In this document: positions 1 to 64,000 of the stretch, in pieces | How positions within the stretch are numbered: the stretch's first letter is position 1 | Layout: each line of letters begins with the position of its first letter | Origin: Schizosaccharomyces osmophilus | Taxonomy: Eukaryota; Ascomycota; Schizosaccharomycetes; Schizosaccharomycetales; Schizosaccharomycetaceae | DNA length: 64,000 bases | NCBI RefSeq assembly: GCF_027921745.1 | Contig: NC_079239.1 | Location: 2,631,501-2,695,500 of the forward strand | Direction of reading: 5' to 3' | Position numbers and translations under genes: made by a program | Notes under the pieces: generated by a model | What the model saw: only the letters and a program-made list of their open reading frames with translations | Told to the model about the DNA's origin: nothing | Database searches by the model: none

Positions 1-671
1 ATTCTTATGGATCCACTGGCGGTTCCAAAGGTGGTAACTACAGCACCGCTGGAGACTACGGTGGTGGTAGAGGAACAAGCACCTACAATGCCTCCGACCA
101 AGATACTTACAACACGGGAAGCAATGTAAATAAAGGCAATCAATATGACTCTGGCCAATATGACAAATACAGTACCGGCCGTAATCAACCCACTACTGGA
201 GCCAGCCAAGGAAACTACAACACCACTGGAGGTGATGAAGGCTACCTAGGATCTGGAAGAGAAGGCTATCAGAGCAATTCCGGCAGCTTAGGTGAAGAAG
301 GTCAATACGGATCTAAAGCCGGTCAAACCGCTAGCGGCTCCAAGGATGAAGGCTATAACGCTGGCAAGTACACAACTGACCCTACAGCCACCTCTAGCAG
401 AGCAGGAGGATCTGATCAAGCCGGTCAAAACTTGAGCCAAAGTGGTGGTCAAAAATTAGATCAGGCTGGCAACGCTGCCCAACGTGGTAAGAGTGGCACT
501 CAAGGTGTTAAATCTGAAGCTCAAGATTTGGGCAACGATGCCCAACACCATGCTTCATTGGCCTCGAGGATGAAGGGAGGCATGGAAAAGATGTTTGGCA
601 AAATGACTCACGATGATGATCTCGTCCAAAAAGGAGAAACCATGAAATCCGGTGGTGGAAACCGCTTGTAA
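1..671 (+). CDS. Gly/Ser/Asn-rich hydrophilin-like stress protein, DDR48-like (5' end outside window)
   Basis: An open frame runs from the first base to a TAA at 669-671, so only the C-terminal 222 or so residues are visible. The composition is extreme: Gly, Ser, Asn, Gln, Tyr and Thr dominate, with loosely repeated YNTG/GQYG/GSGREGY-type units and almost no hydrophobic residues. The last 45 residues differ, with a short amphipathic Met/Lys-rich stretch (MKGGMEKMFGKM) followed by HDDDLVQKGE, a tail seen in fungal stress-induced glycine-rich proteins. Its place beside anr2 fits the S. pombe gene SPAC23H3.15c, which I recall as DDR48-like. A disordered, stress-induced hydrophilin role is inferred from composition; no catalytic motif is present. 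Confidence 0.7.
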   Translation, partial: SYGSTGGSKGGNYSTAGDYGGGRGTSTYNASDQDTYNTGSNVNKGNQYDSGQYDKYSTGRNQPTTGASQGNYNTTGGDEGYLGSGREGYQSNSGSLGEEGQYGSKAGQTASGSKDEGYNAGKYTTDPTATSSRAGGSDQAGQNLSQSGGQKLDQAGNAAQRGKSGTQGVKSEAQDLGNDAQHHASLASRMKGGMEKMFGKMTHDDDLVQKGETMKSGGGNRL

Positions 672-1006
672 GTTTTATTATAATGATTGATACCAAACGA
701 TGCCGCTAAATATGTTACGATAACGATGGATAATATTCTGCATGATATTTATATATATATATAATATAAAAATCGAAGTGTTTTGATTTTTAAAAAACAA
801 TAGCTTTTTATCTAGGCTAACCAAAAATAATATTGTTTTGAACGAGAATAACAATTAGACGCTGGTCGTAAAAAAAAAAGTATTAGTATTCTATTTCAAA
901 AATAGGAAAACATTTCGATTCAAAGAGCCGGTCTAACAAAAAACATTTAAACAATAGTAGTAGTCGTAGCGGTAGTATACAAATAGAAGGCGGGACATTA
1001 TTATAG
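672..1006. other. Convergent intergenic region
   Basis: AT-rich 3' flanks of two converging genes, with a short (TA)n run near 755-766. I see no further gene. Confidence 0.6.
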
Positions 1007-2642
1007 TTAATGATGGTGGGAAGAGGTAGATGATGAAGTATCGGGAGTTTCTATAGTAGAACTCTTATTTATTTGAGAGTTGCGAATAGATGACAAAAAT
1101 CCAGAAAGTCTCGTCGAAAGTTTCTGTGGACGAGTTTGACAGTACGGATGCTGTGCCAATACGACATCAAACATATCGTCATCGGCAATAGGGTTCCACG
1201 CACTATATGTTGCCGTTTTCATCCATTCATCCAAAAAGGGTTGCCCATAGTCGGATATACAGTCAGTGGAAGGTAGAGAATTATATTTCTGCAGCTCACC
1301 TTCATCTCTAGAATGGAGAAAAGAGTAGTATTTAACGGTAGATAAAAATCCAAATATGTATGCTTCAAATCGGGCCCGTAGCCATTCATTGCTTCCTTCG
1401 TATTCCGGTAAGGATTTCTCTTCATGAGTAGAAATTACTGATAGGATATCATCCGTCCATCTTTTATCGGCTCTTGTGAGATTGACGATAGACTTGATCG
1501 AATTATCTTTGTAACAAATTTCTCCTGTATCTGCCCGAACCACAACGTCAGCCATCCTGTTTTGATTCAGCATAATGAGAGTGTTTGTAGATCCAGCAAG
1601 CCAGCTTTTCGTAGAACTCGATTCCAAAACGTGAACTTGTTGTAGAGGTGTATAAGGAGAAAACATACTCTTCTCTCCAAAAAGTAGTAACGGAAAACCA
1701 AGGTAAGCCATCAAGGAATCTTTGTCACTTGTTTTTAAAGAAGACGGCTTAGACAAAGTCGATTTGAGATAGTTTGATGACGGATCAGCAGAGTCATGTA
1801 GACTCAAAAGCATATTTGGAATCAATGATAAGAGAGAGTATTGTAAATTACCCAACCGTTCAGCAACTCGATCATAGACAAGGACTTTTTTACCTAAAAG
1901 AACAAGTTTCAACAACACTAGGGTATTTTGCTTCCAACATAAAAAAACATCTTTACTATTAACTCCTAGCGATACTTGTAATTGAGGACCTTTGTTGACT
2001 AAGCTCTTGTAAAAATCCTAAATACAACGTCGTTAGAAATCATACATAGTTTAGCAAACTCATAAAAGAATTCATACATGAAGAATGGTCAAATCAGAAA
2101 AATCGTTTTGAGAAAAGTAGGCATCGGTCACGATTTCCAAGTTGTCTTTGATGTGGCCGAATTGAGGTGTGGAACATATGAGCACAACAGCCTTTTGAAT
2201 GCTAGGCCGAGTTACATCCGAAGGAAGGTTTTTTACATGATCAATGCTTAGCTGGCGACTACAAGCCAGCCCAAAGGCTGTCGAGTGCTGTGGATTAGGG
2301 TATGGTAAAGTGAAGTATACAAAATCTTTCTCTTGCTATAAAGTAACGAGGTTAGAAAGAAAAAATATAGAATACTTCATGAAAAGACAATTGAAGTAAA
2401 ACTTACCATGTGAGCGCCATCAGGCAAACATAAAAAGGGCAGTATGGACCATTCCTTTGGTAATTCTATTGATTGCGGAAATACATGCTCGATTTCAGGG
2501 CCACGTATATGATGACTTTTCAATTGTAGTTAGAAGAGACGAAAAGGGGAATGACTGAACAAAAAATGAGCATGCTCATTGGGACTTACAAATCTACGGT
2601 AACCATGCAGTAAAAGATAGATGCAGTTATGTAATCATCCAT
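1007..2642 (-). CDS. anr2: DENN-domain protein of the Avl9/Anr2 family
   Basis: Four exons on the minus strand (2642-2590, 2515-2407, 2335-2078, 2017-1007) join in frame to a 476-residue protein. The introns of 74, 71 and 60 bp have GTAAGT/GTATGA donors. The ATG at 2642 is followed by short stretches typical of Avl9-type uDENN/DENN domains: HHIRGPEIEHVFP, SILPFLCLPDGAHM, PQHSTAFGLACSRQL, then KKVLVYD, LQYSLLSLIP and the YTPLQQV...WLAGSTN block. Avl9/Anr2 proteins act in late secretory traffic and are likely Rab regulators; that is family knowledge. The last 100 residues, after about position 370, look less conserved. The next plus-strand ORF starts only 17 bp from its ATG. S. pombe has the same neighbour pair anr2-gpa2, but here a wtf island separates them. 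Confidence 0.85.
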
Positions 2643-2659
2643 GATACGAATCTTTTTGG

Positions 2660-2893
2660 ATGGTAAACGAAAGTAGCCGCTTGCTTCGTTATGTTGTAAG
2701 AAGTCGGATGTTAGTGAAGAGTGCAAAAGACGAAACTTATGAAAAGAAAGCCCAAAAAAAGGATAATTATATGCTTCAAATAAAAAAGGATAAAGAAAAC
2801 AGAAAACATAAAACCGAAGAGCTAAATGAGAAGCAATTACTTTACGAGGATGACATCCTAGGTTGGGGAGGTTCCAAGACGTACCTGCAGTAA
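2660..2893 (+). CDS. Small basic hypothetical protein (77 aa)
   Basis: A continuous ORF starts at a true ATG, 17 bp from the divergent ATG of anr2, and ends with TAA. The product is highly charged: a Lys/Glu-rich central helix (about residues 20-58, likely coiled coil) followed by a non-repetitive tail ending DDILGWGGSKTYLQ. The N-terminus RLLRYVVRSRML is Arg-rich and could be a mitochondrial presequence; this is a guess. I do not recognise the family. The balanced composition and defined C-terminus argue for a real gene, while the minimal spacing to anr2 leaves little room for a promoter. An upstream exon overlapping anr2 cannot be excluded. Confidence 0.45.
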   Translation: MVNESSRLLRYVVRSRMLVKSAKDETYEKKAQKKDNYMLQIKKDKENRKHKTEELNEKQLLYEDDILGWGGSKTYLQ

Positions 2894-3508
2894 AGCAGGT
2901 GGTGGGACGAAAAAGAGAGAGGAGAATAGGTTATTTTAGGATTACAGAAAATATTAGCTTATTTATTTTAGAATTTATTACCCTGTGTTACTTAGTGTAA
3001 GGGAATGCTGCATGAATCTGTAAAGGAAGTGGACTGCTAAACCATTGATTGAAGAGCTCCAGAAAGAAAAGGTTGATTGTGAGCTTCTCATCATTTTTTC
3101 TTGTTTTATCATTTTCTTTTATTCGAGTTTTTTCGACTTTTCATTGCAAGTTCCTTGCTTTGTTTACTTATTACACCACGAAGTCGTTAACTTTATAAAT
3201 ATCGGCTAATATTTTCATACATGCGAATATTAATGTAATATAACTGATGGTAACGAGGGTGTTGACTTAATACTGCTTTATGAGAGACATGCAGAAAAAA
3301 CGCTACCCAGAGTTTTCAAGCAGGCATCTTTGGCTTTAACTGTCAGTTCCTTTTGACAACTTTTTGATTGAATTAAGGACACATTCTTTTTTGGCTGCTT
3401 CTTGCAAAGTGGAACCAGCTTCTGCAAACTTTCTTTGGTGAATTTATTTGTTTTCGTTCAACTTGTCACTATTGATACTTTTCTGTTTTTTGAATTGCCA
3501 TTGTAAAG
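2894..3508. other. Upstream region of first wtf copy, homologous to 6700-7332
   Basis: From about 3150 to the ATG this region resembles the stretch before the wtf gene at 7333, including the terminal TTGAATTGCCATTGTAAA and a TTTGTTTAC site at 3159-3167. It appears to be duplicated promoter and 5' leader. No other gene is seen. Confidence 0.55.
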
Positions 3509-4390
3509 ATGAAGAATGAATACACTCCTATTTCAAATTCGGAAGACTCTTCCAAAACGTTCGATGATGAAAAGTCAGAGAGTCGACCTCCTTCAAATGG
3601 CATAGCACCTCCGTACCCAGGTAAGAAACATTAAAATAGAAAGGAATGTCAGTTGCCTCGTATTACTTGAGGATGACATCGTATCTAGGTTGATGAGGCC
3701 ATCAACTATACCCTTTTCACAAAACAAAAAAATCATTCCTTATACATCTAATAGGTCCACACAAACATGTTGATTTGGAAATGGGTTGAAAAATCCCCCA
3801 GAGACAGCCATAAATCCTTCGAGGAGCCCAGAAGAGTGTCGTTGCCATTTCTGGATGTGCCTTATCTTTGCATTTAGTATAGTTCTTCTTATTCTCCTTG
3901 TTGCAGCTTTCGTTTACAAGGTCCCTGTGAATCCGAAAATTCTCTAGATTCTTTTTGGTAATTGGGATGGACCCTTGACATTGTTTGTGTTTGGTAAGAC
4001 AAGGATGTTGCTATATTTTGTAAGACTCGCTAACAACTAGCGATATTGTTTAGATTTTCGAATGGTTTCGTATAAGCTAGAAGAGGAATTAAAAGGCTTG
4101 TGTAGAATATGTGGATCGCGGGATTCTATTTGACTACTTTTGATGACGCCTTTGTTGTATATACCTCTGAACCATTCTAATTGTTTCAGGAAACCCAGAC
4201 ATGCCTCGTAGAACATAAGGTATTTTTCGATCTTTATACGCGATTTTGGTGGTATGCTTATTCTACAGATTTTTCCCTAAAGTATTTAAAGTTAACTATT
4301 TAGTATATATGGCTCCAAAAGATGACACAACTCGAAACGAAGAGATCGAACTTTACCCTTTTGCTAACCAAAGAACTGAAGTTTGTGATT
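3509..4390 (+). pseudogene. Broken wtf-family (spore-killer type) gene copy
   Basis: The start is unmistakably wtf-like: an ATG-led first exon (3509-3619) of the same design as the gene at 7333, ending in a PPYPG-type motif and a GTAAGA donor. The middle contains a degraded hydrophobic segment (about 3840-3945), and the 3' end (about 4305-4390) matches the last exon of the other copy (NEEIEL... motif). The element is broken in several places and is clearly shorter than the whole copy, so I treat it as a fossil. Together with the following 5S gene it forms a unit duplicated at 7333-9278. The age is uncertain: divergence from the sister copy is substantial, but much of the upstream and downstream sequence still aligns by eye. 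Confidence 0.75.
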
Positions 4391-5119
4391 TCATTTTTTT
4401 TATTTCGTTAGTCTTGCCGAAACTGTTGTATATCTTCATTGATTTTCGCCAATCTCAAAGGCATTGATGTTAATTACACTCCACCAAGTTCCTGTATTCG
4501 CATACGAATAGAGTCGCATACATAAAAGCAAGGATAATTTTGGTCCCAGCGTGGGTTATTTATTTGTATTTCTCATTCACTCTTTCATAAATCTTCTTAA
4601 TCGTTTCATTAAAATTTATAGCTTTTAAATGAATTCCGTTGCTACTAAATTCAAAGCGAATGCTTCATCAGTGCTCAGAACGTTGTCGATGCGTTGAGTA
4701 GAACATGCGATGAAAGTTGCCCAGCCGTATATACTTGCTTTGATTTTATTCTATGATTTGTAGAGTCACGAAGTCCAGGAATGCGACGAAAAACATTGGC
4801 ATGTAAGCATTGATTTTTGTCTCATCAAAAAGATCTCTGCTTAATAAATGTCAGTAAAAGGTATTTGTATACTGAAGACACCAAAGGTATCTGCTCGAGT
4901 CACATTCTTGTCATTCCTAGAACCGAAGATGGGACGTTCCTTTCTCATATAGTGTACAGTAGGGTTAACACATCAGTAGATTTGATTCGCGGAAGACTTG
5001 TAAACGGTGCAAATGAACAAACTTGGAGACAACACAGTCGAAGAATCGCCGATCAGAAAGTTGGTTCACACTGACAAGGAAGCTTTATATTTATATACTA
5101 TCAATCAATTATTGTACAT
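4391..5119. other. 3' flank of wtf copy leading to 5S gene
   Basis: The first 200 bp align by eye with 8420-8630 downstream of the second wtf gene (shared run around AAGTT-CTG-ATTCGCAT). The rest is AT-rich. A TATA-like stretch (TATATACTA, about 5091-5099) lies some 25 bp before the 5S gene, where fission-yeast Pol III genes often carry one. Confidence 0.5.
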
Positions 5120-5238
5120 GTCTACGGCCACACCTAGGTGAAAACACCAGTTCCCGTCCGATCACTGCAGTTAAGCGTCTGAGGGTCTCGTTAGTACTAT
5201 GGTTGGAGACAACATGGGAATCCGGGATGCTGTAGGCT
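5120..5238 (+). rRNA. 5S ribosomal RNA (copy A)
   Basis: 119 nt, nearly identical to fission-yeast 5S rRNA as I remember it, from GTCTACGGCC to GCTGTAGGCT. The internal control region is present, and a run of T follows directly as Pol III terminator. Compared with copy B at 9160 it has three internal substitutions, all C-to-T or G-to-A (AGGTG for AGGCG, GGGTCTC for GGGCCTC, CCGGGATG for CCGGGGTG). It may therefore be a variant or decaying gene. Dispersed 5S genes are normal in this genus, and association with wtf genes is known in the non-pombe species. Confidence 0.95.
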
Positions 5239-5554
5239 TTTCACTTTTTGCTTCTTTTTTCTGTTGCTCTTTTAATTGAAGCACATGGCTTTAATCGTGA
5301 TCGACATGGTCCTTTGACTTATAGCTACTAGTGATTGCAAGGAAGCAATGGTCATCCATGATTCAATAATCACTTATATTCCTTATTAGTTAGAAAATAA
5401 AAGATTCTATAAGGATCAATAATTAAAAAGTGCTTGACGAATAAATATAAGAAACAAAATGCAAAGATGAAACATAAACATAAGCAAAAGCATGCTGGAG
5501 AAAAAACAACAAGAACGGACATCATAATAAACAACGTTTTACTTTATGTATAAA
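5239..5554. other. Intergenic, 3' of 5S copy A
   Basis: The first 35 bp (CACTTTTTGCTTC.. to CTGTTGCT) match the flank of 5S copy B, so the duplicated unit extends slightly past the 5S gene. The remainder is unique AT-rich DNA. Confidence 0.5.
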
Positions 5555-6428
5555 TCAATTCCCACCGCTTTCAACATCCCTAGACTGACCCGGTTCCTGG
5601 CGTAACCCTGGAGATTGCTCAGTATGTTCAGAGGTATGTTCAGAGGACGGTTGTTTACAAGTATCATCACTACGATCGTTGAACTGGTTTTCAGGCTCTG
5701 GTGGCAAGCTGTTTAATGCGATACTATTATCATCCGTCAAGTCGTTTCTATCCGATGACATCCTGAAGCCTAGAGCACTAGTAATCACAGAAAAAATTCC
5801 AAAAAAAATCCCAGAAAAAAGCGAGGAAATCCCAGAATCAACTAGAGGAATCAATATAACTATTGAATCCACCAACACTAAAAGTACCCCATTAGTAAAC
5901 ATATCAAATTAAAATTCCACCATTTCACTTACATGAACAAACATATAGAAACATGTAGAGAGCCACGACGACAAGAACAGCTGCTATAGTAGCTTGAAAG
6001 TTTACCCGTACAGATTCTTTCATCGATTCCTTTATAAAGGGGACAAGGTATTTGTAAGAAAACCAAAAGTTTACTATGACCGAAAGAATAAAGCAAAAAC
6101 TAAGCCGAGCAGATTCATTTTCCTGTCTGCGTTGTGCTTCGGGGATTCTCACAATTTTTGCCGGCCAGAAAATTAACCACAATAATGCCGTCAAGACATT
6201 TCGTAAAGAAATAGAGAATATATTTCCTCCTGCCATGTTGGTAGACGCTTCTTGATGTCTGTTTTCTGAGTACGGAGGTGCATGACCTTTTTCCAAGTCG
6301 TCTAGATGAGAATTCAAGATTTCATTGTACCGTGGCAGTTCACCGTCAAACGTTGCAAGAGTGCCCAAGCGAGGAACGTCAGCTGAATCAGCATCTTTTA
6401 GCTTTTTGTATTTGTTTTTTTCAATCAT
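5555..6428 (-). CDS. wtf-like multi-pass membrane protein gene, looks whole (2 exons)
   Basis: Two minus-strand exons (6428-5933 and 5877-5555) flank a 55-bp intron with GTAAGT donor, TACTAAT branch site and TTTTAG acceptor; they join in frame to 272 residues. I chose the ATG at 6428, since upstream codons lack one. The N-terminus MIEKNKYKKLKDAD recalls wtf exon 1. The cytosolic head has an LPRY motif (an [LP]PxY Nedd4-ligase docking type) and DLEKGHAPPYSEN, close to the DLEKG..PPYSE block of S. pombe Wtf proteins. Four to five hydrophobic segments follow (about 80-105, 120-145, 150-170, 175-215) before a hydrophilic Ser/Glu-rich tail. It lies between two wtf-5S units but in the opposite orientation. 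Whether it encodes antidote only, a driver or something else cannot be read from sequence; a related membrane-protein family is the alternative. Confidence 0.6.
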
Positions 6429-7332
6429 TTTCTGAAATTCCTTCAAAACCTACTCAAATAGGCAGTAAACACCCAAATTCATGTCAGAACTTTCAAAAAG
6501 TAGCACACATCCGATCCGACTAACAAGCTTAATAAAATCTACTTTGTAACAACTCCAAACTACATGAATCGAGTCCACAATGGCAATGACTAGAGTTTTG
6601 CAGAGGTGAAGCTGTCATTCACCCTCTCTGACACACATACAGATAGCTAGTAAGCGTACGCTATTCTATATATATTTACAATGAATGAACAGTCCGAAAT
6701 CGCTTTTGTTTGTTTCTATCGTGTAATCAAAATAAATTAAATAAACTTGTCACTACAAACATCGTTCGTGATAGTTTGAACGTTGCTTTTCCAGGCTTCT
6801 GATGGATTTGCTGAAAGTAAGGCTACGAAAATCTAGAGTGTTCAATCCTTTTCCCTGGAATTCATTAAGCCAAAATTACGGAACCTTCCAATACAAAGAT
6901 ATGCATTTCTAATCCTGTTTTTATAATTTAAGCAAACAGCATGGTTGTTTTGCCAAATGTTCCTTTGTTTACTTTTTGTAATAAATAACGACTCTTTTGG
7001 ATTATACTATTAGGAAAATCGCAATGAAAAACCAGCGTTGGATAATCGTAACGAGGACTGTGACCAGTCAGTGACATAATCTCGCTGCTTTTATGATTGA
7101 GACATGCGAAAAGCCATTACCAAGATTTTTTCAAACTCGCATCTTTGGTTTTTAAGGGAAAAGTTGTGTTGAAAAATTTGTTTGTTTTTAACGTAAGGTC
7201 CAATTCCTTTTTTTGAAAGATCTGTGAAAACTGGAGCCAGTTCCTACGGACTTTTCTTGGTGATTAAATAGTTGATTTCGTTTAGAGGGTAAATATCGGT
7301 GCTATTTTTTGGTTTGAATTGCCATTGTAAAT
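6429..7332. other. Divergent promoter region between two wtf-type genes
   Basis: It contains TTTGTTTAC at 6964-6972 (reverse of GTAAACAAA, the core of the Mei4 FLEX site), matched at the same distance upstream of the other copy. The last 350 bp or so are homologous to the region before 3509. Confidence 0.5.
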
Positions 7333-8419
7333 ATGAAAAACAAATATACTCCTATTTCAGATTCTGATGACTCTTCCAAAACGCTCAATGATGAAAAGGT
7401 AGATAGTCAGTCGTTTCCTTCTGATGGTACGCCTCCTCCGTATTCAGGTAAGATTAGTTGAAATGGAAAGGAAAGGTTTATTCTTTGTGTTCTTGTTTGA
7501 ACGGCTCATGATGGAAGAATTATGCTTGTTTATTTGATTGTTGGGTTTGAATTCAATCACCTGGTCGATAACTGTCAACAAACAGGGCGAATACCTCTAT
7601 CCTTTTCACAAACAACGAAAGAACAGTTACTAATGCATCCATTAGCTTCAACCAAATTTATTGATCTCGAAATGGCTCCTGAAACAGAAGAAAGTTCTAA
7701 AAAGAAAAGATATCTGACGCCTCGTGAATTAGCAATTGTTTTTGCTATTTTTATTGTATATAATGTATGCTTGATTATTGCGAGGGTCATTCTTCTTGTT
7801 TATGAGATTCCGTTTAATCAGCTTGCCGTTTGGGTACTTTTTGGCGTTTGGTGCGCTCTATTTCTGTCATTGACAATTGGTAAGAAACTAATTTCAGGAT
7901 TTTTAATGACTCACTAACTATTAGTAATAACTCAAATGCCTAAAGAATGGTTCACGCAAGCTGGAAGAGCAACCAAAAACGTATTGTCAGCTATGTGTAT
8001 CTCAGTATTATGTGTGTGTTTTCTCGATGTCCTCGGTTTCACCGCGTATTATGCTGCAAAGAAGTTCACAGGATTTGAAAAGATAAACAATAATTTTTTC
8101 TATTTTGTTTGTTTTGTTAACGTTGTCTTGTTTCTTTTATTGACGAGTATGTCATACAACCTGTGAACTATTCTAACTGTTCTAGTGAATGCAAATGCGC
8201 GTGAACTATTAAGATTAGTTCTCGTCGATCTGAGAAACGGAATAGGAAACGGCATAGGAAACGCTGTGGATCGTATTTTAGGTATGTACACTTCGTAAAT
8301 GCTTGCTATCGTTAGGGCTTTAATTAACCTATTTTAAAGATACAAATCGAGGAGAGCAAGTACCTCAGAACGAAGAAATCGAACTTCAGCCTCTTGCTGA
8401 GCAAAGCGCTGAAGTTTGA
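7333..8419 (+). CDS. wtf-family meiotic-driver-type gene, looks whole (5 exons)
   Basis: Five exons (7333-7447, 7646-7879, 7925-8146, 8186-8281, 8340-8419) join in frame to 248 residues with no interruption. Introns have GTAAGA/GTATGT donors and CTAAC-type branch sites. Exon 1 encodes a hydrophilic head ending TPPPYSG, a PPxY motif of the kind that recruits Nedd4-family ligases to Wtf antidotes. The rest has four or so membrane segments, a GNGIGN repeat-like stretch in exon 4 and an acidic tail (QNEEIELQPL). Family knowledge: wtf genes make a long antidote from exon 1 and a shorter poison from a start inside intron 1. Here an ATG at 7633-7635, within the 198-bp intron 1, is in frame with exon 2, and a FLEX-like GTCAACAAACA lies at 7574. 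Activity is not proven by sequence. A 5S gene follows, as reported for wtf loci of the S. octosporus group. Confidence 0.8.
7574..7584 (+). promoter_or_regulatory. FLEX-like site in wtf intron 1
   Basis: GTCAACAAACA differs at one base from the Mei4-binding FLEX core GTAAACAAACA. In known wtf drivers a FLEX site in intron 1 drives the meiotic short transcript. The position fits, but the mismatch makes it tentative. Confidence 0.35.
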
Positions 8420-9159
8420 GTTTGAGTTATACCGAACCTGCTTTCATTCTTTATATTTCGCATCTTCTTTGGAAGCATCCATGTCAATTGCAGTCCATCA
8501 AGTTTCTGCATTCGCATCCACCAAAGTAAGCATTATCTTAATATGATAGCTTTAATTGCTTTTCTTATTCGCTCTTTCATGAATCTGTTGATTCGTTTCA
8601 CAGCATCGCTGTTTACGCATTGTTCATCTTCTTCGTGAATAGAACACCCTTTTTAATGATTATTTAATTATTCCGACGAAAACTCCATCGCAATTAATTA
8701 TTGTTTAGCTCAACACCGAGTCGTGTAATTGCATGTCTTATAATTGGCAAGGACGAAAGTGAGTTTCAACAGTAATTATTTTCATTCAGTATAGTAAGCA
8801 CAAATCTTCAGATCGAAAGATTCGACAGGTGTAGTTTAATTAATTAAATTATCGTTTATTTAGAGAGTCAAGTCAACGGACCATGAAAAATGTATAAGTA
8901 GAACCGATTTATATTAAGTAACATTTTCAACCCATAAACTCAAACACTCAATCTCATGCTTCTGCGACCACAATGTGAATCAATAGAAAAGAGAAAACTG
9001 CGTGTTTTCAAATCTTATTCTTATAATATGAAAGCATTCACCATTTAGCCGTGAAAAATACCAGATAGAACTGAGTTGAATTGGATCTTGTAGTTCATCA
9101 AGCCAAATAAAAGACTGGATTATTTTTGTAATAAATTATCTTTACAGACCATGACAAAC
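8420..9159. other. 3' flank of wtf gene leading to 5S gene
   Basis: Partly homologous to 4391-4620. Beyond that it is AT-rich, and I see no gene. An ATAAATT stretch lies 20-30 bp before the 5S gene. Confidence 0.5.
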
Positions 9160-9278
9160 GTCTACGGCCACACCTAGGCGAAAACACCAGTTCCCGTCCG
9201 ATCACTGCAGTTAAGCGTCTGAGGGCCTCGTTAGTACTATGGTTGGAGACAACATGGGAATCCGGGGTGCTGTAGGCT
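9160..9278 (+). rRNA. 5S ribosomal RNA (copy B)
   Basis: 119 nt, matching the fission-yeast 5S consensus through the internal control region. Unlike copy A it keeps AGGCG, GGGCCTC and CCGGGGTG. A run of six T lies about 20 bp beyond the gene, in TACTTTTTTGCTTC, and can terminate Pol III. The same T-rich tail also follows copy A, so gene and flank were copied together. Confidence 0.97.
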
Positions 9279-10549
9279 CCTACATTCTTAAATTTACTTT
9301 TTTGCTTCTCTTTTCTGTTGCTGACGTTGGCTATTCACTTCACTTGACAAGATTGTACTAGCGTTTCTCTGTGTTTGCTGGACATGCAACTGACTTTTTT
9401 CATTTTGTTTACATTTCACTGATGATCAAACCGCCGTTATTACAATAGTTATTACAAAGGAGCACTGTACGTTTATATTAGAAGAGCTTACCCATATACA
9501 TAAACTTAAAGAATTGTCGCAATAATACTTTTGTAAACAAACCATTTGAAACACACTGGTTATCATTCCATCCTTCAGCTAGAAGCATTCCTGCTAGCCA
9601 AAGATAGCTGTCAGTTTACTGTTGATTAGATCTGACGAAATAGGGTTGTTGTTTAACTATTTCAATTCGTAAACCAGGCTTATGAATTTAGCAGTTGAGT
9701 GTCATGCAGAAACGTTTCGAGTAGAATTTTTATTTATTTGCTTATTTATTTTTCTTTTATTTATCCTTTATTTTTTTATTTTTATTTTTATTTTTATTTA
9801 TTTATTTATTTTTATTTTCTATTTCTATTTTTTTTTGTTTGCAGATATTACCCATATTATCTAGAGCATAGTTCGAAAAAAGAAACCATTCGTTCTTTTT
9901 ATAATCACCTGGATATATTCCTTAAATTCTCTTTTCTTGTTGTTGATTTCTATTCTACGTCTCACCACACTTTTTCCATCACAGACGAGTCTGATTCTAA
10001 TGGACACCCAAGTGGGTAGACAGATACCCCAATGGGTAGGCATCGGCGAGTCGTCGTCGAATGCTGGTATCCATTCTCGTTCTCGTTTTCGTTTTTTTTC
10101 TTTTTTTTTTTTTTTCTTTTTATCAATTTATGTTTCATTAATTCTCTCCTCAATACTTCCACTCAACGCCCTGCCCTGCCCTGCCCTTTGACCTTTCTAC
10201 TCCGTGCCCTCCACCTCACCTCAACCTTCCTTTCAACTTGCGTCCACCACTTCGATCTCCTACCCCCACCAGTCTTTCCCTAGAATCCCCCACTCAATCA
10301 TTCATACCATTCGACTTGGATCTTGTTACCTAATCGATGACCCCCACGCGGCCTTTTTGCTTCCACTTTTCGATACTTCTTCGCTACTTGTTCCTCAATT
10401 GCCTGGTTCTGGACCGAAATCAAACCCTAAACAAACGAACCTTTATCTTTTATTGGATGCCTTACCCTTCCTCTGTTTCTTACTCTGTTGGAAAATACCC
10501 CTCTTTCCATGAACCCCTCTTCTAAATATTTTCCGGCAATGAAAAAGTC
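9279..10549. other. Intergenic DNA with T-rich low-complexity tract
   Basis: A stretch of TTTA/TTTTA-type repeats runs about 9726-9836, and a poly-T block lies near 10097-10120. Long ORFs here encode only Phe/Tyr-rich or Pro/Leu-rich low-complexity peptides, so I call none of them. Confidence 0.55.
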
Positions 10550-10570
10550 ATGACGTAAGGAGTATAAATA
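10550..10570 (+). promoter_or_regulatory. CRE/M26 site with TATA box, likely gpa2 promoter
   Basis: ATGACGTA at 10550-10557 contains the M26 heptamer ATGACGT, the CRE-type site bound by Atf1-Pcr1 in fission yeast. TATAAATA follows at 10563-10570. Transcription would start about 10595-10630, giving a leader of over 700 nt before the gpa2 ATG. The pairing of motif and TATA box is seen directly; assignment to gpa2 is inferred from orientation and the absence of another gene. Confidence 0.55.
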
Positions 10571-11138
10571 AACTAGTAGCCATTGCCGCTTTTTCGCCTT
10601 TCCATTTCATACCTGTTTGCTTTTTTATTTTGGGCTCTCACATAGAACCGTGATTCTTTCTGCAGGTTCTACTCGTTTTCGCATGTACAAAAAGCCAGAC
10701 GCTGAATTGCCAATTTACTGACATTTCCTCTCCAGGAAAAGTAGTTCTGCTTTTCTCCTGCTTCTTTCCAACGAGAAGAAACGAAAAAAAAAAGGAAATA
10801 CATTTCTTTGGGTTGCTTGGGGTTTTCTACAGAACTGGGTTCGGCCAGGGAAAAAAAAAATTCTTTATTTATTCATCTTTCTTCTTTTTTCTTTTTTGGC
10901 GTGCATTAGTTGCTTGCTAGATTTAATTTAATTTAGTTAAATCAACATCAACTTGACTTTCTAATACAGGGCTACTGTCAAATACCGGGCTGGTTTCCCT
11001 ACTGGATTTTTCAGACGAACGAACGAACGAACAAAAGAGACCAGACGCGTGTGTGTGCCCGTGTGTCTCGCTGTGAGTGATATCGTTTCTACATACATTT
11101 AACGGAAAACACAACTTTTTCCTTTCCCCGTAAACCTC

Positions 11139-11191
<53 letters not shown>
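11139..11191 (+). repeat. (CT)n dinucleotide microsatellite
   Basis: An uninterrupted CT repeat of about 26 units lies in the presumed gpa2 leader. A related CTCTC/TCCTC tract (11306-11345) lies just before the ATG. Confidence 0.9.
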
Positions 11192-11193
<2 letters not shown>

Positions 11194-11305
11194 TTATCTC
11201 ACTCTCTTTCTCTTTTAACCTGTACATCTTTTCCATTTGCATTTGGATCGCTGTAAGGTTCAAGTTCCAAGAAAGGAGATTAAAACCCTTCCTTTTTTTT
11301 GCTTT

Positions 11306-11345
11306 CTCTTCTCTTCTCTCCTCTCCTCTCCTCTCCTCTCCTCTC
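11306..11345 (+). repeat. CTCTC-type pentanucleotide tract
   Basis: A run of TTCTC/CTCCT units ends some 18 bp before the gpa2 start codon. It is a candidate length-polymorphic leader element. Confidence 0.75.
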
Positions 11346-11362
11346 TTGCAAGGTCGATCAAC

Positions 11363-12694
11363 ATGGTCATGATTGGTACTCTGTCCACGGACGGAGATTC
11401 ACGAAAAGTCAGTCATAAGATTGAAAAACAAATTGAGGCTCAACATTTAAAAAATCGCAAAACATACAAAATTCTGTTATTAGGTAAGTCCAACAAACAA
11501 ATCTCCCCTTTCAGCCAGTCTATGCAAACTCGCCTCAGCGTCGTCTTCCCATAGCGCTTACAGATGTGGTATGGAATGTTGAATACAAGCAACATCAACG
11601 ATCCTTCCATCCAATGTTTGCAATTGCGAAATCGGAGATGGAATGGTTTGTAAGGATTGTTTTTGTTTTCCCCCTCTCCATACCACTCGCTGACCTGGGT
11701 GAAAATCGCTTTCTGGGTTGATCATATGAATTTGTCACTAACCCGAATAGGTGCTTCTGATAGCGGAAAAAGTACTGTAAGCAAACAAATTAAAATTTTA
11801 AACGCAAATGGTTTTAACCAGGAAGAAATCATGTCATTTATTCCTGTTGTCCGGCGGAATTTACTGGATTCGGCAAAAATGCTCATGAGGTTCGTTGGGA
11901 ACGAAGAGGTTCCCTTAGATCCATTAAACATTCATAATTGTGAAATCGTTGAACGATTTATTCCCAATCCCGGTGAGCTTGTCTCTACGGTTTTCGGAAA
12001 AGCCATTTTCGACCTATGGTCCGTCAGCAATATCCGAAGGTGCATGTATAGAAACGATTCTGTTCTTATTGATTCTGCTCCTTACTTCTTTCAACGTGCA
12101 AATGACATCTGTAGTCCAGACTACGTACCGTCCATCGATGACATTTTGCATTCCCGAAATTCCACAATGGGGATCTCTGAAATTTCTTTTTCCTTAAACC
12201 ATTTACAAATCCGTATGTTCGACGTCGGTGGACAACGGACCGAGCGGAGGAAATGGATTTACTGCTTTGAAAACGTCAATTCTATTATTTTTTGTGTTTC
12301 CCTCAATGATTTCGATAAAAAGCTCTATGAACGAAATGTCGCTGACCGGAACCGGTTGCTTGAAAGTGTTGCTCTTTTTGATTCCATTATCAATAGCCAA
12401 TGGTTTGTTGAGTCTTCCATCATTCTCTTTTTAAATAAGTTTGATTTGTTTCGAAAAAAGTTGGAATATGTTTCATTTACCGACCATTTCCCTCAATACT
12501 CTGGCAAAACCAATGTGAAAGGCGTTACAAAGTTTATTCTTTGGATGTTTGTGAATCCCAGCGTCAACCGACTTAGGCATAATATTTACCCTCACATAAC
12601 TACTGCCGTTGACACTTCCAATATTAAAGTTGTTTTTGCTGCTGTAACAGAAACAATTTTACAACATAGCTTGAAGGAAGTCGGAATGTTCTAG
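11363..12694 (+). CDS. gpa2: Heterotrimeric G protein alpha subunit Gpa2
   Basis: Two exons (11363-11483 and 11751-12694) joined across a 267-bp intron encode 354 residues, the length I recall for S. pombe Gpa2. The intron splits the glycine of the P-loop region; exon 2 begins ASDSGKST. Visible G-alpha motifs: P-loop GASDSGKST (about 41-49), switch I region SRNST, switch II DVGGQRTERRKW, the NKFD guanine-specificity motif, and the C-terminal helix ending KEVGMF. The N-terminus (MVMIGTLSTDG) lacks the usual MGxxxS myristoylation signal. Gpa2 activates adenylate cyclase in response to glucose; that is family knowledge. The upstream region has a CRE/TATA promoter and a very long leader. Gpa1, the pheromone subunit, is the alternative, but its longer N-terminus is absent. 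Confidence 0.93.
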
Positions 12695-13883
12695 TCGTTT
12701 TTTCTTTTTCTTTTTATTCCTTATTCCGTACCTACGTGCACAATGGTTCCCCGTTTACATTGTCAAATGACCCCTTTTTTCATTTTTTTCCTAAAAAAAT
12801 CAAAAAAAGAAACCCATTTTTGTTTTCACATCTTTATCTAAATGGATCCATTGATCGCTTTGCAAGTGTTTGGTTGTATGGATTCATTCCCATGCATGAA
12901 ACGGTCTGGTATGTACGTTGGATATAAGCAAGCCTACAAAGGACTTGAGAGTGAAGATTTTATGGATCAGATATATAAAATTGAACGTCCATATTATTTG
13001 AACAAAATTGCATTCGCTTCAACTTGTGTTTTTCCCAATCTTTATCCAAATAGTTTGTGGTTTCTTCTGCTTATTTGCTTCTTTTGTACATACTCATATG
13101 TATATACATATACACATAAATATTTTTGTGTATTCTTTTTCTTTTTTCCTTAGCTTTCTCCTTAACGTTTTACGGACCTTTATAATGAAGCAGAAGAGAC
13201 AAACAGGATAAAGAGTACTCATAGGGATAAATTGTTTTTATCGTCAATTTTTTTCCCTAGAAAGGATAATCTTTTGCTAATAATGCCTTCTAATGTCGCA
13301 TAATTCCTCGTAATAGCAGTTTGGCATCTCCATATTATTACAATATATGAAAAATGCCTTCAACATTCCTTTTTACAAGGTATTCTCCTCGTATCAATGA
13401 ATGATTACGCCCGAGTGTTCTCTGTTCCTTAGTCTATTGTAATGAAAAACCCAGCAACTGATATTATAAAATATAGTGCTGAAATAAAAGAATAAAATTT
13501 ACTTTGCTTATACTTGATGTTTATTCTTATGATGCTTCTATTTCTTTTTAGGTTGTTCGTATAAAACTGTAGATCCAGTAACGTTCTATAGTCTTGTCTA
13601 TTGTGTTCAAGGGAAAAAAAAAAAAAAAAAAGAAAAAAAAGAAAAAAGAAAGTCAATTTTTAAATAAAAGCTTCTTGTAAGGTATATTTTCGTATCTATG
13701 TAGCAACGACTTTATCTGCAATGGTGTCTACTAAAGTACTATTCACGGTATGATGACATGGATTTTAGAACATTGAACATACCCTCATCTTTATCCTTTC
13801 AGACAGTAAAACGATACTATTAAACACAGAGGTACTTTTCTTTGAAAGTAGTACTTTTATAGAAAAAAAGAGAAAAAGCATCG
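12695..13883. other. Intergenic region gpa2 to K+/H+ exchange gene
   Basis: AT-rich, with a poly-A tract at about 13613-13650. ORFs such as 12842-13153 are Phe/Tyr-rich without family features and probably lie in the gpa2 3' UTR. No gene is called. Confidence 0.55.
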
Positions 13884-14561
13884 ATGAAGATTATTGCACT
13901 TCCCTTACCCAAGCAAAGGGTTTTTCTGCATTGCTATCCATCAGAAATCCTTTTGAAAAAGGTTACGATCCATGATAGAATAATAAATCGTATCTACAAT
14001 ACTTGGGATGCTTGGAGCAAGTCTAAAAGCTACATTAGGCAAAAGACAGTTTCTTTAGGAAACAGCGTGTTACATCGAACTTCCCATGAGGAAAGCTTTT
14101 TAAGATCATTATCATCGGCTAAAAAGCTCAACGACAAGGAATTCTATTCTTCGACTGTCATAGAGCGACCCGATTCCTTAGAACCTAACAGGATATTCCA
14201 AGAACTCATTCGACTACAAGAAATGAAACGGTTGCACCGAAATAATCTAATTGCTAACATTGTAGGACTTCCTCTAACTATACCATTTATCCTAGTTCCC
14301 ATCGTTCCAAATGTCCCAGGATTTTATTTATGTTACCGAGCATATTGCAACTATAGAGCCTTGATTGGGGCTTCACAAATTACTCGTCTACTTGACAATA
14401 AAGAGCTTCAAATTCAAAGTAATGAAAAAATCGAATTGGCGTATCGTTCCTATTTAGATGGTGATCACCACAAATTAAACGAGGCTGTTGGACACCAAGA
14501 ATTTAGTGATCGATATGAAAGAGCTATTGAGCAAGAACTAAAGTCTTCTAAAAATCAATAA
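13884..14561 (+). CDS. Mitochondrial K+/H+ exchange-related protein (Mit_KHE1 family)
   Basis: Single exon of 225 residues from a clear ATG. The N-terminal part (MKIIALPLPKQRVFLHCY) and the signature around residues 133-160, with the hydrophobic run GLPLTIPFILVPIVPNVPGF followed by YLCYRAYCNYRALIGA, are characteristic of the fungal family containing budding-yeast YDL183C (Pfam Mit_KHE1). These proteins are linked to mitochondrial K+/H+ exchange at the inner membrane. The N-terminus is weakly basic, consistent with import. Its position between gpa2 and the glucosidase equals that of S. pombe SPAC23H3.12c. Confidence 0.85.
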   Translation: MKIIALPLPKQRVFLHCYPSEILLKKVTIHDRIINRIYNTWDAWSKSKSYIRQKTVSLGNSVLHRTSHEESFLRSLSSAKKLNDKEFYSSTVIERPDSLEPNRIFQELIRLQEMKRLHRNNLIANIVGLPLTIPFILVPIVPNVPGFYLCYRAYCNYRALIGASQITRLLDNKELQIQSNEKIELAYRSYLDGDHHKLNEAVGHQEFSDRYERAIEQELKSSKNQ

Positions 14562-14977
14562 GCTTCTTTGATCATCGATCTCTTTGTGATGAAATGTTAA
14601 TGACTGAAAAAAGACCGAAAATGACTTAATTCGAATGCAATGCCTTTGGTTTCATTCTCACTGCCACTGAACTTATGACACATCTATGAGTAAAGAATAG
14701 TCTCAGGATTATGAAAACCCCCATGAACATCGAAATGCTTCATTTACCATTACCTCGTTTACTTCACGGAGCTGGGTGAAGAACTTCATACGTTCTTCAA
14801 TATTAAAAAAAAAACCCCATTCTATGGTATTGTTCAATTCAGGAATTTATTCTTCGTCAATAGCTTAAGCTCTGTTCTTTCTTTTCCTGTAGTCGGTTGA
14901 CCCGCCAGCTTGCATACTTTTTCGTTCGTTTAAATTCAGTAGTTTCTTTTTCTTTATTATTCAATCCTTCTTTTAAA
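14562..14977. other. Intergenic region before glucosidase gene
   Basis: Holds a 3' flank and a T-rich 5' leader. The frame of the next gene stays open upstream to a TTG at 14897, but there is no ATG before 14978. Confidence 0.5.
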
Positions 14978-16861
14978 ATGAACTTCGATCCAGCAAAGCT
15001 GCCTAAAGAACCTGACAGTGTATACATTAGTCCCATTTGGTTAAATCACTCTGATCATTCTTCTAACTCTGGGTCATCATCGTTCAACATTTCCGAGCGT
15101 ACCTCTACTTCTTCAAATATTTCCCCTCTTCCCAATACAAATAGCTTTCTTCATTCCGAAGAAACACCTATTACTAACGAAGCTCTTTCACACTCCCTCC
15201 TTCATCAAGAGGAATTGAGCAGGTATCCTTCCTTCTTTTGCAATCCTAATAATGGCATTAACTCCTCTGCAAGTAGCAGAGAAGGATTTAAAGGTTCAGA
15301 TTATGCTCAAAGTATCATTAATCCGTCCTTGTTCGGGCACTTTGATGCTAATTGGATTTACCGGTGCAAAGAGGAGGATGATGATATTCATAATCCAAAT
15401 TTTTCCGTCCTCAGTGTTGATCAATATAAGAAGTCTTTGGGTTGGTCTCGCTGGGGGGATATTATATCGCTTCTTCTTTTATTACTTGGTTTCATTTTGC
15501 TTTTCATAATCTTCCCAGCGTTGACCTACACTGGAAATGTTTCTCCTAAAAAGGAACATAACCCTGCTATGGCTGAGCAAGTTACTGATCATCTATTTGG
15601 TCTTTTGCGTTTTCCTCGAACTGACCTGGTGGATCCTGACACTCCAGATTCTGCGCTAACCAAGGTTGGTGTAAATGGAAAAAACTACAAACTGATGTTT
15701 TCTGATGAATTCAATAAACCAGGTAGGAGTTTCTATCCTGGAGATGACCAGTTCTGGGAGGCGTCGGATTTACATTATGCTGCAACTAATGACTTGGAGT
15801 GGTATGATCCAGATGCAATAACTACTGTCAATGGTACATTGGATATTAAACTAGAATCTTTTGCAAATCATAATTTGAATTTTCGATCCGGCATGTTGCA
15901 ATCATGGAACAAGCTTTGTTGGAAGGGCGGCATCATAGAGATTTCTGCTTCACTTGGAGGCTCTGGTGAGCACGCTGGCTTATGGCCCGGTCTGTGGACA
16001 ATTGGTAACCTCGCTCGTCCTGGTTATATGGCCACGACAGAAGGAGTATGGCCTTATTCTTATTCCCAGTGTGACGCTGGAATAACACCAAATCAGTCAT
16101 CTTGGGATGGCATATCGTATTTACCCGGACAAAAATTGTCTAGCTGCACATGCGATGGTGAAGATCATCCTAGCCTTGGCGTTGGCCGTGGCGCACCAGA
16201 GATCGATGCGCTTGAAGGATCTACTGAAAAGCTTAACCCGGATGATGAGCTTGACGTTGGGTCCGCTTCCCAATCTAGTCAGTTTGCTCCATTTGATCTG
16301 TTCTATCTTCCAAATTATGATTATTTGGTAATCCACAATCAAAGCGTAACCCACATGAATTCTTATGTGGGTGGTCCGTTTCAGCAAGCATTATCCGGAA
16401 TAACTATTTTAAACAATAGTTGGTATGAACGGAGGGCTTTCCAAACTTATGGTTTTGACTATAAGCCAGGTGAAGCCGATGGATATGTATCATGGTTTGT
16501 AGGTCCCAATCACACTTGGACAATGCTTGGAGCAGCTGTTGGTCCTAACGGTAACGTCGGGGCCCGACAAATAAGCGAGGAACCCATGTCCATCGTATTT
16601 AATTTGGGTATCTCAAATAATTGGGCTTATTACTACTTCCGGGATTTGCATATGCCAGCCACCATGTCGATTGATTTCATCCGTATTTATCAGGACCCTG
16701 AAGATGACAATATGCACATTGGATGTGATCCACCTGGGTATCCTACAACTGAGTATATTGCAAACCATCCTATTGCTTATAAAAACGCGAACAAAACGAG
16801 CTGGGAAATGACTGGATACGAATGGCCAAAGAATAGTTTAATGCATGGTTGTAGTGTTTAA
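14978..16861 (+). CDS. Kre6/Skn1-family glucosidase-like protein, beta-1,6-glucan synthesis
   Basis: Single exon of 627 residues from the ATG at 14978 ([13 protein letters not shown]). A Ser-rich cytosolic N-terminus of about 155 residues precedes one transmembrane segment (about 160-185), giving a type II membrane protein. The lumenal part is a GH16-like domain with [38 protein letters not shown] and the catalytic-site pattern EIDALE (E408, D410, E413). Several N-glycosylation sequons (NGT, NQS, NNS, NHT) occur, and the C-terminus carries conserved cysteines. Family members act in the ER/Golgi on cell-wall beta-1,6-glucan. Synteny matches S. pombe SPAC23H3.11c. Confidence 0.92.
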
Positions 16862-16991
16862 TTTTAATGAAAACTTCTTGAACGATTAAGAATTCTAGAT
16901 ACCTTTCTATTGTAAGAAAACCAAACAAGGGCTCAGCATGATTATGTTTCCATTAAAGCTTACTTGAACATTAAACAAGATAACAATATAA

Positions 16992-18521
16992 CTACAAAGA
17001 AATGGCATGATACTTTTCAAAATTTTCAGCACTTAGTGGAGAAATCATTCCGGTCTCTGGCAATTCAAAGGTAAGCGACACTTCTGTATGTTCGGTATTC
17101 ATCATATCGTCTAAAATCCTCAAACCTTCTTCTCCGCCAAGATTAAGAGCACCTTTTAATTGTGAGTCGAATTCTAAGAGCATCCTCTTGGTTGAAAGGC
17201 GCTCAAGGATGAGTTTCTTGGCACGGACGTCTAATTCAGAAAGCTCCAAAGAACAGAATTTTTCCAGTTCTTCTAAAACCTTCATTTTTATTTCAACTTT
17301 TTCAAGCTGAGATTGAATAAGAAGAAAAACTAGACGACGTAAATGTCTGCGTTCACAAGAGGATATTATCCTTGATTTCTCAGCTGCAGCATTTATCGCG
17401 GCACGTGCGGCAGTCTCTAGAGCATTTGATGAAGGTGAATCCATTTTCTTATCTTTCTTTTCAGGACTTTCAGAATGCTTCTCAGTTGGGAATTTTGCAG
17501 AGGGATTTGAATTGGTTTGCTGTTGGATGATAGAGGCTAAGAATGTCAAGGTACTCAACACGGGATTCTCAGTTTCTCTGAAAGGTAGAAATCCTTGCTG
17601 AAAAGGGCCATAATCATCCTGTTGAACCTTCTTATAAGGGTCTTCAATTGGTAATTGTAAGAAATGCACTAGACATTGTTCTTTTGTACGTGTACCGACA
17701 TGGAGAGAAATTTGATTCCAATCATCATCGTATTCTTCAATTCCTTCTAGTAATAATAGGGTTTCCTGCTCAGTCCACGGGGCATCTCGATCATGAGCAA
17801 ACGTAACGCCTTCCATAAACAAAAAGTCAGAAGAAGTATAAGAGCTTGCGAAACGGCCTTGGTGGTAGCAATGAGGACAGATGGTATATTCTTTATTTTT
17901 GAGATTATGGTACCATGCTTGCGAGCAATCAACACCGCAAGAGTAGCAGGTCTTGTGAGGAAGCAAAGAGGATGGTGGATCCTTCTCCGGAGTATCATCT
18001 TTTACTTTGAGTTTTTCTTCTTTTGGGTCATATTCGCGTTCTTCCACTTTTAAGAACTTGGGTGTAGGGGTTTCGTTTTCGTTTTTGATCGGTGCATGTT
18101 GAGAAAGTATTTCCTGGGTCAGGATGGGAGTGTTGTTGATCGCTTGCACATGACCAGAGACTGGAGGAAGTCGAAAGGGGGGTCTTGTCTCTGGATCCAC
18201 CTGGTAATTAATGAGACCCCATTGCTCTAAAAATGCATGCACACGAATAATGGCACATACGTCACCAACTAAGTTTCGGCGACAAGCAGTAACAGTTAGG
18301 TATTCAGTGGGTTCCAAGCGATAAGTGTTGATCATAAAATCTCTATATTCTTTGTAAACACTTGGGGACTTTAGAGGAGATTTTCCATTAAAAAACTCTG
18401 GGTTCGACTTTCGTTCAATATCATGAATTTTAGACATATCAAACCACCCTGCATACGAAGGCACAATAATGGGATGCATTTGCTCCACGATAAACGGAGC
18501 TGGGACGGTTTCTAAGGACAT
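16992..18521 (-). CDS. ssr2: SWI/SNF and RSC complex subunit Ssr2 (SWIRM-ZZ-SANT)
   Basis: Single exon, 509 residues, ATG at 18521. In order: a SWIRM domain (about 8-105, with the HPIIVPSYAGWFD start and EYLTVTACRRNLVGDV core), a ZZ-type zinc finger (about 192-240, CYSCG...CPHCYHQGRF), a SANT/Myb domain (about 253-300, WTEQETLLLLEGIEEY.DDWNQIS) and a C-terminal coiled coil (about 385-460). This is the SMARCC/Swi3/Rsc8 architecture; these subunits dimerise to scaffold chromatin remodellers. Ssr1 has the same design, but synteny (gly1 and the glucosidase as neighbours, as in SPAC23H3.10) favours Ssr2. An ACGCGT (MCB-like) hexamer lies at 18526-18531, just upstream of the start. Confidence 0.93.
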   Translation of the reverse strand: MSLETVPAPFIVEQMHPIIVPSYAGWFDMSKIHDIERKSNPEFFNGKSPLKSPSVYKEYRDFMINTYRLEPTEYLTVTACRRNLVGDVCAIIRVHAFLEQWGLINYQVDPETRPPFRLPPVSGHVQAINNTPILTQEILSQHAPIKNENETPTPKFLKVEEREYDPKEEKLKVKDDTPEKDPPSSLLPHKTCYSCGVDCSQAWYHNLKNKEYTICPHCYHQGRFASSYTSSDFLFMEGVTFAHDRDAPWTEQETLLLLEGIEEYDDDWNQISLHVGTRTKEQCLVHFLQLPIEDPYKKVQQDDYGPFQQGFLPFRETENPVLSTLTFLASIIQQQTNSNPSAKFPTEKHSESPEKKDKKMDSPSSNALETAARAAINAAAEKSRIISSCERRHLRRLVFLLIQSQLEKVEIKMKVLEELEKFCSLELSELDVRAKKLILERLSTKRMLLEFDSQLKGALNLGGEEGLRILDDMMNTEHTEVSLTFELPETGMISPLSAENFEKYHAISL

Positions 18522-19125
18522 TCTGACGCGTTTAGCTTTCTATAAATTCAACGATACCAGCGTAAACACACAGACTTTTTTCGCTCAGACTATAAGAAAC
18601 CCTATCAAAAATTTACAAAAATAAAATAAATAAAGACATAAAAGAACCCCGTGTCAATGCTTTGGTGAGCTGAAATGCTGCTCGATTCTCTTGCTGTGTC
18701 AAAAGGACGTGGATGGGTCTTGGTGGTTTATTTTGCTAAGCATTCAAATAGCGAGTTTTCTCAATCGTGCTATATAAAATACCATAACACGATGCATCGC
18801 TAAGCATAACAAAAGTAAATAAAGAAAGCCAAACAACAGGTATTGAAAAGACTTGTTTCAATAAAACAAACGCAACACAATCAAGCATGGGTTTTTACGA
18901 AAATGACTGTTCGTCAAAGGCTATAGAAGAGAGAAAATTTGGGTTAAGAAAGAATCTAATATGACATTCCTGCAATCCACCATCACACAGTCAACGAAAC
19001 AGCAACAATGCAAGGCTAAATGTTTGCTGGCCTCAGTTCCTAAAGAAACTATCACCGACAATAGCCAACAGCCGCAAGCCAAAAGGAAAAAGTAAAAAGT
19101 AAAAAAAGGAAAAGGAAAGTATTTA
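18522..19125. other. Intergenic region ssr2 to tRNA-Cys
   Basis: AT-rich. The T-run terminator of the minus-strand tRNA lies at about 19101-19107. No further gene is seen. Confidence 0.5.
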
Positions 19126-19196
19126 GGGGCCAACCGGATTTGAACCAGTGACCTGGGGAGCTGCAATCCCTCACTCTACCACTGAGCTATGACCCC
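19126..19196 (-). tRNA. tRNA-Cys (anticodon GCA)
   Basis: Reading the minus strand from 19196, a full cloverleaf forms: acceptor GGGGTCA pairing with TGGCCCC, A-box TAGCTCAGTGGTAGA, anticodon loop TTGCAGC with GCA, and T-arm ACTGG-TTCGAAT-CCGGT (B-box GGTTCGAATCC). There is no intron and no encoded CCA. A TATAAAAA element lies 18-27 bp upstream (about 19214-19223), the position at which fission-yeast tRNA genes carry a TATA box. A run of seven T follows the 3' end. Confidence 0.95.
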
Positions 19197-20018
19197 AAAT
19201 ACAGTGTAAGCGCTTTTTATATTGGATTTAGTCAAGTGAAGTCAACTAAATTTTTCAAACTGAAGTCTCGCGCTGTGCTCTCTTCTTTTCATCTTTTAGT
19301 CATTTTATCTAATTTTTATTTTTATTTTTATATTTATTTTTTTTCACATTAAAACACATCAAGCGCGATTGTTTGTTTACCTCTTTTTCACAGAGAAGTT
19401 TTGCTTCCTCTCTGTTTCCTTCGATCACGACATCCGCGTCGGGTATTGTGCTAGACCCTTTCCGTCGATGAACGTGTCTGAGAGATTCCCGCGGGAATCT
19501 TATCAAATGTTGCTGACTTTGAATTTTTCTATTGGAAAATCAAAGAACATAAACCTCGATAGAATTGTTAATGTTATTTTAAATTTTGTTATTATTAGTA
19601 ATGAAAAATCTGTAGAAATCGGAGGCAAAGAACTCTCGCAGAGCACACCACTACCAACAATAAAAGTTCATAAAATTCAATTTTGTGGATTCTTTTTTGT
19701 TAATTTAGATTGCAATTGTTTATTGGAATTTCTAATCTGATTTTAGAAATTGTGTGAAATTTGATTGCGGTATCGTATATCAAATCTACGAAAAATTGCC
19801 TTTGGTTCGACCTTCTTACCCGAACCGAATCACAACCAACTTCCCTAAAACGTAAAAGTTGCTTCAACCGCAAACTTTTCGATTGAACGATTTTTAGGGA
19901 ATACGCGTCTTTATTTGGCTTCAACAGTCTTGTTTACGCTCTCTAGAATTTTTATTTAGAAAAGATTCTTTGATTACTGAAATAAAAGGCAGCTCTCCAC
20001 TTTTCGATTGCAAAAAAA
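19197..20018. other. Intergenic region and gly1 5' flank
   Basis: Includes the tRNA TATA element and an AT-rich stretch. ORF 19369-19740 has no recognisable features and probably lies in leader sequence. No gene is called. Confidence 0.5.
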
Positions 20019-21155
20019 ATGAACGGAACAACCAGTAATACAACAGTTCCTCCCAAAACTGCTTCTGTTACCACGAACGGACACTCTGAGAAGAAGTATC
20101 GTCCTTGGAATGATTTCCGTAGTGATACATTTACAGTTCCTTCGGACGAAATGCGCCAAGTCATGTACGAAGCCACCGATGGTGACGCCGTGTATGAAGA
20201 AGATGAGGACACTATAAAATTAGAAGAGTACGTTGCTAAACTGAGCGGAAAAGAAGCTGGTTTGTTTGTCACTTCTGGTACTCAAGGAAACCAACTATGT
20301 ATCCGTACTCATCTTCATCAACCTCCTCACAGTATCGTTTGTGACGACCGTGCTCATATTTACAACTGGGAAGCTGGTGCTATTGGACTTTTCACTCAAT
20401 CCATTGTACGTCCTGTAGCTCCTAAGAACGGAAAGTACATAACTGCCGAAGAAGTCGAGAGCAAATTAATCATCGGAGAAGATATTCACTTTGCTCCTAC
20501 TAGATTGATTTGCTTGGAAAACACGATTAAGGGCTCCGTAATTCCAATCGAAGAAATTGCTCGTATTTCTGCTCTTGCAAAATCCTACAACATTCCCCTT
20601 CACTGTGATGGTGCTCGTCTCTGGGATGCCTCCGCTGCCTCCGGTGTCTCCATTGAAGAATACTGTTCTTATTTCGACACCGTCAGTCTTTGCTTGAGCA
20701 AGGGTCTCGGTGCCCCCATCGGCAGTGTAATTGTTGGACCTAAGGACGTCATTAACAAGGCTACGTGGTTTCGTAAAGCCTATGGTGGTGGTATGCGTCA
20801 GTCTGGTATGTTGGCCGCTGCTGGTTTGCACTCTATTGAACGCAATTTCCCCTTGCTCACTCGCGTTCATAAATACTGTCAAGATTTCACCAAGTACGCC
20901 GAGTCATTGGGAGTTGAGTTTGAAGTTACTCCTGAAACCAGCATTGCTATCCTTACCAATGTAAACGTGGCTATTCTTGTTGACGAAGCCAAAAAGGCCG
21001 GTATCGTTCTAATGGGACCTCGTGTCGTTTTCCATATTCAAATCACCGCCGATGCTGTCGACATGTTGAAGCATGCGTTGAAACGAACCGTTGAGCGCCA
21101 AGAATTGGAGCCTGATGTCGTTGCTAAACCCGGTGAATTTAAGGTTGGTTATTAA
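20019..21155 (+). CDS. gly1: L-threonine aldolase
   Basis: Single exon, 378 residues, ATG in an A-rich context. It is a fold-type I PLP enzyme that cleaves threonine to glycine and acetaldehyde. Visible family landmarks: FRSDTFTVPSDEM near the N-terminus, TSGTQGNQL (about 85-93), the stacking-histidine region DDRAHIYNWEAG, ENT.KG, the PLP-binding DGAR (D197) and the Schiff-base lysine in SLCLSKGLGAPIGS (K228). The length is normal for the family. GC content in the coding region is higher than in the surroundings, as expected for a well-expressed metabolic gene. Synteny with S. pombe SPAC23H3.09c agrees. Confidence 0.97.
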   Translation: MNGTTSNTTVPPKTASVTTNGHSEKKYRPWNDFRSDTFTVPSDEMRQVMYEATDGDAVYEEDEDTIKLEEYVAKLSGKEAGLFVTSGTQGNQLCIRTHLHQPPHSIVCDDRAHIYNWEAGAIGLFTQSIVRPVAPKNGKYITAEEVESKLIIGEDIHFAPTRLICLENTIKGSVIPIEEIARISALAKSYNIPLHCDGARLWDASAASGVSIEEYCSYFDTVSLCLSKGLGAPIGSVIVGPKDVINKATWFRKAYGGGMRQSGMLAAAGLHSIERNFPLLTRVHKYCQDFTKYAESLGVEFEVTPETSIAILTNVNVAILVDEAKKAGIVLMGPRVVFHIQITADAVDMLKHALKRTVERQELEPDVVAKPGEFKVGY

Positions 21156-21672
21156 AAATTGTTGGGTATACTGTTGAGGGCCTCTATTTTTCTTTCCTAT
21201 TAAAAAATCTTTGGATTCTTTTTGTTTTGTCTTTTTGTCTTGTGAAAAATTCTGCTAAATCGTTTAAATGCGGATGACTACACAATTGGTCCTCGTCATC
21301 ATAGTTTACGAATTCCTTCTTTTATGTTTTGTATAGTTTCAACAAAAATCCAAGACGGATCAGGTTCGTTTGTTAATTTATTTTATTACTTTTTTTATTT
21401 TAAATTACTACTGATCCTCATATTTTTCAGGGTTTAGTTGTTTTTTGATATTAATAAGAATTCTTGTATATCCATTATTCAGATTGTTCATCATAACTTC
21501 AGTAAGAAGGGAAGCTAAAATTTGATGAAAGCACGGATAGTAAGAGGACAATAGCAATCACAGAAAATATTGAAAAGACACATCCGTATAGTTTACCAGC
21601 ATATTTCAACGTATATGGATTCACCACATTTTCTCCCAGAGTAGCCAAGACCTACAAGTGACGCATTTGGGC
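21156..21672. other. Intergenic region gly1 to bub3
   Basis: T-rich 3' flank of gly1, then the bub3 leader. The bub3 frame is open upstream of its ATG but has no earlier ATG. Confidence 0.5.
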
Positions 21673-22691
21673 ATGCCATCTATATTGACACGGCTAAATG
21701 ATTTTAAAGATGGAATATCGAGTGTAAATTTTTCACCAATAGAGAAGGATCACTTACTTATAGGCTCTTGGGACAATGGTCTAAAACTGGTAAAGGCTGC
21801 AGAAGAACAGCGTTGCTTACAGAGTTATACTCTCTCTAGTCCAATCTTAACCAGTGGATATTTAAATGCAACAGCGGCTTTTGCTGGAAGTCTTGACGGA
21901 CTAGTGTATTTAGTAGACATTTCATCTGGTACTCATTTAGTCATTGGCAAACATGGAAAGGGAGTGTCTTGTACGGCTGCTATTCAAGGGTCTGGTATGA
22001 AATACGGTGTATGGGTTTCTTGCTTTTCTTGCTAATCATGTATTGAATATTAGAGTGCTTCATGACAGGTTCTTGGGACCAATCTTTTCAGTTATGGGAT
22101 CCACGGCAAAGAGTGGCCATAGATAAGAAACATGTTGAAAAAAAAGTTCTAGCTGCTAGTTCAGCTCTGAATCTTCTCGTCCTTGGATGCACCGAGAGAG
22201 AAAATTTGGTATACGATATTCGTAACTTGAAGCTGCCTTTCCAAAGAAGGCCGTCAACCTTTAAGTATATGACTAGAGATGTCTGTTGCATCAGTGGTGA
22301 AGGCTTTGTGTCTTCAAGTATTGAAGGAAGAACATCAATAGAATATCTCAATCCGAGTCCAGAGTGGCAGACGAAGAACTTTACCTTTAAATGCCACCGT
22401 CAAATTCAGAAGCAACATGACATTGTATATCCTGTGAATGCTCTTACTTTTCACCCTGTTCATCAAACTCTTGCTACGGCAGGCGGCGACGGATCTGTGG
22501 CTTTTTGGGATATTCAAGTGCGTAAGCGACTTCGTGTACTTTATCCCTCAAAAACAAGTATTTCTAGCGTTGCATATAATTTTGATGGATCACTACTTTC
22601 TGTGGCTACCTGTGCCCAAGATGAAGCCAACGGTAGTGTTTACATTTATGCTCTAGAGAACGATTTTGCTATGCCCAAGAGAAGTGCTTGA
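21673..22691 (+). CDS. bub3: Mitotic checkpoint WD-repeat protein Bub3
   Basis: Two exons (21673-22006 and 22054-22691) join in frame to 323 residues (S. pombe Bub3 is about 320). The 47-bp intron begins with an unusual GTGTAT donor and ends TATTAG. WD-type blades are visible: DGISSVNFSP...LLIGSWDNGLKL, AFAGSLDGLVYLVD, FMTGSWDQSFQLWDPR, the long GLEBS-binding loop, NALTFHPVHQTLATAGGDGSVAFWD and a final ISSVAYNFDGSLLSVA. Bub3 recruits Bub1/Mad3 to unattached kinetochores. The first in-frame Met is MPSILTRLND; upstream codons are open but lack ATG. The neighbours gly1 and mrp2 match S. pombe. Confidence 0.93.
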
Positions 22692-23373
22692 TTTTTGTTT
22701 GAAAATTGAATCAACTATGTGAGATGTCTAACCCGTCAGAACGAGTTTTCAATTAAAACTACGAAAACCCTCTCATGTTTAATTACGTGGAACTAGATGT
22801 TTTCACTCAGAAAGCAGGATGTAGGCATAGAAGAGATAGGATTTTATTGAAACGTAACTGTTTATAAAGCCATGTTTTGCTTTTTGTAAGGATACTACCA
22901 CAGCAAGTTCTGCGAAGTTGGGGTTACAATTTATTAATTGCTCGTTAACCAGGTTTCCTTAATCTGTCCAATATTTAATCGAAATACAGTGACAATTATG
23001 GGAAAGTTATCTGTTACTCCAATCCTTTGATTGTAATTACCATAGCCAGTCTTACCAAATTACCTCAACACAATTACTTTGAGTTTCTACTTATTACGGA
23101 TACTTATCCTAATTTATTTAATTTACTATGTTCTCTTTCTTCCTAATCTGTTTTCTTCATGACCAATTATTTCCATAAAAATAATTTGATACGCGTAGTA
23201 AGATTATTCTTTAACCTTATATTATTAGAACATATTACTTTTACTCTAGCTAGTCTTATATTGTTTTGGGCATTAACGAACCTCCGAAGGTACAATTCAC
23301 CTTCCTTTTTCCTGTTTTAGTTACGGTCTGTCTGTACTTTCTAAACTTATTTCTGTTGCATCTCTTTGAGAAA
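22692..23373. other. Intergenic region bub3 to mrp2
   Basis: AT-rich, with the longest ORFs under 40 residues apart from the open extension of the mrp2 frame, which lacks ATG. Nothing further is seen. Confidence 0.5.
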
Positions 23374-23811
23374 ATGCAATTCGTTGGCCGTTTAAAACAC
23401 AAGGCGTATCGAGACTTTCTTTGCAGAAACCTTTTCGCAAAACATGAAGTTGAGCGCCAAAGCAATCTCTATATCTACAGAAATCCTGAGTTGCCTCTAC
23501 GAGTTCGATTAGAGGCTAAGAACAGAATTGATTCTCTTCCAGAAAACTCGCATCCTACAAAAATAAAAAATCGTTGCGTTGCTACTGGTAGAGGTCGTGG
23601 TGTATTTCGCGCATTCCAACTTGCAAGAGTATGTTGATGTCGAAATTAATGACATGGCTTTGCTTGATGTGCTAACGTAAAATTCTTTAGTTTGCCTTCC
23701 GTTTGAAAGCTAGAGCCAATGTATTACCCGGCGTACGGTATGTCTCTTGCTTAGTATTTTACACAACTTATCGATAAATTCTAACAATTATTTAGAAAGG
23801 CTTCTTGGTAG
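23374..23811 (+). CDS. mrp2: Mitochondrial ribosomal protein uS14m (Mrp2)
   Basis: Three exons (23374-23628, 23691-23737, 23796-23811) join in frame to 105 residues. The start MQFVGRLKHKAYRDF is followed by the uS14 core NRCVATGRGRGVFRAFQLAR|FAFRLKARANVLPGV and the family's universal C-terminus RKASW, encoded by the 16-nt last exon. Introns of 62 and 58 bp have GTATGT donors and CTAAC branch sites. The protein belongs to the small mitoribosomal subunit. Its 3' end converges on apl6. Synteny equals S. pombe SPAC23H3.07c. Confidence 0.93.
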
Positions 23812-23953
23812 TCAATTTTATCATTCTGCAAACAGTCAAGGAACATGATGCTTCCCATCTCTTTTTCTATCTAGCTCATAAACGTCTGTCTATGCTTAAC
23901 TATATAATATTAAAACATCCGCTTTAAATTTTTTTTGAAACTATCACATATAA

Positions 23954-26347
23954 TCATTCGGAACGCCAAAGATTCTGCTCAGCAGGGATAATTGGTTTGT
24001 TCATGACACTTTCAGTAGATAGAAAACTACTTCCTGTGTTCGCATTCTCTTTAGTATAATACCCTTCAGTACTATTATGTATCTCTTCTTCCCTTGGTGA
24101 TTCTCCATGCTCATTCTCATAATCATCAACCTGGTCATCATTATCATCATCACCAGAACCATTATTGACATCGTCGTTTTCTTCCTCTTCAATTTCTTCT
24201 TCCGTAACTTCCTCAGCAGTCGATCCATCTTCTTCATACTCTTCATACTCTTCGGAATCGCTGCTATCATCGCTTTGGTAGAATTCTTCCAAGGATTGCT
24301 GACCAACGAATCTTGGTTTAACAGTAGACGTCAAATTGGGGTTTCCTCCTGTAGACGCATCAGAAGAAAGAGGTTTAATAATATCTGTATTTTGAAAAGA
24401 GAATGGTCCAGCACTAGTAGTCGTTTCTATGTTCAGATCAGTCTCACGAACATCATCCTCCGGTATAACAGATACATCGGCCCATTCCGGAACAGGTACA
24501 TAACCCTGTACATAATCATCCAAGCAAACACTAGTTGTACCCAAGCAATAATCTTGGCTAATATTTTTAGTCGAATTAAGCAATTGTTTGTTTGATAGAA
24601 GAATCCTCCGAGTAAAGTCTGTAAAGGGCGCACTAGTAAGCGACTTGTAATATCGAGCACGGTCTCGTAGATCATAGCTCATGTCAAAATGGACTATAGA
24701 TAAAACGTATTTGTATAATAAAACAACAGGATTTGATTTCTCATCGTTTGATTCGTTTTGCTCGAATGTTAAGGTTGCAACGTATAACTTGACTGCCAGA
24801 TCCAAAATTTGATATTTTACTTCTAATTCCTCGTCAGCAAACGTTCTTACAGCAATGCGAAGTAAATCAGGAGCAACATAAATCATTTGCTGTAAATGTT
24901 CGGAAATAAGCCATAAGGTTACAGCTTTTGCTACGGGCACATGAAACTTTTCATAAATCGAAGCTAAATACTGTAGATACATTTCCTGGGGGTCGTTATG
25001 AATGAGGATTCGTAGTGAAGAGGCTGCTTCGGTTACAATCAAGTCGTTATCCGATTCCAGCATTCGCAATAAAGAATTCAAACATAATGAAGCCATAGAA
25101 CGAGCATTTTTTGCGAAATGTCCTATAGTTCGAACAGCAGTAGATGCTACCTTCGAGATAGGGTGTTTAAATACGTAATAAAAAAGTTCAGGAAGAACAT
25201 AATTTGCATTTTCAGGATCCAATAAATGCGAAATGACTTCTAGTTTCACAACAGATGTCTTCACGTCGTCGGATCCAAACAAAAAAAATGATTTGATATG
25301 ATTTTTAAAAAGTTCCTATATGTGTCAGTTAGTCAACAAGTTCACAAATGCTCAAAAGCGTACCGGTCTTGAAAAAGTTATATGTCTGATGTATAATAGT
25401 GTGTTGAGTCGGATAGTTGATTTGTCAGTGAGAAGCTGGAGTAGAGGTTTGACAATTGTATCCAGTTTATTCGTTGGAGCCAAATAATAATATGCACAAC
25501 AGCCAGCCAAAACTGTACTAGGTAACAAGGAATAAAAGCAATAATCAACAGATTCCAGAAGAAGCTTCAAGTCCTTATGAACTGTATTTGTTAACTCGGG
25601 TTTCGGTAAATTTAGCCTAGCATAACGAATCATGCTTTTTAATGCCACTGTTTTATCCCAGTCAGTAAATTTACTAAAGAGAGTGCAAATTCTCCGAAAG
25701 GCGGGATGAAATATGATAAAGTTTTCTGGGCATACTTCCTCAAATGCGGCTAATGCAGCAGGAACAACGAGAGGATGACTATCTAATAATAAGAGACGAA
25801 TGCATTCTACTAATTGGTCATAATAGGAAGGATCAAGAGAGTAGCATTTCAAAATTGCAAGAGCAGCCCTTTGGCGAACCAATGGAGAAGAATCATTAAT
25901 AGATTGCTGGATTCCTAATAGGACAATTCCGTTTATGGCAGGCACTCGGATGCTGCTCATAGCGCGTATAGCAGCAGCACGAACCAGGGGATTCTTGTCG
26001 TAAAGTGTTTTTTGGATGGTATTTACACAAAGCAAGGCCAAATCAGGGTTAAATTCCGCATAGTGTGTGAGGTATATATGCACAAGTCTTCGTATTTCTG
26101 GGTTTTCAGAAACTACTAGTTTAACAACGTCAGGAAAATAAACTGAAACATCTTCTCCATGCATCATTTGCACAATGAGGTGATGCAGAGCTTCTAATTT
26201 TCCCGTCTCTGAATTTGATTCCAATAGGTGTACCAACTCTGTGTGAGAAAGTTCATGGTCTTCAAAATTTATGTTGGAGTTTTTAGCAATTTGTTTAGCA
26301 TTTTCTGCAATTCCAGACAGGGTAGATAAAAAGGAGAGACTTGTCAT
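23954..26347 (-). CDS. apl6: AP-3 adaptor complex beta subunit Apl6
   Basis: Two exons (26347-25364 and 25315-23954) join in frame to 781 residues; the 48-bp intron has a GTACGC donor and CTAAC branch. The ATG at 26347 starts MTSLSFLSTLSGIAENAKQ. The N-terminal 570 residues are the adaptin alpha-solenoid with HEAT-like repeats (NPLVRAAAIRAMSSIRVP, SPLVRQRAALAILKCY). The tail (about 690-781) is very acidic and Ser-rich, as in the AP-3 beta hinge. AP-3 sorts cargo from Golgi to vacuole. No ear domain is apparent after the hinge. Confidence 0.92.
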
Positions 26348-27090
26348 TGTGAGAAATTTGTTCACTCTGTGAAGAATCGAAATCTTTAAAACAGTCTTTC
26401 CAGTAATTAATTGCCTGCTATATGCAATTAATTATTCTTCTTATAGATATTATCAAACAAACTTTCACGAATAACTGAAGGCTTTTTGAGATCTATTCAT
26501 TTCCTAACTTAATAGTTGAAGTAAGATTCGTCGACAAGTAGAAACAGGTAGCACACCAAATGTAAATAGTGTAGCTCTCTGATTTTATAAATTATCTTTT
26601 ACTATTTTAGAATATTAATTGGCAATAAAAAGATGTTCCGCACGAACTTATTATTCACCATTCATCACGAACCTCCAGGCCGGGCATACAGATGGAAAGG
26701 GCATCTTTGGGATAAACCACGTATATTTATACTGTCTGTTATTTTATTTGAATCTGAAAAGAGACCTCATTAAATCGACGACCAAAATAGTTTCGAGTTT
26801 AGCTTCTGTTCGCACACGACGCTTCCTTTTTTTATTATAGGAAACGGGTCCTTGTTTTCGAAACTTTTCATTCCGTTTGGTTCTTTTTAATGAGTTTTCA
26901 TCATTGAAATTAACTAAATGTAGAAAAAAGGAACACGCCCATTTTTAGAGCAATTTCTGTTTTTGTGAATTTTATTTCATATTTGTTGCAATAGCAAGGG
27001 TCTTTACACGATAATATAGGAAAAGTTCTATTTTGCATTACAAGAATAGCAAATTAAATATCGTTCACGTCTTTGCATTTTTTGGAACCT
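26348..27090. other. Divergent promoter region apl6/swd1
   Basis: AT-rich, with no recognised motif beyond AT tracts. ORF 26619-26840 shows no family features. Confidence 0.45.
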
Positions 27091-28293
27091 ATGAATCTAG
27101 AATTAGTTGATCCTTTCTCTATTCCTGATTACCCAGAGACGCTGACAGGGAGCCTACGCTACGGACATGCTACGAGTATCAGATTTAACAAAATTGGAAA
27201 TGTGTTGGCTGCAGGGCTTGTAAATGGACTGGTCGTGGTCTGGGATGTATCAACGTCTTCAGTAGCCCGGATCCTTACAGGCCATACCAGAGCAGTACAG
27301 TCTGTTTGTTGGTCAGAATGTGGAAGATTTCTGTTGTCTGCAGCTAGGGATTGGAAGTGTATACTTTGGGATTTGCTTGATGGGTCTGTCAGGTACGTAC
27401 TGAGAATGTCGGCGCCAGTTTGGGCAGCTGAATTGCATCCTTCTAATTTGAATATGTTCGTGGCTTCTATCCTAGAAGATTCTCCCTGTCTTGTTGAGGT
27501 TGGAGACGGAATTCCTCATTTTACTTCTCTTCCTTCCATTACTGAAGGACCTCATTCTCTGACGGATAGAAGAGGAAACTCAAAACACGTAACTCTCGTT
27601 TGCATATTCCACCCTTCAGGAAAGTATATTATATCCGGGACTTCAAAGGGATGGTTACATGTTATTGAAATCAACCCCATCCGTATAAGAAGCTCTAATC
27701 GAGTAACGTCTCAAAATATCAAGCAACTGCGACTGAGCTTTTGTAAAAGGTATCTAATTATGAACTCAACAGATCGAGTGATACGTACGATAAGCATACA
27801 AGATTTGGAAAATTTTGAAGTGGAACATAAGTTTCAAGATGTGGTAAATCGATTACAGTGGAACTCTTGCGGATTTAGTCCTAGCGGAGAATATGTATTG
27901 GCTACTACGTATCAAATGGCACATGCCATTTATGTATGGGAACGAGGTATGGGGTCGCTCGTCAAAATATTGGAGGGTCCAAAAGAAGAGCTTGTGGATG
28001 TAGATTGGCACCCGGTATTGCCTTGTATAGTGGCGGTTGGTTTGGATACAGGAGCTATCTACATGTGGTCAGTTGAACAAAAAGAAAGCTGGAGTGCATT
28101 TGCTCCGGATTTTCAGGAACTTGAAGAAAACATAGAATATGATGAGCCCGAAGATGAATTTGACATTCACGACGAGAAAAACGAGAACAAGGAAGAGATG
28201 GAATTGACAGTACCTGTCAAATTGTTTTACGGTTGTTCATCTACAAACGCGCCATTTACTATTCCCTTAAACCTTAACTCATTTGATGTATAA
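27091..28293 (+). CDS. swd1: Set1C/COMPASS WD-repeat subunit Swd1 (RBBP5 type)
   Basis: Single exon, 400 residues from MNLELVDPFSIPDYPETL. It opens with the RBBP5/Swd1 signature (ELxDPF..xYPE) and continues through WD repeats: FNKIGNVLAAGLVNGLVVVWD, GHTRAVQSVCWSECGRFLLSAARDWKCILWD, FHPSGKYIISGTSKGWL, FSPSGEYVLATTYQMAHAIYVWE and DWHPVLPCIVAVGLDTGAIYMW. An acidic stretch (about 345-375) follows, the element that in RBBP5 binds the Ash2 partner. Swd1 supports Set1 H3K4 methylation. The open frame upstream has only TTG codons, so I use the first ATG. Confidence 0.93.
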   Translation: MNLELVDPFSIPDYPETLTGSLRYGHATSIRFNKIGNVLAAGLVNGLVVVWDVSTSSVARILTGHTRAVQSVCWSECGRFLLSAARDWKCILWDLLDGSVRYVLRMSAPVWAAELHPSNLNMFVASILEDSPCLVEVGDGIPHFTSLPSITEGPHSLTDRRGNSKHVTLVCIFHPSGKYIISGTSKGWLHVIEINPIRIRSSNRVTSQNIKQLRLSFCKRYLIMNSTDRVIRTISIQDLENFEVEHKFQDVVNRLQWNSCGFSPSGEYVLATTYQMAHAIYVWERGMGSLVKILEGPKEELVDVDWHPVLPCIVAVGLDTGAIYMWSVEQKESWSAFAPDFQELEENIEYDEPEDEFDIHDEKNENKEEMELTVPVKLFYGCSSTNAPFTIPLNLNSFDV

Positions 28294-28524
28294 TTTTGGA
28301 AAAGGAGAACAATTAAATATTGAATAAATAATGAAATAAGATAAAAATCAATCAAAGTAATAGCGTTCCGTGAAGACAGAGACAATCATGAATGTAACGA
28401 ATGGAAAAAGAGCAATGAATAAATAAAAATCACAAAAAGAAACAGTAACGAATGCTTAGAATGAGTGTTTAAAAGAAATAATGATGACAGTTAAACAAAA
28501 AGAAATAACCAAGAAAAATATGTG

Positions 28525-29812
28525 TTAATCATCAAGCGTCATTCGAGAATTTGGGGAATACGCGGAACCTGCGTCTTGCTTTCTCTTGTTCTCCAAATAT
28601 ATCACTATACAGACAGTTAATAGATGTTCAAAGCCAAAGAATAAATAAACCGTACAATAGTTTCTCAGGCCTTTATTAAAGTTACTACAACAAGAGAATC
28701 CAGCAATCATGGTTAAAACCAACAAGATTAAGCTTAATATAGAAAATGTAGTAACAATTTCCCTGCTAGAAATTGTGTATCTTTGTATTTGACCAGGCAA
28801 ATACATTCGGATTATCTTAAAGAGAGTATATGCAATATTCAATAAAAACATAAATTCAGAGAAGTACATAGCAGCTCGCGATTCATAGGTAACACCATAT
28901 AGGGCCACAATTATCACAGCAATCATAGGAGGTATAACAAGGATGGTTAAAATAAGTTCGCACGTATTAATCTCTGAAATAATCATGGCATACTGAATAG
29001 AGGTTCCCAGCACTATCACAAGTTGTTAGTTTATGGTATGGGTTGAAGACTACTCACAATAATATAAGTCAAACTTAATCAATGTTATAAAAACCCGATG
29101 CATTAAATAGCATCGCCGCATACAAAAGTCGGGTCCAATCTTTTGGTATATAATCCAACCATTTTCTCGATTTATTATGTAGGCAAGGTAACTCAAGATA
29201 ATACCGCAGACGGAAATTATAGCAGGCAAAGAGCAGAAAAAAGGTTTTACTTCAGAAGGGAGGTTTAAAAGGTAATGTAGTTTCGAGTAATGATGAACAA
29301 ACGCGCTCATGTAAAATTTCATCGGATCCGCTTTTCCATCATGATTTTTACTCAATGCGAAACTGTAAATGTGGTATATCTGGCTAATTTGAATAATTGA
29401 AATTATAAAAAGGTCGATATGGAAACAACATAAAGCCACAACCTATATTCGTTAATTAACTGCTCGTGAACTAAATCCATCAATTGTCTTAAGGAAACGT
29501 TCAAAGGAACAGCCTAATTTCGACAATTGGTGTTTTATATCTTACCTGTACAGTATTTTTTGTCTGGAGGGCTTCTAGTGTCATGTAAACCAAGAATATC
29601 GTGGAAAGCAGTAGCAATGTCAGGCTTACAGACAGCGAATTAGAATATATGGATTTTAAATCAGGGCAATCATAAAAGTGACCAAAAACATAGGATTCAA
29701 AGGATATAATGATGATGGCCTCGAATATGGCAATCAAGAGAAATGAAAATGATACTCTCGAGAGTGACTTAAAAAAAGTCCTTGGACTTGTGAAGAAGGA
29801 TGATACTTTCAT
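28525..29812 (-). CDS. UPF0658 Golgi membrane protein
   Basis: Three exons (29812-29546, 29442-29058, 29012-28525) join in frame to 379 residues; introns of 103 and 45 bp with GTAAGA and GTGAGT donors. Eight or so hydrophobic segments are spread over the length, with few charged residues between them. The C-terminus (KRKQDAGSAYSPNSRMTLDD) is hydrophilic and probably cytosolic. Gene order identifies it as the counterpart of S. pombe SPAC23H3.04, named in databases as a UPF0658 Golgi apparatus membrane protein. Molecular function is unknown. Confidence 0.85.
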
Positions 29813-30683
29813 CACACATCCTTAGCAATGGAAACTTTTGTTGTTTAGCATCTCAATGAAATGAGAGTTTTCTTTTAATGTGGTTTGGAAATTTCAAGTC
29901 CTCTCCGAAGAAATTTCGCACATCGTCATTCGTGCATATCTAAAGTTTCATAGTTTCATAGATAGCGTTACCGACTGAACTACAGTAATAAACATTATTA
30001 GGCAAGAAAATGGCAATCATATACCAATATGTGAATTGAATGAATGGTTTAAAGGCTTTTCTCGTCGTATAGAAAATGGAGAAATTTCAGTGTGAATAAA
30101 CATGTGGAAAAATAGATGCTGAATTGTACGAAGTACGAGGAATTTATAAGAAGCTTGTGCAGTTTTCCTCTGTTTGGTTTGACAAGCTTCACGATTAAAA
30201 ACTTTTTTCTTTTATGCATTTACTCCAAGAGTGTTGTTCTCCATAGAAGCATTAGTGACTGCAGGTTGCTTTCTTGAGTGCTGTTTTCGCTTTTGTACCC
30301 TTTTGAATCACAAAAAATGAATTAGTATTTTCTTTGTAAAATGAAACTCATAGTATATTAATGTTTACTTAAATCTGTTTCCTCTCTCTTGGTGTACGAT
30401 AATCCTCTTATTCTAAGCTTTCTGTCGGTGAAAATCTACTAGGAGCCGTAAAGCGTCCTGATTTGGTATACATACCTTCATATTTTTAAAAATAAAAACA
30501 TACCCGGATATTTCAATAACGCTTTGGGATTAAAGCCAAGAACAGCGTCTTTCTGTTTCTTCACAACCTAAACTTATCCCATACCAAATACGATTTCTTT
30601 CAAATACGCACTCATGCAATAAAAAGAGTATAATTAACAACTTTGACTAAAATTGGCTATTTATTACGCAAACCTAATCTTTC
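29813..30683. other. Divergent intergenic region UPF0658/npr2
   Basis: AT-rich, with no ORF worth calling and no RNA gene recognised. Confidence 0.5.
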
Positions 30684-31913
30684 ATGGAGTATTCAGAGGA
30701 AGGTTGGTTTGATCAGGCTGATCGCTTTCCTCCACGATTACTAGCAATTTTTTTTGCAATCTTTGACCCCCTTCAAGGGCCCGTCGTCGCTTGTGAAGCT
30801 CCTGCTGGTTCTGTCTCTTACCAAGATGGTGGAAAAGGTCTGTTGATTCCGTTTGAGAATATATCTGACTATGCCATTCCCAAACGCGAACTCTGCAACA
30901 AGACGATTACTGTCTGTACAAACCATTACCAAGTCGTTGGGCATCCTATTTCGATTTTTGGGAGCAATTATGAAAGAAACACTCTTATATTCAACATGTG
31001 TATGGTGTTTCACGAAGAAGAGGATTCAGCATGCTACATACCGCTAGTGAAGCGACTTGCACGTAACCTGGAGGTTCTAGAAAAGCAAAGCCGTTATATT
31101 TCTGATACAAAAAAGCGTTCAGTCATATTTAGTGTCATTGAGGAAATTCTCGAAGACATGAACAACTTTTGTGAATGCATGATTCAGTTGGATGATCAAA
31201 ATTCAATCAATATCAAGCTATTTCCAAGCTTTCCTTCACCTCCAGCTGTGAAGGGGTTTCATGTTCCAATATTGACTGCTCAACTAGATTTGCTTATGGA
31301 TAAAAATTGGGATATGACTGTACAAAAGGTATACCCGTATATTAACGGGATAAACTCAGTACAAAGGATTGCGGAAATAGCAAATGTGGATTATAGTAGT
31401 TGTCTAAAATGCATGGAGCACTTTCTCTACTACGGGTGCCTTATCATTGCTGACATTTTTCAATTTCATAATATATATGCCATGACTACGAATGCGGCTG
31501 ACTTATTGCAAGATCCCGTTTTTCAAGAGGAATGTGTTTCTTACGTTTCATTTCAAGGCACCTCCTCAAAATATGTGACCTTTGCAAAAATTTTTAGACT
31601 ATACTGTTCCCTTCGACAAGGTCTTCGTGTCAAAGACTGGATGAACGAGAATCGCGAAGTTTTTCGAGGATTGGATGTTCGAAGATTAATCTCTTTTGGC
31701 ACAATAAAGGGGCTTATATATCGTGTCCACAAGTATCCTTATATTGAACGTAAGAATACTAAAAAAAAACTAACGTTTGAAGAAGAAAGGTTACTTAAGA
31801 TGCTTGATGGAACACATCATTTTGATGAGCTGTGCGTCAACTTAAAAAAGTCTCCTAAACTCATAAACGAAATGATTTCAAAGTTGGGGGACGCTTTATT
31901 TATCTATCGGTGA
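30684..31913 (+). CDS. npr2: SEACIT/GATOR1 subunit Npr2 (nitrogen permease regulator)
   Basis: Single exon, 409 residues. The start MEYSEEGWFDQ leads into the family's longin-type opening RLLAIFFAIFDPLQGPVVACE, followed by LCNKTITVCTNHYQVVGHPISI and the YERNTLIFNMCMVF block. The C-terminal half has winged-helix-like features (FGTIKGLIYRVHKYPY, then LDGTHHFDELCVNLKKSP). With Npr3 and Iml1 it forms the GTPase-activating complex that restrains TORC1 on amino-acid shortage. The length is normal. Confidence 0.95.
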   Translation: MEYSEEGWFDQADRFPPRLLAIFFAIFDPLQGPVVACEAPAGSVSYQDGGKGLLIPFENISDYAIPKRELCNKTITVCTNHYQVVGHPISIFGSNYERNTLIFNMCMVFHEEEDSACYIPLVKRLARNLEVLEKQSRYISDTKKRSVIFSVIEEILEDMNNFCECMIQLDDQNSINIKLFPSFPSPPAVKGFHVPILTAQLDLLMDKNWDMTVQKVYPYINGINSVQRIAEIANVDYSSCLKCMEHFLYYGCLIIADIFQFHNIYAMTTNAADLLQDPVFQEECVSYVSFQGTSSKYVTFAKIFRLYCSLRQGLRVKDWMNENREVFRGLDVRRLISFGTIKGLIYRVHKYPYIERKNTKKKLTFEEERLLKMLDGTHHFDELCVNLKKSPKLINEMISKLGDALFIYR

Positions 31914-32377
31914 TGTGTTCTCGCAAAATGAGCACAGATATTTCTAATTGATTAATGTTGTCAAGAAAGTAAAGATACATACTTCTCCTATGCTTGTTTG
32001 ACAAATTTCATTAAGGAGGATCACTTGCAGTACTTTTCATAATAAAGGAGAAGCGTAAGTAACTAAAATCCTACCTGGCACTATTCAAATGAAAACTGTT
32101 TGGTTTAAAATTCAGTATAATTTAGATATTTATTATTCCTTCAATACTTGTATGGAATCTGGAGCAATCAGTATTAATACAAAGTAAGTGTATTGCAAAT
32201 GCTTTTTGTCAGAAATCGACCAAAAGAATTTACTGGAAACACGCATAGCTAATGAAAGAGACTCTTTATAAACCATAGAACCTTTATATATTCGTTAAAC
32301 TATAACTATCACACATGAATCATAAATGGAAGCGAACAGAAGCGACCATAAGATGAAATTTTGAACCTATACTGCAT
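31914..32377. other. Convergent intergenic region
   Basis: AT-rich 3' flanks of npr2 and the CENP-B-like gene. Nothing recognised. Confidence 0.5.
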
Positions 32378-33928
32378 CTAAGAGGTTTGGATATGATTAG
32401 CTAAACCTCGCAATTGTCTTCTAAAACGAAGGAGTGTAGGAATGACATTTCCATCCTCAATTGGCTGTTGATAATAATATTGTAAAAAGGTATTCAAAGC
32501 AGACAAAGCCTCACTTGGAGGCACATAAACACCTCTTTCATCCTCTTCGTCTGTTTCTTGGTCTCTCTCCGGTAAAAATTGCGAGGCTACCTGGTTGACA
32601 ACATCCTCTTTACTGTCGACGACCTCTTCCTCAGCCGGCATTAAATATTCCTCGATTGAGCACATTGGTGGAGGGCAAATTCTCGGTAAAATATTTTCAA
32701 TTTCAGCAATTAGACTGTAAGGAATAACTCGTTTTGGTTTTCCGTTAGTTACAAAAATGCCTGAACGCTGGAAACAGGTGATAATATCTTCGTTTGAAAT
32801 ATCGACGTGCCAAGATTCTATAATCCACTGAAGAGCTTTATAAACAGTAACAGTTTTAAGAGGGTCTTTTTTGGCTTGCATTTCAGTGTACATGTATCTT
32901 GCCCATCGCAGCCGATAGTGTGTTTTAAAGGTCTCCATTATACCACAATCAAATGGATGCGTAATATTTCTAGATTCTGATGATAGAAATGCAACTTTTA
33001 CATGCTTTAAGCTATTGTTGGCATTTCTGATAGCTTCTAAAGCGCATTCATGAGGGGAAAGGTTGTCAAGCAAAAGTAAGACCTTACGACCTTTCATTTT
33101 TTCATCAAACCAGCGTAGCCATTCCTCCATAAGAGAATTAGTAACCCATGCAGTACCATTGGACCGCCATTGCACGTTCATAGCCTCTGGATAAACGTTT
33201 GTCAATCGAAAGGCTTTTGGACGTTTCGAATAGCCAACAACCCAAAGCGGTAAACGTTCTGAAGCATCGGCATTGCAACATAAAGTTATTGTGAATCTAG
33301 CTCGGTAACGCTGGATGCCTAGGACGTTTTCGATAGAAATAGACTTTTGAGGAGTGAGCTTCCAAAAGAGACTGCCCTCGTCCATTACAAAAATATCACT
33401 CGGAGTATAATGCTTGGTAACTTCTTGAATGGGAATTTTGCTGGTGTTGATTACGTCGGCCATTAATGGATCAGGTTCCTTATAAAACTCTGACAATGGG
33501 TGTCTCCTCTTAAACTTCTCTAGCCAGCCATTACTGAAAGACGGAGTTGGGATATTTTGATACTCTGGAATAGTTTTCCAAATATCCAAAGCGGCCAACC
33601 GTAACTGGTCGCAACTAACGGTGCCAGATCGCTTTTCCTCTTGTTGTTGCCATTCGAACAACGCTGACTCCAACGCCGGATATTTTGGTGTACGATTCCG
33701 CTTCAGGTCTCCTCGAATAAAATCTTGACTGTCTAAATATGCATGTTTAGAAGATAAAATTGTTGACACTGTTGACTGAGCAAGTGTTCGACCAAAATGT
33801 TCTTGAAACCAGTCGATAAGATCTTTTTGCGTCGGCTTCTCTGTAAGGCTAAAATAATAATCGCGAAATGCCTTCTTTTCGTCCTGCGTAAGACCCTGTC
33901 TTCGAATTGCCTTTGCTTCCCTTGACAT
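32378..33928 (-). CDS. CENP-B homologue (domesticated pogo-type transposase, Abp1/Cbh family)
   Basis: Single exon, 516 residues from the ATG at 33928 (MSREAKAIRR); the frame is open upstream without ATG. Two N-terminal helix-turn-helix units (about 1-70 and 75-140, the second ending NGWLEKFKRRHPL) form the CENP-B DNA-binding region. The DDE core follows (about 175-420). The three acidic positions of pogo enzymes are all present: VMDEGSLFW (D183), LLLDNLSPH (D288) and HPFDCGIMETFK (D327). S. pombe Abp1, as I remember it, has lost them. The acidic tail (440-490) and C-terminal helices fit the dimerisation region. S. pombe CENP-B homologues bind centromeres and silence Tf retrotransposons. S. 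pombe has no such gene between npr2 and ini1, so this is a relocated or extra family member; which of Abp1, Cbh1 or Cbh2 it corresponds to is unclear. Confidence 0.88.
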   Translation of the reverse strand: MSREAKAIRRQGLTQDEKKAFRDYYFSLTEKPTQKDLIDWFQEHFGRTLAQSTVSTILSSKHAYLDSQDFIRGDLKRNRTPKYPALESALFEWQQQEEKRSGTVSCDQLRLAALDIWKTIPEYQNIPTPSFSNGWLEKFKRRHPLSEFYKEPDPLMADVINTSKIPIQEVTKHYTPSDIFVMDEGSLFWKLTPQKSISIENVLGIQRYRARFTITLCCNADASERLPLWVVGYSKRPKAFRLTNVYPEAMNVQWRSNGTAWVTNSLMEEWLRWFDEKMKGRKVLLLLDNLSPHECALEAIRNANNSLKHVKVAFLSSESRNITHPFDCGIMETFKTHYRLRWARYMYTEMQAKKDPLKTVTVYKALQWIIESWHVDISNEDIITCFQRSGIFVTNGKPKRVIPYSLIAEIENILPRICPPPMCSIEEYLMPAEEEVVDSKEDVVNQVASQFLPERDQETDEEDERGVYVPPSEALSALNTFLQYYYQQPIEDGNVIPTLLRFRRQLRGLANHIQTS

Positions 33929-34848
33929 AATTTTTAGTACGAAGTCTGTGGTGATATTGTAGTAAAGGCAAACATCCACTGACTTCCTACTATTAAAGTC
34001 TATAATAGAATATTATTTTAACGAAAATCCAAAGATAATATCGAAGCTGTCAGTAAAACAAAAGTTAGCGCTGAATAAACGAACAAATAAGGATATATAT
34101 TCTTTTCATTTATTTTTAAAGCTATGAGTAACCAAGTGTAAATTTTCTGATGAACAAGTTTCATACGGTCATAGAGCAAGGACGGTCATCTTGCTGCATG
34201 TTTGAAAGATCCTTTGAACAAAATAGCTCAATCAAAGTCCGTTTTCTTGACTAAAAAGATGAGGTAGTAACTCGTTTTTATTACCAGATGAGTATGTGGC
34301 ATCTGATAAATTAGGAGTTCAAGAAATTACACAGATATTTCTGTAAAATGAATACAAACAAGCTGCTCTCACGGGCAAATAAGATGTTTGCTTAAATCTA
34401 TTACTATTAATAAAATAAATTTATAAGTAAGATTATATACTTGCAATTAGCATTTATTCACATGAGAAAAGTATCTATTTGAAAAGCATACATGGTGTTT
34501 GTTTATTACTGTACGCCTAAAGTCGGTTCATTAAGCCTATTTTGTACACGAGTTATGCAACTCAAGGAACTTTGAAAAGTGATTGACGGTCCCTTTTTGT
34601 TTCTCCTTTAATAAAGTTTTTATAAATTGAAAGAGGTACAATATATACATAGCTAAAAGCAATTATCTCGTCTTTGATGGGTTTACCATGGTCCACCTTG
34701 GAATGCATCCTTATAATTTGTTCGGTCACTTAACAAATATTTCCCATCCACAGTGCGCTTCACTACAATACGTTATTTTGCCAAACAGGTCTTATATTCG
34801 CCTTGTGTAATGACTTAGAAAATACCATATTTAAAAACACTAAAAACT
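33929..34848. other. Divergent intergenic region CENP-B-like/ini1
   Basis: AT-rich, with no ORF, RNA gene or obvious terminal repeat seen by eye. Confidence 0.45.
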
Positions 34849-35360
34849 ATGTCAAAACGTAAGAAAAACTGGGTTGTTTCATTCAATTAACAATTCTTTA
34901 GACCATTCGGATTTGATTTTATGCCGCCGGCAACCTGGAATTACTGTAGGAAAGCGTAAGTGAAAAAGCGCGTCTAAATCGCAGCATGAAGAATGTAACG
35001 TATACGATTCTAACATTTGTTTAGTTTGTGAACGTTGTGATGATAAGTGCCCAATTTGCGACTCTCATGTTCGTCCAACCACACTAGTTCGCATTTGCGA
35101 CGAATGCGCCTTTGGTAGTGCTCAAGATCGCTGCATTATATGTGGTGCACCTGGTGTCTCTGACTGCTATTATTGCGCTGAATGTACGCGTATGGAATAC
35201 GACCGTGATGGGTGTCCAAGAGTAATTAATCTTGGTACAAGTCGTACGGATTGGTTCTATGAAAGAAAAAAGTATGATTTAAAGGTTGCTTTTATGCATT
35301 TTATTAACACAGTATAGATACAAAATGGCAGGGAAAGAAATGCCAGGGCCGATGTACTGA
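34849..35360 (+). CDS. ini1: SF3b subunit Ini1 (PHF5A/Rds3)
   Basis: Four exons (34849-34858, 34902-34955, 35025-35271, 35318-35360) join in frame to 117 residues, the S. pombe length as I recall it. The first exon is only 10 nt. Joined, they give [20 protein letters not shown], then the cysteine-rich PHF5A core with seven CxxC pairs (CERC, CPIC, CDEC, CIIC, CAEC among them) and [15 protein letters not shown]. The trefoil-knot zinc protein sits in SF3b of the U2 snRNP and helps form the branch-site pocket. The introns (43, 69 and 46 bp) are short, with GTAAGA, GTAAGT and GTATGA donors. No single long ORF reveals this gene. Confidence 0.95.
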
Positions 35361-35623
35361 TACACCATTTACTTATTGCTTTCTTTTTCACGCTTTCACA
35401 ATTCTAGACTGTTGCATAATTTCCATGAAAGGGTTTTTTTTACTTACGTTTTGGTTTATATTTATTAGTGATACCTTTGATTGAATAAATGTTTGTTTCA
35501 ATGGGCAACTACATCAAATAAACGAGTATCAGATTTTCTATGCTTTTTCATAAATTTTGCTCATTAGTACTATCATAAAACAACTGATTAAACAAAAGTA
35601 AAGGAATTTTAAAAATTTCAAAA

Positions 35624-38600
35624 TCATCTTTCGTGAGATGCTCTTGAGTTTCGTCTCGATAAGTCGGTCATTGGGTCATAGAAACTCTCTTCCATATCGT
35701 GGTGAACCGCATCTTGTCCTCCTGGACTCGGTGAAGGCGAGAAATATTCACGTTCTTCTTCAAAAGGTTGCCAGTAATCGAGACATGTAGTAACAGAGCC
35801 TAGACTAGCGGTATCATCCAAATCATTTCGCTGGTTGCTAATTTGTAACTTCAAAGCATTCATTTTCCTGGGACTGTTCGTATTTGAGTGTAGCTTTCGA
35901 TCATTTGACATATCTTTCTCGTTAGCGTTTTCGACTTCGTTATTTAAATCCTTGTTTTCATGTTTGTCTTTCCACTCCAATTCCTTAAGATCAGATGGTG
36001 TAGGACTGCTAGAAAACACCGAAACAAAAGAACCCTCTTCCTCGGTAATGCTACCTCTTGCTCTTGATTTCGTACTATGGTAATCCTTTCGAGGAGAACA
36101 GGTCTTTTTCATAGACTCGACATGAGAACGAGATTGATCAACTTGAAATTCAAATTCCAAAATTTTTAGCTGCGTCGTAGCCTTCTGCATGTTCAAGTAT
36201 ACTGACTGGATCTTCGTTTCAAATTTTTTGTATGCTTGCAAAATAACAGCTCGTGTTTTTGGTTGCATCGGTGCACACACAGATAGATTTTTGGCGTTTT
36301 TCTGCAAAATCGAAAGCTTTGTTAAATGTTGATTATATTCTTCCTTTAGTTGATCAGTGCGTGTTTTAATGGTGCGTTTACGAGCAAGTTCCATATCTTG
36401 CTCCAGTTGGACTTCAATAGCTGCCAATTCCTGCTCCATATCTTTTGGGTAACATGAGAAATCTCTTCGAGGAAGGTACGAATCAGAGAAAGGCATGCGC
36501 AAACCAGCTGTACGAATTGTCGCTATGTAGTTAATCCTAGAAATCCATTCTATCATGCATTCCTCGGTAGCCGCTATTAAAGTTTCTATGGAACCATCTC
36601 GCAAAAGAACGTAAAACATATGAGGTGGATTACCAATACATTCTCGGTCGCAATAAGCAAAAGCATTGTCAAGTGAGTGAGTAGTTTCCGGTGACAGCTG
36701 TTCGATGGGTGGAGAAAACACAAGTGCGGGTTCGTCGGGGGAATCAGGGGAAGAGTCCGTCCCACTAAAGTCATTCATGGTTGGAGTCGTTGCATTGCTC
36801 GCTAATGTCATATTACTAGAGCTTTTCGTTTTTGATATTGCACGTTCGTAATTTTCTTGCTGAGAAACCAAGTCGCGAGCCCAAGCCGAATTACGGAAGA
36901 AGAGCATTCTCGATGCAGTCAAGAGAATCAGATGCTCTTTGAAAGAAGAATGGCCTGATACTCTCCTTTTTTTTTCAGACCGCGGTAAAATACCAAGCAT
37001 ACTGATACTGAAGTCAACCAATCCGGGGTCTGAATTGTCCGGCAATCCTATAAAGTGATTGGAAAACGCCATTGGGTGTGATCGGTGAGACACCAATTGT
37101 AATATAGAAGATTTCGAAATTCTTTTCTGAATCCCTGCCAAAGACTTTGAATCCTCTATGCCTGGTGTTATATATTTATCGTTAAATGAAATAGGAGCTT
37201 CATTTCGCAGGGTACTCAACTGACTTTCCAAAGTAAACGTGTAGGGAGATAAGCCCAGTCGTTTACGAGAAGGAGTGTAAAACTTTTCAGCTTTTTCCTT
37301 CTCGAGAAGAAAGAGTTCATCATCCAAGTTGACGAATGGGGTGTAAGTAATGTTATCATAGTAGTATTCAAAAATTTCAGGTGTTAAATCATCAATTTTA
37401 CAAATATTGATAAACTCCTGTTTTGTCATTTTGTGTTTATTATTAACATTAAAGACATCTGTATGAAGCATTATTAACGAAAATACCAAAATGTAACATT
37501 GATCTTCAGAGCTAAACATATCGGTATTGCATTCGTAATAACGCTTTGAGAACGCAGTGATCACTCTGTCGATCTGTTGCGACTCTTTGGGCAAATGAGA
37601 TTTGAGTAAGAATAAACGCAAGCAGAAGTCGAGTGGTCTGCAAGAAAAATCCATACCGCACAAACACAAATGAAGAGCTTCAGACAGAACTTCGTTTTCT
37701 CTTTCAGCCAATACAGGTATCATGAAACTGTACGGCACAGTTGCTCGGAGCTTGCTAAGATAACTCTGAGCGGTATCACAGTCTTCTAGACTAGGTACGG
37801 AAGACAAAAATTTATTAGGATTTGGTTTTAAATCGGAGAAAAGGGTGGAATGCTCAAGCACATGAGCAAGGCTTTCGTCGCCATCTCTCCTGAGAGTTCG
37901 AAAACTGAAAAGGCTAGAACGGCTTTCTCGATAATTTTCAATGGTACGTTGAGAAGGTATGGTGGAGCTTCTAGGTCTTGCTCTGGAGGCTCTCTGTGGG
38001 TTATCGGGAGAACTAACAGGGCTTCCTCCTTCTGAAGGTGTTTTAGGTAAAGAAACTGATTGAGTAGATGAAGATGAATCATCTCGAATTTGCTTAGGAT
38101 CAAAGTCAACGAGACTATTTGTTATATTACGTTCAAGACAATTGGATGACAAAGATCGTTCGGTGCCCGGTCGTCCACCAACCTGTGACAAGAATGGGGG
38201 GTTTTCATGGTTAATCTCTTCTGCTGAAGATATAGAGTCATTCAAAGAACCTGCTAAACGATCTGTATCGTTCACTGAAGTATCCTTACTATTGCTAACT
38301 TTCGGCTCCTCCTCTTTTTGCAAGTATGATGTATCACCAAGTGAATGGCTACCATTCTCAGTTGGTTGGTCGTAATTCCAAGATCTTCTTGAAAATATTG
38401 GAAGTCGAAAGAAGCTACGGGACGTACGGGGACGAAAATGTGTGTTCAGAGGAGACTTGGTAACCTGAGACTCTGAAGGGACATCAGTCGCGATTTTTGG
38501 AACAGAAGGGTCTCTGCTCTTCGTAGGGGATGTAATCTGATGTTCTTGATGATCCACAGGGAACTCTTGAGACAAACTTCCTTCAGTATTTTCTGAGGAA

Positions 38601-38908
38601 GAATCTTGATTAATGTAGGAAGAATGCTTAGCACGGGATTTAGTATAAAAAATTCCCTTTTTTTTGAAGAAAGGGGTAGGGGTATCGGAAGGAGAAGAGG
38701 CGGTAATTTCAGGTTTATTCTTTTTTGACTTTTTCGAACGATCTGATGAACTTTTTTTTCGCGATTTTGTACGATGGTCTGATACAGATGTTGGAATGGA
38801 GGAAGTGCCAGATAAACCAGCATTTTTAGTTTTATTGTCGGCTTTTCGTTCTTTATCCTTAACGGTTGAATCCAAAGAGTTCCTACCTAGTGAAAATCGG
38901 ACAGGCAT
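35624..38908 (-). CDS. sec73: Arf guanine-nucleotide exchange factor, Sec7-PH type (Sec73)
   Basis: Single exon, 1094 residues, ATG at 38908. The first 330 residues are Ser/Thr/Lys-rich and probably disordered, with many SP/TP sites. The Sec7 domain spans about 340-540; the catalytic glutamate-finger region reads SHLPKESQQIDRV (compare FRLPGEAQ.IDR), followed by the conserved YILVFSLIMLHTDVFN. A PH domain with a long Ser-rich insertion follows (about 600-800; FKEHLILLTASRMLFF to CMIEWISRINYIATIR), then a coiled coil (about 830-920). The layout resembles budding-yeast Syt1. The gene order sec73-PH/VASt-ymr1-erg5-sst4 matches S. pombe SPAC19A8.01c onward; Sec74 is the alternative paralogue. Confidence 0.88.
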   Translation of the reverse strand: MPVRFSLGRNSLDSTVKDKERKADNKTKNAGLSGTSSIPTSVSDHRTKSRKKSSSDRSKKSKKNKPEITASSPSDTPTPFFKKKGIFYTKSRAKHSSYINQDSSSENTEGSLSQEFPVDHQEHQITSPTKSRDPSVPKIATDVPSESQVTKSPLNTHFRPRTSRSFFRLPIFSRRSWNYDQPTENGSHSLGDTSYLQKEEEPKVSNSKDTSVNDTDRLAGSLNDSISSAEEINHENPPFLSQVGGRPGTERSLSSNCLERNITNSLVDFDPKQIRDDSSSSTQSVSLPKTPSEGGSPVSSPDNPQRASRARPRSSTIPSQRTIENYRESRSSLFSFRTLRRDGDESLAHVLEHSTLFSDLKPNPNKFLSSVPSLEDCDTAQSYLSKLRATVPYSFMIPVLAERENEVLSEALHLCLCGMDFSCRPLDFCLRLFLLKSHLPKESQQIDRVITAFSKRYYECNTDMFSSEDQCYILVFSLIMLHTDVFNVNNKHKMTKQEFINICKIDDLTPEIFEYYYDNITYTPFVNLDDELFLLEKEKAEKFYTPSRKRLGLSPYTFTLESQLSTLRNEAPISFNDKYITPGIEDSKSLAGIQKRISKSSILQLVSHRSHPMAFSNHFIGLPDNSDPGLVDFSISMLGILPRSEKKRRVSGHSSFKEHLILLTASRMLFFRNSAWARDLVSQQENYERAISKTKSSSNMTLASNATTPTMNDFSGTDSSPDSPDEPALVFSPPIEQLSPETTHSLDNAFAYCDRECIGNPPHMFYVLLRDGSIETLIAATEECMIEWISRINYIATIRTAGLRMPFSDSYLPRRDFSCYPKDMEQELAAIEVQLEQDMELARKRTIKTRTDQLKEEYNQHLTKLSILQKNAKNLSVCAPMQPKTRAVILQAYKKFETKIQSVYLNMQKATTQLKILEFEFQVDQSRSHVESMKKTCSPRKDYHSTKSRARGSITEEEGSFVSVFSSSPTPSDLKELEWKDKHENKDLNNEVENANEKDMSNDRKLHSNTNSPRKMNALKLQISNQRNDLDDTASLGSVTTCLDYWQPFEEEREYFSPSPSPGGQDAVHHDMEESFYDPMTDLSRRNSRASHER

Positions 38909-40848
38909 CACGAATATTGAGAGGACATAGAAAGATCAATGAGAGTGATGACGGAAAATGAAATAAAAAAAATGGAAACAATGACAAAGTCTCGATCCAG
39001 GACAGAGAACTGGTTAAAAGAGATAATATACAACGAGAAAACGAAACAGAGGGAATAAAAACAGGCTAGTATACAAAAAGGAAGGAACGACTTAAATAGA
39101 AAGACGAATAAACAAAAGAAACTCTAGATAAAGTGAAGACAAAAGGTCGTAATAACGGTCAAAGAGATCTAAAAAAAAAGTGACTGAGATAGGAAAGTTA
39201 TCTGAGACAGTGAAGAAAAGGGACTGAATAGAATAAAAATGTAAGAATATTCGCAAAGAATGTGGCAGCGAAGAAGGAAGTAAACAAGAAAAGGAAAGAC
39301 GAAAAATGAAACTTTTAAGGTACCAAGGTTATCGTCGCCTAAACGAAATAAAAAATGTCAAATAAAAGAAGAAAAAATGGTAACCGTCAAGAAAGATATT
39401 ATCAACAGTATATTCTGCTATTGGATGAGCAACAAAAAGGGCTGAAATTCAATTCCTTTAGAATAATTCAAAGAGTGAAAAATAAGGACCAGAGGTTTTC
39501 CATAGGCATAGACGAATTAAAGAAATAACAAGAGAGATATGAATCAATAGAGTTCACGTTCTAAATTCATATCCTCAATTCTGTTCCTATAAACACAATG
39601 TTTGAGATATTTTCAGAAACAGCTCAAAAAACGTAAAGCGATCTTATACGATGGCTCAAAATAATGCAAAAGATATCTATCAACAAAATAATTTTCCTTT
39701 CCCGAAGATTCACAAAATCGTCTTCCCTAAAAAAAGTGGCTCTATCTAGAAGCCAAGATTCGTGGAGTGCATATTCAATGGATTGTTCCCTTTCATCGTT
39801 ACTTGGTTCTCGCTTGTGATGTTCGCGAGTATCCCTAAAGAGATGTGGGGTAGAATGCAATAACTCAATAATAAAATACTCATGAAAACAAAAACGCTTT
39901 CCAAAAGAGTTATGGTTTAGGGAAAGCAATTTCCATAAGAGTTCCATTTTTTTGTAGCCGATCGATAGACCTGTCAAGCAAGTATGGAAATTTCCATTTG
40001 TTCTTGTTTGAAGGAACAAACCTGCATTTTAAGCACAGCAATTTCGCAGTTTTACACGGTGTGGTGTTTACGGTAAGGGATGTAAAAGCAAAAATTGTCT
40101 CTACTAGCAGAGTAGTACTATTTGTAAAATAGGCGCGAAAACCAGATTAATTTCATGTTTAAGGGAAGAAACAATTGCAGCTTAAATTGCAGCATCTAAA
40201 TAACTAAATATATCTTTTCTTTCATGGTTTTCGATAGTTGATTTATGCAGAAGAGCATTCAATAGAAACAGGTTTCGCATTCCCCAAAATGATGATGGTA
40301 AATAAGGAACAAACCGAGCATCAAATGAATTTCAACAGTTGGATTCTTTAATATGAAGCAGGAATGAGATTATTTTTTCGTTGTTCACAAACCAAAGGAT
40401 TGCTTTTCAACTTGCGATAATTTCTTTCACATATGATAAAGGTTCGAAAGAAAACGGGCCTGCAAATTACTCCTTTTTAAAACCCTTTAAGTTTTTTTTT
40501 TAATTCATTCGGATGAATGTATTTCATTACTTATTTTTCCATGTAAAGCAGGAAACCCAGCAGAAATTTCTTTATTTATGTTTGTTTCTTTTGTTTACTT
40601 ACGAACCGCTGGGTGCACATCATTAAAGAATATTGTCGGCGTACCTCAACGTCATGGTTCTGTAAGCATACAGCAAGACCTCTACAAACGCGTCTACTCT
40701 AGAAAAGCATCGTTTGCGAACAGTCAAATATTATATTGCTCTTCATTTCTGAAAATTAAAATAAATACTCTTTATGAATTATTGAATAAACCGAAGATAG
40801 TGGATCCTCCAATAGCACTTCTTTTGAAAACTAAGAAATGCCTTAATC
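38909..40848. other. Long divergent intergenic region with purine-biased stretch
   Basis: From about 38920 to 39560 the plus strand is strongly purine-rich, i.e. pyrimidine-rich in the sense of the leftward sec73 transcript, suggesting a long leader. ORFs at 39624-40019 (minus) and 40578-40907 (plus) show no family features and are not called. Confidence 0.45.
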
Positions 40849-43800
40849 ATGTCTTCAGGTTTATTGTCTCAAAAGAAGGACCATTTTATTCCAGTTCTCC
40901 TGAATGAATGTAGTATTGATTCTCCATCCTTCCGAGCAAGCATTCATTTCTTGGGCAACCAACTTCGAGCTTATAGCCAATGGTCTGAGGAGTTTTTGTC
41001 CTTGTGTCACAAATATACACAGGCAATTGAGTGTAAGTTTTAATGGAGAATCTTTTCCATCATCCTATCAGGTAAAGGTGTAGGAATATGGGCTTACTTT
41101 GCCTTTGCCTTTTCAAAACCAACCGTCCAGTTTACGAGCAGACGTCTTTATGCTGCTTGGGACGATGGTAAAGGTTCTTTTCCATCAATGTGTACTTATT
41201 AACAAAATTTAGCGATTGAGCCCATCGTTGCGACCATTTCGTTTCAGTCAATGCCTTCCGTCATTTCTTGCGGATTTTTTGGTACGTGTTTTTAAACCCG
41301 TAAGAATATAAATCATTTTCTGTTCAAATATTGACCTCTAGACCCTGATTATGCAACCACAGCCCTCTTAAATGGTCAAGAAATGTTTCGCTCTACCTTT
41401 CTAATCCAGATGGAACAAGCAAGGAATATACACAAGTACGTTATCAACCCTATGGAATTGTTTCATGATTCGAAATTGCGTCCTTTGCTTCAACTAGATG
41501 AGCGTTATCGCACTGAACAAGAGCATTATGATTCTGAGATTTTGAGGTACTCTTCTTCGGGTCAAGTGAAGGATCTCGCTCAAATGCGTGAAGAAGCGAA
41601 AGCTCTCTGTGATGCTCGCAGTACCTATTTTACTATTGCTTTACAATACGTTGTACAAGTTGGCTCTTTCCATTTTTATTTGGATAATGTAGCTTTAGAA
41701 AGTATTAGCCGATTCTCCATCGAAACTTTTCGACTTAGCAGTCGACTTCACGAATCCAACGCAAGTACCCACGATCAGATCGTACGTCTCTTGGCTTATG
41801 GAACCAAGATCAATGAATCCTACCCCGCATTCAAGAAAATTATATCGAATGTATATAATCGGGTGGAAAGAGAAATATTAAAACGTATTCAACCGCCTTC
41901 AAATCTTGACAGTTATCGTAGCGACACTCACAGAACGCTCAATACAACGGCTAAGAGGCGACAAGGATGGCTCCTTCGAAATGTTAGTTCTAATAAGCCA
42001 GACAATAAAGCAGTTTGGAAGAAATTTTGGTTTTTTATTGACAATGGCTACTTTGGATATCTCACCGATGATGCCAATGGTGGTGTATTTGAAAGTGAGC
42101 GAATTGGTGTCTTGCTTTGTAAGTTTAGCCCGTTGCCCAACAGCCATCGAAGATTTTGCTTTCAAATAAAAACAAAATCTTCCTTGTATATTTTGCAAGC
42201 AGAGACTCAGTTGGATGTGGTAGAGTGGGGAAACGTTTTTCATAATGCACGTACACACTGCCTAAATGGCAAAATTTCTGCGGATTTAGTTTTATCTCCC
42301 ACACTCCCTTCCTTCTCAGCAAAATCCCTCGCTCATGTCGTCGACCGTCGTCGTAACCAGTCTAACCTAAAAAACGCTAAATCCTCAAGGGCCCATTCTG
42401 AAAGGCTTCTTTGTGGACATAGTAATTACGAGGTTTCCACCATTATGCATTCAAAAAGTTTGCATCGTGTGCCTTCCCCACAAAAAATACTTCGCAATAC
42501 AGCCTCCCATAATCAGTCAGACCTCCTTGCACCTTGGAGTATAGTAGCAGCTCCCATAATAACAAATCTTACTTCTGACACAATCACTAGTTTCTTGGAT
42601 CATGAAGGATATTTTTCGGGTAACTCGCCATCTGCTCTTATGGCTAACTTTTGGGGATCAGTGAACTATGGCCACGTTTTAGAACAACATAACTGGCTTT
42701 TGAATTCAGAGTTTGGTCGTACTTACGAAAAAATTTCAAGGGAGGTAAACTTGGAATCCTTCCCGGCTGAGCTGAAATTAAGAAATGCAGAGTTTAAGGG
42801 GATTTTTGGCGAGTTGGCAACTTCCGCAGTTCTGTTTGTTAGTCGCGTTGTAAGTAAGCGTGAAGGCCAGATTAGGATGCCTGGAAGAATGTACTGCACT
42901 ATGCGAGGCGTGTTCATTTACTATAAAATAAGTGGGCTAGTGCTTATTGAACATTTTCCAATCTCAAAGATTTCAAACGTGAAGTATTTTACAAGCAGCA
43001 AATGCGATTACTTTTATATGAGCGTAGCGAAATATGGAACTCTCAGATTTCGATTATACCTTGATTCTTCGAAAATATTGCATGATCGTTTAAATATTCT
43101 AATTTATAATTACGTTGCTGATGATCCCATGAATAGCGTTCAGCTACTGTCTCGAATTCGTGAAGTCCAGAAAGAGTATGCATTGGTGAAACCGAACGTT
43201 GATCAATCTGTCATACCAGACTTCGACGCAATTTCTCGCCCCCAAACCCACGTTCGTGGAAGAAGTAAAACGCTTTCAGCACCATCAGAAACCGTTTATA
43301 AAGAAGATGACCATGTAACTGAGCAAATGAGAAGACTCAATATTGCCAGGCTTCCGAAGGAAACTGTTCAAGTAGCCCGATCTGATCATATGGATGATAT
43401 AATTCTTGACAACGTATACGATGTTTCTTCTAAAGCTCTGTTTCATATTGTATTCGGTGATAAAAGCAATTTCTTACTCAGGCTTTATAAGCTTCATGGT
43501 ATTGAAGACATTGAACTTCTTCCATGGATAGAGGATGAAGATACGGGGAAAAATTATCGCTACATCAATTATAAACTTCATTATCGTGATTCAAAGGGAG
43601 TGTTTCATTCTCAGCATTACCAGGATCGTCAATCTCAAGATAAGCGTAATGAGTACAATTTATATATATTATCATGGTACCATCACCCTTGGGCTATTCC
43701 CTACAAGGACTCTTTCAGATTGGTACTCAAAACGTCAATATCTCACTTAAAGAAAAATAAAAGCCGCCTTCTTCTTTCGATTGGCATTGAATGGATAAAC

Positions 43801-44751
43801 AAACCTTTCGGTGTCTCTAAAGTTTTAGAAGCAGTAGCTCGAGATGTTGCCCTTAAATATGTGGACCTAGAAGCTGTTTACCTCGATAAGGCTGTATTGA
43901 CTGCCAAAAAGCTTCCTATCTTGAGCATCGTCAATGAATATGGTAAGGTTGGTGATTACTCTGAATCTGTTGTTTTTCAAAGAAAACTTCCATATGTTTC
44001 GCAGCTGAGCAGCCCTTCTATGTTAAACTTAATACGTAGTCATATATGGTTGTTCTTGGGTGGACTTGCTATGGATCTTGCTGTTTTACCATGGGCTATA
44101 TTGAGCATTTTCTTGCGTTATACTTTTTCACACTCTTTCGTAATGGTTTTGTTGACTCTATCACTAATTTCTAACCTTTTATTTGCATACAATTTTGGGG
44201 AAAACTTTTGGAAAGAAAGACAAGATCAACAATTTCTTAACCGGGTATTCGATGATTTAAAACAAATAAAAACGTCTGTTCAATATGTTCATATGAAAGA
44301 TGTAGATGATTTATTGGTTGGTCTTCCTACTTTTAGGCATCCAAATCTAACTGAGAATGGGGAATGGTAAGTTCTTACTTAAAATCTCATCGCTAACAAA
44401 TGTAGTATACGATCGTTTATAAGCTATCCCTCACGAGCTAAAAGCCGTTGGACGGAAAAAAGAAACTATATTGCAGAAAAAAGAAAATATGTTATGATGA
44501 AGCTAGCATCCTTGAATTATTTTGATTACCTTGTACACCAGGATGCAATATATGAACACGTCCAACACGAACTTATGACATGCCAAAAAGCTAAAGTCCT
44601 AGGGTTATATCCGTCACAGATTGAAAAGTATTGTTCATCTTGCGAATCAGAATGGCAAAATCGCACTTTGTTTTTTGGTGAAGATAATCTTGCTACAAGA
44701 CTTCTCAGCTTAGATACTCAAGTATCTTCAAAAAAACCACCCGAAGAGTAA
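40849..44751 (+). CDS. BAR-PH-VASt sterol-transfer type protein (Sip3/Lam family)
   Basis: Five exons (40849-41032, 41072-41167, 41213-41281, 41342-44366, 44406-44751) join in frame to 1239 residues; introns are 39-60 bp. A BAR-like region spans about 1-270 (start MSSGLLSQKKDHFIPVLLNE). A PH domain follows at about 320-420 (RRQGWLLRNVSS...KKFWFFIDNGYFGYL), then a GRAM-like stretch (about 590-720; MRGVFIYYKISGLVLIEHFPISKIS) and a VASt domain (about 785-970). Two transmembrane segments (about 1035-1085) precede a basic C-terminal tail that only appears once the last intron is removed. Members sit at ER-plasma membrane contacts and move sterols. The position corresponds to S. pombe SPAC19A8.02. 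Confidence 0.9.
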
Positions 44752-45180
44752 AAAAAGGGGAATAAATATGGGTGACTAACGATTCACAGAAAAAGGTTAC
44801 TTTACATTTTTTATTTATAGTCTACTGTTTCTACACCGTGCTAATATGGTTACAAAAGAAAGCTAAAGACGTTTAACATTTTAGAATTTAGAATATAAAT
44901 ATGTATATATTTTCTTTCTATAATATAATTAGAATAAATATAATTTATAAAGTAAATAGTTTTAGGCTTAGGCTTTTATGTTTGCTTCTCACTATGCTTG
45001 CCGACATTGCTTGACTTCAGCCGTTTACCACTTGAGCAATTAGTACCTTTGAAAGCCATCCTTGCAAGCATCATTTCATAAATCGATCTTCATCCATTAC
45101 CTATATAAGAACGGCGCCCAATTTATCTTGTTTACGCTTCAATTCAGCGAATTGAAGGAAAACATAGGTTGCTGTGTGTA
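44752..45180. other. Intergenic region before ymr1
   Basis: Very AT-rich 3' flank, then the ymr1 promoter side. Nothing recognised. Confidence 0.5.
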
Positions 45181-47051
45181 ATGGAAAACATAAAAGTTGC
45201 AAAGGTAATATATGCCTTAATAATGATTTAAAATCAATTGTATGTAAAGCTAATGAGTTTCAGGTTGAAAATGTGAAGTTTTTGAATAAAGGCAATGAGA
45301 TTAATGGAACGCTACATTTAACTGCTTATCATTCTATTTTCTCTGATGTGGAAGGGAAAAGAGAAATATGGACAGCTTACTCCATGATTAATTTCGTTCG
45401 TCTGTGCCTTAATGAAAAAACATACTGCATTCGAATACAATGCAGGGACTTTATGTTTTACTGTTTGAAATTTCAGAGCTCGACAGACGCCATGGATGTT
45501 TACGATACTCTGCGAGAATTGACATCAGTAACTTCTGTCAATCGTTTATATGCGTATCATTACATGCCCACAGGAGGAGAAGGAAAGGTTCAATCTGGAT
45601 GGGACTTGTTTCACCTCGAAAATGAGTATCGCCGTATGGGTGTTGGTGACTCAAACCGTGCTGAAGGTGCTGGTACAAACTGGAGACTTACGAAAATAAA
45701 TGAAAATTACTTGGAATGCCAATCATATCCTCAAATATTGGCTGTTCCAACCAATGTATCCGACAGCGTTATTCATTACGGTTGCAAATACCGATCGAAA
45801 AATAGGTTTCCTACATTAACTTACCTTCATAAAAATTCTGTATGCTTGCTTTTTTTATACGTATAGATCAAAGACATTATGCTGACATGTTACTTTTAGT
45901 TCTCTATTACTCGAGCATCGCAACCTTTGGTAGGGCTTCGGCAGAACCGGAGCGCACAAGATGAAAAAGTTGTTGAAGCTATATTTGCTACGTCTATTAT
46001 ACCAGGAAAAGAGAACCTAATTGTGGATGCTAGACCGTCTACGAATGCCATGGCAAATATAGCAGTTGGGGCAGGAAGCGAAAATATGGATCATTATCGA
46101 TTTGCAAAAAAAATATATTTAGGGATTGACAATATCCACGTTATGCGCGAGTCTTTAAGTAAAATAGTGAACGCTCTTCGGAATACAGATATAAGTGCAG
46201 CATCCCCTTCGGTTGAGCAATTAAACAAATCGAATTGGCTGAAGCACTTGACAAATATACTACAAGGGGCTGTTTTGATTATCCAAACAGTTCACTTTCA
46301 GCATGCTCACGTACTAGTCCACTGCTCGGATGGCTGGGATCGAACGTCTCAATTATGTGCTCTTCCACAACTTTGTCTTGACCCATATTATCGAACCATC
46401 CAAGGATTTATGAGCCTAATAGAAAAAGACTGGTTAGCATTTGGACATAGATTTGCCGAACGGTGTTGTCATTTGCCTGGAAAGAGGATCTTTTCTACTG
46501 ATAATTCTTCACCAGAAGAACAACACACGACTACTTCGGTAGCCACTTCTACACTTCAGTATACATTTTGTACATTTCGGTCTGCTCTTAGTGGATTTGC
46601 CATTGATCACTCGGAGAAGATGAGCTCTCCTGTTTTTCATCAATTCTTGGACTGTGTGTGGCAAATTATGAGACAATTTCCCAAGTATTTTGAGTTCAAC
46701 GAACGATTTTTGCGCCGGCTTTTGTATCACTTGTATTCGTGTCAGTATGGGTCGTTTTTGTACAACTCTCAACGCGAACGTAAACAATCTGCTGTGTATC
46801 AGCAAACTCGTTCTATCTGGGACTACTTTATGTCTCGGAAAAAAGAATTTACAAATTTAGATTATGAATATTATGATGATGTTTTACTTCCTAATGCAAC
46901 GGATCTTAAATGGTGGGCGTCCTCTTTTGGTCAGCCAGATGAAAACATGAACGTTGGCTTATCCGAAGCCTCTTCTACTGGTTCACCTCTTGTTTCGTCA
47001 TCCTCATGTCAATCTGCTTCTGCATCTGCATCTGCTTCTGTTCCAGTGTAA
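45181..47051 (+). CDS. ymr1: Myotubularin-type phosphatidylinositol-3-phosphatase Ymr1
   Basis: Three exons (45181-45204, 45264-45839, 45900-47051) join in frame to 583 residues. The 24-nt first exon gives MENIKVAK, joined to VENVKFLNKGNEINGTLHLT, the usual opening of a PH-GRAM domain (to about 115). The myotubularin phosphatase domain follows, with YRSK.RFPTLTY and SQPLVGLRQNRS on either side of intron 2. The active-site loop is HCSDGWDRTSQ with catalytic Cys342 (CX5R intact), so the enzyme should be active. It ends in a Ser/Ala-rich tail. It removes the 3-phosphate from PI3P and PI(3,5)P2 on endosomes. Synteny equals S. pombe SPAC19A8.03. Confidence 0.94.
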
Positions 47052-48090
47052 ACTCACTCACAGAACAGTTTTTTTGAGAGCCCCAAGAACAAATACGACA
47101 TATATCTTCTCATCGAACTGGCTGGCTAAAGAAGGGACTCGATTTTTTGAACAAACAATTCTTTTTTCTGTTTCGCTGTCATCCTTCATTTTTTGTGTTC
47201 GCCGAGTGAAGAAGAAGAGGATGTATGTGCTTTGCCAATGATTCCGTCTCCAGATTTCTTCGCCATGTAAAAATCCTGTTTATGATAAACCTTCCATCTT
47301 TACTTTGAAATTCTTATTTCTCTATGCTTGGGTCTTTATGGATTCTACCAAGGCTTTATTTTTCTTAACCTGACCCATTTTCCCCAGCTAGTTGTTACGA
47401 ATTATGAAAACCTTCTAACCTTTGCTTATGTTTTATGTAATGAAGTATCCTTCCTTTTTGATCGTCTAGTGCGATCTCTCTACTTTTCGTAGCATGAGCC
47501 CATCGTAAGTTCCTTCACCCTCGTACGAACCAACCACCGGCTTGAGTAGTTGCCCATTTCCTTCCTGTACCTTTCGAGCTGGTGGTCAGTGTCCTCAAAC
47601 TTTTTTTCATAGTAATACGATTCTATTAATTAATTACATGTGGATGAAATCATTTTGTACAAAAGATTTGTCATTTCTTCTTTGAAAATGTGATGGAGGT
47701 GGTTGGTATTCTAGCGAAGCTTTAAAATACTTTAGTTTTTGAGGCCTCCCATTGGCTGGGAAGTGAAATGGAAGAAGCATAAAATTTATCTGTTTACAAA
47801 AGTAGGAATGCCAAAGAGTTATCGGGAGTTCGAATTATTCAATTTTTTTTGTATTCGGTTTTCTTTAATTTTTCTTTATATAAATGGGATGAATTCACAG
47901 ATCATGAAACAAAAATCGAGATCATACGAGTTTGTGTCTTTGTTTACTCCATCGCGTAAGATTATTTTCTGTCAGCAAGGATATCGGTACTTTATATAAC
48001 CGACGCGACGCGACTGTTTTCCTACTTGGATTTAACCAGCAACACCCATCCAGTCGAAATCAAGTTTTTTGCATTTCTGGTGGTTCAAAA
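47052..48090. other. Intergenic region ymr1 to erg5
   Basis: A T-rich 3' flank and the erg5 promoter/leader. ORF 47739-47999 has no features of a known family. I looked for a sterol regulatory element and saw no convincing match. Confidence 0.45.
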
Positions 48091-50220
48091 ATGAATCAAA
48101 CCGAAAGCTTTCTTTCGGGTTCACAAACTTTTGTCCGTTTAATGGGTTATGAAGTGGTATATACGAAATGGACTGTTTGTTTTGCTCTTTTACTTGCATG
48201 CATAACATATGACCAAAGTAAGTGCACACACTTCAATAAAAAGGCTAGAAAAGAAGATTAGAAGAAAATGCTGTGCTTTAGGTGAACTCGTCATCTCCTG
48301 TAAAATGTAAGGTAGAGAAGAAGAGATTCTAGAAATGTGGTCGAGATTCTGTTGGACAGCCTGCACGAAGTAATTTTCAAGAAGAAGAGGCTCTATTTTA
48401 AAGTTGATTTTCTCTACCAACGATGGGTGGGATTTTACAATCCTATGGCCTCTACGATAGTCAGTGCTTTTCTTTTTAGCGTAGGTTCATGCTCCTTCTC
48501 TACCAACGATGGGTTGGGATTTTACGATTTTATGGCCTACCATAGTCAGTGCTTTTCTCTTTAGCGTAGGTTCATGCTCCTTCTCTTCGACAAGAAAAAG
48601 TTGTTCCTGTCTCTATTCTTGCAGGGGGCTTTGCATGGATCCATACGGCTTCTAAAGAACCGGGTTTCTATCTGTCTTTTTTTGTCTCTACTGACTTCAG
48701 TTACCATGTATTAACTCTGTCTAGTTTCTTATCAGTTTCAAAAGAGGCATCTTCCCGGTCCTCTCCTTAAGGTTCCCTTTATGGGATCCTTTTTGGACAG
48801 CATGAAGCCAACCTTTGAAAAGTACAAGACCAAATGGGATTCCGGTCCACTTTCGTGCGTTTCTGTTTTTCACAAGTTTGTCGTCATTGCCTCGGAACGC
48901 GACCTGGCCAGAAAAATCTTGAACTCTCCTAGCTACGTTCAACCTTGCGTCGTTGATGCCGGAAAGAAGATCTTGAAGCATACTAATTGGGTCTTTTTGG
49001 ATGGCCGTGATCATGTTGAATACCGTAAAGGTCTGAATGGCTTATTTACTACTCGGGCACTTGGTGTTTACTTGCCCGCTCAAGAGGAAGTATACAACAA
49101 GTACTTTAAGGAGTTTGTAAACCATAGCCAAGGAAAGTATACGGAATTCATGATTCCTTTCCGTGATATCAATGTTGCTACCTCTTGTCGTACTTTCTGT
49201 GGCCATTACATCTCTGACGATGCCATCAAACACATTGCTGATGAATACTGGAATATCACCGCTGCTATGGAACTCGTCAATTTCCCTCTTGTTTTACCCT
49301 TCACAAAGGTCTGGTATGGTATCCGTTCTCGTAAGGTCGTTATGCAATACTTCATGAAGGCTGCCGCTGCCTCTCGTAAAAGTATGGAAGCCGGTAATTC
49401 TCCCACCTGCATGATGGAAGAATGGATTCGCGAAATGATTGAAACTCGCAAGTACAACAGCAATAAGGGCTTAGATGGTTCTGAAAAGCCGAGTGTTTTG
49501 ATTCGTGACTTTTCCGATGAAGAAATCTCGCTCACTTTCTTATCCTTTTTATTTGCTTCTCAAGATGCTACTTCTAGTAGTATGACGTGGCTTTTTCAGT
49601 ACCTGGCCGATTGCCCTGATGTCTTGCAGAAGGTTCGCGAAGAACAATTCCGTATCCGTGGCGGCGATCCCAATGTACCCATCAGTTTGCAATTGCTAGA
49701 AAAAATGACCTACACCCGAATGGTGGTCACTGAATGTTTACGCCTTCGTCCCCCTGTTCTGATGGTTCCTTATCGTGTTAAGAAATCTTTCCCCATCACT
49801 CCAGAATACACGGTTCCCAAAGATTCTATGGTTATTCCTACTCTTTATGGTGCTTTGCACGATCCCAAAGTCTACCCTGATCCCGAATCTTTCAAACCCG
49901 AACGCTGGGAACCCAATGGACTTGCCCAACAAAACCCCAAAAACTGGATGGTCTTTGGTAACGGTCCACATGTTTGTTTGGGTCAACGTTATGCGGTTAA
50001 TCATCTAATTGCTTGTGTCGGTAAAGCTAGTTTAATGCTCGATTGGTCACACAAGCGCACCGTTGACTCTGACACTCAAATGATTTTTGCTACTACTTTC
50101 CCTCAAGATATGTGCTTGCTTAAAGTTACTCCTTTCGATCTCGCTACTTTAAAGTCTCACGTTGAGCAAGACGTCAAGTCGCAAGCTTCTACTGCTACTA
50201 CAATTCCAACTAGCGACTAA
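48091..50220 (+). CDS. erg5: C-22 sterol desaturase Erg5 (cytochrome P450 61)
   Basis: Two exons (48091-48217 and 48725-50220) join in frame to 540 residues (S. pombe Erg5 is about 543). Exon 1 encodes the N-terminal anchor ([14 protein letters not shown]), and the junction reads DQISYQFQKR. P450 motifs are complete: the I-helix region [13 protein letters not shown], ExxR as [11 protein letters not shown], and the heme loop [12 protein letters not shown] (Cys460). It introduces the C22 double bond of ergosterol in the ER. The 507-bp intron is far longer than others in the window and holds an 86-bp tandem duplication. Coding sequence is codon-biased and more GC-rich than its neighbours, fitting high expression. 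Confidence 0.95.
48410..48580 (+). repeat. 86-bp tandem duplication in erg5 intron
   Basis: Two head-to-tail copies (48410-48495, 48496-48580), each starting TTCTCTACCAACGATGGG and ending TTAGCGTAGGTTCATGCTCC, with roughly ten differences between them. Each carries a pyrimidine tract plus TTTAG, i.e. an acceptor-like signal. Nothing in the window resembles it elsewhere. Confidence 0.85.
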
Positions 50221-50507
50221 GAATCCTTATAATGGTTCATAGGTCTCTTTACTAAAATATCTTTACTATAACGCTAGCCTCATATAATGGGTTATAGACA
50301 AAAGCGTGTTTATGAATTTAGCTCTACGGCTATCTTGGCCTTTGTTTTGCAAATGGCTTAATAATGCTAGTAATTAATCGGCTGGAATCTTTGGAAATAA
50401 TAGTTACTGAATATTAAAATCTCATATTGTTGTATTAAATTCATAATTCATTAAAGTTTCGTAATGGAGCATAACGTTTGGCAAGCAGCTGTATCATACT
50501 AGATAAT

Positions 50508-52379
50508 TTACAGTTCAATCAGGCTTGCTTCTTGAACATGTATTCCATTATCATCATCGTTTTTTTCGTCAGAAACTTTGCTATCATTCCGTTTTTGATC
50601 ATGGGAAGTAATGTCATCCTCAAAAGAATCAACTGGTTCAACATTATAATAGTTGATAGCATCATCAATGTTTTCATGTCCATTGTTTTCCTCTTGCTTT
50701 GGTTCATGTAATTTTATGTTCTCCATCTTCTCCGTCGGAACATCAGTATCTAACTCGTAGTAATTAGAAATTGGTTCAGGAGATGGTACAGACGTTCTTG
50801 TTTCATTTGATATATCCTTTGGCGCATCTTCATCCACAACTGTCTTTGGTACTGAAGGATTTTGAGGAAGAGGACAGGGTATTGACTGATCAGCCTTGAA
50901 AGGTACCTCATTCCTAGAAGAACTCAGTATACTTTGAGGTAGGTCAAAGGAAGGACCAGAAGGATGAAGGCGATAAGCGGATGAAAGCCTTTGGTCGAGC
51001 AGAGCGTCGTTTAAGCGCATGCACGTTTGAAGCTTTTGAAAAGCCTGCAGCAGTTTGTTGTATTTGCTTATAGTTTCGCCTAAAGACCTCATCATCGTTG
51101 TTCTCATATAACCCATATTCTCATGTAACTCTTGTAATTGATATTCCGTAAAAATTGAACCGGGAGGAGACTTCTTCAATTTTTCCACGAGTGTAGCATA
51201 TAGTGTAATATTGTCAGCGTCGGCATTGGAGATCATCGTGGTAGATCCTTGAGGCTTACTTGGGGAAGTGAATGGGGAGCCACGTAAAGTGGTAGAAACG
51301 GTGTGGGAAGGTATAGTAGGATAACTGTATGGTAGACTGTTTGTTTGTGAAGGAATATTAACCTCTTTTTGTTGTTTTGGAACGTTTGTAGCTTTTGCTT
51401 CCTGAAGGCTAATTTCTATGGCTCGTTTTAATTCTTCATCTTCATCTTCTGGAGGGCCACGGACATAGGAGTCTGTTTTTGGAGGTTTCGTTTCGAAAGC
51501 GGAAGATCTTCCTGGATTTGTTTCTGATTCTTTTAGAGATAGCTGAATAGCTCTCTTTAAATCTTCATCTTCTTTGTTCGGCGCAGAAGACTGCGTCTTG
51601 GGCTGGGATTTCTTTGACTTGCGAGATACACCTTCGCGATCAACGTTTGAACCTCTTTCCCTTGAAGGCTTTGCTTGTTCAGTAGGCCTATTCTTCAAAG
51701 AAAAACAAGATTCGCAAACCCGGACAGGAACATTTATACCAAGCTGGGGTAAGACCACTGTCTTTGAAGAACATTCATTGCAGAAGATACCACCACAGTT
51801 TCTGCAATGATGTTTTCTATTTGTGAAGGTAAAAGTAGTACGGCACCGCAAACACACTTGACTATCGGTCCATTCCGGAGGGGTAGACGTATCGAGAAAG
51901 CTACTGGAAATAGCTTGCGGCGGCTCGGGAAACGAATACTTATCTTCTTGTAGTTGCTCGTATACGTCCACGATGTACCGCATGCTAAAATTTTTCTCAG
52001 GGACTGCAAGTGCCCAAGACTGTATGTAGAAAAGAATAGCCCGTTCGACTTCTTCATCGACTCCGGATGGGGAGCGAAGGATGGAGACCAAATTATCCAT
52101 AAATTCTCTGGAAGCGACTTCATTTACAAAAGAGGAGCCGCCGTTTTTTAAGCATGTATCACAAAGCTTTAGTGCCAACAGCTGAACGTTTGGATTGGAA
52201 TGATCAATTCGTGATTTTAGAATACGCATGGCTGCTTTAGCGTCAATTGACTTGCTTCGAATTTTGTCAGAAATATCCAAATTTAAAGCAATTTCTTCAG
52301 CTCCAGCCGGAAGCGTTTCTGAAGTAGCCTTCTCTACGTCTACCGCAAATTCCGAATTCGAGTTCCACCACCTTGACAT
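50508..52379 (-). CDS. sst4: ESCRT-0 subunit Sst4/Vps27
   Basis: Single exon, 623 residues, ATG at 52379. Domains in order: VHS (about 8-145; SKSIDAKAAMRILKSRI, LALKLCDTCLKNGG), FYVE zinc finger (about 170-228) with the PI3P-binding RKHHCRNCG core (188-196) and RVCESC, then two ubiquitin-interacting motifs (EDEDLKRAIQLSLKESE and DEDEELKRAIEISLQEA, about 262-330). A GAT-like coiled region (about 400-470) binds the Hse1 partner. The acidic tail is long. It sorts ubiquitinated cargo into the vacuolar pathway. The S. pombe counterpart is SPAC19A8.05c. Confidence 0.95.
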   Translation of the reverse strand: MSRWWNSNSEFAVDVEKATSETLPAGAEEIALNLDISDKIRSKSIDAKAAMRILKSRIDHSNPNVQLLALKLCDTCLKNGGSSFVNEVASREFMDNLVSILRSPSGVDEEVERAILFYIQSWALAVPEKNFSMRYIVDVYEQLQEDKYSFPEPPQAISSSFLDTSTPPEWTDSQVCLRCRTTFTFTNRKHHCRNCGGIFCNECSSKTVVLPQLGINVPVRVCESCFSLKNRPTEQAKPSRERGSNVDREGVSRKSKKSQPKTQSSAPNKEDEDLKRAIQLSLKESETNPGRSSAFETKPPKTDSYVRGPPEDEDEELKRAIEISLQEAKATNVPKQQKEVNIPSQTNSLPYSYPTIPSHTVSTTLRGSPFTSPSKPQGSTTMISNADADNITLYATLVEKLKKSPPGSIFTEYQLQELHENMGYMRTTMMRSLGETISKYNKLLQAFQKLQTCMRLNDALLDQRLSSAYRLHPSGPSFDLPQSILSSSRNEVPFKADQSIPCPLPQNPSVPKTVVDEDAPKDISNETRTSVPSPEPISNYYELDTDVPTEKMENIKLHEPKQEENNGHENIDDAINYYNVEPVDSFEDDITSHDQKRNDSKVSDEKNDDDNGIHVQEASLIEL

Positions 52380-53380
52380 AGTGTAAAGAACAATTGGATA
52401 AAAGTATTACTAAAAGATTCAAAAAAGTCAGAATGAGTGGAAGTCCGTATAATCCCAAGATATTAGAATAACAAAGGTTTCGTTTAATGTTGTTCAAGCA
52501 GGAAAATGACAATTGAAATATAAGAATTACCAATAAAACGTTTCAAAATAACTAAACCAAAACCTATAAACAGCTAATTGAGGGCGAGTTTCAATAAATG
52601 TTGATGGTTCTCAGCAAAGCCCTTAGGTTGAGTAAATAGTTGCTTTCCTGGGGAATAGGGTGATTCCGTCGGCTTCAAAAACAATCATTAACGGATACTT
52701 GAAACTTGCATTAAATATATGGAATATAAATACTGAGACATGTCTCGAAATACGTTAGTAAACAAACGAAGCTTTTTGAAATTGTAATTTTTCTGCTTTC
52801 AGAGAGATGTATTTGAAATTACTAAAACAAAAACTGATTTTAAATATATATTATAGATGTCAACGGTTGCAACAGTTTGGTAAGAACACTTACTAAATGG
52901 AATACGTTTTGTGCAAAGCAAAAGGCAGAAGGTGTGTTTCAGAGTAAATGGAATATTCCACAAAAAGGACTATTAAAATTCATTGCAAACAAAAAAAAAA
53001 AAAAGATTTAAATGCTAGTGATGAGAAACCTAGGCGCTTTTTGGTCGTTTTTATAGCATGATAGAAACAATAGTACATGAAAGATTAAGCTAATAAGAGA
53101 AAGTAGAGACTATAATAAGAAAGATTAAATAAAACATAATCTCGAATAACAAGGAGGAGAAAAAGAGCCTTCAATCCTTTGCCTTCAGTCTGTATGCGTC
53201 TTCTGAATCATTCCTTCCATCTGGGAAGATACGTAGACAAGTATTTATAATATCAAACAATATCTATTATAAGGGTACTTACTAAACAAACATTGTCTTT
53301 CCCTACTGTAAGTGTTTAGACGAATACAGGGAGCTGACCAATCTTCCTTCTACAAACCTCCCATTTCTCATTTTGCAGAA
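52380..53380. other. Divergent intergenic region sst4/SDR
   Basis: AT-rich, with a poly-A run at about 52991-53003. The SDR frame is open upstream to 53312 without an ATG, so a short 5' exon cannot be excluded. Confidence 0.45.
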
Positions 53381-54514
53381 ATGCCTATTCCTTTTGTAGC
53401 ACATGCCGTGCAATTTAATTACGATCATGTAGTTTTGTACTGGAAGACGTATCTAAAGGTCTTCTTTACTTTGGCTGCAATAGGCGGCTTCAAATTTTGG
53501 ACTATGGGTCGCTCTACGACCTGGGAGAGAAAGATGAATGGAATGGTTGTGATTGTTACAGGAGGAACTTCTGGAATAGGAAAACGAGTGGTAGAAAAGC
53601 TTGCTTTACTAGGAGCGCATGTTGTAATTTTGCTTCGCTCAGAGCCCGATCAATTTACAGTAGATTTGATTATGGATCTCCGAAATCGTTCAAACAATCA
53701 ATTTATTTATTCGGAAGTATGTGACTTGAGCTCCATGCTTTCCGTCAGAAAATTCGCTACGAAATGGATTGACGCTTCTCCCATTCGAAGACTCGACATG
53801 ATCATCTTGTGCTCAGGCTTGTCTCTGCCTCCGTACGTCGATCGCCAAGTTACTGCGGAAGGTGTTGAGTTACAGTGGGCAACCAACTTTCTAGGCCCTT
53901 ACCAACTAATGCGCATTATGCGTCCTGTCTTATATGGTCAACCCGGCCACAGGGACGTACGTATTATCGCTGCAACGTGCTCATCCTACGTTTTGGGTGA
54001 CATAAAGTTTGATGATCTTGCTTTAGATAATCACCCATACCCTCGATCGAGTCCCTGGAAGGTTGTGGGAAATGCTAAGCTTGCCCTTATGACTTATCTT
54101 TACGACTTTCAAAAGAAGGCACAAAACCACGAACGACCTGACAACATGCCTTGTAATATTCATACTGTAATGGTGAATCCAGGCGTAGTACGTACTCCCG
54201 GATTTCGGCGATTCATCTCTTTAGGTCGTGTCTGGGGATTACTCCTATACTTGCTTCTTTGGCCATTTTGGTGGCTGATTATAAAGGGCGCTCTGAAGGG
54301 TGCACAATCTTTTTTTCATGCAATCTGTAGTCCGGAATTCGGTGCCACTACTGAGTACTTGCTCGTTAATGAATGCACAATGATAGAACCTTCACGAAAG
54401 GAAATTCAAGATCCAGAATATGCAGAGAAATTAATCAAAGCTGCTGATGCCCAAATTGATGAAATTGAAAAGCAATACAAGAAGAAAGGAGCTTCAAAAA
54501 CAAGCAAAAAGTAA
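53381..54514 (+). CDS. Membrane-anchored short-chain dehydrogenase (Bli-4 type)
   Basis: 377 residues from the ATG at 53381. A hydrophobic segment (about 17-37) near the N-terminus is followed by the NAD(P)-binding TGGTSGIG, then D-L-S, a CSG in place of the usual NNAG, and the catalytic region CSSYVLGD with YPRSSPWKVVGNAKLALM; the lysine lies in GNAKLA, with Tyr replaced or shifted relative to the classical YxxxK. VNPGVVRTPGF follows. A second hydrophobic stretch (LLLYLLLWPFWWLI) and a Lys-rich end suggest membrane association, possibly mitochondrial as in fungal Bli-4 proteins. The substrate is unknown. The S. pombe counterpart is SPAC19A8.06. A 5' exon upstream of 53381 is possible. Confidence 0.85.
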   Translation: MPIPFVAHAVQFNYDHVVLYWKTYLKVFFTLAAIGGFKFWTMGRSTTWERKMNGMVVIVTGGTSGIGKRVVEKLALLGAHVVILLRSEPDQFTVDLIMDLRNRSNNQFIYSEVCDLSSMLSVRKFATKWIDASPIRRLDMIILCSGLSLPPYVDRQVTAEGVELQWATNFLGPYQLMRIMRPVLYGQPGHRDVRIIAATCSSYVLGDIKFDDLALDNHPYPRSSPWKVVGNAKLALMTYLYDFQKKAQNHERPDNMPCNIHTVMVNPGVVRTPGFRRFISLGRVWGLLLYLLLWPFWWLIIKGALKGAQSFFHAICSPEFGATTEYLLVNECTMIEPSRKEIQDPEYAEKLIKAADAQIDEIEKQYKKKGASKTSKK

Positions 54515-54943
54515 TCGTTAGTCGCTTCTGTGCCGCTGACGAAACTCACTGCTGCCATTTTTTTGTTTATTCAATCATAAATTTTAGAGTCCGTTGCTCA
54601 TAAACTAGAGAGATACATTCAAAAACTTGTACGTCTCGGGAGCAAGAAAAATATGGCAACAGAAATTTTGCTGTATAGCAAGGGACATGGTGATGTTTAT
54701 GCATAATATATAAAATAGAAACATCAATATACATACAGAGAGAAGAGAATGTAAGGTAAGGAAAAGATATTTATGGTGTCTATTTAAGAATGTATGGTAA
54801 ACATGAATGGATGCTTTTCTACGTGCATGGTATATGTAAAATTATAATTAAATTCAATGACTTTGATATCAATAAAACCCGAATACCCAATAAAACCAAA
54901 AATTTTACTCTAAGCGTCTCATGCCAAAGGTACACATAACCTT
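54515..54943. other. Convergent intergenic region
   Basis: AT-rich 3' flanks of the SDR gene and imp4. Nothing recognised. Confidence 0.5.
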
Positions 54944-55810
54944 TTACTCGGCTAAAACTTGACGCTTATGGCGTTGATAAGGCTTGAGTCTCCATTCAAC
55001 ATCGGCCTCGAGCATGTCCAAAGTACCCAATCGAATTTCGTACAAGCGCATCTCAAAACGGGGACCTGCCTCTGAAAGAATTACTTGTTTCGGGCCGGTC
55101 TTCGCGTACAAGTGATGGCGGAAACTAATATAGTCGTCGGAATTGGAAAAAGTAACGACTCTTGGCGAAGTTTCTTTAGGATCCGGGGGAAATAGAGAGG
55201 ACAAAACCTTTTTGACACGTTCGCCCAGCTTTGAGGTTAAGTTTTCAAGGATTAAATGAGGATAAGCTTCAGACATTGTACCCGTATTGGGGATGTCGTG
55301 GCGAAGAACGACATTATGAAGAGAGAAAGAAACGGTAGGACCATAAGGAAGATGTGAGATGACCATGCTGTCTGGGATACCTCGATGTTCATGCAAAAGG
55401 ACAATGTCAGTGATGTCGTTGGCACGAGCAGCCTCCACCAAACTCCCTACAACAATATTACCACGATTTAAACGGAATGAATTGGGAATCAACAGACGCA
55501 TTTCCTTGGCGAATTGGGCCAGACGCGACGACGGGTCACGACTTGTGGTGACCAAGACTCTTGGTTCCCGTTCACCCAGACTGTAATATTCATCGTCAAT
55601 TCCTAATTCTTCATCCTGAGCTGCTTTGCTTTCATCGTATTGGTAATCTTTCTGCAATTGAGTGTCTTGTTGAAGATCCTTATTGAGTTCCTTGTTGTTA
55701 TCTATAGCATGTCTCAATGAGCGTCTTTTTTCATTCAACTTGGCTTCTTGAAGATCTTTATTTCTTTTATAAATAAACTGACGCCTTTCTCTTGCTGCAC
55801 GACGAAGCAT
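54944..55810 (-). CDS. imp4: U3 snoRNP protein Imp4
   Basis: Single exon. I choose the ATG at 55810 (MLRRAARERRQFIYKRN), the usual Imp4 N-terminus, giving 288 residues; codons upstream are open but begin with TTG. A Lys/Glu-rich helix (to about 70) precedes the Brix domain (about 83-265): EPRVLVTTSRDPSSRLAQFAKEM, RLNRGNIVVGSLVEAARANDITDIVLLHEHRG, SHLPYGPTVSFSLHNVV, then FEMRLYEIRLGTLD and a basic C-terminus. Imp4 helps pair U3 snoRNA with pre-rRNA in the small-subunit processome. The S. pombe counterpart is SPAC19A8.07c. Confidence 0.95.
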   Translation of the reverse strand: MLRRAARERRQFIYKRNKDLQEAKLNEKRRSLRHAIDNNKELNKDLQQDTQLQKDYQYDESKAAQDEELGIDDEYYSLGEREPRVLVTTSRDPSSRLAQFAKEMRLLIPNSFRLNRGNIVVGSLVEAARANDITDIVLLHEHRGIPDSMVISHLPYGPTVSFSLHNVVLRHDIPNTGTMSEAYPHLILENLTSKLGERVKKVLSSLFPPDPKETSPRVVTFSNSDDYISFRHHLYAKTGPKQVILSEAGPRFEMRLYEIRLGTLDMLEADVEWRLKPYQRHKRQVLAE

Positions 55811-56411
55811 AATGCGTTCTTGAAAATTTGGCTCTTGGCAGGTTCGTTTCAAGAGGCCACCCCAAACTCTCCTTGGTTAACCTTAGTAAACAGAATACCA
55901 GTGAGAAGAATGGAAAACTAATAATAAAGAACACAAAGTGGAAAAAAAAAAGCAAAAGAAATAAATAAAAAGGAATTGAAACGATAATTATTGATTGTAA
56001 TATTAAAAGAGGAAATCAACTAAGGATGGATCCAACTATGTGCAGATTATTATGTTAAAGACCATCAGGAAGAAAAAAATTCTACTGACGCAAAAGCGTT
56101 TCAAGTCATGCCCCAAGTACGATGATGATGTTTTCATCAGCTCTTTGTTTCCATTATTTACAATTTTCTAACGTTCAAATACTGGTATTCTGGCACTTGG
56201 GCTTCATGATTATATACGTTCGACACTGATGAACTTTTTGGCAAGATCAACTCAAAACCAGGGCCATTCGTAAGCAAATTCGAACTTGTCTAAATTATTT
56301 CAAGTCACTTCAGGCATGTAATATTTATTTACAATTCACTTACCAAAAACAAAGAAAAAAAAAAAAAAAAAAAGCCCTAACTGAAACTAAAAACTTTGCT
56401 TAACAGAATCA

Positions 56412-56756
56412 TCAAGAGGTTCTCTGTGTAAAAGAATTGCCTTTATAAAATGATATGCGAGCACAAACAATTGTTGTTTTAAGTAAGCATTTTGTTCTCA
56501 TTTCAAAGTCTACAAATCCATCTTGCAATAGTTTTCTCAACTCTCCGATTTCAATTATCTTTTCATTCTTTCTATTTGGTATTAAATAATTATATCTTGG
56601 ATCTTCTATTACATTCTTTACGATTTCTTTTTGAGGCAATAGGTATCTACAAGTAACCCAAAAGGAATAACCATAACTGCTACCAACGGTCAAATTGACA
56701 TGCATGAAAATACGAGTGTCTTCCATTAATTGACTTTTTGTCGTAAGTAACCTCAT
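56412..56756 (-). CDS. Hypothetical protein, 114 aa, doubtful
   Basis: An ATG-led ORF with mixed, non-low-complexity composition sits alone in the gap between imp4 and the TUDOR mini-gene. I recognise no family, signal peptide or membrane segment. It might be an exon of an unrecognised gene, or chance. Confidence 0.2.
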   Translation of the reverse strand: MRLLTTKSQLMEDTRIFMHVNLTVGSSYGYSFWVTCRYLLPQKEIVKNVIEDPRYNYLIPNRKNEKIIEIGELRKLLQDGFVDFEMRTKCLLKTTIVCARISFYKGNSFTQRTS

Positions 56757-56939
56757 AATTGCACTTCCATCTTTACGAATATTTAAATTACGTTGGATGA
56801 CACTTTCGTCACAGAATAATAATAGTATGTATATGCAATGAGTCGTACAAGTGATGTAAATGCCACTAATAAATTGGTATATATAGACTGGCTGGATGTA
56901 TATCTTTCTAGTAACTTATACTAAAAGAAGTAATCGAAA

Positions 56940-57273
56940 ATGACCAAATATCAAAAGGGAAGCAAAGTTGAATACCATCCTGTAAGTAACTATGATTATA
57001 TTAAGCATCTAAGATGATACTATGCCTGTTTCAAACTGGTGGAAAAAGAAGCTGTCATTTTGTTATAGCCGGTGAAATATTAAAAGAACAAACAAAGCTA
57101 ACAGTACTTTCAATTAGATTGGTGGTTCTACCGGAACTAGTACTTCTACCGGTACCATTCTACAAGTCAAGGATGACACCGGCAGTGATGAAACCCGCTA
57201 TGAAATTCAAAATGATCATACACAAAAGACCGCTACGTACAAAGAGCGCAACATCTCTCGCGTATTGGATTAA
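56940..57273 (+). CDS. Small HVA1-TUDOR-domain protein (spliced, 65 aa)
   Basis: Two exons (56940-56981 and 57118-57273) join in frame across a 136-bp intron (GTAAGT donor, GCTAAC branch, AATTAG acceptor). The product reads MTKYQKGSKVEYHP, then IGGSTGTSTSTGTILQVKDD, ETRYEIQNDHTQKTATYKE and NISRVLD. The KGxKVEYxP...TGTI..V...RYEI.ND.T.K...YKE.NI pattern is that of the hypervirulence-associated protein TUDOR domain (formerly DUF2945), found in many fungi and bacteria. The biological role is unknown. No single ORF covers it, so it would be missed without splicing. It lies divergently from imp4 and convergent with sam50. Confidence 0.85.
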
Positions 57274-58010
57274 TGTGGTTTACGCTTGTTTCTATTTTTT
57301 TCATGTACAACTATCAATGCAATGAGATATGCTGATGACTTTTTTTTTTGTTTTTTCACATGTGTGAATTCTTTGCTTGTAATTCGCAATAGTAATAATC
57401 GTAAGTAAATTCGCCGTCATCTTCCTTCATTACCAACTTTTACGTCGTCCATTTCCACTATGTTGAAGTTTATGAATTCTTTGTTTGCAAGTAAAAATGT
57501 GAAGTGAAGGAGAAAAATATAGGACGCATCAAACAAACCCATGGAACGAATTGGTTCATGAAAAACAGTCTTCTATGTTTGAAGATGGTAGATTCAGAAT
57601 AATAGGACAAAGTCATTGGTGTCAATATCTGCGAGTTTAAGAGAAGGGAGAAATTATTAAGAAGGGGGAAAAGATCAATAAATTTAGAATAGCGTTCAAA
57701 GAATAATTATATTTGAAAGTCAATGACATAAAAAGGAATTGCTGCGCACAATTGCAAATGCTTTATACTTATGCTCTCATAACTTATATAAGACTCGCAA
57801 AAGGTATAAGCATCAAAGAAAAAGAAACCGAGTACGTTTATAAGTATACGGATGTTTTAAAATACAAAAGTGACACAAACATTCTTCATCAATTTCTCGT
57901 ATGCGTTCGCGTTCTTCAAAAAAGAAAATAGCCGAAAGACCATTTCTTTTCCGGATTCTGAATATGTTGTATGACAACATTTGCTTCTACTCGGTTACCA
58001 AACATACCCA
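57274..58010. other. Convergent intergenic region TUDOR gene/sam50
   Basis: AT-rich. ORF 57713-57931 has no family features. Nothing called. Confidence 0.5.
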
Positions 58011-59505
58011 TCACATAAACTCAATGCCTGCTCCTAATTGAAGACCTTTACGGCCTACATCGCCACCAGTAACCGCGATGGGGAGTGTAAAATTCAATTC
58101 AAAACGAGCAGCGGGTGATGCGTAAACAAGTCCCAAACCCGTTGATACGCAAGGATGCATGAGAATTGATTTGTAAGTGTTCAAGGGATTTTTAGCATCC
58201 AAGTTGGTTAAACCACCAGCATTAGCGAAAACCTGTAATCGGAAGGGCTTTGAAGCATCCAGTTTAGGTAAGGGGAACAACAAACTCGTAGAGAGTGCCA
58301 AATAAGCTGTACCGCCGAGGGAATCCTTTCCGTCTTTTGGTCCGAGGCGGTCCTCAGAGAACCCTCTCATACTTGTAGATCCGCCCAGCGTGAAACGATC
58401 ACATAAAAGAGTAGGTGACTCGTCTAAAGGCTTCATGGCGCCAAGGCGACTGGAAACGGCAAGGGTAACAGATCGTGTACGGTTCAAGGAAAAGGCATAC
58501 TGATGCCAAAGTTCAGATTTTAAAAATCTGGCATCCCCAGAAACTGGCCCTAGTCCGGCAAGTTCCATCAAAGCGCGGACATAGTTACCTCTTGAGGGAA
58601 GGGTTGGGTGGTCCCGTGTATCCACCATGTAAGAATAAGCAAGGGATTGTTTTATAGTATCACCCGCTTGTAACCGAATACTAGGAGAAGCATATTCACT
58701 CAAATGAGTAACTCGTCTCCAAAAAAAGTTTTGCGAAAGCTCATGCAAACCACGAAAACGATCTTGATGCTGCAAGCTTAGCGACAAACCTCTGGTAATC
58801 AATTCGTGACTTGAGATGGCCTTATTATCACGAACATTGCTATAACCGAGAACACGAAAGTGAGTTGCCGGGCTTGCATTTACGGGAGTTTCAAACTTAG
58901 CTGACATCGTAGCACGGTTTCGAGTACCATACGAGACGTTTCCAGATAGGAACTCTGCACCACCGAAAACATTTCTTGCCAAAACGTTGGCGTGAACATT
59001 TCCTTCTACATTGCCTACATCGGTTCCTGTTTCAAAGAATAATCGGGGCTTTTCTTTCACTTGAATAATAACGTCCAGATCATTTTCTCCAGAAATAGCG
59101 GATGAGGCGCGATCGATTTTAATGTTGGCACTGTCATAAATGCCAAAGGCCATTAACTTCCCCGTTGTTTCTTGAATATTGTTGAGAGTATCCAGAAGGG
59201 GCATACTCTTTATAGTTTTCGCGGATGGATCAACACATGATTGTAACGCTTTTTGAAGAAATCCTGCTCGAGTATTGTACGCTCCTGCCACTCGTATACT
59301 CGAAATTCCCACCGGCAGAGTGCTGTTTTCCGTCAACTAAGAAGTGTTAGCTTCGCTTTGCCATAATCGTATCTTTCTATCTAATTTGGCAACGTACAAT
59401 TTCAGAAAGGCTTCTCAATGTCTCTCTCGCTGACTGAATACTCTCCCTGTCAATAGGAGGAACATTTCTAGGTGGTACTGATTCCTGGCTTGACTCAGCA
59501 CTCAT
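58011..59505 (-). CDS. sam50: Mitochondrial outer-membrane SAM complex subunit Sam50
   Basis: Two exons (59505-59398 and 59336-58011) join in frame to 477 residues; the 61-bp intron has a GTACGT donor and GCTAAC branch. Exon 1 gives MSAESSQESVPPRNVPPIDR. A single POTRA-like region (about 36-125; PVGISSIRVAGAYNTRAGFL to DLDVIIQVKEKPRL) precedes the Omp85 beta barrel. The barrel includes the conserved DRFTLGGSTSMRGF loop (compare the DxFxLGGxxSVRGF-type L6 motif) and ends with the C-terminal beta-signal region LQLGAGIEFM. Sam50 inserts beta-barrel proteins. It is head-to-head with med27, 288 bp apart, as I recall for SPAC17C9.06/05c. Confidence 0.95.
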
Positions 59506-59793
59506 GACTATATAGCCTTATTATTCAACTTTCTTCGAAAAAAAATATACTAGAAAGATATAAAGATCACAAAAAGGCAGTAAAATTCGTAGCTTTGCAA
59601 GTTCTGTCTCTGTGTACGACCTTGACTGTTGAAGAGAGATGAAAACACCTTCACTACTGTACGTGTCGTGTCCACTAAGAATAAAAATCCACTTTAGAAA
59701 CTCCAAAAGCTTTTGTTATTGATTCTCAATAAACTGAAATTTCCATATGCCTTGTTAGTTCAGAATTCAATTTAAAATAAGGTAGCGTTTTCC

Positions 59794-60817
59794 ATGGAAC
59801 ACGAAAAACAAAAGCAGGCCTTAACAGACAAGTTGGATACAGTCAACCAGCTTTATCGAAAGGTAAAGAAGTCTTTATGAAATTATCATGGAATTGCTAA
59901 CACTTTTAAAAGTTAGCAGAGTTACGGACCACTTGTCCAACGCTGCTGAAATTACTACATCCGGAAATAGGCACTAGTAAGTTTCGACCGGAAACAAAAA
60001 ATTTAGACGGGTGTTCTTAACATCTGTACAATTCTTTATTTTCTCTAAATTGTTGATCTATTAACTGGTATGCAGGTCAAAAATTTCAGCATAAAGCTCA
60101 AGAAGCGATTGCTAGTGTTGAAGGATTTAAGAGTGATTTGGCCTACAATCAGCGTATGAAAGTCATTTTTTTATTGCAAGCTCGCTAATCCATCTATTAG
60201 CGTTATTTCGATATGTGACCGAATCTTTTGCAAACAATCAAGCGCAACTATTGCCTACTTATCCCCCGCAAGAGAAAGACATTAACGCAGTTCAAACATC
60301 CAAAGGAGAATTGGAAAATAAAAAAGTTGACAAACAAGAAGAACCTTATCAAAATCCTAAAGTTCCGGAAAAGTTGGAAGTTGTACTCAATAGTTTCGAA
60401 AACAGCATATCTTCCTCGCATTCATCTGTCTCTGACCTGAAGCCCGATTCTTTTTCGTTGGAAGTTTCCACTGGACTTAAATTTCACGTTAGTTTACAAT
60501 CCAATGCTGATTATAAAGCGTCATGTATATTTGGTAAATTCGAACCGATAATGTTCTCTATTAATCGCTATAACCACTTTGAAATGCCCTTGTTTCTTCT
60601 TCTTGTATGAACTCTTCACAAAAGCTTTTTGACCCTTACTAATGAATGCTAGCCTCTTCTTCTTGATTATTCCAACCTCTACTTGAAACCTTGTCAATTT
60701 TGCAAAAAAATAATTTCTCCTATCAATTTAGAACTTCCTTTTGTAAGGAAGTACGATTCCGAGAACAGCAAACATGCTCTTCTCACTTTTCATTATGAAT
60801 GTGCACTCTCAAAATAA
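59794..60817 (+). CDS. med27: Mediator complex subunit Med27 (Pmc3)
   Basis: Five exons (59794-59862, 59913-59976, 60076-60153, 60201-60604, 60653-60817) join in frame to 259 residues. The N-terminal helical part reads QLYRKLAELRTTCPTLLKLLHP. A polar linker rich in Lys/Glu/Ser follows (about 95-170). The last exon supplies the Med27 zinc-binding end: CQFC (CxxC) followed by HYECALSK at the C-terminus. At the first intron the AAAAG acceptor, not the later TTAG, keeps the frame. Med27 sits in the Mediator tail/upper head and conveys activator signals to Pol II. The family match rests on the N-terminal block, the C-terminal zinc pattern and synteny with S. pombe pmc3. Confidence 0.85.
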
Positions 60818-61248
60818 GGTAAAACGGATTATGTTTTCCTTCAGCTAATGCCTTGAATTTATCGCAAGTATCTTTAGGAGAGATTTATTGCTATAATATC
60901 AAGTATCATTAAACAAAGCTGGTGCATATTCAATAATTTCTTAATATTATAAACTGGTTTCTTTGTTTTGCACATATGCCCTTTTTAGAAAAATTATGTA
61001 CGACAGTCAAAAAGCATGTTTACAATTCTACAAATCCCTTTTTACTTACTATGGTAATTACAGTAACTAAAGGTCATTAAGCTTTGTATCTATTAAGATG
61101 ATTTAGCATATATATTAACCTTAGATGTAAATCCATTTTTCCATAAACCCTGACAATGATGGAGCCTCATATAAGCCCAAAATTTCAAAAACAACCCAAA
61201 ATAGTGATAACTTGAATCAACTGTGCAGACATATCTTCAACCTGTCAA
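60818..61248. other. Convergent intergenic region
   Basis: AT-rich 3' flanks of med27 and tif471. Nothing recognised. Confidence 0.5.
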
Positions 61249-64000
61249 TTAAGGGTTAACTTTCGAACTAGAATTAGGATTTTTATGGCTTGATGATCCA
61301 TCGTTGTCATGATCTTGTTCTTCCAAAAGTTCAAAGGAGTTTGCCGATGTTACTGGTTGATTCGCAGGAGCTTGTCTAGCAGGCTCTCTTCGTGGTGTGC
61401 TACTTTGTCTTGAGGGGCTTCGGCTAACATTTCCACCACGCAACATGGAGCTCAAACTGGTAGGACCATGTGATCCTTGAGTGCCAGATTTCAAACCACG
61501 AATACCTTGACCTAATCTGGCATACCCATCTTTATTATTAGACCAATCATTGGATCCAAAGGGAGGGTTACTACCTCTGCCACCCATTCTAGAGTCGCCA
61601 CGGTTCATGTCGCGATGCATACGGGCAGGTCTTTGAGCTTCAGACAGCGCCTTTTTACGCTCAGCCTCCGCGTGAATCTCTTGAATAGTTTTTGGTCCCT
61701 TTTCAATTTCCTTCTTAACATTCCAACCAGCTCTTCTAGAATCAATAACATCCAAAAGCATAAATTTAATACGAGAAGCCAAGTCAGGGATTTTGGTGAT
61801 AGTTTCCATACGAAGAATGTATACATCCATCGCAGCATGACCCTTTTCAGTAGCATCAAGATTTACACCGACTGTCATTAATAATCTACACAGACTCTCA
61901 ATTTCTTCTTCCTCGGGATCTGTAACATTACCCAAAAGGCGTTTTATACATTCGTGCATAATCTTTTCGGAAAGCATACTGAGCTTAAACAACTCACCAA
62001 TGAATCTAACGAGACCAAGACCACGACGCTTGATAGCAGCAGCAATATAATACTCATCAGACATAATCTCAGTCTCTCCAGCACCTCCAGCTGGAAGACT
62101 AGCTTTCCAACCACGCTCAAAGTCCTCTTGACAACGGCTTAACAAATATTTTCTAAATAACAAGCCACCCCTAACAGGTTGACCGTTCTTGTCTAATACG
62201 TTTTCATCTCTTATAGAGTCATCTATACTGTCCATCATCTTACGAGCAAATCGGGCATACATGTTAGAGAAATTTGGTTCGTCAGTAGCCTTTTCGAATG
62301 TCAATTGGATAACTAATCTAAGAGTGTGACCATCAGTCTCTCTACGGGATTGCATGGCCAACTCTAAGATTTGGTCCGAAATCTTTTCGAATTTCTCCAA
62401 GGTCATCTTGTTCAAAGAACCCTTAACCTTACGATGAATAACCTCAGGAGGAAGAAGATCTTCTTCCTGTTCAGCCTTGGCTTCAGGCTTTTCAGCAAGT
62501 TTCTTAGGTTGCCAACGGTTAGCCGATAATTGCAATGGTTGCACTTGTTCGGCAGGAATAGTTAAAGTAGAAGGGTCAGCCTTTTCGCGTTCACCGCCGC
62601 CACCACGACGGGACCCACGCTGGGAACCTCTGTGTGACCCACCATGACCATGATGACTCATGCCACGACTAGGAGCACTCTTGTAATTACTACCAGAACG
62701 GAATCCTGTACCTGAATCACCAAAGCCGCGATCAACACCAAGGCGTGACATTGACTTTCTTTCAGAATGACCGCCAAAGCCTGGGCCAGCGTGTGAGTCC
62801 CTAGTAGAACCAGAGCGAGAGCTTTGACGACTGGAACCATAACCACCACGAGAACTCTTGTCGCTGAAAGCAGGGGTAACAGTTCCCTTCATTTTCTCAT
62901 CCCAGCCATAAGCAGGCTTATCTGTGTAATATGTTTGGAACTGCATAAGGAAAGGGATATCGTAAATAAGTTTACCATCCTTAATTTCACCCTCGGTGGC
63001 AGGTCGCTTTAAGGGAGAAGGGTAGACAATGCTGGAAATATCTGAAATAACACTAGCTTGAAGTAAAGAGTTGAGAGCAGCAGAAGGTTTCGAAGGAGAT
63101 TTTAAACTTTCGATGCCAGACAGATTTTCCCTTTTGGGAGTTAAATTGCGAGACTCCACAACAGAAGATTCGGGAGAAATCTTGATGTCCTCAGGCTTGG
63201 TCTTATCTTCCTTTTGATCATCGCTCTTTGGCAGCTCGTCAGATTTCGAGCTTCCTTCGACCTCAAGCTTAGCCTTCTCTTCGACTTCGCGTTTAGCCTT
63301 TTCTTCAACCTCACGACTGGCCTTCTCTTCAGCCTCATGTTTAGTCTTTTCTTCAGCTTCACGTTTAGTCTTTTCTTCAGCCTCACGTTTAGTCTTTTCT
63401 TCAGCTTCACGTTTAGACTTTTCTTCAGCTTCACGCTTAGTCTTTTCTTCAGCTTCACGCTTAGTCTTTTCTTCAGCTTCCTGTTTGGCCTTTTCTTCAG
63501 CTTCCTGTTTGGCCTTTTCTTCAGCCTCCTGCTTGGCCTTTTGTTCGGCTTCCAGCTTGGCCTTCTGTTCGGCTTCCTTCTGGGCCTTTTCTTCGACTTC
63601 CTTCTGGGCCTTCTCTTCGACTTCACGTTTCACCTTTTCTTCAGCCTCTCGCTTGGCCTTTTCTTCAGCGTGTCTTCTAGCCTCTTCTTCCGCTTTTTCT
63701 TGAATACGTTGTTGAACAGCTTGTTTAACGGCGTCCTTCCGCTTGGAAACCTCTTCTTCTGTTAAATGAGGAGTAACAGCACTGTCTAACCGTGGGCTAG
63801 ATTCTTCAGACTTAGGCTCAGATTTACTCTTTTGAGGAACAACTACCTCAGTATTGGTAGCAGGGTTGACAATTTTCAGCGCACTGCTCTTCTTCTGTTG
63901 CTTCACAATAGGAGTAAATGAGCCAGATCTGGAACTTACGGGTGTAGAAGAGTTTGGCGAGTCAACAACTGGTTCCGATACTTGGGAAGTGCTACGGGAC
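61249..64000 (-). CDS. tif471: Translation initiation factor eIF4G (5' end outside window)
   Basis: An open minus-strand frame runs through the window edge, so the visible part (917 residues) lacks the N-terminus. Order: a Ser/Thr-rich region with [12 protein letters not shown], an EEKxKxEA octad array (about 17 units), a disordered stretch, and the eIF4E-binding motif YDIPFLM (YxxxxL-phi) near 62950. Then come an RG/SR-rich segment ([13 protein letters not shown]) and the MIF4G domain ([22 protein letters not shown]... to about residue 690 of the visible part), followed by a Gly/Ser/Arg-rich tail. eIF4G bridges the cap-binding protein, eIF4A and the ribosome. There is no MA3 domain, as usual for yeasts. 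Confidence 0.95.
63258..63675 (-). repeat. 24-bp coding minisatellite (octad array) in tif471
   Basis: About 17 tandem 24-bp units encode [AV]E[EQ]KxKxE-type octads, predicted to form one long charged helix. Units in the middle (AEEKTKRE) are almost identical at DNA level, pointing to recent unit gain. Confidence 0.9.

Follow-up and report, generated by a model that had tools for sequence, protein, structure and literature searches.

The wtf genes of the S. octosporus group are closely connected with dispersed 5S rRNA genes. This association was reported for 72 of the 83 wtf genes of S. octosporus, 33 of the 42 of S. osmophilus and two of the five of S. cryophilus, and units of the wtf-5S and 5S-wag-wtf types were named, in which the wag gene lies between wtf and the upstream 5S gene and is divergent from wtf (PMC9562144). 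Either gene conversion or the integration of circles at 5S genes was proposed as the route of spread. At five of six sites where wtf is present only in S. octosporus, the relatives keep a 5S gene (PMC9562144). In addition, two S. osmophilus strains differ in wtf31, which one of them lacks, probably by way of the tandem 5S genes which flank it (PMC10085805). The connection of wtf with 5S genes, its spread by way of these genes and an instance of presence/absence are thus already published. In S. pombe, wtf copies are associated with Tf LTRs instead of 5S genes and, according to the comparative passages of PMC9562144, wag is absent.

The locus presented here lies in a window of 64,000 nucleotides (the whole stretch of DNA analysed). 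It is almost certainly a wtf-5S rDNA locus of the clade formed by S. octosporus, S. osmophilus, S. cryophilus and S. lindneri, in which an old, decayed wtf-5S unit is followed by a 5S-wag-wtf-5S unit with one intact wtf gene. The locus and its nearest neighbours contain the following features:

1007-1813, minus strand: Avl9-family open reading frame of the left flank, called anr2 in the preliminary description (Pfam PF09794, E 9.1e-49)
3273-3508, plus strand: promoter region of wtf copy 1, homologous to 7085-7332
3509-4386, plus strand: wtf copy 1, a decayed relic with broken later exons and an exon-5-like tail
5120-5238, plus strand: 5S rRNA gene 1 (RF00001, 102.6 bits, model positions 1-120)
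5555-6428, minus strand: wag-like gene, exons 6428-5933 and 5877-5555, 272 codons, 55-nt intron, spliced frame open
7085-7332, plus strand: promoter region of wtf copy 2, homologous to 3273-3508
7333-8419, plus strand: wtf copy 2, intact, spliced frame open, GT-AG introns
7574-7584, plus strand: FLEX-like site (one mismatch) in wtf copy 2, intron 1, 3' end
9160-9278, plus strand: 5S rRNA gene 2 (RF00001, 105.6 bits, model positions 1-120)
11726-12694, plus strand: G-protein alpha subunit open reading frame of the right flank, called gpa2 in the preliminary description (Pfam PF00503, E 7.9e-99)

To the right of the G-alpha gene follow, in this order, Mit_KHE1, SKN1/KRE6, SWIRM, beta-eliminating-lyase (threonine aldolase-like), WD40, adaptin, WD40 and NPR2 genes, a gene order which we take to be that of the SPAC23H3 series of S. 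pombe. In that species anr2 and gpa2 are presumably adjacent.

The anatomy of the locus is that of the published units, and in the description of these units in PMC9562144 we see no clear difference from it. Common to both are the five-exon wtf gene whose exon 2 contains an in-frame ATG, the 5S genes located on the same strand, the divergent wag between 5S and wtf, and the occurrence of pseudogenes among the copies. Both 5S genes are full-length matches to RF00001, well above the gathering score of 38, and they are identical at 116 of 119 positions. They are directly oriented and flank the wag-like gene together with wtf copy 2, which is the form predicted by the published model of 5S spread. 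In this respect the locus resembles S. osmophilus wtf31, where a wtf gene flanked by tandem 5S genes permits its loss or gain through 5S recombination, although polymorphism between two strains was recorded for wtf31 while the present locus is known from one sequence (PMC10085805). The preliminary description had connected the locus with the dispersed 5S genes of the S. octosporus group, which agrees with both the anatomy and PMC9562144. It had also proposed to look for presence/absence polymorphism with 5S genes at the junctions, a test already made on sister loci, since the wtf31 and five-of-six-site results are in print.

A T-rich tail is common to the two 5S genes (5239-5268 and 9279-9322, plus strand); 14 extra bases separate 5S gene 2 from it and shift its first T run downstream. 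Upstream of wtf copy 1, the stretch 2840-2910 resembles 5S by eye, but a 5S relic there was rejected: an Rfam search of 2600-3200 with E up to 10 gave no 5S and a single unrelated snoRNA match (E 9.6), and the local 5S score of 2840-2910 is 21, lower than the 35 reached at the highest-scoring other site of the window once the two genuine 5S genes were masked. Farther along the window, an open reading frame at 32378-33928 on the minus strand carries HTH_ABP1_N (the N-terminal domain of fission-yeast Abp1/CENP-B type), Tc5-type DNA-binding and DDE_1 domains; judged by these domains, it is a CENP-B-like, transposase-derived gene. Proteins of this kind are discussed as binders of 5S genes and LTRs (PMC9562144).

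The preliminary description did not distinguish a decayed from an open wtf copy. In wtf copy 2, 268 open codons extend over five exons (7333-7447, 7586-7879, 7925-8146, 8186-8281 and 8340-8419). Its sole [L/P]PxY motif is PPPY at residues 34-37, encoded by exon 1, and an in-frame ATG is codon 55, at base 48 of exon 2; in S. octosporus wtf25 the corresponding ATG is at base 27 (PMC11892871). Exon 4 encodes IGN-type repeats (NGIGNGIGN), and a crude scale places hydrophobic segments at approximately residues 84-142, 152-181 and 190-215. When the exon-4 repeat of wtf25 (28 letters as printed, called 30 in the text of PMC11892871) was sought throughout the 64 kb, the best place was exon 4 of copy 2, with a 13-base exact piece and a score of 26, the second-best place having 22. 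Against the assignment of copy 2 to wtf, its exon 4 had no match to the S. pombe-type wtf4 repeat (score 12 versus 20 elsewhere in the window), and Pfam, with E up to 10, gave no wtf family match for copy 2 or for the wag-like protein. A FLEX-like site as good as that of copy 2 intron 1 occurred in 40 of 5000 shuffles of the intron, so the probability of a chance occurrence is not negligible; a confident intron-1 FLEX is reported for 20 of 48 intact S. octosporus wtf genes and for none of 31 in S. osmophilus (PMC9562144). In the window as a whole, nine sites are within one mismatch of the FLEX 11-mer GTAAACAAACA versus 2.8 expected, and none of 100 shuffles reaches nine; the sole perfect copy is at 19370-19380 on the minus strand.

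The exon structure, PY motif, internal ATG, exon-4 repeats and hydrophobic segments of copy 2 are as described for wtf in S. octosporus, S. osmophilus and S. cryophilus (PMC9562144, PMC10721834, PMC11892871), and we predict that this gene is probably a poison-antidote driver, or else a suppressor. Judging by the studied relatives, a long transcript starting upstream of exon 1 would encode the antidote carrying the PY motif, and a short transcript starting in intron 1 would encode the poison, which begins in exon 2. The antidote would be ubiquitinated via its PY motif, bind the poison and carry it to the endosome and vacuole, while the poison would kill the spores that lack the gene. In the S. 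pombe wtf drivers, the production of poison and antidote by one gene and the dependence of the antidote on the PY motif are described (PMC10721834, PMC11892871), whereas here they are predicted; multi-pass membrane proteins are common to both.

Copy 1, by contrast with the open copy 2, is a relic. Its exon 1 comprises 38 open codons from the ATG at 3509, and past this exon stops occur in all three plus-strand frames. Relative to copy 2, 113 of the 222 bases of exon 3 and 34 of the 96 bases of exon 4 are unpaired, and tblastn detects only pieces in changing frames: an exon 1-like piece, an exon 2-like piece with a stop and, weakly, an exon 5-like piece (E 0.10). Between the relic and 5S gene 1, within spacer DNA non-homologous between the units, an open stretch of 86 codons is located at 4814-5071 on the plus strand; its interpretation as a captured gene fragment was rejected (best E 0.12 in Pfam and 1.4 among PDB sequences).

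The two plus-strand units, each consisting of wtf and then 5S, were recognised in the preliminary description, and its distances of about 1.6 and 1.8 kb from ATG to 5S agree with the 1611 bp (copy 1) and 1827 bp (copy 2) measured. Their description as repeats is correct in part. The units match at 279 of 390 positions (72%) over 3273-3646 and 7085-7473 (blastn, E 1e-44), and MAFFT gives 67% for the 5' part of copy 1 against copy 2. Shorter collinear patches of homology continue as far as 4608/8600. The 5S match, interrupted by the 14-base gap, runs on to 5268/9322, some 30 bp beyond the gene; about 35 bp had been proposed. The significance of homology was judged by dinucleotide shuffles, 200 per region pair. 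Upstream homology had been placed from 2894 on, but detectable homology begins only at about 3273: 2894-3150 has no detectable homology to 6690-6950 (149 of 200 shuffles as good), and it is not significant for the upstream stretch from 2641-2893 (149 of 200) or for 3100-3272 versus 6900-7084 (27 of 200). An 18-base match with a FLEX-like core is collinear upstream of both wtf genes (3155-3172 and 6960-6977, plus strand), but by itself it is not significant (27 of 200 shuffles as good). Over about 500 bp before the 5S genes, 4614-5119 and 8606-9159, there is no detectable homology either (115 of 200). Because of these non-aligning stretches, the units do not repeat each other over their whole length, and end-to-end repetition does not explain their similar ATG-to-5S spacing. 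The absence of any alignment beyond the 5S genes, named beforehand as an outcome that would contradict the proposal, was not observed, although the alignment is only partial.

With 72% identity in the promoter and exon 1 and about 500 bp that do not align, the units are less alike than those of a single type, which PMC9562144 calls "highly similar". This greater divergence fits, but does not prove, a putative origin from two different unit types. In S. octosporus, 11 of the 14 intact wag-associated wtf genes fall into one clade (PMC9562144), therefore wag-associated and wag-less copies need not be close.

We suggest that the copies arrived by recombination between dispersed 5S genes and that copy 1 decayed afterwards; a single crossover between the direct 5S repeats could remove the wag-wtf copy 2 unit. 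The lack of a 5S relic upstream of copy 1 counts against this interpretation. It is somewhat unlikely that the locus is instead an old one, present throughout the clade at the same site, which decayed and diverged in place without recent 5S spread. The low identity of the units (72% at best outside 5S) and the broken copy 1 correspond to such a history, as do the 26 loci at which S. octosporus and S. osmophilus are syntenic, but species-specific loci are also numerous (31, 12 and 2; PMC9562144). It is unlikely that, in place of two 5S-borne arrivals, unequal crossing over duplicated one wag-wtf-5S unit locally in tandem. Such a duplication would account for the common order, strand and similar ATG-to-5S distance of the units and for the collinearity of the homology patches, but not for the lack of detectable homology upstream of about 3270 and in 4614-5119; moreover, no wag relic was found beside copy 1 when 2600-3300 was searched with the wag-like protein (tblastn, up to E 10).

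The gene on the minus strand between 5S gene 1 and wtf copy 2, divergent from the latter, had been described preliminarily as a third, oppositely oriented wtf-like gene. Its orientation is confirmed and its 5' end is indeed wtf-like, but its body is not, and by position and orientation we consider wag a better assignment for it than a third wtf. That it is itself a wtf gene is very unlikely: it shares with copy 2, in the same order, the motifs KNKY (close to the start) and PPYS (in the tail) (at least two 4-mers are shared in 73 of 20,000 shuffles of its tail), and the DNA of its coding start matches the end of copy 1 exon 1 (score 16, reached by 0 of 2076 window ATGs), but it has two exons versus five in wtf, its whole-length alignment score with copy 2 is reached by 19 of 500 shuffles, hhalign found no homology to the membrane parts of copy 2 (probability 1.2%, no better than 6.4% for an unrelated window protein and 1.7% for a shuffle), and the published gene at such a position is wag (PMC9562144).

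The resemblance of this wag-like gene to wtf is concentrated in its 5' part. The alignment of its tail to copy 2 is matched by 3 to 11 of 2000 shuffles, depending on the gap cost; for copy 1 the corresponding range is 26 to 81 of 2000. The protein has one [L/P]PxY motif, LPRY at residues 31-34, such as 540 of 20,000 shuffled tails also hold. The coding start scores an ordinary 11 against exon 1 of copy 2 (370 of 2076 ATGs), while the upstream region has a match in copy 2 (28 of 2076 ATGs as good) but none in copy 1 (477 of 2076). None of the 2076 ATGs reaches the joint 5' score, nor does any of 24 ORF starts, which were picked by hand from 31 ORFs; among these 24, single upstream scores are up to 18.5, above the 16 of the wag-like gene. 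These tests overstate the case, since they were chosen after the sequence had been seen. Possibly, the wag-like gene has a 5' end in common with wtf, acquired by descent or exchange. Among the wag passages listed for PMC9562144, the sole publication that we found for this gene name, we saw no mention of such a similarity.

One may go further and suppose that wag has a promoter and N-terminal tail shared with wtf, and that its product is a PY-tailed membrane protein which would follow the same ubiquitin route and modulate the Wtf poison or antidote. According to this supposition, which we regard as rather doubtful, the selfish unit would have wag as its second product, transcribed divergently from wtf.

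Among the publications listed we found no description of this locus, and among those listed for S. lindneri and genome assembly no new wtf catalogue. The locus is a real and well-formed case of the published arrangement, ordinary for its clade, and only the small clue at the 5' end of the wag-like gene is new. It exemplifies how, according to the published model, spore killers increase in number at dispersed 5S genes and later degenerate on the spot. Owing to the direct 5S repeats, isolates can easily be examined for loss of the wag-wtf unit. Should the published wag copies show the same 5' similarity throughout, this companion gene would no longer be a bystander of the selfish unit.
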